Below are positions 1 to 48,702 of a stretch of DNA of 48,702 bases, piece by piece; position 1 is the stretch's first letter, and each line of letters starts with the position of its first letter. The translations under genes and the position numbers were made by a program. The stretch lies in assembly GCA_020403045.1 (NCBI GenBank), contig JADBYK010000091.1, forward strand, positions 1 through 48,702, in the 5' to 3' direction. Source of the stretch: Cytophagales bacterium (GTDB lineage: Bacteria > Bacteroidota > Bacteroidia > Cytophagales > Cyclobacteriaceae). The notes beneath the pieces were generated by a model. That model did not search any database and had not been told where the DNA came from. It was given only the letters and a program-made list of their open reading frames with translations.

Positions 1-1
1 G

Positions 2-21
2 GTAGCTGATGCACAACTCTT
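2..21 (+). repeat. Left terminal inverted repeat of the IS1182 element
   Basis: Core TGCACAACT at 10-18. The outer part GTAGCTGA pairs imperfectly with the right end. A third copy of this motif occurs at 6210-6229. Confidence 0.72.
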
Positions 22-75
22 CAAAAAAGGTGGATTTAAGAAATTCAAGTCAAAAATGGCGTTAATAGATTCGTT

Positions 76-1683
76 TTAAGAGACAGTGATGTGAGGGGCG
101 GAAAATGGAGTGCGGAAAAATGGTGATGCCATAATCGATTTAACGAAGCACAGGAAAGGCGATGAAAATGTGGCTGTAGTTTCCCCCAACAGTTCCATTT
201 GCTTTATCATGGTAATCACTTTTGGAGATTCAAAACGCAAATACTTTTTCAAGTTGTATGCTAGTGCAGCCATGATCACATGTTTGTTGGCTTGACGTAT
301 GCCTCGTGTGTTCACACGCTTCATGTTCATAAAGTTAAGTAAGGTACCCAAGACAGGTTCAACTGTTTTGCTACGGATGCGACCCATTTGTTTGGCATAG
401 GGTGTTTGCATTTTTTTATGCATAACATCGTAGAGTGGTTTATGGATGCTGTCCTCTATCTTTTTAAACTTGGTGCTCTTGCCGCAACAGGCCACGCGCA
501 GCGGACAATCTTTGCAAACCGATTCGCTGCTCCGATATGTTTTTTTGTGATAACCTTTGCGATCTGATCTTTCGCCTTTGCAGGGCAGTATTGCTTTTTT
601 CCCACGCTGGCATTCATACTGATCTTTCTCTTGATTGTAGATAAATCCTTCGCGATGCGCTATGTATTGCCCAAAGTTGGGGATGTAGGCATCCACATTT
701 TTTTCCTTCAGGTACTTTAATACCTCACCACTAGAGTAGCCGGTGTCGGCTGTGATTTCTTGTAGTGCGATATTATTGTCAGCTAGATTTTCTTGTGTAA
801 GATCAAGAATATTGGCCATACATTGCGAGTCCCTTTTGTCAGCAAAATCGGCACATGCCCCTGTGATGACATGGTGGGCATCATCCACGGCCACTTGCCC
901 AAAGTAATTCAGCTGCCGTGCCTTTCCAGGCTTTACAGATATGCGCGCATCAGGGTCAGTGGGGGAATGGTGGGTGTAGTTGCTCAAAAACTTGGGGCGT
1001 ATCAAGTTACCTTGTTCATCTACTTTTTTGGAGTTGGTGTTACAGGGCTGGTCTTGATAGGCTTCTGCCTTCCAGGCATGATGCTGATCTACTTGCTTTT
1101 TCTTTTCTGTGGTAACGGTGCTTTTCGCTTTGTCTTCATGCATTATTTTCTCTTCGCTGCCTTCGTTGAGTTCATCGGCATAAGCTTGGGCATCGTCTGT
1201 GATTTCCTTTTCAATAAGGGAGTCCAAGCTGGCATTGGCTTTGATGAAGGCACTGTCGATTGCTTGCCTCTTGCCACGCACCATTCCTTTGTCAACACAG
1301 AGGCTGAGGATCTTTTTGAACAAGGTGATAAATACTTCTTCTCCATAGAGTTGGCGTGTTCGGCTGATGGTGCTGAACCATGGCAGTTCCTCATCAATAT
1401 CGTAACGGAGGAACAAGCGCACGTCCAAACAGTTGGAGCAGTAGCGCAGCAACTGGCGGTCGCTATTGATGTTGTTGAAATATCCCACCAAGATAATTTT
1501 GAAGAACACTACTGGGTCTATACTTTCATTTCCCTCTGAGCCATAGTACTTACTAGTGGCTTTGTAGAGAAAATGGAGGTTAAGGGCAGCCTCTAGTTTT
1601 CTGTAAAAATTGTCTTGAGGAACAAGCATGTCCAGATGAACCTGGTACATGATTTTTGGTGAGAGGTCTTTTCGTCCTTGCAT
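76..1683 (-). CDS. IS1182-family DDE transposase
   Basis: This 535-residue protein catalyses transposition of the IS. It has an N-terminal DUF772-like domain (about residues 50-130) and a DDE catalytic core: Asp143 in AIDSAFIKANAS, Asp313 in TADTGYSSG and Glu442 in RSKTVEPVLG. A cysteine-rich insert (SVCKDCPLRVACCGK, about 389-402) lies before the last catalytic residue and may bind zinc, as in relatives. The frame stays open up to an ATG at 1737, but that start would translate the terminal repeat, so the internal ATG at 1683 (MQGRKDLSPK) is preferred. No frameshift or stop is visible, so the enzyme may be active. Family assignment rests on domain order and the DDE spacing. Confidence 0.9.
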   Translation of the reverse strand: MQGRKDLSPKIMYQVHLDMLVPQDNFYRKLEAALNLHFLYKATSKYYGSEGNESIDPVVFFKIILVGYFNNINSDRQLLRYCSNCLDVRLFLRYDIDEELPWFSTISRTRQLYGEEVFITLFKKILSLCVDKGMVRGKRQAIDSAFIKANASLDSLIEKEITDDAQAYADELNEGSEEKIMHEDKAKSTVTTEKKKQVDQHHAWKAEAYQDQPCNTNSKKVDEQGNLIRPKFLSNYTHHSPTDPDARISVKPGKARQLNYFGQVAVDDAHHVITGACADFADKRDSQCMANILDLTQENLADNNIALQEITADTGYSSGEVLKYLKEKNVDAYIPNFGQYIAHREGFIYNQEKDQYECQRGKKAILPCKGERSDRKGYHKKTYRSSESVCKDCPLRVACCGKSTKFKKIEDSIHKPLYDVMHKKMQTPYAKQMGRIRSKTVEPVLGTLLNFMNMKRVNTRGIRQANKHVIMAALAYNLKKYLRFESPKVITMIKQMELLGETTATFSSPFLCFVKSIMASPFFRTPFSAPHITVS

Positions 1684-1717
1684 GGTGCAAAGATAATTTC
1701 CGTTAGTATATTTATAA

Positions 1718-1737
1718 AGTAGTTGTGCAACAGGCAC
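1718..1737 (-). repeat. Right terminal inverted repeat of the IS1182 element
   Basis: Read on the minus strand the end is GTGCCTGTTGCACAACTACT, matching the left end at 15 of 20 positions. The exact outer base is uncertain by a few positions, because GGCAC at the border could also belong to the adjoining attC-like site. Confidence 0.7.
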
Positions 1738-1859
1738 AATGTATTTGCGTCAAGCGGGGTTGACGCGTAATCCAACGTTTTCGTATCTTTAATACGTTCG
1801 TTGTCGGGGACAAAGCGTGGCTTCGGAAGCCCCGCTCGAACGCAAATACTCACGCTGTG
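1738..1859 (+). other. attC-like integron recombination site A (5' foot beside the IS)
   Basis: Bases 1744-1859 align without gaps to 3687-3802 with 7 differences in 116 positions. The site folds as a long imperfect hairpin: TTTGCGTCAAGCGGGG near 1744 pairs with CCCCGCTCGAACGCAAA near 1830-1846, with one unpaired base, as in integron attC sites. The 3' core reads GCTGTGTGCC (1854-1863), a one-base variant of the expected GTT core. The cassette it belonged to is gone, replaced by the IS. The 5' simple site is degenerate (GGCACAAT), and the IS terminus lies on top of it or next to it. Confidence 0.75.
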
Positions 1860-2186
1860 TGCCAGGCGCTAAAAAGTCCCGCGAACAGTGACGACACAGA
1901 CGACAACGTTTGGTTCACGCAGAGAACCGGACGAAATTTAGAAATATCGGGGCTAAGAAAATTTCTAAAGTGTTACGCGGACAACTCGGTGCCGCTGGAC
2001 GAGTTTTCGTTCCGCAGAGAGTTGGACGACTTTGACCGAGCCGTTAACGTAGAATTTGACTGGACTTCGAGAGCAAATTCATCTACTTGGATTCGAACGC
2101 GTCAACAAAACCTTACGGACGACTTGAGACAAACAGTAAACAAAAATGTTACGATTGCGCGCACGGGCATGCAACAAAAGGCATAA
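1857..2186 (+). CDS. Unrecognised cassette ORF (doubtful)
   Basis: An open frame of up to 109 residues fills the first visible cassette. It has no in-frame ATG near its start: only a GTG at 1857, inside the attC core, and later GTG or TTG codons. The product is hydrophilic and charged, without signal peptide or membrane segment, and no family is recognised. Its TAA (2184-2186) lies just past the R''-like box GGCATGCAAC (2166-2175), which is where cassette genes usually end. It could be a decayed gene. The position and orientation fit cassette cargo, but the start and function are unknown. Confidence 0.3.
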   Translation: MCQALKSPANSDDTDDNVWFTQRTGRNLEISGLRKFLKCYADNSVPLDEFSFRRELDDFDRAVNVEFDWTSRANSSTWIRTRQQNLTDDLRQTVNKNVTIARTGMQQKA

Positions 2187-2297
2187 TCGATGTCGGGGTG
2201 ACGTGTAGCTCAAAGTTTCTACCTTCGTTCAACGTTTGGTTTTGGGGGCAGGACGCGGCTTCGAAAGCGCACCACTGAAGAAACACAAACGTTATGC
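2166..2297 (+). other. attC-like integron site B
   Basis: The left box GGCATGCAAC (2166-2175) is complementary at 7 of 10 positions to the start of the same cassette (GCTGTGTGCC at 1854-1863). The right core is GTTATGC (2291-2297). The central part shares long blocks with site C, for example TGACGTGT, CAAAGTTT, CTTCGTT and GCAGGACGC, followed by a CTTCGAAAGCGCACCAC arm. The hairpin is less regular than in site C. Confidence 0.75.
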
Positions 2298-2371
2298 TGC
2301 ATTGCTTTTGAACAATTTGGAGATCTGAAACAAAATACTCATTTTTGACGTCAGTAACGTAAAACGACACT

Positions 2372-2653
2372 ATGATAGTTTCCTTTGGCTCAAAAGAGAC
2401 AAGAAAAATATGGGACGGTGAAAGAATTAAGGGTTTGACGACTGACCTACAGGAAATTACAAGACGAAAACTGAGAATGCTTAATAACTCACAAAATATT
2501 ATCGATCTTCAAGTCCCACCATCGAACAGACTTGAAAAGTTAAAGGGAAATTTAAAGGAATATTATTCCATAAGAGTTAATGACCAATGGAGAATAATAT
2601 TTAAGTGGGACAAGGGGAATGCCACGGACGTAGAGATATTGGACTATCATTAA
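2372..2653 (+). CDS. higB: HigB-type RelE-superfamily toxin
   Basis: This 93-residue protein is a type II toxin, expected to act as a ribosome-dependent mRNA interferase. It shows the HigB killer-protein pattern: an N-terminal beta strand with KIWDGER, then LQEITRRKLRMLNNS, PPSNRLEKLKGNLKEYYSIRVNDQWRI and FKWDKGNATDVEILDYH at the end. The length is normal for HigB. The toxin gene precedes the antitoxin gene, the usual order for hig loci. The ATG lies 78 bases after the cassette border, so a cassette-borne promoter probably lies in 2300-2371. No damage is visible. Confidence 0.9.
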   Translation: MIVSFGSKETRKIWDGERIKGLTTDLQEITRRKLRMLNNSQNIIDLQVPPSNRLEKLKGNLKEYYSIRVNDQWRIIFKWDKGNATDVEILDYH

Positions 2654-2665
2654 TAAAATATAAAG

Positions 2666-2965
2666 ATGAAAAAATTAAAAAATATACATCCGGGTGAAAT
2701 CCTACAAGAAGAATTTTTAGTACCCTTGGGACTAAGCGCCTATAAGTTGTCGAAAGACGTTGGGATACCTCAGACAAGAGTTTCAGAAATTATTAAAGGT
2801 AATAGGAGAATAACAGCCGACACTGCATTAAGACTTTCAAAATACTTTGGTAATTCTGCGAAGTTTTGGCTTGGCCTTCAGGACGACTTTGAAATTGAAG
2901 AAGAAGAGCAACTTAAATTTAAAGAGTTGAACTTAATAGAGCACTATCAAAGCAACGCAGCATAA
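2666..2965 (+). CDS. higA: HigA-type antitoxin with helix-turn-helix
   Basis: This 99-residue XRE-family protein is expected to bind and neutralise HigB and to repress the operon. It begins with the typical HPGEIL motif, followed by a Cro-type helix-turn-helix (about residues 25-60: SAYKLSKDVGIPQTRVSEIIKGNRRI) and the HigA/VapI hallmark AKFWLGLQDDFEIE. The tail is acidic. The gene begins 12 bases after the higB stop, so the pair is co-transcribed. Its stop codon TAA (2963-2965) lies inside the cassette R'' box, so gene and recombination site overlap. Confidence 0.92.
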   Translation: MKKLKNIHPGEILQEEFLVPLGLSAYKLSKDVGIPQTRVSEIIKGNRRITADTALRLSKYFGNSAKFWLGLQDDFEIEEEEQLKFKELNLIEHYQSNAA

Positions 2966-3088
2966 CAGCATGTGTCTGCTATGGTGCGGTGACGTGTTGC
3001 CCAAAGTTTATATCTTCGTTCCACGTATGGTTTCGGGGACAGGACGCAGCTTCGGAAGCGCACCACAGCAGAAACACACACGTTGGCG
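2960..3088 (+). other. attC-like integron site C (best conserved)
   Basis: The site runs from R'' GCATAAC (2960-2966) to R' GTTGGCG (3082-3088), about 129 bases. The arms form an imperfect hairpin: CTGCTATGGTGCG (2976-2988) matches the reverse complement of CGCACCACAGCAG (3059-3071) at 12 of 13 positions. The outer parts AACAGCATGTGT and ACACACACGTT also pair partly. The loop half contains CTTCGTTCCACG and the block TTTCGGGGACAGGACGC shared with the other sites. Confidence 0.85.
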
Positions 3089-3158
3089 GTCAGGCAAGAT
3101 GACAACTAGACACCAAACTAAACATGCTATAAAACGAATCAGGTGTAACATGCAGAAC

Positions 3159-3166
3159 TAAATTTG
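3159..3166 (+). promoter_or_regulatory. Candidate -7 promoter box in a cassette
   Basis: TAAATTTG fits the Bacteroidota -7 consensus TAnnTTTG exactly. It ends 12 bases before the GTG start of the SRPBCC-like gene, so the transcript would be leaderless or nearly so. No clear -33 TTG box is seen. Confidence 0.45.
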
Positions 3167-3177
3167 TAGAACAAAAA

Positions 3178-3681
3178 GTGGAATACAAGATTAAGGTAAC
3201 AACAACATATAAGTGTTCATTAGAACGTGCCTTTAAGACTCCGATGCTTTGTGACCTTTCTAAAGTTCACACGGGGTTTGGTTTAATGCCTAAAGTGACA
3301 CACTGTAGCGAAGATGAAAATTGGGGTCAAGTTGGGTCAAAGAAAAAAATATACGCTGCAAAATCGTTAACACAAAAAGGCGGGTTTGTCTCGGTTGACC
3401 ATATACTTGAACGAATAGAAAACGATTACTGGAAAATTCAGGTTGACGACTTTCAATCCTGGATGTTAGGTTTCTATAAATTTGTTGGAGAGTGGAAAAC
3501 GACTAAAATCGCAACGGACAATGTTTTAGTTGAATACACATATACATTACACTCGGACAATCTGATGTTTTATCCTTTAAATTGGTTATTTGCAAAGGCT
3601 TTTTGGAGAATGTATATGAAAAGAGTGTTAGAAAATGTTAAACAAATCGCATACGACAAGGAACCGTACAAATATGAATAG
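3178..3681 (+). CDS. SRPBCC-like (START/Bet v 1-fold) cassette protein
   Basis: This 167-residue soluble protein resembles the SRPBCC/polyketide-cyclase superfamily. It starts with an N-terminal strand (EYKIKVTTTYKCSLERAFKTPM), typical of the first strand-helix unit. HILERIENDYWKIQVDDFQSWM and the alternating WKTTKIATDNVLVEYTYTLHS strands follow, and a long C-terminal helix (ENVKQIAYDK) closes it. Such proteins bind hydrophobic ligands, but the substrate here is unknown. The start is GTG at 3178, the only start close to the promoter-like box. The TAG stop (3679-3681) lies where the R'' box of site D should be, as usual for cassette genes. It is more A+T rich than the core genes. Confidence 0.7.
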   Translation: MEYKIKVTTTYKCSLERAFKTPMLCDLSKVHTGFGLMPKVTHCSEDENWGQVGSKKKIYAAKSLTQKGGFVSVDHILERIENDYWKIQVDDFQSWMLGFYKFVGEWKTTKIATDNVLVEYTYTLHSDNLMFYPLNWLFAKAFWRMYMKRVLENVKQIAYDKEPYKYE

Positions 3682-3803
3682 TGATCTTTGCGTCAAGCGG
3701 GGTTGACGCGTAATCCAACGTTTTCGTATCTTTAATGCGTTCGGTGTCGGGGACACCGCGCGGCTTCGGAAGCCCCGCTCGAACGCAAATACTTACGTTG
3801 TGG
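3679..3803 (+). other. attC-like integron site D
   Basis: This is almost the same as site A: 109 of 116 positions identical over 3687-3802. The arm TTTGCGTCAAGCGGGG (3687-3702) pairs with CCCCGCTCGAACGCAAA (3773-3789) with one mismatch and one extra base, like the extrahelical bases of attC stems. The right core is GTTGTGG (3797-3803). The left simple site is not recognisable and does not match the cassette start GTTGGCG at 3082, so this cassette end has decayed or was exchanged. Confidence 0.75.
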
Positions 3804-3822
3804 GTAATAGCATCGGACAAAT

Positions 3823-4350
3823 ATGAGACTTCTGATAATATGTTTTTCAATATTGACCAATCTATCATTGGGACAGATTAACGTGTTGACTGACTGTTTA
3901 AATAGTCAGACTGACCAGGTTAAGTGTTTAAACTTCGGACAAATAGGATTTGATACAGACGACTTGACATTCAAGAGAATATCTAAACGTGTTGAAAGAA
4001 TTACAGACATTCATGATACATTATCTTTAGCTTACATCTTACCAACTTACAAAAGAAAAATTACTAAAGAATTCAAATTATTTAAGACCTCGTTTTTAGG
4101 AGTAACTAAAGTAAACGATGTTGTACAATCTTTAGAATTATATGGTTGTGTAAAAGTGGACAATTTGGACTTCTATGGAATTAATTTAGGTTCAAAAGTT
4201 GAAGACTTGATAAGGAGGTTCGGACAACCCGAAAAGATAAAACCGTTTGACCATTTAAAAGGTGAAATTTGGGAATATCCAGACAAGAGGTATTCATTTG
4301 TAGTAAAGAGTGACATTGTGGTAATTATTAAATTGAACAGAGCGGGTTAA
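3823..4350 (+). CDS. Small exported cassette protein of unknown function
   Basis: The product has 175 residues with a Sec signal peptide at its N-terminus (MRLLIICFSILTNLSLGQ). The C-terminal part contains GINLGSKVEDLIRRFGQPEK followed by a WEYPDKRYSFVV strand pair. This resembles the short repeat of SmpA/BamE-like and related envelope domains (Gly-x-x-x-x-Glu-hydrophobic...Gly-x-Pro), but the match is too short for a family call. The ATG lies 26 bases from the cassette border at 3797. The TAA (4348-4350) immediately precedes the R'' box (4351-4366), which mirrors the cassette start at 14 of 16 positions. An envelope or periplasmic location is inferred. Confidence 0.7.
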   Translation: MRLLIICFSILTNLSLGQINVLTDCLNSQTDQVKCLNFGQIGFDTDDLTFKRISKRVERITDIHDTLSLAYILPTYKRKITKEFKLFKTSFLGVTKVNDVVQSLELYGCVKVDNLDFYGINLGSKVEDLIRRFGQPEKIKPFDHLKGEIWEYPDKRYSFVVKSDIVVIIKLNRAG

Positions 4351-4443
4351 TGCTACTGCCCACAACAAAATGCTTCTGCAATAGCGCGTTGACGTGTAAG
4401 CTATAAGTGTTATCTTCGTTCCACGTTTGGTGTCGGGGACAGG
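4351..4443 (+). other. attC-like integron site E, truncated
   Basis: The left box TGCTACTGCCCACAAC (4351-4366) matches the reverse complement of the cassette start (3797-3812) at 14 of 16 positions. The left arm and loop follow the site B/C pattern up to GGGGACAGG (4435-4443). There the similarity stops, and the whole right arm and GTT core are missing. The array was cut here and joined to unrelated coding DNA. Confidence 0.75.
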
Positions 4444-4801
4444 CGGTTACATTGATGCTTGGGGACGTGGAACTTTAAAAATTATAACAGCGTGCAGAGA
4501 GGCCGAACTTCCAGAACCAGAAATGAAGGAAGAATTTGGAGGAGTGATGATAACGCTTTTCAAAGACCGGTTTACAGAGCAGCAGTTAAGGAAAATGGGG
4601 TTGAATGAACGACAGGTGAAAGCAGTATTGTATGTAGTTGAAAATAGAAATATTACGAATACCAAGTATCAGGAACTATTTTCAGTTTCAAAACCAACAG
4701 CAACTCGGGATTTAAGTGAATTATCCGATGAAAAGTTTAGAGTGTTTGAAAAAAGGGGAGTTACCGGAGCAGGAACTGCCTACTTTTTAATGGGCTCATA
4801 A
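4427..4801 (+). pseudogene. C-terminal fragment of an AlbA/Schlafen-type ATP-binding regulator
   Basis: From GYIDAWGRGTLKII onward (4444 on) the frame encodes the end of the COG2865-like family of putative transcriptional regulators. This segment usually follows an N-terminal AlbA_2 domain and precedes a winged-helix domain, seen here as LNERQVKAVLYVVENRNITNTKYQELFSV and SKPTATRDLSEL. The usual N-terminal ~300 residues are absent, replaced by the attC remnant. The only start is a TTG at 4427 inside that remnant. It is most likely a dead gene remnant. Translation of the isolated winged helix is possible but unsupported. Confidence 0.75.
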
Positions 4802-4840
4802 TGAGCTCAATGGGCTCATGATCGGCTAATATTGGGCTCA
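4791..4840 (+). repeat. Short repeats of TGRGCTCA
   Basis: TGGGCTCA occurs at 4791-4798, 4811-4818 and 4833-4840, with TGAGCTCA at 4802-4809. In the frame of the upstream regulator fragment this reads as repeated Gly-Ser tails after the stop, so it may be an out-of-frame repetitive C-terminus rather than a binding site. Confidence 0.4.
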
Positions 4841-5214
4841 AAACTTAGAAGTCGAGAAAATTTAATTGGCCGAATCAATGGTTCTACAAGAAATGGAAAC
4901 AGCTCAAGTCAACTATGATCTCACCTTCATTACCTGAACAGGTTCAGCTATGGGACAAAAACGCGCTTCGAGAGCCGCAGCTGCCATAAACAGAGGTCGT
5001 TCTGTGCTATTCCCACCATTTTCGATATGAAAATCAATTTCGAAGCTAAGGCTCGGGACAAATCGAAGTCTAAAAACAGGTAGTGACGACCGAATAGGCG
5101 CTGATGACTAACGCTTCACAAAGTGTTAGTCAGAATTTCGAAAAAAATCGTTTCCAACTTAAACTTTTCTGTAAAAAGCATATCTAACGAAAATAACTTT
5201 CAAAATTTTAAAAA
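4802..5214. other. Gene-free gap with weak attC-like traces
   Basis: No ORF is supported here. The part 4900-5005 shows loose similarity in order to the attC-like sites: AGCTCAAG, then TCACCTTCATT, then GGGACAAAAACGCGCTTCGA, then GGTCGTTCTGTGC. It could be a heavily decayed site. A near-perfect palindrome lies at 5103-5133. TAACTTTC at about 5195 resembles a -7 box for the esterase gene. Confidence 0.3.
5103..5133. repeat. Palindrome with AAC...GTT arms
   Basis: TGACTAACGCTT and AAGTGTTAGTCA form a 12-base stem with one G-T wobble and a CAC-A loop. The boxes GACTAAC and GTTAGTC have the form of integron simple sites, but the 4-base loop is far too short for a normal attC. No T run follows, so a terminator is less likely. 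Confidence 0.45.
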
Positions 5215-6192
5215 ATGAATAAAGCTTTGTTTCTTTTAATCGTAATTTCTGCTTTTGGTTGTAGAAAAGATGACGATAATGCAAATCCGACAGTAATTCC
5301 TTATCAAGATGGTTTGACAACTAATTTCATAACTGTCAATAACATTACACGGAAGTATTTAGTGTACAGACCAACTGGAATGACAACAGTAAATGCAGTT
5401 GTAACTGTTTTGCACGGTGGTGGTGGACTTGGACTTGATGTAGCCGAACTAGGAACTCACCCACTTTCTGTTTTTAGAACGATTGCAGACAGTGAGAGGT
5501 TTTTAGTTATTTATCCAGAAGGATCTCTTGATATTCAAGGAAATCCAGGTTGGAATGACTGTAGAAGTGATGATATCTCAGGTAGTCAAGGCGATGATAT
5601 TACGTTTTTGAAACAATTAAACGCCAAATTAGTATCTGACTTGACTATTAACTCATCTAAAATGTACTTGACAGGAACGAGTAATGGAGCATTAATGACT
5701 TATTCTTACGCATTTCAATTTCCAGAGACTATTAAGGCTATTGCGGTTTCAAGCGGTAACTTACCCGAGTTTACTGAAAATGGAGTTTGCACAAATGGTT
5801 CATCAATCCCATTGCCAATTTTGCTAACGCACGGAACAAGCGACCCAGCAATGCCTGCAAATGGTGGATGTGTTGCTAACTTGGGCGGTGGTTGCAATCG
5901 TGGAAAAGTAATATCCCAAACAGCAACAATAAGCTATTGGATTCAAAGGAATGGTTTGCAAAATATTACGCCTGCAATATCCAACTTTGATGTAAATACA
6001 ACAGATGCAGGAAACGTAGAAAAAAGAGTTTATAATGGAGCAAAACCATTAGTTTATTATGTATTAAATAATGCAGGACATTCTGTTGCTAGCAAAACTG
6101 TTTATTTAAATTCTTCACCAGCAAATGGTGTTCAAAATAGAGATATTGAATATGCAGAAGAAGTTTGGAATTTTTTCAAAGGACTTCAGTGA
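5215..6192 (+). CDS. Alpha/beta-hydrolase lipoprotein, PHB-depolymerase/feruloyl-esterase (LpqC) type
   Basis: This 325-residue secreted esterase of the polyhydroxybutyrate depolymerase-like family is anchored as a lipoprotein. The signal peptide ends in lipobox AFGC with Cys16. An oxyanion-hole motif HGGGG (67-71), the nucleophile elbow GTSNG with Ser156, an Asp at 210 (HGTSD) and His289 (NNAGHS) give a complete triad. The family cleaves acyl or feruloyl esters, but the substrate here is unknown. It lies between the cassette remnants and an IS-like end and is A+T rich, so transfer is likely. It faces the GH32 gene. Confidence 0.82.
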   Translation: MNKALFLLIVISAFGCRKDDDNANPTVIPYQDGLTTNFITVNNITRKYLVYRPTGMTTVNAVVTVLHGGGGLGLDVAELGTHPLSVFRTIADSERFLVIYPEGSLDIQGNPGWNDCRSDDISGSQGDDITFLKQLNAKLVSDLTINSSKMYLTGTSNGALMTYSYAFQFPETIKAIAVSSGNLPEFTENGVCTNGSSIPLPILLTHGTSDPAMPANGGCVANLGGGCNRGKVISQTATISYWIQRNGLQNITPAISNFDVNTTDAGNVEKRVYNGAKPLVYYVLNNAGHSVASKTVYLNSSPANGVQNRDIEYAEEVWNFFKGLQ

Positions 6193-6197
6193 ACCCA

Positions 6198-6229
6198 GCG
6201 CACAACAGAGGTAGCTGTTGCGCAACCAC
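6198..6229 (+). repeat. IS1182-like terminal repeat / hairpin at the island border
   Basis: 6210-6229 matches the left end of the IS at 1-20 in 15 of 20 positions, and 15 of the first 17 (GGTAGCTGTTGCGCAAC). Upstream GCGCACAACAG (6198-6208) pairs with CTGTTGCGC (6215-6223) to form a hairpin. There is no second end or transposase to the right, so this is a solo end or a remnant. The following 6230-6407 holds no supported gene. Confidence 0.5.
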
Positions 6230-6407
6230 CCAGCGAAAAAGGTTTGTTGATAATTGAGCACCCGCTTCTGAATTTTTGCTTTGGAAGAACCACAAATTAT
6301 CGAAGTAAGTGGTCGCCAATTACGATGCCCACTTACTACGACAATCAGTAGCGAATGACAAATGCGAATGGTGCCTGAACAAACTAAAGGGTAGCCTGAA
6401 AATCCCT

Positions 6408-7877
6408 TTACCAAATAGAGCTAAGGTCCCAGCCACTTTTTATTTTTACGTTTCCTACTGGCTGAAGCCTCATTTCTCCAGGATTCATAAAAAACTGATC
6501 GGTTAGCACCTGAGCGCCATCGTTTATAAAAATCTCAATTACTGATTGATCAACAAAGATACTTACTTCTATGCTCGATGGCTTCGAAGGAACCAACACC
6601 GACTCAACGGACGAAAAATCTTTTTGAAAGGAATGATTTTTAGTTTTGGTCCGATCGCAGGTGAACTGGCCATTGGCATACCCAAGAACAACTTTGTCGT
6701 CTGCGCCTTGCGATAAAATGAGTTGGCTGCTGTCCGCCATATAAATTTCCATTTCAAAACTGCCGGAAGTGGGTTGACTCAAAACTGCGCGTTCCTTTTG
6801 CCGCAGAGATTTCACTTCAAAGATGGGTTTTGATGCCAACTGGATTTTGTCCTCTACCTTTACCAAGCGGAGTTCTCTTGGCAATGACATAGCACCTCGC
6901 CACGGATGAGTAGGAACTTGATTAGCATATGTCCAATTGTTTAACCAACCTATCATGATCGTCCGCTGGTCAGGCATATCATTAAAAGTGATTCCAGCAT
7001 AGAAATCTTTTCCGTAATCCAAAAACTGATGCTCGCTGTTGGCATCCTTTCGAAAAGTGTTCCCGTCAAATTCACCCACAAAATATTGCATGCCCACAAA
7101 CTTGCTACCTTGTGGATGTGCACCCGATAAAGAAAGAACCCATTTCATCTCATTGGTACCATCCAACTTCAATTGATACAAATCCGGGCATTCCCAAACA
7201 CGGGTCGTATCGCCCGCGCCTGTAAATTCACCGCTCAGTTTCCATTGCAATAAATTCGATGATTCATAAAACTGAACTTTGAAAAGATCGGGCACGACTA
7301 ATGCCATGACCCACTTTTTTGCAGGACCATGCCAAAAAACTTTGGGGTCGCGAAAATCCTTTCGTTGTATATCGAGTATTGGATTGTTCGCGTATCGTTT
7401 CCACGTTCTGCCTTTGTCCGTACTATAAGCCAGACTCTGGTGTTGTGCAATCCCCTGACCGCTTTTGTGGACGTTGGATGTGTAAATAGCAATCATCGCA
7501 TCAACTCCAAATCCTGCTGAGTTGGCATGATCTACTACCACTGTTCCGGAAAAAATCATGGTGCTATCTTGAGTGGCCGGATTGGCATACTCTTCAATCG
7601 CAACGGGCAGATGTTTCCAATGCAACAAGTCGGTACTGACTGCGTGCCCCCAACTCATGTGCCCCCACGTGGTTCCGAAAGGATTGTATTGATAGAACAA
7701 ATGATACTCTCCTTGTAAATAGACCAACCCGTTCGGATCATTGATCCAGTTTTTAGTGGGTGAGAAATGATAGCGGGGACGATAGAGTTCGTTGTAGGCA
7801 GTCAATTCATTTTGTTTCGAAGGGAAGCATCCCACGAGCAAACTGAAAAACAAAAACGCCAAAAAGTAATTACGCAT
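6408..7877 (-). CDS. GH32 glycoside hydrolase lipoprotein (fructan beta-fructosidase/levanase type)
   Basis: This 489-residue enzyme hydrolyses beta-fructofuranosides such as sucrose, inulin or levan. The signal peptide ends in lipobox LVGC (Cys17). The five-blade propeller shows the GH32 markers: WINDPNG with nucleophile Asp47, RDP at 176-178 and the acid/base Glu229 in WECPD. A C-terminal beta-sandwich follows (SVEIFINDG region near the end). It is the last gene of a minus-strand run and overlaps msrB by 8 bases. No SusCD pair or fructokinase lies nearby, so substrate is a family inference. Confidence 0.93.
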   Translation of the reverse strand: MRNYFLAFLFFSLLVGCFPSKQNELTAYNELYRPRYHFSPTKNWINDPNGLVYLQGEYHLFYQYNPFGTTWGHMSWGHAVSTDLLHWKHLPVAIEEYANPATQDSTMIFSGTVVVDHANSAGFGVDAMIAIYTSNVHKSGQGIAQHQSLAYSTDKGRTWKRYANNPILDIQRKDFRDPKVFWHGPAKKWVMALVVPDLFKVQFYESSNLLQWKLSGEFTGAGDTTRVWECPDLYQLKLDGTNEMKWVLSLSGAHPQGSKFVGMQYFVGEFDGNTFRKDANSEHQFLDYGKDFYAGITFNDMPDQRTIMIGWLNNWTYANQVPTHPWRGAMSLPRELRLVKVEDKIQLASKPIFEVKSLRQKERAVLSQPTSGSFEMEIYMADSSQLILSQGADDKVVLGYANGQFTCDRTKTKNHSFQKDFSSVESVLVPSKPSSIEVSIFVDQSVIEIFINDGAQVLTDQFFMNPGEMRLQPVGNVKIKSGWDLSSIW

Positions 7878-8319
7878 CTTTCAACAGTTTTAAGGAAGCT
7901 GAGTTAGTACAATACCGCAGGCCGCTCGGCTCGGGTCCATCGGCAAACACATGCCCCAAGTGTGCATCGCACACATTACAAAGTACTTCTACGCGTACCA
8001 TGCCATAGCTTAGGTCTTTATGATAGGCAACCACGTTCTCTTCCACCGGTTGGGTAAAACTGGGCCATCCCGTGCCTGATTCAAATTTTAGTCGGGAGTC
8101 GAACAAAGGTGTGCCGCAACAAATGCAGGCATAAAGCCCCGGCTCATGAGCTTCGCAGTATTCTCCGGTAAAGGCTCGCTCCGTTCCTTTAAGCCGTGCC
8201 ACTTGATATTGTTCAGCGGTCAGCTGCTTTCTCCACTCCTGCTCCGACTTCTCTACCCGAATAGGCGGAACAGGGTTACCCTTAGTTGAAAATCGAATCA
8301 CGTCACTCCACTTTAGCAT
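7870..8319 (-). CDS. msrB: Peptide-methionine (R)-S-oxide reductase
   Basis: This 149-residue enzyme reduces methionine-R-sulfoxide in proteins. It has the two zinc-binding CxxC pairs (Cys65/68 and Cys114/117), the substrate motif SGTGWPSF (81-88) and the catalytic Cys137 in RYCTNSASL. Cys55 or Cys67 could be the resolving cysteine. No signal peptide is seen, so it is cytoplasmic. It follows an SDR gene by 42 bases and overlaps GH32. Length and motifs are complete. Confidence 0.95.
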   Translation of the reverse strand: MLKWSDVIRFSTKGNPVPPIRVEKSEQEWRKQLTAEQYQVARLKGTERAFTGEYCEAHEPGLYACICCGTPLFDSRLKFESGTGWPSFTQPVEENVVAYHKDLSYGMVRVEVLCNVCDAHLGHVFADGPEPSGLRYCTNSASLKLLKDA

Positions 8320-8361
8320 ATTATTGTATTAACGTTTTATTTGATGGTCAACAGAGTGCTA

Positions 8362-9165
8362 TTACCTTACCGTTGCCTTGCGCACAATCCTGGAAAACAA
8401 GCCAGGAAAAAATCGTTTTACATATACTGCAAAAACTTCTTTTGCACCACCAATATAAACTTCTTCTTTCCGTTTTTCAATGGCGACCACCATCCGCTTA
8501 GCAAGTTCCTCGGGTGAAAGCCCGTGGTCAGTGGTTTTGTCCATTTGGTTTAGTTTACTCCCATCCCCCACAACAGCGTTGAGCGTAATGTTGGTGCGTA
8601 TCCAGCCCGGACAAATCAACGTGACGAAAATATTTTCCCTCCAAACCTCCGCGCGCAACGAATCAAAAAATCCGTGCAACGCATGTTTGGCTGCTGCGTA
8701 ACCCGAACGATAGGGTGTTCCTACGATACCCATGACACTGCTCGTTACCACAAAGTGCCCCGATTTTCTCGTTAAGAAATGCGGCAACAGAAATTTAGTA
8801 AGTGCCACAGTTCCAAAATAATCAATCTCCATTAACACGCGATCGACTTCGAGGTTAGTTTCCCTCGCCAGGCTTCGTTGTGAAATCCCCCCATTGTTAA
8901 TCAATATGTCTACTTGGCCAAACATCTGGATAGCCGCCTCGGTACTGAGTTGTAATGTACCAGATTGAGCGAGATCCAACGGCAACACTCGAATATTGGG
9001 CTGGACAGAAGCCAGGCAATTTCCTTTTACTCGCTCCAATTCTTCCTTTCTTCTGGCCGACAGAATGAGCCTCGCCCCTTTTTTTGCCAATTGATATGTA
9101 AGCGCTTCACCTATGCCTGAAGAAGCTCCGGTGATCCAAATTACTTTGTTTGAAAGTCCAGCCAT
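8362..9165 (-). CDS. Short-chain dehydrogenase/reductase (DHRS7-like)
   Basis: This 267-residue NAD(P)-dependent oxidoreductase is of the classical SDR type. It has the cofactor motif TGASSGIGEA (12-21), NNGG (90-93), catalytic Ser142/143 and the Tyr156-x3-Lys160 pair (YAAAK). The Arg-Arg pair after strand 2 (SARRKEEL) suggests NADP. Substrate is unknown. Its start lies 2 bases after the stop of the upstream membrane-protein gene, so both are co-transcribed. Confidence 0.88.
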   Translation of the reverse strand: MAGLSNKVIWITGASSGIGEALTYQLAKKGARLILSARRKEELERVKGNCLASVQPNIRVLPLDLAQSGTLQLSTEAAIQMFGQVDILINNGGISQRSLARETNLEVDRVLMEIDYFGTVALTKFLLPHFLTRKSGHFVVTSSVMGIVGTPYRSGYAAAKHALHGFFDSLRAEVWRENIFVTLICPGWIRTNITLNAVVGDGSKLNQMDKTTDHGLSPEELAKRMVVAIEKRKEEVYIGGAKEVFAVYVKRFFPGLFSRIVRKATVR

Positions 9166-9167
9166 TG

Positions 9168-9548
9168 CTATTGTCCGTTTGAGGAAGTACTTTTTTTATC
9201 TTCTGCGAAAACCCAAATAGAATAAATACCCAATGCCGTTCCAAAAGGGAAAGAAAATAATTGAAAACAACCCAATACCAACAACAGGGTAAGTGCCCAG
9301 CTCTTGTTGTTGAGCAAAGCGATACCCCCGATAATAGAAGGGATCGCAAATAAAATAATGATGCCAGTAGAAATAATACTAACAATGGGCATAATGATCT
9401 CCAATATTCGCGGCACATCCGTTTCGGATTGATCAAAGATAAATGGCAATAGCGCAGTTAAAAAGACAGACAAAAACAACATCGCCATAGATAAAAATAC
9501 ACCACTCACAATGTGGAATATCGCCAAAATTCGTTTATGAGTTTCCAT
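9168..9548 (-). CDS. Small four-helix membrane protein, unknown function
   Basis: Start at METHKRILAIF (9548), 13 bases after folA. The longer frame would run back into folA. The 126-residue product has about four hydrophobic segments: residues 8-35, 48-70, 75-97 and 98-113. The end is charged (EDKKSTSSNGQ). The pattern of helix-loop-helix with LLNNKSWA resembles DUF4064-like or generic small membrane proteins of Bacteroidota, but no function is assigned. Confidence 0.75.
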   Translation of the reverse strand: METHKRILAIFHIVSGVFLSMAMLFLSVFLTALLPFIFDQSETDVPRILEIIMPIVSIISTGIIILFAIPSIIGGIALLNNKSWALTLLLVLGCFQLFSFPFGTALGIYSIWVFAEDKKSTSSNGQ

Positions 9549-9561
9549 GATTTTAAGGGAG

Positions 9562-10065
9562 TTAATTTTTCTTTTGGTATTGTACAAAGTCAAACGCAAA
9601 AAGATGCCGGTTATCAGCATCATGATGTACGCGAGATACTTCCTGCCATTTAGATTTATCTACTTCAGGAAAAAAGGTATCTCCCTCCAGTGTTGCGGCA
9701 ATTTCAGTTAAATAAAGTCGATCGGCCAACGGCATGGCAAGGTGATAAATCTCTGCGCCACCAATCACAAATAATTCCTTCTCTCCGGCCTCGTTTGCAA
9801 TAGTCATGGCTTTCTCCAATGAATCGGTAACAATACATTGAGGTGCCTGGAAGTTGATGTTTCTGCTGACCACAATATTTTTACGGTTTGGCAACGGTCT
9901 GAATTTTTCCGGGATTGACTCGTAGTTTTTGCGCCCCATTACCACATGATGTTGCTTGGTCGTATTCATAAAATACTTCATATCGTCTGGCAAATGCCAG
10001 GGCAAGTCGTTATTCTTTCCAATAACGCGATTTTGAGTAAGTGCTGCGATGAGAGAAACGATCAT
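9562..10065 (-). CDS. folA: Dihydrofolate reductase
   Basis: This 167-residue enzyme reduces dihydrofolate to tetrahydrofolate with NADPH. It shows [26 protein letters not shown] with the catalytic acid at Asp27/28, the NADPH-loop sequence [21 protein letters not shown] and VIGGAEIY. Full normal length. It lies 61 bases downstream of fmt, which uses a formylated product of the same folate pool, and is probably transcribed with it. Confidence 0.96.
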
Positions 10066-10126
10066 TAGGTCAACGGTCGATGGTCAATGTAAATTTATCA
10101 AGCACGAAGTGACTTATCATCAGCCA

Positions 10127-11053
10127 TTACAATTTATTTCCTCTAAAAAAATCCGCTATAGTCATTCTCTTTTTCCCCTCAGGTTGCCATTCCTGAATGG
10201 AGATCAGTCCGTCTTTTGTTCTAATACAAAGATATGTTTTGTTGTCGGTATCTACTGCACCAACTGGCAACGCTCTACTCGAATTGTTCAACACTTCTTC
10301 CTGCACTCGAAAAACCTTATACGTTTTTCCTTGAAAGACCGTCCAGGCTCCGGGATAGGGACTTAATCCCCGAACAAAATTACGAATCTCGTTACTCGGC
10401 TTATCCCAATTCACTTCACAAGTCTCTTTGAAAATCTTAGGTGCATGACGTATCTCCACCGCTGACGGTTGTGGTAAAATTGGATAATCGCCAGTTTCAA
10501 TGGCGCGCACTGTTTTTAAAACCAAAGCCGCACCCTTTTTCATTAAGCGTTGATAGAGTGTTCCCACATTGTCATCATCGAGAATGGGTTCTTTCTCTTG
10601 AAAGATGATGCTACCGGTATCGATATCATGCTGCAGAAAAAAAGTGGTCACACCCGTTTCTTTCTCTCCATTCATGATTGCCCAGTTGATTGGCGCAGCT
10701 CCCCGATATTGTGGAAGTAAAGATCCATGCAAATTGAATGTGCCATAAACAGGCATTGCCCAAACAACTTCAGGCAGCATCCGGAATGCCACCACCACTT
10801 GAAGATTGGCGTTATAGCTTCTCAACTCTTCGATGAAATCTGGTGATTTTAGATTGGTGGGCTGCAAAACCGGAATGCCGAGTTTCTCTGCACATTGCTT
10901 CACAGGTGAGGCTACCAGCTTCTGCCCACGTCCCTGCGGCTTGTCGGGTGCCGTGATCACGGCCACAATATTGAACTTGCCCTCGGCCAATACTTCAAGG
11001 CTTGGAACAGCAAACTCAGGCGTACCCATAAAAATGATGCGAAGTGCTTTCAA
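10127..11053 (-). CDS. fmt: Methionyl-tRNA formyltransferase
   Basis: This 308-residue enzyme formylates initiator Met-tRNA using 10-formyl-tetrahydrofolate. The N-terminal Rossmann part begins RIIFMGTPEFAVPSL. The formyl-transfer motif FNLHGSLLPQYRGAAPINWAI contains the catalytic Asn and His, and the Asp lies in QHDIDTGSI. The C-terminal tRNA-binding domain begins near GLSPYPGAWT. It is the first gene of the minus-strand run. The 130 bases upstream face the exbD gene and must hold promoters for both directions. Confidence 0.96.
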   Translation of the reverse strand: MKALRIIFMGTPEFAVPSLEVLAEGKFNIVAVITAPDKPQGRGQKLVASPVKQCAEKLGIPVLQPTNLKSPDFIEELRSYNANLQVVVAFRMLPEVVWAMPVYGTFNLHGSLLPQYRGAAPINWAIMNGEKETGVTTFFLQHDIDTGSIIFQEKEPILDDDNVGTLYQRLMKKGAALVLKTVRAIETGDYPILPQPSAVEIRHAPKIFKETCEVNWDKPSNEIRNFVRGLSPYPGAWTVFQGKTYKVFRVQEEVLNNSSRALPVGAVDTDNKTYLCIRTKDGLISIQEWQPEGKKRMTIADFFRGNKL

Positions 11054-11183
11054 CTCAATCTTGTTTTTGACTACGCGAAGGAACAGATACTGAAGAAGAT
11101 TTCAAAGATGAGGGGTCAATCTTTGAATATCTCAATTACCATGCACTGATTTTTTATTGTGACTAAACGCATGTGAACGAATT

Positions 11184-11750
11184 ATGTTAGAAAACAAACA
11201 AATGAAAACAGTTCGTCCTTCGGCAGAAGTGAGCACAAGCTCAATGGCCGACATCGCTTTCCTCCTACTGACCTTTTTTTTAGTTACTACTGTAATTGAT
11301 GAGCAACGAGGAATTCCCATGCTATTGCCACAATGGGTAACGGAGAAGCCAGTGCCACAGCACACAAGAAACATATTTAGCATCCAAATCAACTCCTCCA
11401 ATAGATATTTGATTGAAGGAGAAGCAAAGGAAAATCTAGTTGGCATACGAGAACGAATCAAGAAATTCATTTTAAATAATAATGCCAGCCCCAAACTTTC
11501 AGAAAGCCCCACAAAGGCAATCGTATCTTTAAAGGCAGATCGCGGCACAACCTATGAAAGTTTCATAGCGGCCCTGGATGAAGTCCACGCGGCATATCTT
11601 GAGATTTACGCCTCTCGCGCTAATATGAGCGTAAAAGAATTTAGAAATCTCGACCTAAAGTTTCCACAAAGGAAAGCATTGCACGACAAGGCGAAGGAAG
11701 GAATACCTATGAATATATCAATTGCAGAACCATCGAAGGTCGAAAACTGA
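11184..11750 (+). CDS. ExbD/TolR-family biopolymer transport protein
   Basis: This 188-residue inner-membrane protein is a proton-channel subunit of TonB-ExbBD-type motors. It has a short cytoplasmic N-terminus with RPSAEVSTSS, a single membrane helix at about 21-38 with the conserved proton-relay Asp23 (MADIAFLLLTFFL), and a periplasmic domain of about 150 residues. No exbB or tonB lies nearby, so it is an orphan here. A strong terminator follows. Confidence 0.88.
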   Translation: MLENKQMKTVRPSAEVSTSSMADIAFLLLTFFLVTTVIDEQRGIPMLLPQWVTEKPVPQHTRNIFSIQINSSNRYLIEGEAKENLVGIRERIKKFILNNNASPKLSESPTKAIVSLKADRGTTYESFIAALDEVHAAYLEIYASRANMSVKEFRNLDLKFPQRKALHDKAKEGIPMNISIAEPSKVEN

Positions 11751-11755
11751 CAAAC

Positions 11756-11790
11756 AAAAAAAGGCTGCCTCGTTAGAGACAGCCTTTTTT
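11756..11790. terminator. Bidirectional Rho-independent terminator
   Basis: AAAAAGGCTG (ending 11767) pairs with CAGCCTTTTT (from 11780), with A runs before and T runs after. It serves the converging exbD and ssb genes. Confidence 0.9.
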
Positions 11791-11809
11791 GAGACGATAA
11801 CCGCCAGAA

Positions 11810-12148
11810 CTAATTCTGCTTTCCACCCATAAGCACCAGGTCACTCACGTTGATTTCAGTGATGTAGCGCTTTTCGCCTTTATCGGTTTCGTAGTTGCGA
11901 TGTACCAGCTTGCCTTCCACACATACCTCTGATCCCTTTTTCAAATACTTACCCGCCACGTCTGCCAGTTGCCCCCAGATCACAATGTTGTGCCACTGTG
12001 TGTCTTCCACCTTTTCTCCTTTTGCATTCTTGTACGAATCGGTCGTGGCCATGGTGAAGCTGGCCTTCTTTGACTTGTCGAAGTCTTTCACCTCCACATC
12101 CTTGCCTAACCGACCGATCAACTGCACACTGTTTCTCAAGCTTTTCAT
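11810..12148 (-). CDS. ssb: Single-stranded DNA-binding protein
   Basis: This 112-residue OB-fold protein protects single-stranded DNA. It starts MKSLRNSVQLIGRLGKDVEV and shows ASFTMATTDSYKN, DTQWHNIVIWGQLADVAGKYLKKGSEVCVEGKL and RYITEINVSDLVLMG. The frame is open further upstream, but the ATG at 12148 begins at the conserved N-terminus. It lacks a long acidic C-terminal tail, ending MGGKQN, as in the short Ssb paralogues of Bacteroidota. A main replicative Ssb is probably elsewhere. Confidence 0.93.
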   Translation of the reverse strand: MKSLRNSVQLIGRLGKDVEVKDFDKSKKASFTMATTDSYKNAKGEKVEDTQWHNIVIWGQLADVAGKYLKKGSEVCVEGKLVHRNYETDKGEKRYITEINVSDLVLMGGKQN

Positions 12149-12250
12149 AATTGTAAAATTTAAATGGTTAAAAATTGTTTTTTGTTTTTGTCCCCGACTG
12201 AGTTGTTCAGCGATTGACGATGCAAAGGTGTGGGGAGGCCAAAAAAATAG

Positions 12251-12305
12251 TCGTTTGTTATCCAATTACTTTCGTTTATATTCGTTTAGAAACGTTTAAA
12301 AACGG
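12251..12305. promoter_or_regulatory. 10-bp-phased CGTTT repeats between ssb and a divergent gene
   Basis: CGTTT begins at 12253, 12273, 12283 and 12293, and AACG follows at 12301. The spacing of 10 or 20 bases puts the copies on one face of the helix. CGTTTAGAAACG (12283-12294) is also palindromic. It may be a cooperative operator for the two divergent genes. Only spacing and position support this. Confidence 0.35.
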
Positions 12306-12334
12306 ATATAGAAATAGCCAAAAACCGATTATTT

Positions 12335-12703
12335 ATGCCAAAAACGCAAGAAAAAGCCTGCTTAGAGTGTGGCGAAAAAATCAAAGGCCGTGCCGACAAA
12401 AAATTCTGTTCGGACCAGTGCAGGGTAGCCTACAATAATAAATTAAACCGTGATGAATCGAATTATATGACCAATGTGGTCAACCTGTTGAGGAAAAATC
12501 GGAGGATCTTAATGGAACTGAACACAACGGGAAAAACGCGTGTGAGCAAAGAGTCATTGGCCAAGAAAGGGTTTGATTTTAACTATCATACAAGTCAATA
12601 CAAAACCAAAGAAAACGCGATTTACTATTATTGCTTTGAACAGGGCTACTTGCCGGTGGAAAATAATTGGTACCTACTGGTCGTGAAAAAAGAAACCATG
12701 TGA
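12335..12703 (+). CDS. Zinc-ribbon protein conserved in Bacteroidota, unknown function
   Basis: This 122-residue protein has an N-terminal zinc-ribbon: Cys9-x2-Cys12 and Cys25-x3-Cys29 (CLECGEKIKG, KFCSDQCR). A basic helical part (YMTNVVNLLRKNRRILMEL) and an aromatic-rich end follow. The fold resembles DUF2116-type zinc ribbons. It is divergent from ssb and shares a repeat-containing intergenic region with it, so a nucleic-acid role is plausible but unproven. Confidence 0.75.
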   Translation: MPKTQEKACLECGEKIKGRADKKFCSDQCRVAYNNKLNRDESNYMTNVVNLLRKNRRILMELNTTGKTRVSKESLAKKGFDFNYHTSQYKTKENAIYYYCFEQGYLPVENNWYLLVVKKETM

Positions 12704-12764
12704 TTATTTTGTTAGGATTTTTAAATGGCGATGACAACCATAAATAAACTGCTATATTTATCCT

Positions 12765-13511
12765 ATGTGGAACCTACAAGGAAAAAAAGCATTAGTGACA
12801 GGCGGCACCAAAGGTATAGGCCTGGCCATTGTAAAAGAGTTTTTATCGCTGGGTGCCGAAGTATTGGTGGTCGCGCGCGATACAAAGAATATTCAAGGCA
12901 AAGTAAAACACTCTGCCAATCTGTTCACAATGGAGGGAGATGTCACCCATCCAGCATTTCGCATCGCGCTACTACAAAAGGTGAAAGAGAACTGGGGCAA
13001 ATTAGATCTGTTGGTCAACAATGTCGGCACCAACGTCCGCAAAAAATTTGTTGACTACACCGAAGAAGAATATAAGCAACTATTTGAAACAAACCTTTTT
13101 AGCCTAACTGAAATCACGCGCTTGAGCTATCCTTTTCTTAAAGCAGCTGGCAATGCGAGTGTGGTTAATTTAGCATCAGTCGCGGGGTCATTTGATGTTC
13201 AAACCGGGCCACCTTATGGTATGACCAAAGCTGCCATCATTCAGTTCTCAAAACATCTGGCTGCCGAGTGGGCAAAAGACGGAATTCGGGTAAACACGGT
13301 TTCGCCTTGGTATATTCAAACACCCCTCACTGAATCGGTATTATCTCAACCCGAACGACTTGAAAAAATTCTTGCCCGAACGCCCATGAACCGTGTGGGC
13401 CAGCCCGAAGAAGTGTCTAGCTTGGTGGCCTATCTATCAATGGATAATGCCAGTTACATTACCGGACAGAATATTATGGTAGATGGCGGCATGAGCGTAA
13501 AAGGATTGTAG
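12765..13511 (+). CDS. SDR-family oxidoreductase (tropinone-reductase-like)
   Basis: This 248-residue classical SDR has the cofactor motif [10 protein letters not shown] (12-21), NNVG (85-88), catalytic Ser138 and Tyr151/Lys155 (YGMTK), and the C-terminal signature [16 protein letters not shown]. Closest in style to plant tropinone reductase-like and 3-oxoacyl-ACP-reductase-like enzymes. The substrate is unknown. A beta-lactamase-like gene follows after 31 bases and may be co-transcribed. Confidence 0.88.
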
Positions 13512-13542
13512 ATTTTTTTTACAGAAAAAAATAACAAGAAAG

Positions 13543-14808
13543 ATGAAAAAACTATTAATACTCTTACTCTCAATGGCCGCCATTGGCGCTCGCGCTCAGA
13601 CCATCAAAAATCTTGCACCTGGCAAACCAGAAGAAGCCGGCTTCTCTACCGATCGTTTGGCTCGAATTGATCAATTGATCAATGAGTATACGTCAAAAAA
13701 GTGGATTCCTGGCGCGGTGGTGCTCATTGCTCGAAATGGCAAGATCGTCCACTATAAAGCCTACGGTTATAGCGATTTCGAAAAACAGACACCTCTGAAG
13801 AAAGATGACATCTTTCGGATGGCATCGCAGACAAAAGCAATTACCAGTCTGGCGGTGATGATGCTTTTTGAAGAAGGGAAAATTTCGCTGGACGATCCTA
13901 TCTCTCGTTATATTCCCGAGTTCAAAAATCCAAAATTGCTGGGTACGGTAAATTGGACGGATACCACTTACTCCACTAGTCCAGCTAAAAATGAAATTAC
14001 AATCAGGCATCTTCTCAGCCACACATCCGGTATCGACTATGCCGACATTGGCAGTCAGGAATTCAAAGCCATCTACGCAAAGTCAAAAGTACCGAGCGGA
14101 ATTGGCACCAATAACATTGTTCTGGCAGACAAAATAAAAATTCTGGGAACACTCCCACTCAAACATAACCCGGGTGAACAATTCACCTATGGACTGAATA
14201 CCGATGTGCTTGGCTATTTGGTAGAAGTGGTCTCAGGTCAGTCACTTGATCAATTTTTCAAAACCAGAATATTTCAACCCCTTGGGATGAATGACACCTA
14301 CTTTTACCTGCCTGAACAAAAATACAGTCGATTGGTAGGTCTTCATCAGACAAGTGGCGGTACTCCGAAAAAAATGTTGCCACCGACCGGTAAAGGAATC
14401 AACCCTGACTATCCCGCGACCAAAGGAACATACTTCTCAGGTGGTGCAGGATTGAGCGGCCCTGTTGAGGACTATGCGAAACTCCTTCAACTGTTTTTAA
14501 ACAAAGGCGAATACAACGGTGTTCGACTGCTTAGTCGCAAGACCGTAGAACTAATGCTCACCAATCAATGCCAACCACCTATTACCAACCAGTTTGGTTT
14601 GGGTTTTGGATTGGAGACGGAAAAAAATGATTATCAATCTGTTTTTAGTATTGGTTCATTTTCATGGGGTGGTGCATTCAATACACAATACTGGGCCGAT
14701 CCAAAAGAAAAATTGATCGGGCTAATTTACACAAACATGTATGCATCACCGAACTATCAGGTCGGTGATAAATTTAAAGTGCTTACCTACCAGGCGATCG
14801 CAGATTGA
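13543..14808 (+). CDS. Secreted serine hydrolase, class C beta-lactamase/DD-peptidase fold
   Basis: The product has 421 residues with a signal peptide (MKKLLILLLSMAAIGARA) and a beta-lactamase-related domain. The nucleophile motif is S95-Q-T-K98. The second motif region is FTYGLNTDVLGYLVEV around Tyr216, with Leu where the YxN motif usually has Asn, as in many esterase-like members. HTSG occurs at 160-163 and FSGGAGLSGPVEDYAKLL later. It probably acts on an ester or peptide in the periplasm. Antibiotic resistance should not be assumed. Confidence 0.85.
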   Translation: MKKLLILLLSMAAIGARAQTIKNLAPGKPEEAGFSTDRLARIDQLINEYTSKKWIPGAVVLIARNGKIVHYKAYGYSDFEKQTPLKKDDIFRMASQTKAITSLAVMMLFEEGKISLDDPISRYIPEFKNPKLLGTVNWTDTTYSTSPAKNEITIRHLLSHTSGIDYADIGSQEFKAIYAKSKVPSGIGTNNIVLADKIKILGTLPLKHNPGEQFTYGLNTDVLGYLVEVVSGQSLDQFFKTRIFQPLGMNDTYFYLPEQKYSRLVGLHQTSGGTPKKMLPPTGKGINPDYPATKGTYFSGGAGLSGPVEDYAKLLQLFLNKGEYNGVRLLSRKTVELMLTNQCQPPITNQFGLGFGLETEKNDYQSVFSIGSFSWGGAFNTQYWADPKEKLIGLIYTNMYASPNYQVGDKFKVLTYQAIAD

Positions 14809-14841
14809 TTATAATGCACTGCACTAACTACGAACATCCGC

Positions 14842-15225
14842 CTACTCTTGAACAGAAATCTTTTTGTGATAGCCGTTGGCGAGTTTGTTGAATGGCAGCG
14901 TCACACACAGAAACCCTTCTTCTACCGTAGCAGAGATATTGGCAACATCAATAAAATAAGGAATGGCTTTGTGATAGATCACTTTTGGTATTTCGATGTT
15001 TGTTCCGTTTGATAAGAATTCCTGCTTATAATAGATACTCAGGAAATTATTTATCACTTCCACCTGAAGTGTCGACTCTGCCACACCTGGCACCTTACAC
15101 TTTATCTCCCGATGGTCTTCGTGTTGTTCTAAATCAACAATAGGCTGGCTTACTCCACCACCTATCGTATTGGTTATATCAATAGAATGTAATAACTCGG
15201 TCGGAATCAGTCTACTCTTTTTCAT
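14842..15225 (-). CDS. Hsp20/alpha-crystallin-like small chaperone
   Basis: This 127-residue protein resembles a small heat-shock protein. The alpha-crystallin core is visible as IVDLEQHEDHREIKCKVPGV, LQVEVINNFLSIYYKQEF, and VANISATVEEGFLCVTLPF, in the usual strand order. The C-terminal anchor I-x-I/V is seen weakly as KKISVQ. The frame runs back to a TTG at 15255, but the ATG at 15225 (MKKSRLIPTE) is preferred. The sequence is more divergent than typical Hsp20. Confidence 0.72.
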   Translation of the reverse strand: MKKSRLIPTELLHSIDITNTIGGGVSQPIVDLEQHEDHREIKCKVPGVAESTLQVEVINNFLSIYYKQEFLSNGTNIEIPKVIYHKAIPYFIDVANISATVEEGFLCVTLPFNKLANGYHKKISVQE

Positions 15226-15476
15226 TTTCACTATTTTGTCTTGCTCTACCAACAATCAACATACCATCGAAAGTTCCAAGACAAAAGGACAGCAACTATG
15301 AAAACACTACACTAGACTGAGCCTATTCGTCCTAAATTTAATAAATACAAATACTCTTACATGAAATTTTGGCAGCCAGGTTGCAACAAGCGTGTTTTTT
15401 AAAGAAGCCAGTTTGCAACAACCCAACTTTTATTAAAAATAAATTTGCCGCGAAAAAATATACGCTACATTTGAAT

Positions 15477-16130
15477 GTGAGTGATTTAGAGACAACCGGG
15501 TTACAAGAAAAAAGCTATTTTAAAATCGCCTTTGGGCTTGCCGTTTTTACCATTCTTTACAATCTCACTGAAGGATTGATTGCCACTTGGTTTGGCTATC
15601 AAGACGAAACGTTAGCACTTTTTGGTTTTGGGGTCGATAGTTTTATTGAAATGATCTCCGGTCTTGGCATTGCCGTAATGGTCACCAGAATACAAAAAAA
15701 TGCAGCTAGTCAACGAAGCGAGTTTGAGAAAAAAGCATTGAGAATTACCGGTGCTTCTTTCTACTTATTGGTAGCAGGCCTCATTGTTTCATCGGCTCTG
15801 ACGCTTTACGTGAAAAAGATACCTATAACCACTTTCTGGGGAGTTGTCATTTCTATTGTTTCAATTTTAGTAATGCTATTCTTACTTCGTAGCAAACTTC
15901 GAATCGGCAAGCTTTTACACTCCGATGCAATTCTGGCGGACGCAAGCTGCACCAAGGTTTGTATTTACATGTCTTGTGTTTTACTGATATCAAGTGGGAT
16001 CTATGAACTGACAGGATTTGCCTATGCCGATGCAATAGGTACGCTGGGCCTGGCCTGGTTTTCTTTTCAAGAAGGTAAAGAGTGCTTTGAAAAAGCTACT
16101 TCCGAAAAATATTGTAGCTGCGAACACTAA
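15477..16130 (+). CDS. Cation-diffusion-facilitator-like membrane transporter
   Basis: The membrane part resembles the CDF/ZIP-neighbour cation transporters: helix 1 KIAFGLAVFTILYNLTEGLIATWFG, helix 2 LALFGFGVDSFIEMISGLGIAVMV, with Asp and Glu in the CDF-type FGxDSxxE motif, then four more helices to the end. The CDF cytoplasmic domain is missing, and the tail ends in a Cys/His-rich CSCEH. The frame is open from a TTG at 15369, but the GTG at 15477 is preferred because TAAATTTG (a -7 box) lies about 30 bases upstream. The ion is unknown. It overlaps the converging ABC permease gene by 4 bases. Confidence 0.7.
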   Translation: MSDLETTGLQEKSYFKIAFGLAVFTILYNLTEGLIATWFGYQDETLALFGFGVDSFIEMISGLGIAVMVTRIQKNAASQRSEFEKKALRITGASFYLLVAGLIVSSALTLYVKKIPITTFWGVVISIVSILVMLFLLRSKLRIGKLLHSDAILADASCTKVCIYMSCVLLISSGIYELTGFAYADAIGTLGLAWFSFQEGKECFEKATSEKYCSCEH

Positions 16131-16945
16131 ATGTCCGACTTCTTCAACTTTAAATAACTGAAGTAGTTGAAGAGAAAAGTCCAGCCAAGCGCAATAGCCA
16201 CGGCTGTAATGCTCACATAATCTTGTATCTCCTGAAACGCATAGCGTGCGAAAGGCAGCGGTACCAAATTAGTGATAGACTCCAATGGGAAAAACTGCTT
16301 CAACCATCCGATGCTTGGATTCAGGCTTTCTTGAAACAAATTGACTTTGATGATCGCTTCAATCATGTGTGATAGCATCAATAATACAATCGTAAGTCCT
16401 GAGCGCTGTACAAAAATTCCGAGCATCAATGCGTAAGACAAAAAAGCAAAGATTTCAATGAAGTAGGCAAGTAAAAACTCAGTGCCTACCAGCATGTCTG
16501 ACCAAATCAATTCAGGCGTATAAATCAAGCCGGTAACCATCACGATCAACAACAGCATGCCCACACTCATCACACTTAGCAAAAGGTTGGTCAACACTTT
16601 TGATAACACGAACTCGAAACGACTCATGCCGTCAATAATATTTTGCCGAAGCGTACGATATTGGTATTCGTTTGTGACAGAAATTACAACCATTATCGAC
16701 AACACCAGTTTGAATAATCCGCTGAACCAAATCAGGTTTTGCCAGATATCTGGAAAGTGATACAATGGGATGCGGTTTACATTCAGAGAAGAGCCAAAGT
16801 CTTCAAACTTGCTGGCGATCCATTTCAAGATCTCCATCCCGCTGGCGGTTGAAAACCCTAGGGTTATGAAATACAATCCGCAAATGATCCAGAACGTGCG
16901 GTAGCTAGTCATTTTCTTAAGGTCGATTTTCAGTAAGTGAAGCAT
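16127..16945 (-). CDS. ABC-2-type transporter permease
   Basis: This 272-residue inner-membrane protein has about six hydrophobic segments and a large extracytoplasmic loop after helix 1 (TASGMEILKWIASKFEDFG...). The segment NEYQYRTLRQNIIDGMSRFEFVLSK is typical of ABC-2 permeases, with the coupling helix beside it. It is encoded 36 bases after its ATPase gene. Substrate unknown. Confidence 0.85.
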   Translation of the reverse strand: MLHLLKIDLKKMTSYRTFWIICGLYFITLGFSTASGMEILKWIASKFEDFGSSLNVNRIPLYHFPDIWQNLIWFSGLFKLVLSIMVVISVTNEYQYRTLRQNIIDGMSRFEFVLSKVLTNLLLSVMSVGMLLLIVMVTGLIYTPELIWSDMLVGTEFLLAYFIEIFAFLSYALMLGIFVQRSGLTIVLLMLSHMIEAIIKVNLFQESLNPSIGWLKQFFPLESITNLVPLPFARYAFQEIQDYVSITAVAIALGWTFLFNYFSYLKLKKSDI

Positions 16946-16981
16946 GGTAAAATTTTAGATGTACGAATTAAGATTTACGAA

Positions 16982-17899
16982 CTAATGTGCCTCGGCCAGT
17001 ATTTCTAAAAACTGCCTCTCCAACGTTTTCTTCTTAGTGACCAAGTGAGAAGAAATAATCCCCTTTTCAAACAAAAACTTATTCAAATCCTGGCTATGAA
17101 AACCGTCTTTCATCATTACTTGAAAAATGCCATTCTCTTTTTTTATAGTTGCACTGCCAACAAATTGCTGTAACAATACAGAGAGATCATCCTGGTAGGC
17201 CTGCCCGTTCGCTAGGTGAGCCATTACCTCTACCGTCTCTTCGCCCTTGCCCACTTCATCTACAGGCCCGCTGTGCATGAGCTTGCCTCTACGCAATACG
17301 GCAAAGTGAGTACATACTTTTTGAACTTCATCTAGTAAGTGGCTTGCCAAAATAATGGTTTTGCCATCGGCTGCAATTCTCTTCACGATTTCCCGTATCT
17401 CTGCAATCCCCATGGGGTCGAGGCCGTTTGTTGGCTCATCCAAAATCAAAATAATAGGATCGCTTACCAAGGCAGAAGCAATTGCCAACCGTTGCTTCAT
17501 CCCCAGTGAATAGGTTCTGTATTTATCATCCTTTCGTGCGCTTAACTCAACAATATCCAACACCTTTGCTATGTTCGCAGGATTAGCGCCCTTGATCATC
17601 GCATTCAACTCGAGGTTCTTTTGTCCGCTCAGGTAGGGATAAAAAATAGGATGCTCAAGCACGGCTCCAATTTTTTTGCGCGTGAAGTGGGTGGACGGCT
17701 CTCCAAACCAAGAGAAACTACCGGATGAAGGATTCGTTACCCCCATCAACATACCCAGTGTGGTTGTTTTGCCACTTCCATTTGGGCCGAGCATACCAAA
17801 CACCTGACCTCTTTTTACTTCCAGGTCAAGTTGGTTGACCGCGCAAAGCTTTCCAAAATTTTTGGTCAGCTTATTTATCTGCAATACTGTTTCTGCCAT
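16982..17899 (-). CDS. ABC transporter ATP-binding protein (exporter type)
   Basis: This 305-residue ATPase powers the neighbouring permease. Walker A GPNGSGKT (38-45), signature YSLGMKQRLAIA, Walker B ILILDEPTNGLDP and the H-loop ASHLLDE are all intact. The C-terminal extension is of the CcmA/DrrA/NatA kind used by ABC-2 exporters. No regulator or cargo gene is adjacent to hint at the substrate. Confidence 0.93.
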   Translation of the reverse strand: MAETVLQINKLTKNFGKLCAVNQLDLEVKRGQVFGMLGPNGSGKTTTLGMLMGVTNPSSGSFSWFGEPSTHFTRKKIGAVLEHPIFYPYLSGQKNLELNAMIKGANPANIAKVLDIVELSARKDDKYRTYSLGMKQRLAIASALVSDPIILILDEPTNGLDPMGIAEIREIVKRIAADGKTIILASHLLDEVQKVCTHFAVLRRGKLMHSGPVDEVGKGEETVEVMAHLANGQAYQDDLSVLLQQFVGSATIKKENGIFQVMMKDGFHSQDLNKFLFEKGIISSHLVTKKKTLERQFLEILAEAH

Positions 17900-17972
17900 T
17901 TAGGTTTTTTGTAGAAGTGAGTTTTAGCTTCGTCTATACAAAATAGTGGGTTCGTTAGACAGGCAACAGCGG

Positions 17973-18503
17973 CTAGTCCAACACATGGTCTTTCTTCTTT
18001 TTCTTTGCATCTCCACTGGCAAAGTCTTTTATTTTCTTACCAATATCTGTGCTTCCGTCAATTGTATTGAATAGGGCGCTCACTCTATTGATCGCCACTT
18101 TACCGAGCACATCCAATACATAAAGGCTTGCAGAATCACTCGCTAAAATGACCGTGCCCTTCACGTTGCCATTTACCTCTCTCACAAACACATCAAAATT
18201 TCTTCCTTCCATTCTGCCCGACATCACTTCTTCATAGGATTCTCCCCGATAACTCTTTTTCAAGGCCGCATAACCTGCTTCTTGAAATTTCTCTTTGGTC
18301 TTATTAATCATCACAAAACGCATCTTTTCAATATCCTTGATTAACTCATCAAAATCTTTGTCATCTTTTTGGTTAAGCATTTTTAACGTATTCTTATAAA
18401 AATATAAGGACATGCCCTCGTATTTTTTGTCGAGCTCAACGGTTGTCTTTGTTTGAGCCAACAGTTGGCCCGAAACAAACAGAAGAAAAAAAAGAGTTTT
18501 CAT
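17973..18503 (-). CDS. DUF4252-domain secreted protein (second copy)
   Basis: This 176-residue protein has a signal peptide (MKTLFFLLFVSGQLLAQ). The body resembles DUF4252: KNTLKMLNQKDDKDFDELIKDIEKMRFVMI, GMSLYFY, and ASDSASLYVLDVLGKV. The tail is lysine-rich (DAKKKKKDHV). It lies downstream of a terminator behind its paralogue. Function unknown. The domain often sits next to ECF sigma/anti-sigma genes in Bacteroidota. Confidence 0.8.
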   Translation of the reverse strand: MKTLFFLLFVSGQLLAQTKTTVELDKKYEGMSLYFYKNTLKMLNQKDDKDFDELIKDIEKMRFVMINKTKEKFQEAGYAALKKSYRGESYEEVMSGRMEGRNFDVFVREVNGNVKGTVILASDSASLYVLDVLGKVAINRVSALFNTIDGSTDIGKKIKDFASGDAKKKKKDHVLD

Positions 18504-18605
18504 TTTTATAGTTGGATAAATGTTGTAACGGGATCTAACAAATCAATAGTCAGCTGACAACCATAACGTGCATTCCCAAAAGAAGATGCAATTTGAACAA
18601 AAAAA

Positions 18606-18645
18606 ATCACCCCTACTATTTTCCTAACGCAACAGCAGGGGTGAT
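18606..18645 (-). terminator. Rho-independent terminator after the first DUF4252 gene
   Basis: On the minus strand, ATCACCCCT pairs with AGGGGTGAT, followed by a run of T. It closes the sigma/anti-sigma/DUF4252 operon and separates it from the second DUF4252 gene. Confidence 0.85.
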
Positions 18646-18661
18646 CTTTTGAAAAGGATAG

Positions 18662-19204
18662 TTAGTCCTTCTTTTTATCTTTCACTTTATCCTTCATCTT
18701 GTCCAAATTTTGAAGGCCATCAATGTTCACCGATTTTCCTATTTTGCCCATCTCCTTCAGGTCAATTTCTCCAAAGAGAGACATTACCAAAAATTCTTCG
18801 TTGCCTCCTAAGACCATTACCAATTCACTGATTTTTCCGCCCGATTCTTTGGTAAAGAACTTCATGTCTTTGTCCTTATCGCGCACGATCATCAATTCTT
18901 CAAATTGACCTGCCGGCACCATCGACAGCGCTTCTTTGTAAAGTTCACGAGAATTACGCGCATCATCTTTTTTCAAAATCTTTAATCCTTTGATTTTGCT
19001 GATGGCGCTAATCATTGCTTTCTCATCCTCTGTGTTTCCATCAATATTCGCCATCATACTGAACATCTTTCCGCTGATGCTCACTTTGCTAAAGCTCTCG
19101 TCTCCATCATACTTATTGAAGAACTTCGCAATTACATCGTTTTGCGCTTGCGCAGCCACCGACAACAACACCATCATCACCACTCCCACCATTACCTTTT
19201 TCAT
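18662..19204 (-). CDS. DUF4252-domain secreted protein (first copy)
   Basis: This 180-residue protein has a signal peptide (MKKVMVGVVMMVLLSVAAQA). DUF4252 features: FNKYDGDESFSKVSISGKMFSMM, ISKIKGLKIL, and GGKISELVMVLGGNEEFLVMSLFGEIDL. The end is Asp/Lys-rich (DKMKDKVKDKKKD). It lies 27 bases after the anti-sigma-like gene, so it is likely co-regulated with the sigma factor. Biochemical function is not known. Confidence 0.83.
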   Translation of the reverse strand: MKKVMVGVVMMVLLSVAAQAQNDVIAKFFNKYDGDESFSKVSISGKMFSMMANIDGNTEDEKAMISAISKIKGLKILKKDDARNSRELYKEALSMVPAGQFEELMIVRDKDKDMKFFTKESGGKISELVMVLGGNEEFLVMSLFGEIDLKEMGKIGKSVNIDGLQNLDKMKDKVKDKKKD

Positions 19205-19231
19205 AACATTTTATATTTTAGTTTTTACTTT

Positions 19232-19753
19232 TTAAATGTTCACTTTTTTTTGATCTGCCTGCTTGCCTTGTATCTTCTGTTCCGCTTCATTAAACATCTC
19301 AATCTTTGCTGCTTCTTTGTGTGCCTTGTTGAAACTATTAGAAATCATCATCAACGCTTTCTTCGTTTCCTCCAACGCCATTCGCGGATCGCTGAAGGTG
19401 TCCTCGGTTTCAGCCGGATACGCCTTCCGCACTTCCTCCCGGATAAAAAACCCAGCAGCGGCCACTACTGCGATACCAGCCGCAATGCGAGCGTAGTTGA
19501 AGTACATTTTAACCGATCTACCAGCCGGCCGATGTTCCTTGATTTTTTGCTTCACCTCTTCATCAAAACCGCTTGCCTCTATTTTTGATCTGCGTTGCAG
19601 TTCAAAATATCTGAAGAGTTCAGCCGTCTCATTCATTTCTGTTGGCACGCTGCCACGAAAAAAAGAATGCAATTTTTGTTCTTCCTCCAGCGATGTCTCG
19701 CAGTTCCAATACTTCTCCAGTAATTCTTTTACCCCATTAGAGTCCATACGCAT
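19232..19753 (-). CDS. Putative anti-sigma factor (single-pass membrane protein)
   Basis: This 173-residue protein has an N-terminal helical region (LLEKYWNCETSLEEEQKLHSFF) common in Bacteroidota anti-sigma factors, one membrane helix at about 85-102 (ARIAAGIAVVAAAGFFI) and a periplasmic tail. It overlaps the sigma gene by 17 bases, which suggests coupled translation. The overlap and topology, rather than a recognised zinc-binding anti-sigma domain, support the call. The start may be the ATG at 19753 or that at 19747. Confidence 0.7.
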   Translation of the reverse strand: MRMDSNGVKELLEKYWNCETSLEEEQKLHSFFRGSVPTEMNETAELFRYFELQRRSKIEASGFDEEVKQKIKEHRPAGRSVKMYFNYARIAAGIAVVAAAGFFIREEVRKAYPAETEDTFSDPRMALEETKKALMMISNSFNKAHKEAAKIEMFNEAEQKIQGKQADQKKVNI

Positions 19754-20249
19754 TCAATTTTAATAGCCGCTCCCGCACAAAGTTTCTCGCTCTAAACAAA
19801 TTTACTTTCACCTGGCTCATGTCCAGTTCCAGAATTTCACAAATCTCGTTGTAACTGTACCCTTCTATGTCACGAAGGTGCATTACCTGCCGTTGTTTTT
19901 CGGGCAGTGCTTCAATCAATTCATTTACCCGTTGCATGCTTTCATGTATTTCTGTTTTTTCGTACGGTGTCATACTTTCCTGACGAACTTCAAAGCCTTC
20001 TTGCATCGAATCGGTCGTTCTGCGTTCTTTTGAGCGAAGGCGATCGAGCGACAGATTTTTGGTGATGCGCATACACCAAGCCTCCATGTTGTCAATCGCG
20101 CCCATCTGTTCGCGTCCGTTCCACACCTTTATCATCACCTCTTGCACCACATCCTTAGCCTCCTCGCTGCTGCCCAAAAGCCTGAACGCAAACCGAAAAA
20201 GCTTGTTTTTCGTAGGCAGCACCTGGGTTTCAAAGACTTCGATATTCAT
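19737..20249 (-). CDS. ECF-type RNA polymerase sigma factor
   Basis: This 170-residue sigma-70 family protein has sigma-2 (LGSSEEAKDVVQEVMIKVWN, and the DNA-melting WCMRITKNLSLDRLRS) and sigma-4 (LPEKQRQVMHLRDIEGYSYNEICEILELDMSQVKVNLFRARNFVRERL). The regions are linked by a short spacer as in group 4 sigmas. It heads the operon with anti-sigma and DUF4252 genes. The signal it responds to is unknown. Confidence 0.93.
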   Translation of the reverse strand: MNIEVFETQVLPTKNKLFRFAFRLLGSSEEAKDVVQEVMIKVWNGREQMGAIDNMEAWCMRITKNLSLDRLRSKERRTTDSMQEGFEVRQESMTPYEKTEIHESMQRVNELIEALPEKQRQVMHLRDIEGYSYNEICEILELDMSQVKVNLFRARNFVRERLLKLNAYGL

Positions 20250-20340
20250 CGTTTCAAAAGCTAGACGGCAAGGGTTTACAGATGTTACAAGCTAATTCTA
20301 TTTATTTTTCTCGACCTTCGAAGCCTAAGCGAAAAGGGTT

Positions 20341-20443
20341 TGGCGGCCTGGCGGGCTATCCACTTCAAGTCCTCCCCCGATGCGCGCGATCCTACACGCA
20401 TGCAATCGGGGTGTGGGCTTTCCGTTTCTATCCCTGCCGCGGA
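20341..20443. repeat. Candidate dispersed G+C-rich repeat
   Basis: This gap holds no gene. The stretch is clearly richer in G and C than its surroundings, with arms CCCCGAT (20374-20380) and ATCGGGG (20404-20410) forming a hairpin, followed by GTGGGCTTTCC and CTATCCCTGCCGC. I recall similar palindromic dispersed elements between genes in Bacteroidota genomes, but only one copy lies in this window. Confidence 0.4.
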
Positions 20444-20517
20444 GCGAAAGTTACCAAGAATCAATGAAGTTGACTTCTCTAGAAGCTAAATACTACCTTT
20501 AAACACATCAATCCGCT

Positions 20518-20742
20518 ATGGACCAAGCCGAAAAAATCATCATTTACGCTGCGTTTGACAACGCCATCGAAGCTAACATTGCGAAGACCAAATTAGACGC
20601 CTATGGTATCCCCTGCTTTCTGACCGAGGAAAACTTTACCGGACTCTATCCCTTACGCAACGATATCTTTCCTGGAGTTCGGCTCCATATTTTTGAAAGG
20701 GATTTTGATCAGGCAAAAGAAGTTCTTGAAGACATAGAATAG
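20518..20742 (+). CDS. DUF2007-family small protein
   Basis: This 74-residue soluble protein follows the DUF2007 pattern, an ACT-like beta-alpha-beta fold: KIIIYAAFDNAIEANIAKTKLDAYGIPCFL, PGVRLHIFERDFDQAKEVLED. Annotated in databases as a putative signal-transducing protein, but without known function. Confidence 0.8.
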   Translation: MDQAEKIIIYAAFDNAIEANIAKTKLDAYGIPCFLTEENFTGLYPLRNDIFPGVRLHIFERDFDQAKEVLEDIE

Positions 20743-20834
20743 ATAGCCCTACATTTTCAATACCGTAAACTCCACCCTGCGATTGCTTGCTCGCCCTTCG
20801 CATAAAGAATAAATGCAAAAACAATAAATTGATA

Positions 20835-21275
20835 CTAGTAAGTGATGCCAAAAAACCCGCGTTTGCTTTGGAGAATCATTAATAGTATTATGACTAACGC
20901 AATGCCGTTAAAAATGAACATTCTTTTATGCTTGGAAATGGAATCTGTCATCTTCTTTGACGTGATACGCGCGATAGTAATAAGAACCACTGCAATCAGC
21001 ATTCCCGTGTTGTGCTCTACCAGCCAATAGCGAAGTGTAGGATCTTTCATCGAGGCTCCGCTAAAAATCACAATAGGGCTTACAAAAAAAAGAATAATGC
21101 CCAATAGCAACTGCGTGTGTGTGAGCATGAATAGGCCTAGTCCTAGCTGGTCGTCCAACTTAACATAACCTGTCTTATTCAACCACCCAGCCAACGACCG
21201 AACGATTATCCATACAAGGCTGATTAATATAAAATAGCGAAGAATTGAATGGGTGGCCAGTAGTAACGAATGCAT
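20835..21275 (-). CDS. Four-helix membrane protein with conserved histidines (cytochrome b-like)
   Basis: The product has 146 residues, starting MHSLLLATHSILRYF (21275). The frame is open further upstream, but that part overlaps the promoter region. There are four membrane helices with histidines at 9, 53, 88 and 116. The pattern resembles the small cytochrome b-like proteins of Bacteroidota, where such histidines could bind haem, but this is inference. It is divergent from the ion-channel gene with about 118 bases between starts. Confidence 0.62.
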   Translation of the reverse strand: MHSLLLATHSILRYFILISLVWIIVRSLAGWLNKTGYVKLDDQLGLGLFMLTHTQLLLGIILFFVSPIVIFSGASMKDPTLRYWLVEHNTGMLIAVVLITIARITSKKMTDSISKHKRMFIFNGIALVIILLMILQSKRGFFGITY

Positions 21276-21393
21276 AAGCGATAGTTTAGTTTTCAAATGG
21301 AAAATTAGCTCAAGAAAAGGATATTTCCGCAAGCGGCCATTAATTGTTTGTTTCGAGCCGTTGTCGCTATCTTGCCAGTCAATTCATAGAAGT

Positions 21394-22344
21394 ATGAAAT
21401 TCAAAACCGTTTGGCTCCTTTTCTTACTAGCGCTTCCAGGTGGAAAGGCACTGGCGCAACCCGATACGGTAACTGTAGGAGCCTATGTTCTTAGCGTACA
21501 CGATATCAATTTTCACGATAAGGAATACACCGCCCGATTTTGGCTTTGGTTTTTGTATGGAAATCCAAAGTATGATTTTCTTACCCAACTGGACATCCCT
21601 GCCGCTAAAAGCTACGAACTGTCTACCCCAATAGTGGACAGTCTAAACGGGCAAAAGTGGATCATGATGAAGATGAAAGCCACAATGAAAGAAAAGTGGA
21701 ACGTACAAGATTTCCCTTTTGATGAGCAGCATTTGAGCATGCAAATTGAAAACTCTCAATATGACAGCAGTAGTATGATTTTCAAAGCGGACAAAAAAGG
21801 TAGCCGTTTCAGTCCCACCGAAGCAATTGATGGATGGAACATTCGTGATTTTAAAGTTTCTGTTGGAACGAATCACTATGAAACAGGCTTTGGAGATGCC
21901 CGCCCAGGGCGCAATCCGCAGACGTTTTCTTCGTTCACCATCGAAATGAATTTGCAGCGCGATGCTGTTGGTCTTTTTATGAAAATATTTCTCGGTATGT
22001 ACATCGCTTTTTTAATTGCGATGATCAGTTTTGCGCCTAAGCCGTGGGAGCACGAGCCTCGCTTTGGCTTGCCCGTGGGTGGTCTATTTGCTGCTGTCGG
22101 TAATAAATATATTATCGATTCCTTGCTACCGGAATCTTCCACGTTTACGCTAGTCGACACATTGCACACACTCACCTTCTTTGCCATCTTTAGTATTCTG
22201 CTGGTCTCCGCTATTTGTTTGCGGCTGTACGATGGTGGCAAAAAAGAGCAGTGCGTACAAGTAAACAAGATCGGATCACGGGCAATTCTTGTGGTCTATG
22301 GCTTGACTAACCTGATTTTTGTAGGATCTGCAGCATTCAATTAA
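21394..22344 (+). CDS. Bacterial pentameric ligand-gated ion channel homologue
   Basis: This 316-residue protein is related to the prokaryotic Cys-loop receptor superfamily (GLIC/ELIC). It has a signal peptide (1-21), a beta-rich extracellular domain with the diagnostic loop WNVQDFPFDEQHL (102-114), in which the eukaryotic loop cysteines are absent, and four membrane helices. Helix 1 is near 194-213. Pore helix 2 is near 223-243, followed by the classical M2-M3 linker LLPESSTFTLVDTL (244-257). Helices 3 and 4 are near 258-276 and 296-314. The open frame extends upstream, but MKFKTVWLLF gives a proper signal peptide. The ligand is unknown. It is followed by cinA after 13 bases. Confidence 0.85.
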   Translation: MKFKTVWLLFLLALPGGKALAQPDTVTVGAYVLSVHDINFHDKEYTARFWLWFLYGNPKYDFLTQLDIPAAKSYELSTPIVDSLNGQKWIMMKMKATMKEKWNVQDFPFDEQHLSMQIENSQYDSSSMIFKADKKGSRFSPTEAIDGWNIRDFKVSVGTNHYETGFGDARPGRNPQTFSSFTIEMNLQRDAVGLFMKIFLGMYIAFLIAMISFAPKPWEHEPRFGLPVGGLFAAVGNKYIIDSLLPESSTFTLVDTLHTLTFFAIFSILLVSAICLRLYDGGKKEQCVQVNKIGSRAILVVYGLTNLIFVGSAAFN

Positions 22345-22357
22345 TCTAATACCCCAA

Positions 22358-23605
22358 ATGAAAAAAATTCTGGCAGAGCTGTTGACCATTGGTGATGAAA
22401 TTCTCTACGGCCAAATTGTGGATACCAACTCGCAGTGGATGAGTGTGGAGCTGGATAAAGTGGGTATTAAAGTGATTCGTAAAACTACTGTTGGCGATCA
22501 GGAAGATGAAATCCTCACCGCTTTTGCAGAAGCTGAAAAACGCGCTGATATTATCTTAATTACCGGGGGGCTTGGCCCGACCAGCGATGATTTGACAAAA
22601 CCGCTACTGGCCAAATATTTTGATTGTAAATTGGAAATCCATGAAGAAGCGTTGCAGGAAATTACAGCATTCTTCAAAAGTCGCGGCAGAGAAATGATAG
22701 AACCCAATCGGCAACAAGCCGCACTTCCTGTCTGTTGTACAAAAATAACAAACCCCATTGGCACCGCACCGGGAATGTGGTTCGAAAAAAATGGTAAGGT
22801 TTTTATGTCAATGCCAGGAGTGCCGCACGAGATGAAAAAGATGATGACCGAGCGAGTCATTCCTAAGTTGAAAGAAAAATTTCAAACGCCAAACATATAT
22901 CACAGGGTCATTCGCACGATAGGGATCGGAGAGTCGTTCCTGGCGGAAAAAATTGCAACGTGGGAAAATAGCTTGCCCGAACATATAAAACTCGCCTACC
23001 TACCGAGTTTGGGCGAGGTAAAGCTTCGCTTAACTGGATTTAGCAATTCTTCGTCACAACTCGAAAGCGAAATCGATGTGTTAGTAGAAAAGTTGAAGGT
23101 CATTGCTGGCGACTATATTTATGGCTACGGTGACGAGTCAATTGAAGTGGCGATTGGCAAAATGCTGCGCGAGCGCAAACTGACGCTTTCGATGGCCGAA
23201 AGCTGTACAGGAGGATACCTCACACACTTAATCACGAGCGTGCCAGGCTGTTCCGATTATTTTTTAGGCAGCATGATACCCTATGCCTACGAAATAAAAA
23301 TGCGACAACTGGGTGTAAAACCGGAAGTACTGGAAAAATATGGGGCTGTGAGCGAGCCCACGATTATTGAAATGGCCAATATTGTCCGAGCGAAATTTAA
23401 CACGGACATAGGTGTTGCAACTAGCGGCATCGCAGGTCCTGGAGGCGCTACGCCTGAAAAACCAGTTGGCATGGTGTGGATTGCCTACTCCGATAAACAT
23501 CAAACGGTGACGAAAAAACTTCAAATCTCTAACGATCGAGCGATCAATATTAAAATGGCAAGTATGGCCGTGATTAATTTAATACGGATGAGTTTGCCAA
23601 AGTAA
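22358..23605 (+). CDS. cinA: CinA-family nicotinamide-nucleotide amidase
   Basis: This 415-residue two-domain protein has an N-terminal MoaB/MogA-like domain with GGLGPTSDD (70-78), linked to ADP-ribose pyrophosphatase activity, and a C-terminal NMN deamidase domain with AESCTGG (280-286) and TSGIAGPGG. Together they recycle pyridine-nucleotide by-products. Full normal length. It lies 13 bases after the channel gene and 1 base before the next gene, so the three probably form an operon. Confidence 0.94.
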   Translation: MKKILAELLTIGDEILYGQIVDTNSQWMSVELDKVGIKVIRKTTVGDQEDEILTAFAEAEKRADIILITGGLGPTSDDLTKPLLAKYFDCKLEIHEEALQEITAFFKSRGREMIEPNRQQAALPVCCTKITNPIGTAPGMWFEKNGKVFMSMPGVPHEMKKMMTERVIPKLKEKFQTPNIYHRVIRTIGIGESFLAEKIATWENSLPEHIKLAYLPSLGEVKLRLTGFSNSSSQLESEIDVLVEKLKVIAGDYIYGYGDESIEVAIGKMLRERKLTLSMAESCTGGYLTHLITSVPGCSDYFLGSMIPYAYEIKMRQLGVKPEVLEKYGAVSEPTIIEMANIVRAKFNTDIGVATSGIAGPGGATPEKPVGMVWIAYSDKHQTVTKKLQISNDRAINIKMASMAVINLIRMSLPK

Positions 23606-23606
23606 T

Positions 23607-24491
23607 ATGAACAAGACCTCCCTCTTTTTCTTATGGATGATGGTGACTGCTGCTACTGGATTGGCGCAAGAAAACGATTCCATTCAAAAAGATACTGCGC
23701 GGGTGATCTACGAATTTGTACTAAAAGATGGTACTCGATTGGTGGGTCAGGTATTGGATCAAAATATTGAATTTTACACCCTAAGAACCCTCCATTTCGG
23801 CACGATACAGATCGCCACTAACCAAGTAGTGAGCATGATTCTGCAAGACGAAAAAGTGACTAGAAATCGATCTTCTTCTTATTATGAGAATCAGTTTGGC
23901 TTTAAGTACTTTTTCTTTCCAACGGCCATAGCGGTTGAGCGTAACAAGTGGTATTATACCAACCAATATCTTTTCTTTAGTAATTTCACCTACGGAATAA
24001 GCAAACGTGTGAGTGCCGGCCTTTCCTTCTTTACGTTTGTGCCAACCACCTTCATCTCGCCTACCGTCAAGATTACTTTTAACCCCGAAAACAAAATCAA
24101 ATTTGCGGTGAGTGCTCAATATATCTACGTCCGAGAAAACACCAGAGCCAATGCTGGTTTTGTTCAAGCCATTTTGACAAGCGGTACAGCACAAAACAAC
24201 TTTACCGTTGGCATAGGTGGTCTGGTTTCAAATCGAGGCGTGAATGAGGGAGCTGTTGTCACTTTTGGGTTTGTAAAGAAAGTATCCGCCAAGTTGACGG
24301 CCATTTCAGAAAACAATATCCTAATAGGAAGAACTTCGGGTGACAATTCGCTTGGCTTGCTCTCTGCTGGCCTGCGATTTGACCGAAGAACTCATGCTTT
24401 TGATTTGGGCCTACTTGTACCCACTTCCGGATTGGAAAGAAATATCTACCTTATACCCTATTTGGGTTTTAACTTGAGGTTAACCAAATAA
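23607..24491 (+). CDS. Putative outer-membrane barrel protein with Sm/SH3-like N-domain
   Basis: This 294-residue exported protein has a signal peptide (MNKTSLFFLWMMVTAATGLA) and an N-terminal small beta domain (YEFVLKDGTRLVGQVLDQNI, HFGTIQIATNQV). About 200 residues of alternating strands follow and end in NLRLTK, as expected of an outer-membrane beta-barrel. No family name is recognised. It begins 1 base after cinA. Confidence 0.7.
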   Translation: MNKTSLFFLWMMVTAATGLAQENDSIQKDTARVIYEFVLKDGTRLVGQVLDQNIEFYTLRTLHFGTIQIATNQVVSMILQDEKVTRNRSSSYYENQFGFKYFFFPTAIAVERNKWYYTNQYLFFSNFTYGISKRVSAGLSFFTFVPTTFISPTVKITFNPENKIKFAVSAQYIYVRENTRANAGFVQAILTSGTAQNNFTVGIGGLVSNRGVNEGAVVTFGFVKKVSAKLTAISENNILIGRTSGDNSLGLLSAGLRFDRRTHAFDLGLLVPTSGLERNIYLIPYLGFNLRLTK

Positions 24492-24617
24492 GAGTATCCT
24501 ACCCCTTATAATTTACTGACCCCATGGGAATTGCGTCTATTAATTTTCGGCAAATTGGCAATTCTCAAAATCAAATTCCGCAATAAATCAATCGTTAGCA
24601 TCCAGCTCTAAAAGTAG

Positions 24618-24625
24618 TAACTTTG
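24618..24625 (+). promoter_or_regulatory. Candidate -7 box upstream of the E2 gene
   Basis: TAACTTTG fits TAnnTTTG. A TTAG lies 19 bases upstream as a possible -33 element. The start codon follows 19 bases downstream. Confidence 0.45.
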
Positions 24626-24644
24626 GATTTTAAACCTTCATCGT

Positions 24645-25940
24645 ATGGCGCAAGTAGAATTGATCATGCCTAAAATGGGCGAAAGCATTACCGAAGCTAC
24701 TATTTTGAAATGGCTCAAGAAGCCAGGCGATAAAATTGAACAGGACGAAAGTGTGCTGGAAGTAGCAACCGATAAAGTAGATACCGAAGTCCCATCGCCT
24801 TACGCAGGCATATTGAAAGAGATTTTAGCCAAAGAAGGTGATGTTGTTAAAGTTGGTAATGCAATAGCTATCATTACTTCGGATGTAGCGGCCGGAATTG
24901 AAACTGAAAAAGTTGTAGTTGAACGTAAACTTGCTGAGACACAAAAAGAAGTTTCTTCGTCCACCAATGGCACTGCGAGCCATGCTGCGTCTGTTGCAGC
25001 ACCTACTGATTTCAAAAACGCGAGTCGATTCTATTCGCCCCTGGTAAAAAACATCGCCAAAGAAGAGCACATTGCGCTGACAGAACTGGAGTCGATTTCC
25101 GGAACAGGTGCCGAAGGCCGAGTAACAAAAAAGGACATGTTGGAATTTATTCAACAAAGAAAGCTTGGCCAAACAATTGCATCCACCCCACGCACTTCTT
25201 CTGCTCCACTAGTCCCCGCATCCATTAGCAGTGGTGATGAGATCATTCAAATGGACCGTATGCGCAAAATGATTGCCGAGCGTATGGTGGATAGTAAACG
25301 AGTATCTCCACATGTTACCTCATTTGTAGAGGCGGATGTAACCAACATTGTATTTTGGAGAAATAAATGGAAGAATGACTTTCAAAAGAGAGAGGGAGAT
25401 TCACTTACGTTCACACCTATCTTTATTGAAGCCGTTATGATGGCCATCAAAGACTATCCGATGATAAATATTCAGATAGACGGAGATCGGATCATAAAAA
25501 AGAAGGATATCAACATCGGGCTGGCAGTAGCATTGCCAAGTGGAAACCTGATCGTGCCCGTGATCAAAAATGCAGATCAGTATAATATCACAGGTTTGGC
25601 GAAAGTGGTGAATGACTTAGCGAAAAGAGCCCGTGAGAACAAGTTAAAACCGGATGACTTATCAGGTGGCACATTTACAGTTTCAAATGTCGGAAGCTTT
25701 GGCAATGTAATGGGAACTCCAATCATTATGCAGCCACAAGTCGCAATTCTGGCGTTGGGAGCAGTTCAAAAGAAACCGGCCGTCATGGAGACTCCCTACG
25801 GAGATGCGATTGTGGTGCGACATAAAATGTTCCTTTCTCACTCGTACGATCACCGTGTGGTGGATGGCTCTTTGGGTGGAAGTTTTGTGAGAAGAGTCGC
25901 TGATTACCTTGAGAAGTTTGATGCGAACCGAAGCATATAG
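24645..25940 (+). CDS. Dihydrolipoamide acyltransferase, E2 of a 2-oxoacid dehydrogenase complex
   Basis: This 431-residue E2 has one lipoyl domain (1-75, lipoylated Lys44 in EVATDKVDTEV), a flexible linker, a peripheral subunit-binding domain (about 128-170, FYSPLVKNIAKEE...GRVTKKDM) and the catalytic core with His403 and Asp407 in YDHRVVDGSLGG. This layout suits pyruvate, 2-oxoglutarate or branched-chain complexes. E1 and E3 are not nearby, so the substrate cannot be fixed. Confidence 0.93.
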   Translation: MAQVELIMPKMGESITEATILKWLKKPGDKIEQDESVLEVATDKVDTEVPSPYAGILKEILAKEGDVVKVGNAIAIITSDVAAGIETEKVVVERKLAETQKEVSSSTNGTASHAASVAAPTDFKNASRFYSPLVKNIAKEEHIALTELESISGTGAEGRVTKKDMLEFIQQRKLGQTIASTPRTSSAPLVPASISSGDEIIQMDRMRKMIAERMVDSKRVSPHVTSFVEADVTNIVFWRNKWKNDFQKREGDSLTFTPIFIEAVMMAIKDYPMINIQIDGDRIIKKKDINIGLAVALPSGNLIVPVIKNADQYNITGLAKVVNDLAKRARENKLKPDDLSGGTFTVSNVGSFGNVMGTPIIMQPQVAILALGAVQKKPAVMETPYGDAIVVRHKMFLSHSYDHRVVDGSLGGSFVRRVADYLEKFDANRSI

Positions 25941-26030
25941 AAAGGACGAATGAATTTAGAAGTCAGAAGTTAGAATTTCTGATCACCAGAAAAATCTTAA
26001 ATCTTGTATTAAAAATCATAAATTCTAAGA

Positions 26031-27176
26031 ATGAAATTCGGAACAAAAGCTATTCATGCTGGTGTTGAGCCAGACCCGTCTACTGGCGCGATCATGACGC
26101 CAATCTTTCAAACCTCTACATATGTACAGGAGTCACCAGGTAAACACAAAGGCTACGCCTACGCGCGAGGTGCAAATCCTACTCGAAACCAACTACAAAA
26201 AAATATCGCAGCCTTAGAGAATGGAAAGTTCGGTTTATGCTTTTCTTCAGGAATGGGCGCCACCGATGCTGTGCTTCGTTTACTGAATCCTGGTGACGAA
26301 GTAATTACAAGCAATGATTTATACGGTGGATCTTATCGTCTTTTTACCAAAGTGTATGAACGAGCGGGTGTTAAATTCCACTTCATTGATTTGACGAATC
26401 CTGAAAATATAGTACCGCTCATCAACAAAAGCACGAAGCTATTGTGGTTAGAAACTCCTTCTAATCCATTGATGCGGATTATTGATATACAAGCCTGCGT
26501 GGCTATTGCCAAAAAACACGCTATACAAGTTGCCGTTGATAATACGTTTGCTTCACCTTATTTACAAAATCCGCTAGATCTTGGAGCTGACGTAGTGATG
26601 CATTCGGTTACGAAATATTTAAGTGGACATAGCGATGTCATTATGGGTGCACTTGTCGTGAACGATGAACAGCTTTACAAAGACTTGGCTTTTATTGCCA
26701 ATTCTTGCGGAGCAGTTCCTGGGCCACAGGACTCTTTCTTGGTCTTGCGTGGAATCAAAACATTGCATCTGCGCATGGAGCGTCATTGCTTCAACGGAAA
26801 AAAGATAGCTGAATTTCTGCGTAGTCATCCTAAAATCGGAAAAGTATATTGGCCAGGATTCGAAGATCATCCAAACCACATCGTTGCAAAAAAACAAATG
26901 AAGGATTTTGGCGGAATGCTTTCTTTTACCTTGAAAGATGATCGGTTGGAAAAGGCTATTACGTTTATGGAAAACGTTGAGCTGTTTTCATTGGCAGAAT
27001 CTTTAGGTGGTGTTGAATCACTGATCAACCATCCCGCATCCATGACGCATGCCAGCATTCCGAAAGAGGAACGATTAAAAAATGGATTGAGCGATTCGTT
27101 GATCCGATTGAGTGTCGGAGTGGAGGATATAGAAGATCTTATTCAGGATTTGGAAAACACGCTGACAAAAGTATAA
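26031..27176 (+). CDS. Cystathionine gamma-synthase/gamma-lyase, PLP-dependent
   Basis: This 381-residue Cys/Met-metabolism PLP enzyme shows the motif YARGANPTRNQLQ, GMGATDAVL and DLYGGSYRLF, and PLP-binding Lys195 in HSVTKYLSGHSD. LGGVESLINHPASMTH near the C-terminus is typical. It works in trans-sulfuration: either gamma-synthase (metB) or gamma-lyase; sequence reading cannot separate them. It lies 90 bases after the E2 gene. Confidence 0.93.
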   Translation: MKFGTKAIHAGVEPDPSTGAIMTPIFQTSTYVQESPGKHKGYAYARGANPTRNQLQKNIAALENGKFGLCFSSGMGATDAVLRLLNPGDEVITSNDLYGGSYRLFTKVYERAGVKFHFIDLTNPENIVPLINKSTKLLWLETPSNPLMRIIDIQACVAIAKKHAIQVAVDNTFASPYLQNPLDLGADVVMHSVTKYLSGHSDVIMGALVVNDEQLYKDLAFIANSCGAVPGPQDSFLVLRGIKTLHLRMERHCFNGKKIAEFLRSHPKIGKVYWPGFEDHPNHIVAKKQMKDFGGMLSFTLKDDRLEKAITFMENVELFSLAESLGGVESLINHPASMTHASIPKEERLKNGLSDSLIRLSVGVEDIEDLIQDLENTLTKV

Positions 27177-27208
27177 ACCACCGTCACGAAATAATTCGAC
27201 TGGCTTAA

Positions 27209-29281
27209 CTAACTTTTTGTTTCGATGTTGGGAATTGAAACGACAAATTCGCTTCCCTTCCCTTCGCTACTGATCAGTTCAATAGTACCCCCTAATCGGT
27301 CAATCAAAGTCTTGACGATAGCAAGTCCTAAACCATTGGAACTCTCTGACGATGTTGGTTTTGCACTTAATTTTTTGAATTTTTTATAGAGCGATAACTT
27401 ATCGGTATCAGTAAATCCAGGCCCTTGATCCCTCACGTTGATTACTGCGTTTTGATTTTCTATTCGACAGCTTAAAAAAACCGAACTACCCACTTTTGAA
27501 AACTTGATTGCATTGGATAGCAGGTTTTCAATGATTCGATTTATGTAGGAAGGGTCTGATACAAAGAATGCAGCATCTGGAAAATCTTTTTCCAATCTTA
27601 TATCTTTCTCTAACGCGATCACCTGAAAGTAAGAAATACTATCGCTGAGCAACTTGACCAAATCAAAATTCTGGTAAGAAGGCGCATTTGAGTTTTCTTC
27701 AATGGCGTGCGCGTCAAGCAAATCAGCTATCAAACGGGCACCTGATTTAGTAGAATCACGGATCATTTGAATATAAGTCATTTGATTCACGTTGAGCGGG
27801 CCTTCCTTTTCGAGCAAATACGCAAGTCCTGAAATTCTATTTAGTGGTGCCTTCAGGTCATGTGCTACAATGCTCATGATTGTATCTTTCTCATGATTGA
27901 TATCCGAAAGTTGCTGATTTCGTTTAGCCAATGCCTCATTTTGAATGTTTATTTCACGTTGGTGATTTACAATCTGGATATTTTGGGTGGCCAATCTTTC
28001 GTTCAACATTTTTCTCCGCTTGCTAATTTGCCAATACAAGACAGCCAATATTGAAAGAAAGGCGATGACGAATACGGCCAATACATTCACAAACCCTTGG
28101 CGATCCACCAGCGCTTCGGTCTGTGCTTGACGTAGCTTAAGTAATTCATTTTCCTTTTCTTTCGATTCAATCTGCAATTCAAATTGTAGCTTTTCTACTT
28201 TTCTGACCAACTCCAAATCTCCAATCGAATCTTTAAGGATCAAATAATGATTCATATTCACGATTTCCTCTTGGCGATTATTTAGCATCTTGGATACTTG
28301 TGCTAACAAATAATAAGACTCTAATTGAAAAACAGATTGTTGGCTGGATTTCGAAAGTTGGAGCGCACTACTGAACTGTTGCCTGGCGTGGCCATATTTC
28401 TTTTCAGCCAGATAGATTCTACCCATCAACAAATGCGCTTCAGGCAACCTCCTAACATTGCCTGATTTCTCAATAAAAGCAAATCCCTTTTCACCAATAT
28501 TTCTCGCTTCGGAAATCCTGCCCTGCCGCAAGTAGTTCTCCGCCAACAGAACTTTCGTTCTAGCCAGATTAATCGAATCATCAATGGTTTGGTATACTGA
28601 ATCTGACTTTAAAAAATAAAAATTCGATTTTTCCAAGTCATCCATTTTCTGATAGAGCGTACCTAATTGTGTATAAGCAGACGAGATATCTCGCACTTTT
28701 TTTAGCTGCAATCGAGTGGCCAAGGCACCGAGTAGCGCTTGTTCTGCATTCACAAAATCCTGCTGCGCCAGATAGAGAACTGCCAAACTTTGTTTACTGT
28801 AAGCAATGCCAGATTGATCACCTGTTGATGTAAATATCTTTTGGGCGTTTATGAAGTAGGGTAGTGATTTTGAAAATATGCCCTGCTCAAATAAGAGCCT
28901 GCCAATATTATTATTCCCATATGCGAGCTGGATAGAATCATTTTGAATAGTAGCCACTCGAACTGCCTGCTGTCCAAGGTCGTATGCCTTCGAGAGTTTC
29001 CCTAAATAATGGTAGGCAACCGCCAAAAAATTAAGAGGCTTTGCCAAATTTGTATTGAGCTTTTCTCTTTTACCAAGCTCATACGCAAGCTCACAGTAGT
29101 AAATTGTGCTGTCTGGTTTCGCAAAACGATACTCCCACCCAATTGTATTTAAGAGTTCGAATTGCTGATCTTTAGGGGTTATTTTTAGCTTTAATTTGAG
29201 ACTATCGATGAGAGCCTTATTCTGGCCGAAGACTGGAACTACCAAAAACACCAAAAAGCATAAAAGCAAAACACTCTTCAT
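27209..29281 (-). CDS. TPR-domain sensor histidine kinase
   Basis: This 690-residue kinase has a signal peptide, an N-terminal sensor of about seven tetratricopeptide-like repeats (70-350), a membrane helix at about 398-416, a coiled coil and the kinase core. The phospho-acceptor is His474 (VAHDLKAPLNRISG). The ATP site shows IENLLSNAIKFS, DQGPGF and GLGLAIVKTL. Start ATG 29281 (MKSVLLLC). No response regulator is adjacent, so its partner lies elsewhere. TPR-type sensors are common in Bacteroidota. Confidence 0.9.
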   Translation of the reverse strand: MKSVLLLCFLVFLVVPVFGQNKALIDSLKLKLKITPKDQQFELLNTIGWEYRFAKPDSTIYYCELAYELGKREKLNTNLAKPLNFLAVAYHYLGKLSKAYDLGQQAVRVATIQNDSIQLAYGNNNIGRLLFEQGIFSKSLPYFINAQKIFTSTGDQSGIAYSKQSLAVLYLAQQDFVNAEQALLGALATRLQLKKVRDISSAYTQLGTLYQKMDDLEKSNFYFLKSDSVYQTIDDSINLARTKVLLAENYLRQGRISEARNIGEKGFAFIEKSGNVRRLPEAHLLMGRIYLAEKKYGHARQQFSSALQLSKSSQQSVFQLESYYLLAQVSKMLNNRQEEIVNMNHYLILKDSIGDLELVRKVEKLQFELQIESKEKENELLKLRQAQTEALVDRQGFVNVLAVFVIAFLSILAVLYWQISKRRKMLNERLATQNIQIVNHQREINIQNEALAKRNQQLSDINHEKDTIMSIVAHDLKAPLNRISGLAYLLEKEGPLNVNQMTYIQMIRDSTKSGARLIADLLDAHAIEENSNAPSYQNFDLVKLLSDSISYFQVIALEKDIRLEKDFPDAAFFVSDPSYINRIIENLLSNAIKFSKVGSSVFLSCRIENQNAVINVRDQGPGFTDTDKLSLYKKFKKLSAKPTSSESSNGLGLAIVKTLIDRLGGTIELISSEGKGSEFVVSIPNIETKS

Positions 29282-29383
29282 TTTTCGCATTCCGAAATCA
29301 GTGTGTAAGATACTCAATAAGCTCCGCTATCTAAATTGTATATGTTATAAAATGTTTAAACAAAATGCAGCAATAACCTTTCC

Positions 29384-30628
29384 TTATCGATCCTCTTCCA
29401 CGAAATTCATATCGCGGCTAAATGTCTCCTCCACCCATTGCAGTGACAGGAATGCGATGATAATCGTAATAACTCCGACAACCAAAGCTCCATAAATTAC
29501 TGCGGGCTCTCCCCCACCCAATTGCTCGCGCATAAAACGAAAGCCCAATGTAAGAGGCACGACCATGCCACGGATAAAGTTAGGTGCCGAAGTAGCAACA
29601 GTGGAGCGCAGGTTGGTACCGAACTGCTCTGCGGCCATGGTGACAAAAAGCGCCCAATAGCCGATGCTTACCCCCAATAAAAAACAGGTCAAGTAAAAAT
29701 TAAAGACAGAACGACCTGGTGTAAATAAATACACCAAAATCATTACAGTGGTAACGATCACATATAAGAACACGACTTTTTTCCGCGAGCGCAACGCCTG
29801 GCTGATAAAACCACTGACCAAATCGCCTACAGCTAAACCAATGTAACTATACATCACAGCATCTCCTGCTGAAATAGTGCCATCAATATGAAGAGCCTTT
29901 GCAAACTCCGGGGAAAAAGTGATCAAAATCCCAATCACAAACCAGATAGGCAATCCAATAAAAACGCTCCCAACAAATTTCTTAAATCGCGTAGAATTAC
30001 TAAACAGCTGAAAAAAATTGCCGCGTTGAACGGTTTGCTCCTTCAATTTTAAAAATACACCTGATTCAAAAATACTTACTCGGGCAACCAACAAAACAAT
30101 ACCCAAGCCCCCGCCTATGAAGTAGGCAATCTGCCAGTCAAATTTTTTGGCTATAAAATTGGCAAGCACAGCTCCCATTAAACCGACCGTGGCCACCAAC
30201 GTTGTGCCATATCCGCGCAAGCGTGTAGGCAACACTTCTGAAACGAGTGTAATGCCCGCGCCTAACTCCCCCGCTAAACCAATACCTCCAATAAAACGAA
30301 GGACTGCATATTGATTGACCGTGGTAACAAAACCGTTCGCGATGTTGGCAAGTGAGTACAACAAGATGGAGCCAAAAAGTACAGACAATCGTCCTTTCTT
30401 ATCGCCCATTATCCCCCAAATTAATCCGCCCAGCAAAAGACCAACCATCTGGCTCTGCAGCACAAATTCCCCCTGTGTCAGAAGTTGGTCCTCAGGCACT
30501 CCTATAGATTGCAAACTCGTTCGCCTGACGATGCTAAAGAGAAGTAAATCATAGATGTCAACAAAGTAACCAAGAGCGGCTACAATAACGGGCACGCTCC
30601 ACAATGGCTTCAGACTATGGTCTTTCAT
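29384..30628 (-). CDS. Major facilitator superfamily transporter
   Basis: This 414-residue inner-membrane protein has about 12 helices. The MFS signature between helices 2 and 3 is GLIWGIMGDKKGRLSVL. GGIGLAGELGAGITLVSEVLPTRLRGYGTT in helices 4 and 5 is typical of the sugar-acid and metabolite symporter branch. The substrate cannot be named. It is divergent from the BNR-repeat protein gene with a repeat-rich intergenic region between. Confidence 0.9.
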   Translation of the reverse strand: MKDHSLKPLWSVPVIVAALGYFVDIYDLLLFSIVRRTSLQSIGVPEDQLLTQGEFVLQSQMVGLLLGGLIWGIMGDKKGRLSVLFGSILLYSLANIANGFVTTVNQYAVLRFIGGIGLAGELGAGITLVSEVLPTRLRGYGTTLVATVGLMGAVLANFIAKKFDWQIAYFIGGGLGIVLLVARVSIFESGVFLKLKEQTVQRGNFFQLFSNSTRFKKFVGSVFIGLPIWFVIGILITFSPEFAKALHIDGTISAGDAVMYSYIGLAVGDLVSGFISQALRSRKKVVFLYVIVTTVMILVYLFTPGRSVFNFYLTCFLLGVSIGYWALFVTMAAEQFGTNLRSTVATSAPNFIRGMVVPLTLGFRFMREQLGGGEPAVIYGALVVGVITIIIAFLSLQWVEETFSRDMNFVEEDR

Positions 30629-30932
30629 TGAAAAAATTTGTTCAACCCAAAATATACGTCAATAATAAAATTCAGATCTACTAATCTAACGAATACTTCC
30701 TTACGTCAGGATTGTCAGGGTTGAACCTTGACAATGACCCTGACAGTATCGTCAGGGTTCATTCGTCAAATTATTCAATAAATTTTCTATTGCATAATTA
30801 CGGTTCAAAATAGCGGTTTTATCGGACATTCAATCCATCCATCATTATCAAGTTTTTGCCATTTATAAAAAACCACCCGATTTGTTCATCAATTCGATTT
30901 AATATCGAGCTTAGAATCATAACCTCATCGAT
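30629..30932. promoter_or_regulatory. Intergenic region with mutually exclusive hairpins
   Basis: TGTCAGGGT (30713-30721) pairs with ACCCTGACA (30737-30745). The same CCCTGAC (30738-30744) can instead pair with GTCAGGG (30751-30757). The motif TCAGG occurs also at 30706. The arms could be operator half-sites for the divergent MFS and propeller genes, or alternative RNA folds. The rest of the gap (30760-30932) is A+T rich and holds no other feature seen. Confidence 0.4.
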
Positions 30933-33900
30933 ATGCAAAAGACTTATTACGTTCTCATTTTCCTCCTGGCTGGGGGCATTGTATTGGCTCAAAAGAAAGA
31001 GGCAAAAACAACATTAACCTTTGACGAAAAATTGTACTCGGCATTGGAATGGCGCAGCATCGGCCCATACCGTGGAGGCAGATCAGCCGCAGTAACAGGA
31101 GTACCCGGAAAGCCAAATCTTTTCTATATGGGCGCAACCGGGGGTGGCGTTTGGAGAACAAATGATGCTGGAAATACCTGGACAAATATTTCGGATGGTT
31201 TTTTTGGCAGCTCAATAGGATCGGTTGCCGTTAGCGAGTGGGACAACAATGTGATTTATGTAGGGCAAGGCGAAGGAACCATCCGGGGAAATGTCTCTTA
31301 TGGCCATGGCATGTGGAAATCAACGGACGCTGGAAAAACTTGGACTTTTGTTGGATTGAAAGAATCTAAGCACATTCCTCGCATTCGGATACACCCCAAA
31401 AATCCGGATTTGGTGTATGCGGCCGTATTGGGCGATTTGTTCAAATCTTCAGAGGAGCGGGGCGTCTATCGAAGTGACGATGGTGGAAAAAATTGGAAAC
31501 GCATTTTATTTGCTAACGCCAATGCGGGTGCGGTTGACTTGTGTATGGATCCCAATAATCCACGCATACTTTATGCATCGATGTGGAGAGCACGAAGAAC
31601 ACCCTACAGCATGGAAAGCGGAGGCGAAGGCTCTGCGATATATAAAAGTACCGATGGAGGTGAGACCTGGAAAAATATTTCTACAAACGATGGATTGCCC
31701 AAAGGAATTTGGGGCATTTCTTGCGTCTCAGTTTCTCCTGTCAATTCTAACCGCGTGTATGCCATGATTGAAAATGACAATGGAGGTGTTTACCGTTCGG
31801 ATGATGCAGGACAAACCTGGAAAAAAATGAATGAAGATCGGAACCTCCGCCAGCGGGCATGGTATTACACAAAAATTTATGCCGATACCAAAGATGAAGA
31901 CATGCTGTATGTAATGAATGTTTCCTACCACAAATCAAAAGATGGTGGCAAAACATTCCAATCCTACAATGCACCCCACGGTGACCACCACGATCTGTGG
32001 ATTGCGCCAGAAGACAATCAGCGCATGGTTATTGCCGATGACGGTGGTGCACAGGTTTCTTTTGATGCCGGTGAGAATTGGTCGACTTATGGAAACCAAC
32101 CCACTGCGCAATATTATCGCGTGACTACCGACAATCATTTTCCTTATCGGATTTATGGCGCACAACAAGATAACTCTACCCAACGAGTAGCCCACCGGAC
32201 AGATGGCTTTTCAATTGGAGATCGTGATTGGGAGCCAACAGCAGGTGGCGAGAGCGGACATATTGCAATAGATCCCACGGATAATGATGTGGTGTTTGGT
32301 GGTAGCTACGATGGTCTTTTAACAAGAAAAAATCATCGCACAGGTGAAGAGCGCGGTATCAACGCGTGGCCAGACAACCCGATGGGCCACGGAGCAGAAG
32401 GTGCGAAGTATCGGTTCCAATGGAATTTCCCGATCTTCTTTTCTCCGCATGACACAAAAAAATTATATGCGGCATCGCAAAATTTGCATGTAAGCTACAA
32501 TGCAGGAGAGAGTTGGGAGCTCGCCAGCCCAGATCTAACTAGAAATGATGCCTCTAAAATGGGTTCGTCTGGTGGGCCGATCACAAAAGACAATACCTCG
32601 GTAGAATATTACTGTACGATTTTCGCAGTAGCGGAATCTCCTTATGAAAAAGATCTCATCTTGGCGGGCTCCGATGATGGACTACTCCACATCACTCGCG
32701 ATGGTGGAAAAAATTGGACAAAACTTTCTGTAGCCGGAATGCCTGAGTGGACAATGATCAACAGCGTTGAATTTACGCCTCACGAAAAAGGTGCAGCCTA
32801 TGTGGCCGCTACAAGTTATAAATCAGGTGACTATCGTCCCCTTCTTTTCAAAACAAAAGACTATGGCAAGACCTGGACAAAAATCACCGATGGCATCGAT
32901 CCTACTCATTTCACACGTGTAGTAAGAGCGGACCAAAAACGTTCTGGTTTGTTGTATGCCGGCACTGAATTTGGCATGTATATTTCTTTTGATGATGGCA
33001 CGAGTTGGAAACCTTTTCAACTGAACCTACCCATCGTTCCAATCAATGACCTTACGATCAAAAACGACAATCTCATTGCGGCCACGCAAGGAAGAAGCTT
33101 CTGGCTGATCGATGACCTTACTCCACTGCACCAGCTGAATGATGTGATTAGTAAGAGCGACACGCATCTCTTCAAACCAATGCCGAGTTACCGCATGAAT
33201 GGTGGCCAGGCCGGGCGAAGAGGGCAGCCAAAAAACGAAGGTGTAAACCATCCAAATGGTGTGATGATCCACTATTTTGTGAAAGACACAACCAAGCTTG
33301 TTGCCTCATTAGAAATTCTGGAAAGCAGCGGTAAGCTGATCAAAAAATTCGCTACCAAACCAGATAAAAAAGCAAAAGAAAAAGAAGACGAACTGAAGCT
33401 GAAGCCTGGCATGAACCGTCAGGTTTGGAATATGCGCTATGCAGATGCGGAAGGGTTTGATGGACTGATCATGTGGGCCGCTTCACTTACCGGACCGAAA
33501 GCCATGCCTGGTATGTATAAAGCGAGGCTGATCGTGAATGGTAAAGCGATGGAGACTGAGTTTGAAATCCTGAAAGATCCACGAACAAGTGGAACGCTAG
33601 CAGACATCAAAGCGCAGTTCGATTTCTCTATCGCGGTTCGCGACAAACTCTCTGAAACAAACAAAGCCGTTAAAAAAATTCGTACAGCTCGCGAACAAAT
33701 CAATCGCGTAACAGAGCCGATGAAAGGCAAAGAGGACATGAAAGATGTCAACGATATGGCAAAGTCAATTTTAGACGACATGAAGAAAATTGAAGAAACG
33801 CTTTATCAAACCAAGAACAAGAGCGGGCAAGATCCGCTGAACTACCCTGTGCGACTGAATAACAAACTGGGTGCTCTTGGGTCAGAAGTTGATGGCAGCG

Positions 33901-34067
33901 ACTTTAGGCCGACTGAGCAAGTAAAAGCGGTCTATAAAGAAATCACAGAGAAAATTGATGAACAGCTAAATTTACTTAACAAAGTAATGACAGATAAGGT
34001 GCCTAAGTTCAACGACCTTGTTAAACAAAAGCAGGTGAATGCAATTTCTATTGGTGACATTATGTAG
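30933..34067 (+). CDS. Large BNR/sortilin-type beta-propeller protein, exported
   Basis: This 1044-residue protein has a signal peptide (MQKTYYVLIFLLAGGIVLA). Many Asp-box/BNR repeats of the form S-x-D-x-G-x-T-W are visible: NDAGNTW, TDAGKTW, DDGGKNW, DDAGQTW, DAGENW, DGGKNW and KDYGKTW. They form two seven-blade-like propellers over about 40-740, similar to VPS10/sortilin or GH74-like proteins. A helical tail with lysine-rich stretches (about 790-1044) follows. Proteins of this type in Bacteroidota are annotated as glycosyl hydrolases, but the catalytic acids of GH74 cannot be identified here, so an enzymatic role is unproven. No type IX sorting tail is present. Confidence 0.85.
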   Translation: MQKTYYVLIFLLAGGIVLAQKKEAKTTLTFDEKLYSALEWRSIGPYRGGRSAAVTGVPGKPNLFYMGATGGGVWRTNDAGNTWTNISDGFFGSSIGSVAVSEWDNNVIYVGQGEGTIRGNVSYGHGMWKSTDAGKTWTFVGLKESKHIPRIRIHPKNPDLVYAAVLGDLFKSSEERGVYRSDDGGKNWKRILFANANAGAVDLCMDPNNPRILYASMWRARRTPYSMESGGEGSAIYKSTDGGETWKNISTNDGLPKGIWGISCVSVSPVNSNRVYAMIENDNGGVYRSDDAGQTWKKMNEDRNLRQRAWYYTKIYADTKDEDMLYVMNVSYHKSKDGGKTFQSYNAPHGDHHDLWIAPEDNQRMVIADDGGAQVSFDAGENWSTYGNQPTAQYYRVTTDNHFPYRIYGAQQDNSTQRVAHRTDGFSIGDRDWEPTAGGESGHIAIDPTDNDVVFGGSYDGLLTRKNHRTGEERGINAWPDNPMGHGAEGAKYRFQWNFPIFFSPHDTKKLYAASQNLHVSYNAGESWELASPDLTRNDASKMGSSGGPITKDNTSVEYYCTIFAVAESPYEKDLILAGSDDGLLHITRDGGKNWTKLSVAGMPEWTMINSVEFTPHEKGAAYVAATSYKSGDYRPLLFKTKDYGKTWTKITDGIDPTHFTRVVRADQKRSGLLYAGTEFGMYISFDDGTSWKPFQLNLPIVPINDLTIKNDNLIAATQGRSFWLIDDLTPLHQLNDVISKSDTHLFKPMPSYRMNGGQAGRRGQPKNEGVNHPNGVMIHYFVKDTTKLVASLEILESSGKLIKKFATKPDKKAKEKEDELKLKPGMNRQVWNMRYADAEGFDGLIMWAASLTGPKAMPGMYKARLIVNGKAMETEFEILKDPRTSGTLADIKAQFDFSIAVRDKLSETNKAVKKIRTAREQINRVTEPMKGKEDMKDVNDMAKSILDDMKKIEETLYQTKNKSGQDPLNYPVRLNNKLGALGSEVDGSDFRPTEQVKAVYKEITEKIDEQLNLLNKVMTDKVPKFNDLVKQKQVNAISIGDIM

Positions 34068-34084
34068 CAGCCAATTTTCTACTT

Positions 34085-34117
34085 AAAAAAAGCCTCCAGC
34101 AGTGGGGGCTTTTTTTG
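34085..34117 (+). terminator. Rho-independent terminator
   Basis: AAAAAGCCTCC pairs with GGGGGCTTTTTTT around an AGCAGT loop, 17 bases after the stop of the propeller gene. Confidence 0.88.
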
Positions 34118-34266
34118 TAGTGCATTGACCATGACTCCCAGCAAGAACTAATTGCACTGCGACCGTTCTGCCTCAGGTAATTTATCTATGTCAAAGCCCT
34201 ACATTTAAATAACAATATCTTAAAGCCAATTTACTATATTTACGCCTCTTTAAAGAAATAGGAACG

Positions 34267-34638
34267 TTGTTAACAAAAAGTACAATTATAAGATGCTTTG
34301 CTTGGGTGTTGCTCATTCAGGTCATTAACATTTCTATCGATCCAGTTGATCCTATCGCAGAAAAATTAGGACGATTATCCCGGGAAGAAGATCTAGCCAT
34401 AAATGATATTGAAAGTATAGCCGAACTTTTATCCGAACAATTCTTGGGGATCGACATCGCAGAACAAGACGAAGATGACGAAAACGGGCTTGTAAAATTC
34501 GCAGATCTCTACATTACGCAATCCTCCATTGAGATCAAAAAAAAATGCCGACCTCCTCGGCAATCTTTTTTTCCATTGGAAAAGAAGCTCACCTCAATTG
34601 TTATTGATTTCACTTCCCCGCCACCGAGAGTAGCGTAG
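34267..34638 (+). CDS. Small exported acidic protein upstream of an RND pump
   Basis: The frame encodes 123 residues from a TTG start, as no in-frame ATG exists. An N-terminal hydrophobic segment (CFAWVLLIQVINISI) looks like a signal peptide, followed by an acidic central part (EQDEDDENG) and a basic tail ending PPPRVA. No family is recognised. It lies 104 bases before the efflux operon on the same strand and may be an accessory protein. The TTG start and lack of homology leave doubt. Confidence 0.5.
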   Translation: MLTKSTIIRCFAWVLLIQVINISIDPVDPIAEKLGRLSREEDLAINDIESIAELLSEQFLGIDIAEQDEDDENGLVKFADLYITQSSIEIKKKCRPPRQSFFPLEKKLTSIVIDFTSPPPRVA

Positions 34639-34741
34639 CTGTTGTATTCTTTAGAGAAAATTATCTACTGAAATGCCCCTGAGGTGTTTTAGTGGTCTTC
34701 AATTTTCCGTCATTTTCATTTATTATTTCACTTACTTTAAT

Positions 34742-35893
34742 ATGCGTATTAAGAAATCGTATCTCTTTTGGAGAAACTGTTTGATTGGTTCTTTCATAGG
34801 TCTCCTATCAGGCTTGCTTTTATCGGCCTGTTCATCAAACAAAAAAGATAGTGCAATACAGGAGAATTTTTCCGTCACGAATCCTATTGTCGTTGACACT
34901 ATCTATACCTCTGAATATGTGGCCGACATTCATTCATTACAAAATGTAGAGTTAAGGGCTCGGGTAAAAGGTTATATCGAAAAAATTTATGTTGACGAAG
35001 GACTTCCCGTAAAAGCAGGGCAACTACTCTTTAGCATAAGCAGTCAGCAGTATAGACAAGAGTTATTGAAAGCCAAAGCGATGCTCACCAGCGCTATTGC
35101 CGATTCAAAAGTTGCTGAAGTAGACTTAAATAATGTAAAGACACTTGTAGAGAAAAACATCGTTTCAAAAAGTGAGTTAGAGATGGCAAAAGCCAAGTTC
35201 GATGCTTTTCAGGCAAAGATAGAAGAAGCCAAGGCCAATGAATCAAGTTCAGAATTACAACTGTCATTCACAGAAGTGCGCGCTCCGTTTAGTGGTGTGA
35301 TCAATCGCATACTATATAAAACAGGGAGCTTGATTGACGAGGGTACACTTCTCACATCACTTTCAGATAACAGTGAAGTATTCGCTTATTTCAATGTTTC
35401 GGAAACTGATTACTTGGACATTGTTGAGCAGGGAAATGAATCAAAGAAATATGACGTGGAGTTAATCTTGGCCAATCACCAGCCACATAAATACAAAGGA
35501 GTCATTGAAACAGTTGAAGGAGAAGTAGATAAATCAACCGGCAACATTGCGTTTCGCGCCAGGTTTAAAAATCCTGAGTTGGTTTTAAAGCATGGCTCTA
35601 CGGGAAAGATAAAATTGAATCATGAAATCAAGAACGCAATACTTATCCCTCAGAAGTCAACCTTTGAGATTCAGGAGAATCTGTACGTGTATGTTGTCAA
35701 TGATAAAAATGCGGTTGAACTGCGAAATATCAAGTCAACACTTAGAATTCCGCATCTCTACGTCATCGCGTCAGGCCTCACCCAAAACGACCGAATTCTT
35801 TATGAGGGAATACAACGAGTAAAAGAAGGTGACAAAGTTGAACCCAGGCCAATAACAATGAAAGTCATATTACAGCAACTTACTAAGTTGTGA
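34742..35893 (+). CDS. RND efflux pump periplasmic adaptor (membrane fusion protein), lipoprotein
   Basis: The product has 383 residues. It links the RND pump to the outer-membrane channel. Signal with lipobox LSAC, a split lipoyl domain (LRARVKGYIEKIYVDEGLPVKAGQLLFSI and FTEVRAPFSGVINRIL), a coiled-coil hairpin (about 95-165) and a beta-barrel domain. The frame is open from 34673, but MRIKKSYLFW at 34742 gives the correct lipoprotein signal. First gene of a three-gene operon. Confidence 0.92.
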   Translation: MRIKKSYLFWRNCLIGSFIGLLSGLLLSACSSNKKDSAIQENFSVTNPIVVDTIYTSEYVADIHSLQNVELRARVKGYIEKIYVDEGLPVKAGQLLFSISSQQYRQELLKAKAMLTSAIADSKVAEVDLNNVKTLVEKNIVSKSELEMAKAKFDAFQAKIEEAKANESSSELQLSFTEVRAPFSGVINRILYKTGSLIDEGTLLTSLSDNSEVFAYFNVSETDYLDIVEQGNESKKYDVELILANHQPHKYKGVIETVEGEVDKSTGNIAFRARFKNPELVLKHGSTGKIKLNHEIKNAILIPQKSTFEIQENLYVYVVNDKNAVELRNIKSTLRIPHLYVIASGLTQNDRILYEGIQRVKEGDKVEPRPITMKVILQQLTKL

Positions 35894-35933
35894 TAGGTAG
35901 CTAACCAACGATCTCTTCAACCAAAAAATAATC

Positions 35934-38900
35934 ATGACCACACGATTTATAAGTAGGCCTGTTCTTTCAATTGTCATCTCCATTTTGATAACACTAGTCG
36001 GTGCATTGTCGCTCACCCAATTACCGATGACCCAATTTCCAAATATTGCCCCAACAGAAGTAACGGTTACTACAAAATATACAGGAGCTAATGCCGTTGT
36101 TTGTACGAAAGCCGTTGTGACGCCTCTTGAAAGAGCCATCAATGGTGTGCCTGGTATGGCGTATATGTCATCTGTATCAGGCAATGATGGTACTAGCGTC
36201 ATTCAGATAATTTTTAAAGTCGGCACCGATCCCGAAGTGGCTTCTGTAAACGTGCAAAACCGAGTGGCTGCGGTATTGGATGAACTTCCTCAAGAAGTTA
36301 TTAAATCCGGTGTTATTGTGGAAAAGGTTGTGAGCAGCATGTTGATGTATATTAACATCTTGAGCACCGACCCGACACAGGATGAAAAGTTTTTATACAA
36401 CTTTAGTGACATCAATTTATTGGCGGAACTAAAGCGTATTGATGGAGTTGGGTTTGCCGACATCATGGGTTCACGCGAGTACTCGATGCGCATTTGGTTA
36501 AAGCCCGATAGAATGGCAGCCTATAACATTTCCTCAGCCGAAATAATAGAATCTTTACAAAACCAAAATATCGAAGCTGCACCGGGAAAGGTGGGGGAAA
36601 GCTCAGATAAAAAAAGCCAGTCACTACAATACGTAGTTAGGTATACCGGAAAGTTCAATATGTCTGGACAATATGAGGATGTTGTTTTAAAATCAAATGC
36701 CGATGGAAAATTACTGCGATTGAAAGATGTTGCTGATGTAGAATTTGGCTCGCAGGATTATGATGTTCTGTCGAAAGAAAATGGGCAACCGTCTGCAGCT
36801 ATTATGCTCAAGCAGCGATCCGGATCAAATGCCAGCAAAGTAATCAGCGAGATAAAAACAAAAATGGAAGAACTGAAGCAAACTTCTTTTCCTGCCGGAA
36901 TGGATTACACCATCAGCTATGATGTAGCCCGTTTTCTAGACGCCTCTATTGGAGAGGTGATAAAGACATTGATCGAGGCTTTTTTGTTAGTATCGTTGGT
37001 CGTATTCATTTTTCTGCAAGACTGGCGTTCAACCATCATTCCCGCTCTTGCTGTTCCGGTTTCTCTGGTGGGCACGTTCTTCTTCATGCAACTATTTGGT
37101 TTCTCATTAAACCTGATCACTTTGTTTGCATTGGTACTTGCCATTGGCATTGTGGTCGATAATGCGATTGTGGTAATTGAAGCGGTTCACGCTAAAATGG
37201 AAAAGTCAAATATAAGTCCTCTAAAGGCAACTGACGAAGCCATGAAAGAAATCAGCGGAGCGATTGTCGCTATCACGCTGGTGATGTCAGCGGTATTCGT
37301 TCCGGTCGCATTTATGTCGGGGCCAACTGGAATTTTTTATCGACAGTTTTCATTAACTATGGCGGTTTCTATTGTGTTGTCGGGTATTGTTGCTTTGACC
37401 CTCACCCCTGCACTCTGTGCCATCATTCTAAAAAATTCTCATGGCCAACCTAAAAAGTACAGCAGAATGAATCGGTTGTTTAACGGTTTCAACCACTGGT
37501 ATGAGAATCTATCTCAACGCTATCAGCAACTATTGAATGCAATCGCCTCGCGAAGAGCTGTTACCATTGGAATACTACTCATCTTTTTGGTTGGCTCGGG
37601 TGTACTGGGTAAACTGCTGTCTTTTGGATTCATACCCAATGAAGATCAAGGTACATTCTATGCTAGCGTAACTACACCTGTTGGGGCAACCCTGGAAAGA
37701 ACATCGGCTGTGGTAGACGAAATTGAGAAAGCTGCTCGTGACATGAAGTTTACCGCTTCTGTATCGACATTGGCGGGTTTTAATTTACTCACCGATGGCA
37801 CCGGCTCTACGTATGGAATGTGTATGATTAATTTAAAACCCTGGGAAGAACGATCGGAATCAATAGAAGATGCGATCAAAGTGCTCCGGGAAAAAACGAA
37901 ACATATTCAAGATGCGCAAATAGAGTTTTTTCCGCCTCCCGCAGTGCCCGGCTATGGTAATGCCAGCGGATTCGAATTACGACTGCTGGACAAATCAAAG
38001 AGTGATGATTTAACCCAACTAGAAAAGGTAGCTGATGACTTTGTTGCCGCTTTGAATAGCCGACCGGAAATTCAAAATGCGTTTACCAGTTTTGATGCCA
38101 GTTTTCCGCAATACCTAATTCATATCGACAATGATAAAGCGGCTCAAAAAGGTGTTACCACCCAAACCGCGTTAGAAAATCTACAAACGCTCATTGGAAG
38201 TTATTACGCCACCAATTTCATTCGGTTTGGGCGACTATACAAAGTAATGGTTCAAGCACTACCGGAATATCGCTCACGACCTGATGATCTTCTGAAACTG
38301 TACGTGGAAAACAGCGAGGGAGAAACCGTTCCTTATTCCGCTTTCATCACTATAGAAAAGGTATTTGGACCCGAGCAGCTTACCCGCTACAATATGTACA
38401 CATCTGCCATGTTAAATGGTGAAAATGCCCCAGGCTATAGCAGTGGCGATGCCATTAATGCAATACAGGAGGTTGCCCGGGAGACATTGCCCAGAGGTTT
38501 TGGCATTGACTGGGCTGGGATTAGCCGCGATGAAGTATTAGCCGGCAACCAAGCTGTTTATATTTTCATTATCTGCCTTGTATTTGTCTACCTACTTCTA
38601 TCTGCACAATACGAAAGTTTCTTGTTGCCGCTGCCTGTTATTCTTTCTTTACCAACTGGGGTTTTTGGAGCACTCTTCCTTTTAATGCTAATGGGATTGG
38701 AAAACAATATCTATGCACAAGTAGCTATGATTATGTTAATTGGCCTGCTGGGCAAAAATGCAATTCTTATAGTGGAGTTTGCCTCGATGAAACACCGGGA
38801 GGGGCTGACCCCTCTGAAAGCTGCCATTGAGGGGGCAACCGTCCGTCTACGACCTATCTTAATGACATCCTTTGCATTCATTGCCGGATTGATCCCCTTG

Positions 38901-39098
38901 ATGTTTGCGTCAGGAGCTGGTGCAATTGGAAACCGTACGATTGGTACCGCAGCAGCAGGCGGGATGTTATTCGGAACAGTATTCGGGGTAATCATCATAC
39001 CAGGCTTGTATTTCATTTTCGCTACAGTATCGGAGAAACATATTCCTAAAGGACTGCACGAAGAAGTTCCATTCACTGAAGAATTAAAATTGAAATGA
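35934..39098 (+). CDS. RND-family multidrug efflux permease (HAE1/AcrB type)
   Basis: This 1054-residue inner-membrane proton antiporter extrudes drugs, dyes or other small molecules. It starts FISRPVLSIVISILI, contains 12 helices and two large periplasmic loops (about 40-330 and 560-870), and shows the helix-4 proton-relay pattern LFALVLAIGIVVDNAIVVIE and LIGLLGKNAILIVEFA. It is 40 bases after the adaptor gene and overlaps the outer-membrane gene by 4 bases (ATGA). Confidence 0.95.
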   Translation: MTTRFISRPVLSIVISILITLVGALSLTQLPMTQFPNIAPTEVTVTTKYTGANAVVCTKAVVTPLERAINGVPGMAYMSSVSGNDGTSVIQIIFKVGTDPEVASVNVQNRVAAVLDELPQEVIKSGVIVEKVVSSMLMYINILSTDPTQDEKFLYNFSDINLLAELKRIDGVGFADIMGSREYSMRIWLKPDRMAAYNISSAEIIESLQNQNIEAAPGKVGESSDKKSQSLQYVVRYTGKFNMSGQYEDVVLKSNADGKLLRLKDVADVEFGSQDYDVLSKENGQPSAAIMLKQRSGSNASKVISEIKTKMEELKQTSFPAGMDYTISYDVARFLDASIGEVIKTLIEAFLLVSLVVFIFLQDWRSTIIPALAVPVSLVGTFFFMQLFGFSLNLITLFALVLAIGIVVDNAIVVIEAVHAKMEKSNISPLKATDEAMKEISGAIVAITLVMSAVFVPVAFMSGPTGIFYRQFSLTMAVSIVLSGIVALTLTPALCAIILKNSHGQPKKYSRMNRLFNGFNHWYENLSQRYQQLLNAIASRRAVTIGILLIFLVGSGVLGKLLSFGFIPNEDQGTFYASVTTPVGATLERTSAVVDEIEKAARDMKFTASVSTLAGFNLLTDGTGSTYGMCMINLKPWEERSESIEDAIKVLREKTKHIQDAQIEFFPPPAVPGYGNASGFELRLLDKSKSDDLTQLEKVADDFVAALNSRPEIQNAFTSFDASFPQYLIHIDNDKAAQKGVTTQTALENLQTLIGSYYATNFIRFGRLYKVMVQALPEYRSRPDDLLKLYVENSEGETVPYSAFITIEKVFGPEQLTRYNMYTSAMLNGENAPGYSSGDAINAIQEVARETLPRGFGIDWAGISRDEVLAGNQAVYIFIICLVFVYLLLSAQYESFLLPLPVILSLPTGVFGALFLLMLMGLENNIYAQVAMIMLIGLLGKNAILIVEFASMKHREGLTPLKAAIEGATVRLRPILMTSFAFIAGLIPLMFASGAGAIGNRTIGTAAAGGMLFGTVFGVIIIPGLYFIFATVSEKHIPKGLHEEVPFTEELKLK

Positions 39099-40522
39099 AG
39101 AACTATAAATACATCATACTCACTATTTTTCTCACGGCTAGCCTGATTGGTTGTATACCTACACAGCCAATGTATCAGATGTCAACGAAAATCACTCCGA
39201 TGTCATATGCAATCGGTAGTAATTCGTCTGCTATTGCCACCATTAGTTGGAAAGAGTACTTCTCTGACAAAAATCTGATTGCACTGATTGATACTACGCT
39301 TGCAAATAACTTTGATGTACTGATTGCATTACAACGAGTTGAAGCCGCAAGAGCGGGGGTGCAGTTTAGTAAAGGTTTGTTATTGCCATCCGTTAGCATA
39401 AGTGGTACTGCAGCCATTCGAAGATATGGCCGATACACAATGGACGGTGCGGGAAATGCCACCACAGATATATTACCAGGTCAAACCGTACCTGTCAATC
39501 TCCCCGACTATTTTGTAGGATTGCAAACCTCATGGGAGGCTGACATCACAGGCAAAATACAAAATAGAAAAAAAGCGGCCGTAGCTAGATATCTGTCCAG
39601 TATAGAAGGAAAGAATTGGCTGATCACAAATTTAGTTGCAGTGATAGCATCCACTTACTATGAATTACAAGCACTCGACATTGAGCTGGAAATAATACGC
39701 GAGAACATTTCTATTCAGGAAAATGCGGTGGCAGTAGTAACTTCACAAAAGGAATCTGGCGCGGCCAATGAGTTGGCAGTAGAACAATTTCGCGCCCAAC
39801 TTCTTACCACCAAGTCACTCGAGGTAGAAATTGAGCAGCGAATTATAGAAACAGAAAACCAAATCAACTCTTTACTAGGAAGATACCCCCAGCCAATAGA
39901 ACGCGGTAAAACTATTCTAACACATATAATTCCAACTCAACTACATACGGGTGTACCATCAGATTTACTTCGCAACCGCCCAGATATTAAGCAAGCGGAG
40001 CTTGAACTAGTAGCAGCGAAAGCAGATGTTAAAGCGGCAAGGGCAGCCTTTTATCCTTCGTTGAGTATTACAGGCGGATTGGGATTTCAGTCATTCAGAT
40101 CAAATCTCCTATTCACCACACCTCAATCTTTCGTATTCAGTCTCGTAGGAGGATTGTCTGCACCCCTAATTAACCGAAGTGCAATCAAAGCGCATTTCAA
40201 GGGGGCAAGCGCATATCAAGTAGAAATGCTGTACAACTACCAGAAGAGTATCTTAAATGGATATGTTGAAGTTTACAATCAGCTAAACAATCTAAATAAT
40301 CTACAACGCATCTTTGGCTACCAGAACGAAAAAGTGAATATATTATCTCAATCTATACAAACATCCAATGACTTATTCAGGACGGGGCGAGCAAATTACC
40401 TGGAGGTGTTGTTGACTCAACAAAATACACTGAACGCGAGACTGGACTTTATCGATGTAAGGAAGCGTCAAATGCTATCCCAGATCAATATTTATAAAGC
40501 GCTCGGGGGAGGATGGAAGTGA
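39095..40522 (+). CDS. Outer-membrane efflux channel lipoprotein (TolC/NodT type)
   Basis: This 475-residue trimeric channel has lipobox LIGC. The two outer-membrane-efflux repeats are visible: ANNFDVLIALQRVEAARAGVQFSKGLLLPSVSISG and LLRNRPDIKQAELELVAAKADVKAARAAFYPSLSITGG, then the C-terminal TGRANYLEVLLTQQNTLNARLDFID. The ATG overlaps the permease stop, so translation is coupled and the three genes make a complete tripartite pump. Confidence 0.94.
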   Translation: MKNYKYIILTIFLTASLIGCIPTQPMYQMSTKITPMSYAIGSNSSAIATISWKEYFSDKNLIALIDTTLANNFDVLIALQRVEAARAGVQFSKGLLLPSVSISGTAAIRRYGRYTMDGAGNATTDILPGQTVPVNLPDYFVGLQTSWEADITGKIQNRKKAAVARYLSSIEGKNWLITNLVAVIASTYYELQALDIELEIIRENISIQENAVAVVTSQKESGAANELAVEQFRAQLLTTKSLEVEIEQRIIETENQINSLLGRYPQPIERGKTILTHIIPTQLHTGVPSDLLRNRPDIKQAELELVAAKADVKAARAAFYPSLSITGGLGFQSFRSNLLFTTPQSFVFSLVGGLSAPLINRSAIKAHFKGASAYQVEMLYNYQKSILNGYVEVYNQLNNLNNLQRIFGYQNEKVNILSQSIQTSNDLFRTGRANYLEVLLTQQNTLNARLDFIDVRKRQMLSQINIYKALGGGWK

Positions 40523-40619
40523 TTTGACAAAAGGCAACGTGCCACACATTTCCAATATGGCGTAGCACTCTTTACCGGAAAAATAGAACTATGCTATGCT
40601 TCGAATCAAATAAAAGCAA

Positions 40620-43600
40620 TTACTTCGCCAATACCAGTCTGCCTTTTTCAGTAACGCTCATTCCCTTTACGACTACATTCATTCGATAGATATAGACTCC
40701 GTTAGGAATTGCGTTTCCTGCATTATCCATGGCAGTCCATGAAAACTCGTTGGTGCCAATAACAAAATGCTCTACTTGACTTCGTCCGAAACTTTGAATC
40801 AGTCGGCCATCTAACGAATATATCTGAAGCGAAAAATCATCGGGCAAACTGTTTCCACTCAAAACGAAACTAAAATAAAACGAAGAGGTGGAGGGATTCG
40901 GATACACCGATTTCAAAACAAGAACTGTATTGTCGCTTACACGAAAATCGATCTCATAAGGCTTTACGCCACTTTTGTTTCCGCTGGCATCTGTGCCTTC
41001 TACCCGCAATGTATACGGGCCCTCTGTCAAACTTTGAGGAGCAAATTTAACTTTAAACGGCTCCGTGGAAGTAGCCGGTGACCAAGTAACGTCTGGCCGA
41101 CTAAAATAAATAGGCGCAAAGGGGCAACTGGAACTGCCACATTCCGACTTCAGAAAAATGGTCACACCTACCGTATCTTTCTTCAGTAAAAAAGGATTGT
41201 CGTCCGAAAGTTCAATCTCTATTTTAGGCTGGTTAGACACAAAATCTTTGTTTTGAATCACCCGACCATCTATTCGCACTTTTAAGGTTGGTGCTGTTAA
41301 GTCGGGACGGACATTCAAATAATCTAAAAGGTTTACGATGTTGTTATCATAATACTGTTCGGGCAAAATTTTTGGATTTACAAAAACAGAAACATCATTT
41401 AATCCAGCCTTCAATTTCGTGTCGATACTGAATGAAATGCCGGTAGTCTCACCTGGCTTTGGAGCATCTATAAAAAAAGATAAAGATTGATTTTTTCCGG
41501 AGTTCTTTGTCAACACATCGGCTCGAACAGTGAGTTGACCCGAGAACTGTTTATCAGAAATATTTGTAAACCCAAATGATTGGTCGGTAAATGTTTGCCC
41601 TTCCTGCACTGTCTGTTGAGCAATAGTTCCCTTCCTTATAAGCGTTCCCTCGGCAACTGTTTCATACAAAACAATCCATTTACGCAACTGGGCTGCCGAA
41701 AGATTTACGGCATCTTCCATCTTCATTTCCAGTCTTAGCAATGGGTATTGTTTCGCATCGATAAAACTCAAGTCCAATGTGCCCGTTGCATTGTCTCGTA
41801 ACATTGTTTCGACACCGAGTAATGAAACACCATAAATCGCAAAACTAACTACATCGGTCGTTTGAAGCTCGGTAACCTGATTGACCAAACGAACCCAATT
41901 TTTTGCAGGGCCTATCACAGTCGACTTCATACTTCCATTTGAAAACCGACCTGTGATTGTCTTTGCAACAGACAATGATTGCGCGGTAGCCGGTGCAACA
42001 CTGGATTTGAAAACTCGGGCTGTGCCTACGGCTGCGCCCTTTCTACCCAGTATTACGATTGGCTCTCCATCCAACAAAAGATTGATTTGTGCCGCGCTGA
42101 TTCCAAAGTTCCCCAATTTGGTTTTCACACTAGTTGGCCATGCCGTGTACCCGGGATTTCCGATTGAAAAAAGAACCACGGAGTCACTTTGCTGTATAGC
42201 ATCTACGTAGGTTGCCAAATCATCATTCAAGCCCGTTTCAAGTTCTGAAAACAAAAAGCTGTTTATCAACTGTGGTTCCCTTCCGCAGGTGCGTGGGTCT
42301 TGAAAATTAAAAGGAATGCCTGCATAAGGCACGGCCGTGTTTTTGTTAAACGCCACAAGATTAATAGTGTTGTTTCTGCAAGGCTGACCTTGAGATGCCA
42401 CATTGTATTCAACATTATTAATTTTAAATGATACGCTCGTGGGCGGTATAGGGTTAGTACTTCCGAACGTGGTCACAGAAAAAGGCTGCACACTTTCTAA
42501 GTAGTTCAATTTTTTTAACTGTGCATCTTTCAGTAGACCGAACACTTGATTTTCATTGTACTGGGGGAACTTCAGTTGCCCCCATCCTTCCGATCCATTT
42601 TTTATAAAGGTAAACGAGGTGGTCATCCACTCTGTACTTTCATTTGACTTAGGCTTATCGAATCGGGTACGCCAATAATAAACCGTGGAATCAACCGGAA
42701 GCAAATTGACCGAAACCTTGGCAAGTACTTCGCCCGAAACTACTTGTGATTTTAAGAATGGGCTGTTAAACAAATTAGTCGTATCTATCTCGATGCGAAA
42801 ATCTCTGACACCGGATATTAAATCAGTAGCTTGAAATACGATATCCAGGGACTGCTTGCTTACCAATGCATATGGAGCCGGAAAAAGATTTTTTGTTCCA
42901 TCCGATGAAATCAATCCATTAAATGAAGCGGAATTATTGAGTTTACTAATTTCTTTAATGGTATTGAGAGGATCAATAATTACAGTGAATTGATTGAGGC
43001 CACCACCCGCTGCGTCCCGTTTCACGCGAAAAACTACCGTGTCTTGATTCAGCACATTCTGAAAAACAGAGTCATAGCTTTTTGACGTATTGTCTCCAAA
43101 CGTTCGGATCAATCTCATGGGAATGTTGCCACTGCCCGTTGCGCCAATATTTCTACGCACAACCCGCACACCAAACGAGTTGCTTTGAGATGTAATTGGT
43201 GAGCCATCAATTGATTTTAAAGACAGCGATGTATTATCAAGTGAGTAATCCGGTTTAGCGGTTCCAAAAAGTTTTACAGCCGGATCGCCCAACAACACCA
43301 TTTGTTGTATCTGAGTAACGCTCGATATGCCAGAACCGAATGAAGTGAGGTATCGACTCGCCACTTCTTTCTGCACATCACCAATTCCTTTTTGAATAAA
43401 AGTAGTATCGGCAAAACCTACCCGATAAAACAAATCCGTATACGCTCTCAGGGCGTTGGTAAATCCAAACGAGCTGTGGGCGATAAAATTTCTCGCTCCT
43501 TTGTTTGCGGCCAGTATCCAGTCTTCACCAAAAATAGTCCCATTCAAAAAAAACGCCCCCGCGTTGCATCCATTGATGAGGAATACCGGATACTTGCCCG

Positions 43601-45554
43601 GATTATTGTAACCTAAAACCGGATCTGATACAAAACCAATATCAATATCAATAGTGCCGGGAGACGAGTGTCCAAAAAAGGTAATCAGGTTCGTCCCTTT
43701 GTTCACCTGGTCAGATACGTTAATCAACTGAGACGGATTTGATTCTCGCTTTCCGATAGTAGTGATGTTAGCGCCCCAATTTTTTCCTGTGGCCACTTCT
43801 TTAAATCCATCTACATAACTTCTAAACAATGGAAGTTCGAAAGGTTGTATACCGCCACTGAGATGAAGACCTTGCTTTCGCCACTCTTGTGCCAGGGATA
43901 CGCTTTCTGTCTCGATGATTTTATTTAGGTAAGCCGCCACTTGAGTAGGATTCGAAGCTGAAAGTCTACCCGTAGCAACTTTCGGTTCGAACGAAGTTCC
44001 GCCTAACCCTGCCGTAAAGGCCATATCACTTGCAGGGTAACCTGCCGTGGGAACTAAATCTCTGAACTCGCTGGCCGGCAGCAATTGTCGCTGGTAGCTG
44101 GAGTAAGAATAAATATCTCTACCCTTGCCAATGATAAATAAGTACTTTGGCTTTCCCTTATCAACCATCCATCGCATAAACTCATATATCGCTAGTGAAG
44201 AGGTCTCTCCATAGTTGAACTGATCGTAGAGTTGATCTACTGCAATAGTAAGCGTATCATATTTTCCACCTGCGTTTGAAGCTCTGTATGCAGCATAGGA
44301 TTGTACTACATTGGGGTAGCCAAGCGCGGGTTTCATTAAGGCCCGATGTGTTATGATTAAAAAATCAGGAATCGTTGGATTGATCGGCCGAAATGAAACA
44401 GGTTTTATAGGAGGTGTTGAGGTGATGCTTGCAGCAAACAATTTCCTGACTAATGATGTATTTGGAACAACCGCACTTAATGCACTTCCCGCTGTGCGTG
44501 TTCCAATGGTAAGTACATCATCCGGATTAGTTACATCCCACAAACGTGTGTTGGCAGAAGGGTTGTCAAGCTCGATGTAGGATTTATTGGTCACGTTCGA
44601 TTGAAGAAAAAACTTTTTTTCACTTGCCGATGAGGTATTGAAACTTTGTGGAAACGTTATCTTTAGAAAGGCAGTGCTAAATTGAAACCGGTTTGTAACG
44701 TCCACTCCCGCTTTCAATCGGATTGTTATTTTTCCATCAGCACCGATGTCGCTCCAGTTGAGTGGCAACGAAAGCAAAGGCGTTTCAAATCCAAAAAAAT
44801 TGGCAGTCGTCAACGACCGCAGCGCACCCACATTTGCACCAACTAAAACCTCAGCACTATGTGCAATGTTGTCACGCCCCACCAATAGTATTTCAATTTG
44901 CGGAAACCCCGCAGAAGGAACAGCATTCGTTACTGCATCCAGCGCATAATCGATCGATTGATTTTGCTGTAATGGTGTTCCGAACCAGCCCTCGCCTCGC
45001 ACAAATTGCGTGTAGCTTATTTCGCTATTTTGTGCTTCTCCACCCGAATAGCTGTTTCCCAGCACCAACAGTCTTTCTTCAGTGTGAAAATTCTCTTTGG
45101 GAATACCCGATATATTCACCTCCGAAAAAGCGGCCATACGCTTTCCTGCCGGAGGAATCAGTGAATAGGTAAGAAAATAAGCCGCTGTATCGCTATACAG
45201 GTTATACAGATTATGAGGTTGCGCAGAGGGCGGCTGATAAAGTTTTTTGTCGAGTGTGCCATCATTTTTACGTCCAAAGAATTCAATAAAATCAGTCGCA
45301 TTAAAAACAGCATCCGCTTCGCCTTGTACAAAAATGGCTTGCTCCACACCACGGTGATACAGCTTGATTAGGCGCGGATCGACTGAATTGACCGGAAAAC
45401 TAGCTGCTAAAAGATTTGCATAGGTCAGTTTGTAGATGCCTTCCTTTGCTATCGAAATCTTGAAATAGGCCTGATTATTATTTATCCAACCATTGGCATA
45501 TTGCCCGCTTGCAGAAAAGGAGAACAAAATGAGCCCAAAAGCCAACATTTTCAT
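40620..45554 (-). CDS. PorU2-like C25 (gingipain-fold) peptidase, type IX secreted
   Basis: The product has about 1644 residues. A signal peptide (MKMLAFGLILFSFSASG), an N-terminal propeptide-like beta region, and the C25 peptidase domain follow. The catalytic His lies near residue 629 (FFGHSSPGT) and Cys near 662 (FLINGCNAGAFF). Long beta-sandwich domains fill the second half, and the end is a type A sorting domain (VYPNPSTSSFYFSF, PNGVYIYR, KGRLVLAK). PorU is the sortase that cleaves this tail from secreted proteins, but normal PorU is about 1100-1200 residues, so the longer PorU2 branch fits better. Start set at 45554, since the upstream frame is not signal-like. It stands alone. Confidence 0.85.
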   Translation of the reverse strand: MKMLAFGLILFSFSASGQYANGWINNNQAYFKISIAKEGIYKLTYANLLAASFPVNSVDPRLIKLYHRGVEQAIFVQGEADAVFNATDFIEFFGRKNDGTLDKKLYQPPSAQPHNLYNLYSDTAAYFLTYSLIPPAGKRMAAFSEVNISGIPKENFHTEERLLVLGNSYSGGEAQNSEISYTQFVRGEGWFGTPLQQNQSIDYALDAVTNAVPSAGFPQIEILLVGRDNIAHSAEVLVGANVGALRSLTTANFFGFETPLLSLPLNWSDIGADGKITIRLKAGVDVTNRFQFSTAFLKITFPQSFNTSSASEKKFFLQSNVTNKSYIELDNPSANTRLWDVTNPDDVLTIGTRTAGSALSAVVPNTSLVRKLFAASITSTPPIKPVSFRPINPTIPDFLIITHRALMKPALGYPNVVQSYAAYRASNAGGKYDTLTIAVDQLYDQFNYGETSSLAIYEFMRWMVDKGKPKYLFIIGKGRDIYSYSSYQRQLLPASEFRDLVPTAGYPASDMAFTAGLGGTSFEPKVATGRLSASNPTQVAAYLNKIIETESVSLAQEWRKQGLHLSGGIQPFELPLFRSYVDGFKEVATGKNWGANITTIGKRESNPSQLINVSDQVNKGTNLITFFGHSSPGTIDIDIGFVSDPVLGYNNPGKYPVFLINGCNAGAFFLNGTIFGEDWILAANKGARNFIAHSSFGFTNALRAYTDLFYRVGFADTTFIQKGIGDVQKEVASRYLTSFGSGISSVTQIQQMVLLGDPAVKLFGTAKPDYSLDNTSLSLKSIDGSPITSQSNSFGVRVVRRNIGATGSGNIPMRLIRTFGDNTSKSYDSVFQNVLNQDTVVFRVKRDAAGGGLNQFTVIIDPLNTIKEISKLNNSASFNGLISSDGTKNLFPAPYALVSKQSLDIVFQATDLISGVRDFRIEIDTTNLFNSPFLKSQVVSGEVLAKVSVNLLPVDSTVYYWRTRFDKPKSNESTEWMTTSFTFIKNGSEGWGQLKFPQYNENQVFGLLKDAQLKKLNYLESVQPFSVTTFGSTNPIPPTSVSFKINNVEYNVASQGQPCRNNTINLVAFNKNTAVPYAGIPFNFQDPRTCGREPQLINSFLFSELETGLNDDLATYVDAIQQSDSVVLFSIGNPGYTAWPTSVKTKLGNFGISAAQINLLLDGEPIVILGRKGAAVGTARVFKSSVAPATAQSLSVAKTITGRFSNGSMKSTVIGPAKNWVRLVNQVTELQTTDVVSFAIYGVSLLGVETMLRDNATGTLDLSFIDAKQYPLLRLEMKMEDAVNLSAAQLRKWIVLYETVAEGTLIRKGTIAQQTVQEGQTFTDQSFGFTNISDKQFSGQLTVRADVLTKNSGKNQSLSFFIDAPKPGETTGISFSIDTKLKAGLNDVSVFVNPKILPEQYYDNNIVNLLDYLNVRPDLTAPTLKVRIDGRVIQNKDFVSNQPKIEIELSDDNPFLLKKDTVGVTIFLKSECGSSSCPFAPIYFSRPDVTWSPATSTEPFKVKFAPQSLTEGPYTLRVEGTDASGNKSGVKPYEIDFRVSDNTVLVLKSVYPNPSTSSFYFSFVLSGNSLPDDFSLQIYSLDGRLIQSFGRSQVEHFVIGTNEFSWTAMDNAGNAIPNGVYIYRMNVVVKGMSVTEKGRLVLAK

Positions 45555-45703
45555 ACAAAGCCCCACCTTTATGCTAGTCAAATAGTTCACACAGATCAAT
45601 ACGAATTCAAAAATAGTGGTAACAGGGGATTAAAACTATTTGTCGTCAAGGGAACAATACCGCCACCAATGGGTTTCTTATATAAGAATTTTTTCACTTT
45701 CTG

Positions 45704-45711
45704 TACATTTG
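45704..45711 (+). promoter_or_regulatory. Candidate -7 box for the gene at 45728
   Basis: TACATTTG fits TAnnTTTG, 17 bases before the ATG. A short leader is implied. No clear -33 box. Confidence 0.42.
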
Positions 45712-45727
45712 AAGATAATCGATTTCT

Positions 45728-46333
45728 ATGAAAAACCTTTTACTCATCGCTTTCTTGGCCGGCTTCACTCCTGCTCTTTCGCAAACAGAGACAGAAACTT
45801 TTGTCAAGGATTTTGACGATCGAAAAAATAAGTTACAACATGATGGCATGGTTGTATTGGGTTCTTGGGCAAGTGCGAATATCATCGGGAGTGCCATCGG
45901 GTATGGGCTTTCAACCAGTAACGAAGAAAAAGAATTTTACATCATGAACGGCTCGTGGGGTCTCATTAACCTTGGTCTCGCTTTACCTGCGCTATTGACC
46001 AAGCCAAAACCAACGGCATCGCTGTACGACCTTCAAAGAAATCAAACAAAATTTGAAAAGATATTCTTAGCCAACGCGGTGCTTGACGTGGCCTACATTG
46101 CAGGAGGTTTTTACCTGAAAGAATATGCAAGCAACCAGTCGGCACTGAAAGATCAAGAACGATTTAATGGGTTTGGCAATGCAATTATCCTGCAAGGTGC
46201 AGGCCTGATGGCTTTTGATATAGCGATGACACTGCTTACTACTAAAAATAGGAGAACCCATTTAGATCCTTTTTTGAAGAAGACCTATTTCTCGTTCTCT
46301 GGCAATTCACTGCGCTTGGGGTATCGGTTTTAA
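45728..46333 (+). CDS. Conserved exported membrane-like protein, unknown function
   Basis: This 201-residue protein has a signal peptide (MKNLLLIAFLAGFTPALS), then hydrophobic segments near 42-60 (MVVLGSWASANIIGSAIGYGL), 75-92, 115-130 and 150-168, and a C-terminal strand-like end (SLRLGYRF). The pattern resembles a Bacteroidota-only DUF family. I do not assign a number or function. It is divergent from the C25 peptidase gene by about 170 bases. Confidence 0.6.
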   Translation: MKNLLLIAFLAGFTPALSQTETETFVKDFDDRKNKLQHDGMVVLGSWASANIIGSAIGYGLSTSNEEKEFYIMNGSWGLINLGLALPALLTKPKPTASLYDLQRNQTKFEKIFLANAVLDVAYIAGGFYLKEYASNQSALKDQERFNGFGNAIILQGAGLMAFDIAMTLLTTKNRRTHLDPFLKKTYFSFSGNSLRLGYRF

Positions 46334-46415
46334 AGAAATATTCGTCTCTTGTTTCGCTAATTTGTAGTTGGTATTTTAGCTAAATTGGGAACTTGTATCT
46401 CCACTTTTTCAAAAC

Positions 46416-48590
46416 ATGCCCCTTAGTCTCAACGAAATTAGAAAACGTGCTACCGAATTTTCCAAAGAATGGGAAAATGTGACTGACGAGCGTGCGGAGG
46501 CGCAGACGTTTTGGAATAACTTCTTCTATATTTTTGGTGTATCACGTAAGCGAGTAGCCAGTTTTGAAAAGCCCGTAAAGAAAGCCGATGGACATCAGGG
46601 ATTTATTGACCTGCTTTGGAAAGGGATTGTATTGGTAGAACATAAAAGCAAAGGCAAAGACCTTGAAACTGCTTACAAACAAGCAAAAGACTATTTCCCT
46701 GGCCTCAAAGACGAGGAATTGCCACGGTACATTGTGGTTTCCAATTTTCAAGACATTAAGCTTTTCGATCTGGAAAGCAATACCGACTCTGAATTCAAAC
46801 TAAAAGATCTGTACAAAAACATAAACCTATTCGGGTTTATTAGTGGATACCAGCAAAAAGTTTATAAAGATCAGGAACCTGTAAACATAAAGGCAGCCGA
46901 ACTAATGGGAGGTTTGCACGATGCACTTCTGGCCAATGGCTATCAGGGGCATGAATTAGAAGTGATGCTCGTGCGCTTGTTGTTTTGTCTCTTTGCCGAA
47001 GACACAACCATATTTGAGAAGCAGCAGTTTACTGAATACATTGAGCTACGCACCAATCCAGACGGCAGCGATCTGGGCATTCACCTTGGGCAACTCTTTC
47101 AAACATTAAATGCAGCCGAAGACAAAAGACAGAAAAATCTAGACGAGCAAGTAGCCGCTTTTCCTTATGTGAACGGTTCACTCTTTGCCGAAACGATTAA
47201 CCTTGCATCTTTTAACAGCGAAATGCGCAGCAAATTATTGAAGTGCTGCTATTTCGATTGGAGCATTATTTCACCTGCCATCTTTGGTTCTATGTTCCAA
47301 AGTGTAATGAATCCAAAAGAACGCAGAAATTTGGGCGCTCACTATACCAGTGAAAAGAACATTCGCAAAGTAATCGATGGTTTATTTTTAGATGAGTTAA
47401 AAGAAGAATTTGAAAACATCAAAGCCAACAAATCAAAACTCATAAAATTTCAAGACAAGATCGCCAAACTTAAATTTCTCGATCCCGCTTGCGGCAGTGG
47501 TAACTTTCTTATCATTACTTACCGCGAGCTGCGTTTGTTGGAAATTGAAATACTCAAAATATTATTCAAGGGCCAATACGTTACCGATGTAAGTACCCTA
47601 AGCAAAATTGATGTAGACGCTTTTTATGGCATAGAGTACGAAGAATTTGCTTCGCAGATTGCGCAAGTGGCCATGTGGTTGATCGATCATCAAATGAACA
47701 TGAAACTCTCCGCAGAATTTGGAGAATACTACAAGCGCTTGCCATTGCGAAAAAGTGCAACCATTGTGCACGGAAATGCTTTACGCATTGATTGGCAAAG
47801 TCTGCTAAATCCAGTAAATAGTATCTACATAGAGGCCGAGCATGTTAACATCTATAAAGGCGAAGAGCCTGTAGAGAAATATAAAGTAGCCAATATAAAA
47901 GCTAAAACAGTAACGATTGTTGAGGGAGCCAAACCCAAAACAAAAGAAAAAACAACGTATGATTATGTTTTCGGGAATCCGCCCTTTATAGGCACGGCTT
48001 ATCAAAACAAAGAGCAAAAGGAAGACATGACAAAGGTTTTCAATGGAGTAAAATCATTTGGAATGCTTGACTATGTAAGTGCTTGGTATTTGAAGGCTGC
48101 CAGTCTTATTCAGAATTCAAAAACACAAGTTGCTTTTGTGTCAACGAACTCCATTTCGCAGGGCGAACAACCAGCCCTGCTTTGGAATGAGCTTTTTAGG
48201 CTTAATGTAAAAATCAAATTCGGTCACCGTACATTCAGATGGAATAATGAAGCAAAAGGCAAAGCAGCTGTACATGTAGTAATAATTGGTTTTAGCATAG
48301 AAGATAGCCATAATAAGAAACTCTTCGATTACAACGACATTAATGGCGAACCTCTTTCTAGGAGAGTAAAGAACATAAATCCTTACTTGGTTGCTGGTGA
48401 CGACTTAACTCTTGCGTCCGTCAATAAGCCTATTTCTAGTGCTCCCCTTATGCAATCAGGAAGTGCGTTGCGAGACGGAGGCTTTTTGATTATTTCTGAT
48501 GTAGAGAAAGAGGCATTTGTTAAAAAGCACCCAGAAGCAAAGAAGCTAATAAAGAAATTTTATCATTCTTGTCCGACTAAACTAGTCTAA
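46416..48590 (+). pseudogene. MmeI-like type IIG/IIL restriction-methyltransferase, 3'-truncated
   Basis: The frame encodes 724 residues. The N-terminal nuclease domain keeps the D-x9-E-x-K motif (Asp65, Glu75, Lys77), followed by helical linkers and the MTase core: DPACGSGNF at 356-364 (motif I) and NPPF at 521-524 (motif IV). The frame stops just as the target recognition domain begins (VKKHPEAKKLIKKF). Full-length relatives have about 900 residues or more, so roughly 200 are missing. Neither other frame continues. DNA target recognition is therefore probably lost, unless a separate specificity protein exists outside the window. Confidence 0.82.
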
Positions 48591-48702
48591 AAAGTCATAT
48601 TTCCGTAGGGGAATTAGGTCTTAAAATGACGCTTGGTTTTTAGGGGTAGTTGCCTTACTCGATGAACAAAGGAGGGTCGCTGCTTTTTCGCCAAGCGGTA
48701 TA
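48565..48702. other. Probable insertion joining the truncated gene at the window end
   Basis: After about 48565 the DNA no longer resembles the MmeI family. A short palindrome GACTAAACTAGTC spans 48575-48587, and a run of non-coding sequence with GGTTTTTAGGGGTAGTTG follows. This could be the terminus of an IS element that continues outside the window. It does not match the IS1182 ends at 1-21. Confidence 0.35.

What the first reader, a model, noticed from the sequence alone, without database searches (positions are those of the whole stretch)
1738..4443. Integron gene-cassette array without integrase in a Bacteroidota genome
Five related hairpin sites alternate with small plus-strand ORFs. 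In the higBA cassette the first ten bases GTTATGCTGC are the exact reverse complement of the R'' box GCAGCATAAC at its end, and in the exported-protein cassette the match is 14 of 16. This self-complementary border arises when a circular cassette is inserted at attC and is hard to explain otherwise. Established knowledge: such clusters without intI are called CALINs and are best known in Proteobacteria; Bacteroidota arrays are much less described. The window may thus hold part of a lineage-specific integron.
Basis: partly seen in the sequence, partly recalled or inferred. Interest (0 to 1): 0.85.

Follow-up and report, generated by a model that had tools for sequence, protein, structure and literature searches.

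The report
Gene-cassette array of an unusual integron
This stretch looks like the worn remnant of a gene-cassette array such as integrons build, but related intact arrays are headed by a different kind of integrase and use differently built, reversed DNA hairpins, which could change how biologists think integrons arose.

Summary
Five related hairpin sites separate four plus-strand cassettes at 1724-4443. The borders of the higBA cassette are complementary over 17 of 18 bases, those of the exported-protein cassette over 15 of 17. The own genome has 16 such sites on eight contigs and no integron integrase over cut-off. A transposase and a truncated fifth site bound the array: a decaying remnant.

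It is not an ordinary CALIN. Such sites occur in 24 of 35 same-genus genomes. There, 13 arrays directly follow, on the same strand, an IntI-like recombinase without the IntI additional (I2) domain: 71-72 residues in 29 of 29 examined, against 113 in 29 canonical IntI. In 134 cassettes base 11 is always A and never complementary, while pairing resumes beyond it; canonical arrays lack this. A canonical attC model misses the window, and its weak hits in related arrays lie on the opposite strand.

Best reading: a remnant of an I2-less, mirror-polarity integron type; related integrases occur in 218 of 396 Bacteroidia genomes. Recombination is inferred, not shown.

The parts
76..1737 (-). transposase (DUF772 + DDE_Tnp_1_6; the family name IS1182 is recalled), 553 aa, bounding the array on the left
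1724..1860 (+). site A; R'' TGTGCAAC 1724-1731, R' 1854-1860
   Evidence: (R1 110.0 bits), fold z -4.2
1854..2175 (+). cassette 1 body; start GCTGTGTGCCA (GCT where others have GTT, A at base 11), decayed own-border match 6 of 9; ORF 1857-2186 (109 aa, no family over cut-off)
2168..2297 (+). site B; left arm does not match right arm
   Evidence: 118.5 bits
2291..2966 (+). cassette 2 body (higBA); starts GTTATGCTGCA, ends AACGCAGCATAAC; full strict signature with mismatched A at base 11
2372..2653 (+). HigB-like toxin of a bacterial type II toxin-antitoxin pair (PF05015, E 2.6e-23)
2666..2965 (+). HigA-type antitoxin (HTH_3, E 8.1e-9); its stop codon lies inside R'' of site C
2959..3088 (+). 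site C, the best formed; L arm GTGTCTGCT-A-TGGTGCG / CGCACCA-C-AGCAGaaACAC
   Evidence: (140.3 bits)
3082..3679 (+). cassette 3 body; start GTTGGCGGTCA (A at base 11), 3' border not recognisable
3178..3681 (+). 167-aa ORF, weak Polyketide_cyc2 match (21.7 bits, cut-off 27.4)
3671..3803 (+). site D
   Evidence: z -5.6; 113.3 bits
3797..4366 (+). cassette 4 body; start GTTGTGGGTAA, end CTGCCCACAAC, 15 of 17 complementary, A at base 11 mismatched
3823..4350 (+). 175-aa ORF with a signal-like N-terminus (read by eye), no Pfam match
4358..4443 (+). site E, truncated (left half only)
   Evidence: 55.7 bits
4427..4801 (+). fragment with a HATPase_c_4 (RecG C-terminal-like) match, 24.1 bits, under its cut-off of 26, joined to site E; window 4442-4470 also matches contig C110:48621-48649 of the same genome

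Best explanation
The stretch is a decaying piece of a mobile gene-cassette array of an integron type in which the integrase lacks the IntI additional (I2) domain and the recombination hairpins have reversed polarity. Inferred mechanism, step by step. (1) One strand of a circular cassette's junction folds into one long hairpin: an R arm made by the cassette's own two ends (9-10 bp, a mismatched A, about 6 more bp), a short unpaired crossover region around A-C-G-T-T, and an L arm of up to about 19 bp with a second mismatched A at a matching place. (2) The I2-less integrase binds both arms. The two As, on the ORF-sense strand, face C or G; on the other strand the same places are mostly T-G wobbles, so the mismatches can mark strand and direction. 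(3) The integrase joins the hairpin to an attachment site just 3' of its own gene, so the newest cassette lies next to the integrase with its ORF on the integrase strand. (4) Repetition builds the array. In the window's genome the integrase is gone; a transposase at the edge, a truncated site and mutated borders are what disuse would leave. Shown by sequence: site family, border complementarity, mismatched As, covariation, integrase adjacency in relatives, missing I2 segment. Inferred: recombination, strand used, attI, role of the HARP-like domain, decay.
For: Own-border complementarity of at least 8 of 9 in 134 of 141 cassettes with GTT and AAC found, against 10.7% for foreign ends. Base 11 is A in 134 of 134 and complementary in 0, while bases 12-16 match in 121, 120, 105, 111 and 94. 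L arm: 15 of 16 pairs with compensatory change, 85.4% of cells paired; whole-structure covariation score 0.434 against 0.134 shuffled and at most 0.075 slid. Its A is invariant in 133 of 133 and faces C, G or A but for one T. Strict signature: 71 in 17 I2-less regions, all on the array strand, shuffles 0; 0 in 33 canonical regions. In 13 cases the integrase lies directly upstream of sites on the same strand (matched up by eye). I2 segment absent in 29 of 29 examined. Two trees put the I2-less group and IntI as neighbouring clades apart from Xer. The window has the same sites and A at base 11 in 4 of 4 cassettes.
Against: No recombination event was observed. The own genome has no I2-less integrase, so the link of this array to that integrase rests on relatives; in the genus the two co-occur imperfectly (19 both, 5 integrase only, 5 sites only, 6 neither; read by eye). 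Strict signatures follow only 7 of 20 class-level integrases (seven of these flanks were under 3.5 kb), and none was found beside the integrases of L196-L199 or of three plasmids, L282-L284, so not every family member need be an integron integrase. In the window only one cassette of four passes the strict signature. Predicted folding energy favours the bottom strand in 93 of 125 junctions, whereas site polarity points to the top strand. Support for the I2-less clade is 86/65 in one tree and 95/87 in the other.
Confidence: 0.85

Rival explanations
1. An ordinary CALIN: cassettes of canonical attC type, put in by a canonical IntI now lost or acting in trans.
For: AAC/GTT borders, mostly one ORF per cassette, a toxin-antitoxin cassette, and CALINs are common (passages of PMC9668308; PMC8618304). 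Canonical IntI exists in the phylum: 107 of 392 genomes over cut-off.
Against: Canonical attC model: 0 hits in the window against 47 in nine canonical loci not used to build it; window-type model: 0 hits in 14 canonical loci. The base-11 pattern is absent from canonical arrays. 0 of 58 relatives, own genome included, have IntI over cut-off.
Confidence: 0.07
2. The hairpins are interspersed repeats (REP- or MITE-like, or terminators or promoters) that happen to lie between small genes.
For: High sequence conservation of the site core; a promoter-like TG-N17-24-TAnnTT motif in 121 of 129 sites against 1 of 129 on the reverse strand and a shuffled mean of 9.1.
Against: A dispersed repeat does not explain why the first bases of each cassette match its own end far more than others' ends, nor why arrays start at an integrase on one strand.
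Confidence: 0.03
3. The cassettes are moved by another recombinase (host XerC/XerD or an unlinked phage-type integrase), and the I2-less integrases next to the arrays are passengers.
For: The own genome has only Xer-like and longer phage-type recombinases yet 16 sites; 5 of 35 same-genus genomes have sites without a detected I2-less integrase (by eye).
Against: In most of 15 integrase flanks read by eye, the first cassette begins a few to about 150 bases after the integrase stop and has its own complementary borders; layout and strand repeat across genomes; the signature recurs beside I2-less integrases in viral contigs.
Confidence: 0.05

Closest known systems
Canonical integron / CALIN (IntI + attC + attI)
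   Same: Cassettes flanked by GTT...AAC borders, a hairpin site at the 3' end of each cassette, integrase and first cassette side by side, a toxin-antitoxin cassette, covarying hairpin arms.
   Different: Integrase without the additional domain (71-72 against 113 residues); R arm with an invariant mismatched A and matching to about base 16 instead of about base 11; reversed site polarity; integrase gene on the strand of the cassettes.
Treponema-type atypical integron (integrase transcribed towards the cassettes)
   Same: Integrase gene in the cassette orientation (passage of PMC3607928).
   Different: That paper treats the Treponema integrases as IntI; I did not test them for the additional domain or their sites for polarity.
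XerC/XerD/XerA recombinases
   Same: Same two-domain fold without I2; XerA 5hxy and XerH 5jjv rank beside IntI4 2a3v in the structure comparison of a viral I2-less integrase.
   Different: Sequence is nearer to IntI: best PDB match IntI4, E 1.2e-43; best NCBIfam match integron integrase TIGR02249 at 220.7 bits, under its 265 cut-off; separate clade from Xer.
HARP domain of SMARCAL1 (PF07443, PDB 4o66)
   Same: The extra N-terminal domain of these integrases matches it weakly: 23.7 bits for L080; a profile of 19 such segments has 4o66 as top PDB hit, E 5e-4.
   Different: Under Pfam's cut-off of 25 bits; matched in 5 of 25 members at E <= 10 and in 1 of 10 at E <= 0.05. The viral forms of about 265 aa are too short to hold it. 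That HARP binds forked DNA is recalled, not tested.

Membership tests
Canonical integron / CALIN | Several sites with AAC...GTT ends less than 4 kb apart (criterion quoted in PMC9668308) | tested here: met
   five sites within 2.7 kb, if they are counted as attC
Canonical integron / CALIN | Sites match a canonical attC covariance model | tested here: not met
   proxy model R2 of 27 canonical attC: 0 hits in the window, 47 hits in nine canonical loci not used to build it
Canonical integron / CALIN | Match to IntegronFinder's own attC model | not testable with these tools
   model not available
Canonical integron / CALIN | IntI with the additional (I2) domain in the genome or its relatives | tested here: not met
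   own genome 0 over cut-off; 0 of 58 relatives, own included
Canonical integron / CALIN | Cassette start complementary to its own R'' over about 10 bases | tested here: met
   window cassettes 2 and 4; not cassettes 1 and 3
I2-less mirror-polarity integron (grouping made in this report) | Site family R1 | tested here: met
   five window sites; 24 of 35 same-genus genomes
I2-less mirror-polarity integron (grouping made in this report) | Mismatched A at cassette base 11 with pairing resumed beyond | tested here: met
   A in 4 of 4 window cassettes; the full strict signature in 1 of 4
I2-less mirror-polarity integron (grouping made in this report) | I2-less integrase at the head of the array | tested here: not met
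   none in the own genome; present in relatives
I2-less mirror-polarity integron (grouping made in this report) | Integrase recombines the sites | not testable with these tools
   needs a bench assay

The most novel reading that the evidence does not exclude
The window is a remnant of a separate integron lineage of the Bacteroidia. Its integrase is the I2-less sister of IntI, often with an extra, HARP-like N-terminal domain. It recombines folded single strands of the polarity opposite to canonical attC and finds its strand through two mismatched adenines, one in each arm. Cassette capture on folded DNA would then not depend on the I2 domain, and this lineage would be the natural relative whose absence hampered work on how integron integrases arose.
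Probability: 0.6. Interest if true: 0.95.

Novelty: new variant of a known kind. Interest (0 to 1): 0.87.

Why it matters
The I2 helix is held to be the innovation that let integron integrases use folded single-stranded DNA (abstract and passages of PMC7790495); the same text names a lack of intermediates, and PMC8138268 calls the insertion essential for integron function though not fully conserved in its subgroup (passage). Cassette arrays headed by integrases without it, with sites that carry their own strand marks, make that view directly testable. Relatives of these integrases at E <= 1e-70 occur in 218 of 396 sampled Bacteroidia genomes ([quoted passage not shown] A large cassette pool may be going unseen by current tools.

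Tried and rejected
Rfam at gathering thresholds: no match in the window. Strict Bacteroidota promoter TTG-N17-23-TAnnTT[TC]G in the sites: 8 of 129 against a shuffled mean of 1.75 and maximum of 4, so an embedded promoter stays a weak idea (the consensus is recalled). Detection of canonical arrays with a narrow rule found a chain of four or more in 1 of 14 loci; a rule with looser site spacing worked. The viral search with a single integrase found nothing; an alignment found 575 relatives among 600 candidates, the best 80 kept. A motif scan found no integrase in the 34 named site loci. Three plasmids with related integrases gave no strict signature. Papers: ten searches listed no description of arrays with I2-less integrases in Bacteroidia; only open-licence PubMed Central papers are searched, so prior work may exist. 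Of PMC2426708, PMC9668308, PMC8618304, PMC9024848, PMC8138268, PMC7790495 and PMC3607928 I saw passages only; other papers only as listings.

Caveats on counts. Canonical cassettes were picked by an exact 7-base match, so their positions 1-7 are by construction, and their strand was not resolved. R1 was built on 11 sites of the own genome. For one search I used the 136 sites of A4 less those of L122 and L126 (repeats of L094 and L095), a typed subset of the R1 hits, and the window; 10 of 151 cassettes had no GTT or AAC in place and 7 of 141 failed the 8-of-9 rule before the base-11 count. For one search, four parsed loci (L002, L105, L109, L112) were left out of the I2-less set and one of 30 canonical loci gave no protein; the set holds same-genus and same-order genomes. 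The trees used 61 and 52 sequences, not all found. Genus-level pairings of integrases and sites were made by eye from capped tables; at least five further genes or fragments (G019:C146, G026:C33, G033:C14, G035:C54, G013:C27) were not placed in either class. For one search I did not check that each hit overlaps a site, and the array strand of L228 was judged by eye.
Full report
What is in the window. The region was read base by base. Five related sites lie at 1724-1860, 2168-2297, 2959-3088, 3671-3803 and 4358-4443 (truncated). Between them are four plus-strand cassettes: a 109-aa ORF, a HigB-like/HigA-type toxin-antitoxin pair, a 167-aa ORF with a weak Polyketide_cyc2 match and a 175-aa ORF. 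A transposase abuts the left side; the fifth site breaks off into a RecG-like fragment whose first bases recur elsewhere in the genome. Bottom-strand folds of A, D and C beat the mean of shuffles (z -4.2, -5.6, -2.0); B and E do not stand out (-0.9, +1.2). The borders of cassette 2 are complementary over 17 of 18 bases and those of cassette 4 over 15 of 17; cassettes 1 and 3 gave no match, though cassette 1 keeps 6 of its first 9.

Own genome. The window is contig C116 of a 4.02-Mb, 124-contig assembly, 98.96% complete. A DNA search and a covariance model (R1, built on 11 sites of this genome) find 16 sites at E <= 0.1 on eight contigs, the window's included; several lie at or near contig ends. 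No integron integrase passes the TIGR02249 cut-off. A profile of the integrases described below finds only the two Xer-like proteins and weaker, longer phage-type ones. So the array has no integrase in this assembly.

Relatives. R1 finds sites in 29 of 58 genomes at E <= 0.001, 24 of the 35 other same-genus genomes among them, up to 30 per genome. The 34 records with an exact core match are named Cytophagales, Cyclobacteriaceae and Flammeovirgaceae MAGs and two Pontibacter isolates. TIGR02249 gives 0 of 58 over cut-off, but many two-piece matches, the N-terminal piece up to 148 bits, that skip profile positions of about 180-238. Read by eye from that capped table, at least 24 of 35 same-genus genomes have such a gene. 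In 13 cases, and next to one fragment, sites found by R1 follow it on the same contig and strand, some of them weak. In 14 more the 3' end lies within about 600 bases of a contig end, as expected where repeats break an assembly. In the class-wide list, also capped, 20 genes within 500 bases of a contig start point towards that end and 1 points away (counted by eye).

Layout. In most of 15 integrase 3' flanks read by eye, a GTT that begins the first cassette lies a few to about 150 bases after the stop, and often the matching AAC border can be seen downstream; in L089, L111 and L115 I saw no clear start. This is where attI and the first cassette would be. The gene runs in the cassette direction, as reported for Treponema (passage of PMC3607928).

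The borders. In 65 cassettes from array loci and the window, 49 score 10 or more against their own end, and 32 of 4160 foreign pairs do. In a larger set (151 cassettes, 141 with GTT and AAC found), 134 match their own end in at least 8 of 9 bases, against 10.7% of foreign pairs. Base 11 is A in 134 of 134 and complementary in 0; bases 12-16 match again in 121, 120, 105, 111 and 94. Opposite the A stands C in 109 of 134, so the other strand would have a T-G wobble there. In 60 canonical cassettes (10 of 33 canonical loci had a chain of four or more), matches run 57, 57, 50, 41 at bases 8-11 and fall to 23 and 19 at 12 and 13, and base 11 is mixed. A strict signature finds 71 cassettes in 17 I2-less regions, all on the array strand, none in shuffles; 0 in 33 canonical regions of 591 kb (1 in their shuffles); 56 in 80 viral loci against 1 shuffled.

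The hairpin. On 136 sites, 15 of 16 L-arm pairs show changes on both sides, although one of them is almost never paired and 85.4% of the arm's cells are; covariation for the whole structure is 0.434 against 0.134 shuffled and at most 0.075 slid. The L arm holds its own mismatched A, 133 of 133, facing C (80) or G (52), with one A and one T. Modelled circle junctions fold better than the same sites in the array in 125 of 125, since only in the circle do both R-arm halves come from one cassette; the bottom strand is the more stable in 93 of 125.

Polarity. R2, built on 27 canonical attC, finds 47 places in nine canonical loci not used to build it. In the window plus 14 I2-less loci it finds 7 weak hits, none in the window; 6 lie in arrays, all opposite to the site strand, the seventh beside an integrase. 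In 24 further loci, 30 of 30 hits are on the strand opposite to the array (strands of L228 by eye, overlap with sites not checked one by one). On 31 named loci rich in R1 sites it finds no site. R1 finds nothing in 14 canonical loci. The base next to the crossover agrees: canonical sites have G after AAC in 27 of 27, these sites have AC before GTT in 120 of the 128 tallied. So these sites resemble canonical attC read backwards, and the mismatched As lie on what corresponds to the canonical substrate strand (that canonical integrons use the bottom strand is taken from the literature). Folding energy slightly favours the other strand, so the strand used is open.

Spread. Relatives at E <= 1e-70 occur in 218 of 396 Bacteroidia genomes and 121 of 198 genera; the own XerD-like protein scores only 8.4e-48 with the same profile. 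Of 20 such genes, 7 have strict signatures in the 3' flank (14 in 165 kb, all on the gene's strand); the 5' flanks hold 3 in 238 kb, shuffles 0. Canonical IntI over cut-off occurs in 107 of 392 genomes of the phylum; of the genomes listed with it one, G094, is of the same class. Not every member need head an array.

Cassettes. The longest ORF is on the site strand in 129 of 141; the median body is 651 bases and the median longest ORF 175 aa. Homologous cassette bodies recur (26 pairs among 141, several between different MAGs).

Verdict. The window holds a decaying cassette array of an integron-like system whose intact relatives have an I2-less integrase and mirrored sites. It works like an integron. 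By the canonical definition it is not a proven member: the additional domain and the attC model were tested and not met. Recombination needs a bench test.

Noticed in passing
L238, L224, L225, L214, L209, L258 (IMG/VR contigs): Viral-database contigs carry short integrases without I2 (66 residues between the motifs in 51 of 85 ORFs) with runs of mini-cassettes of roughly 200-900 bases whose signature strand is opposite to the integrase. In L238 the cassette ORFs are on the integrase strand, and a neighbour matches a phage helicase family.
   Followed up: partly
L195 (G228:C1:158000-172000): Outside the class, an I2-less integrase (308 aa) is followed by six chained cassettes of about 0.5-1.2 kb; four pass the strict signature.
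   Followed up: partly
L283 7665-14099 (Pontibacter kalidii pls1); L284 7386-14586 (Rufibacter tibetensis plasmid 1): Complete named plasmids with a related integrase followed by a run of mostly small ORFs on the same strand, like a plasmid-borne integron, but without the strict border signature.
   Followed up: partly
L319 2967-4988 (Acinetobacter baylyi pJAT2044): A shortened recombinase, 51% identical to an I2-less integrase over query residues 113-359, lies 190 bases before tet(X3) on the same strand, next to ISVsa3; no cassette border pair encloses the gene. Described only.
   Followed up: partly
L019 (G000:C13): Another site of the own genome ends a cassette that encodes a Fic/Doc-like protein and a small upstream ORF, perhaps a second toxin-antitoxin cassette (named by eye).
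   Followed up: no
window sites A-E, core about 50 bases inside each site: The site core is far more conserved than pairing needs and holds a promoter-like TG-N17-24-TAnnTT motif pointing into the next cassette (121 of 129 sites of relatives); sites might also act as promoters.
   Followed up: partly
L189 (G039:C1:617000-618300): One 9-Mb genome has many near-identical copies of I2-less recombinases of about 326 aa ending in SPLD, which look like transposases related to the IntI/I2-less group.
   Followed up: no
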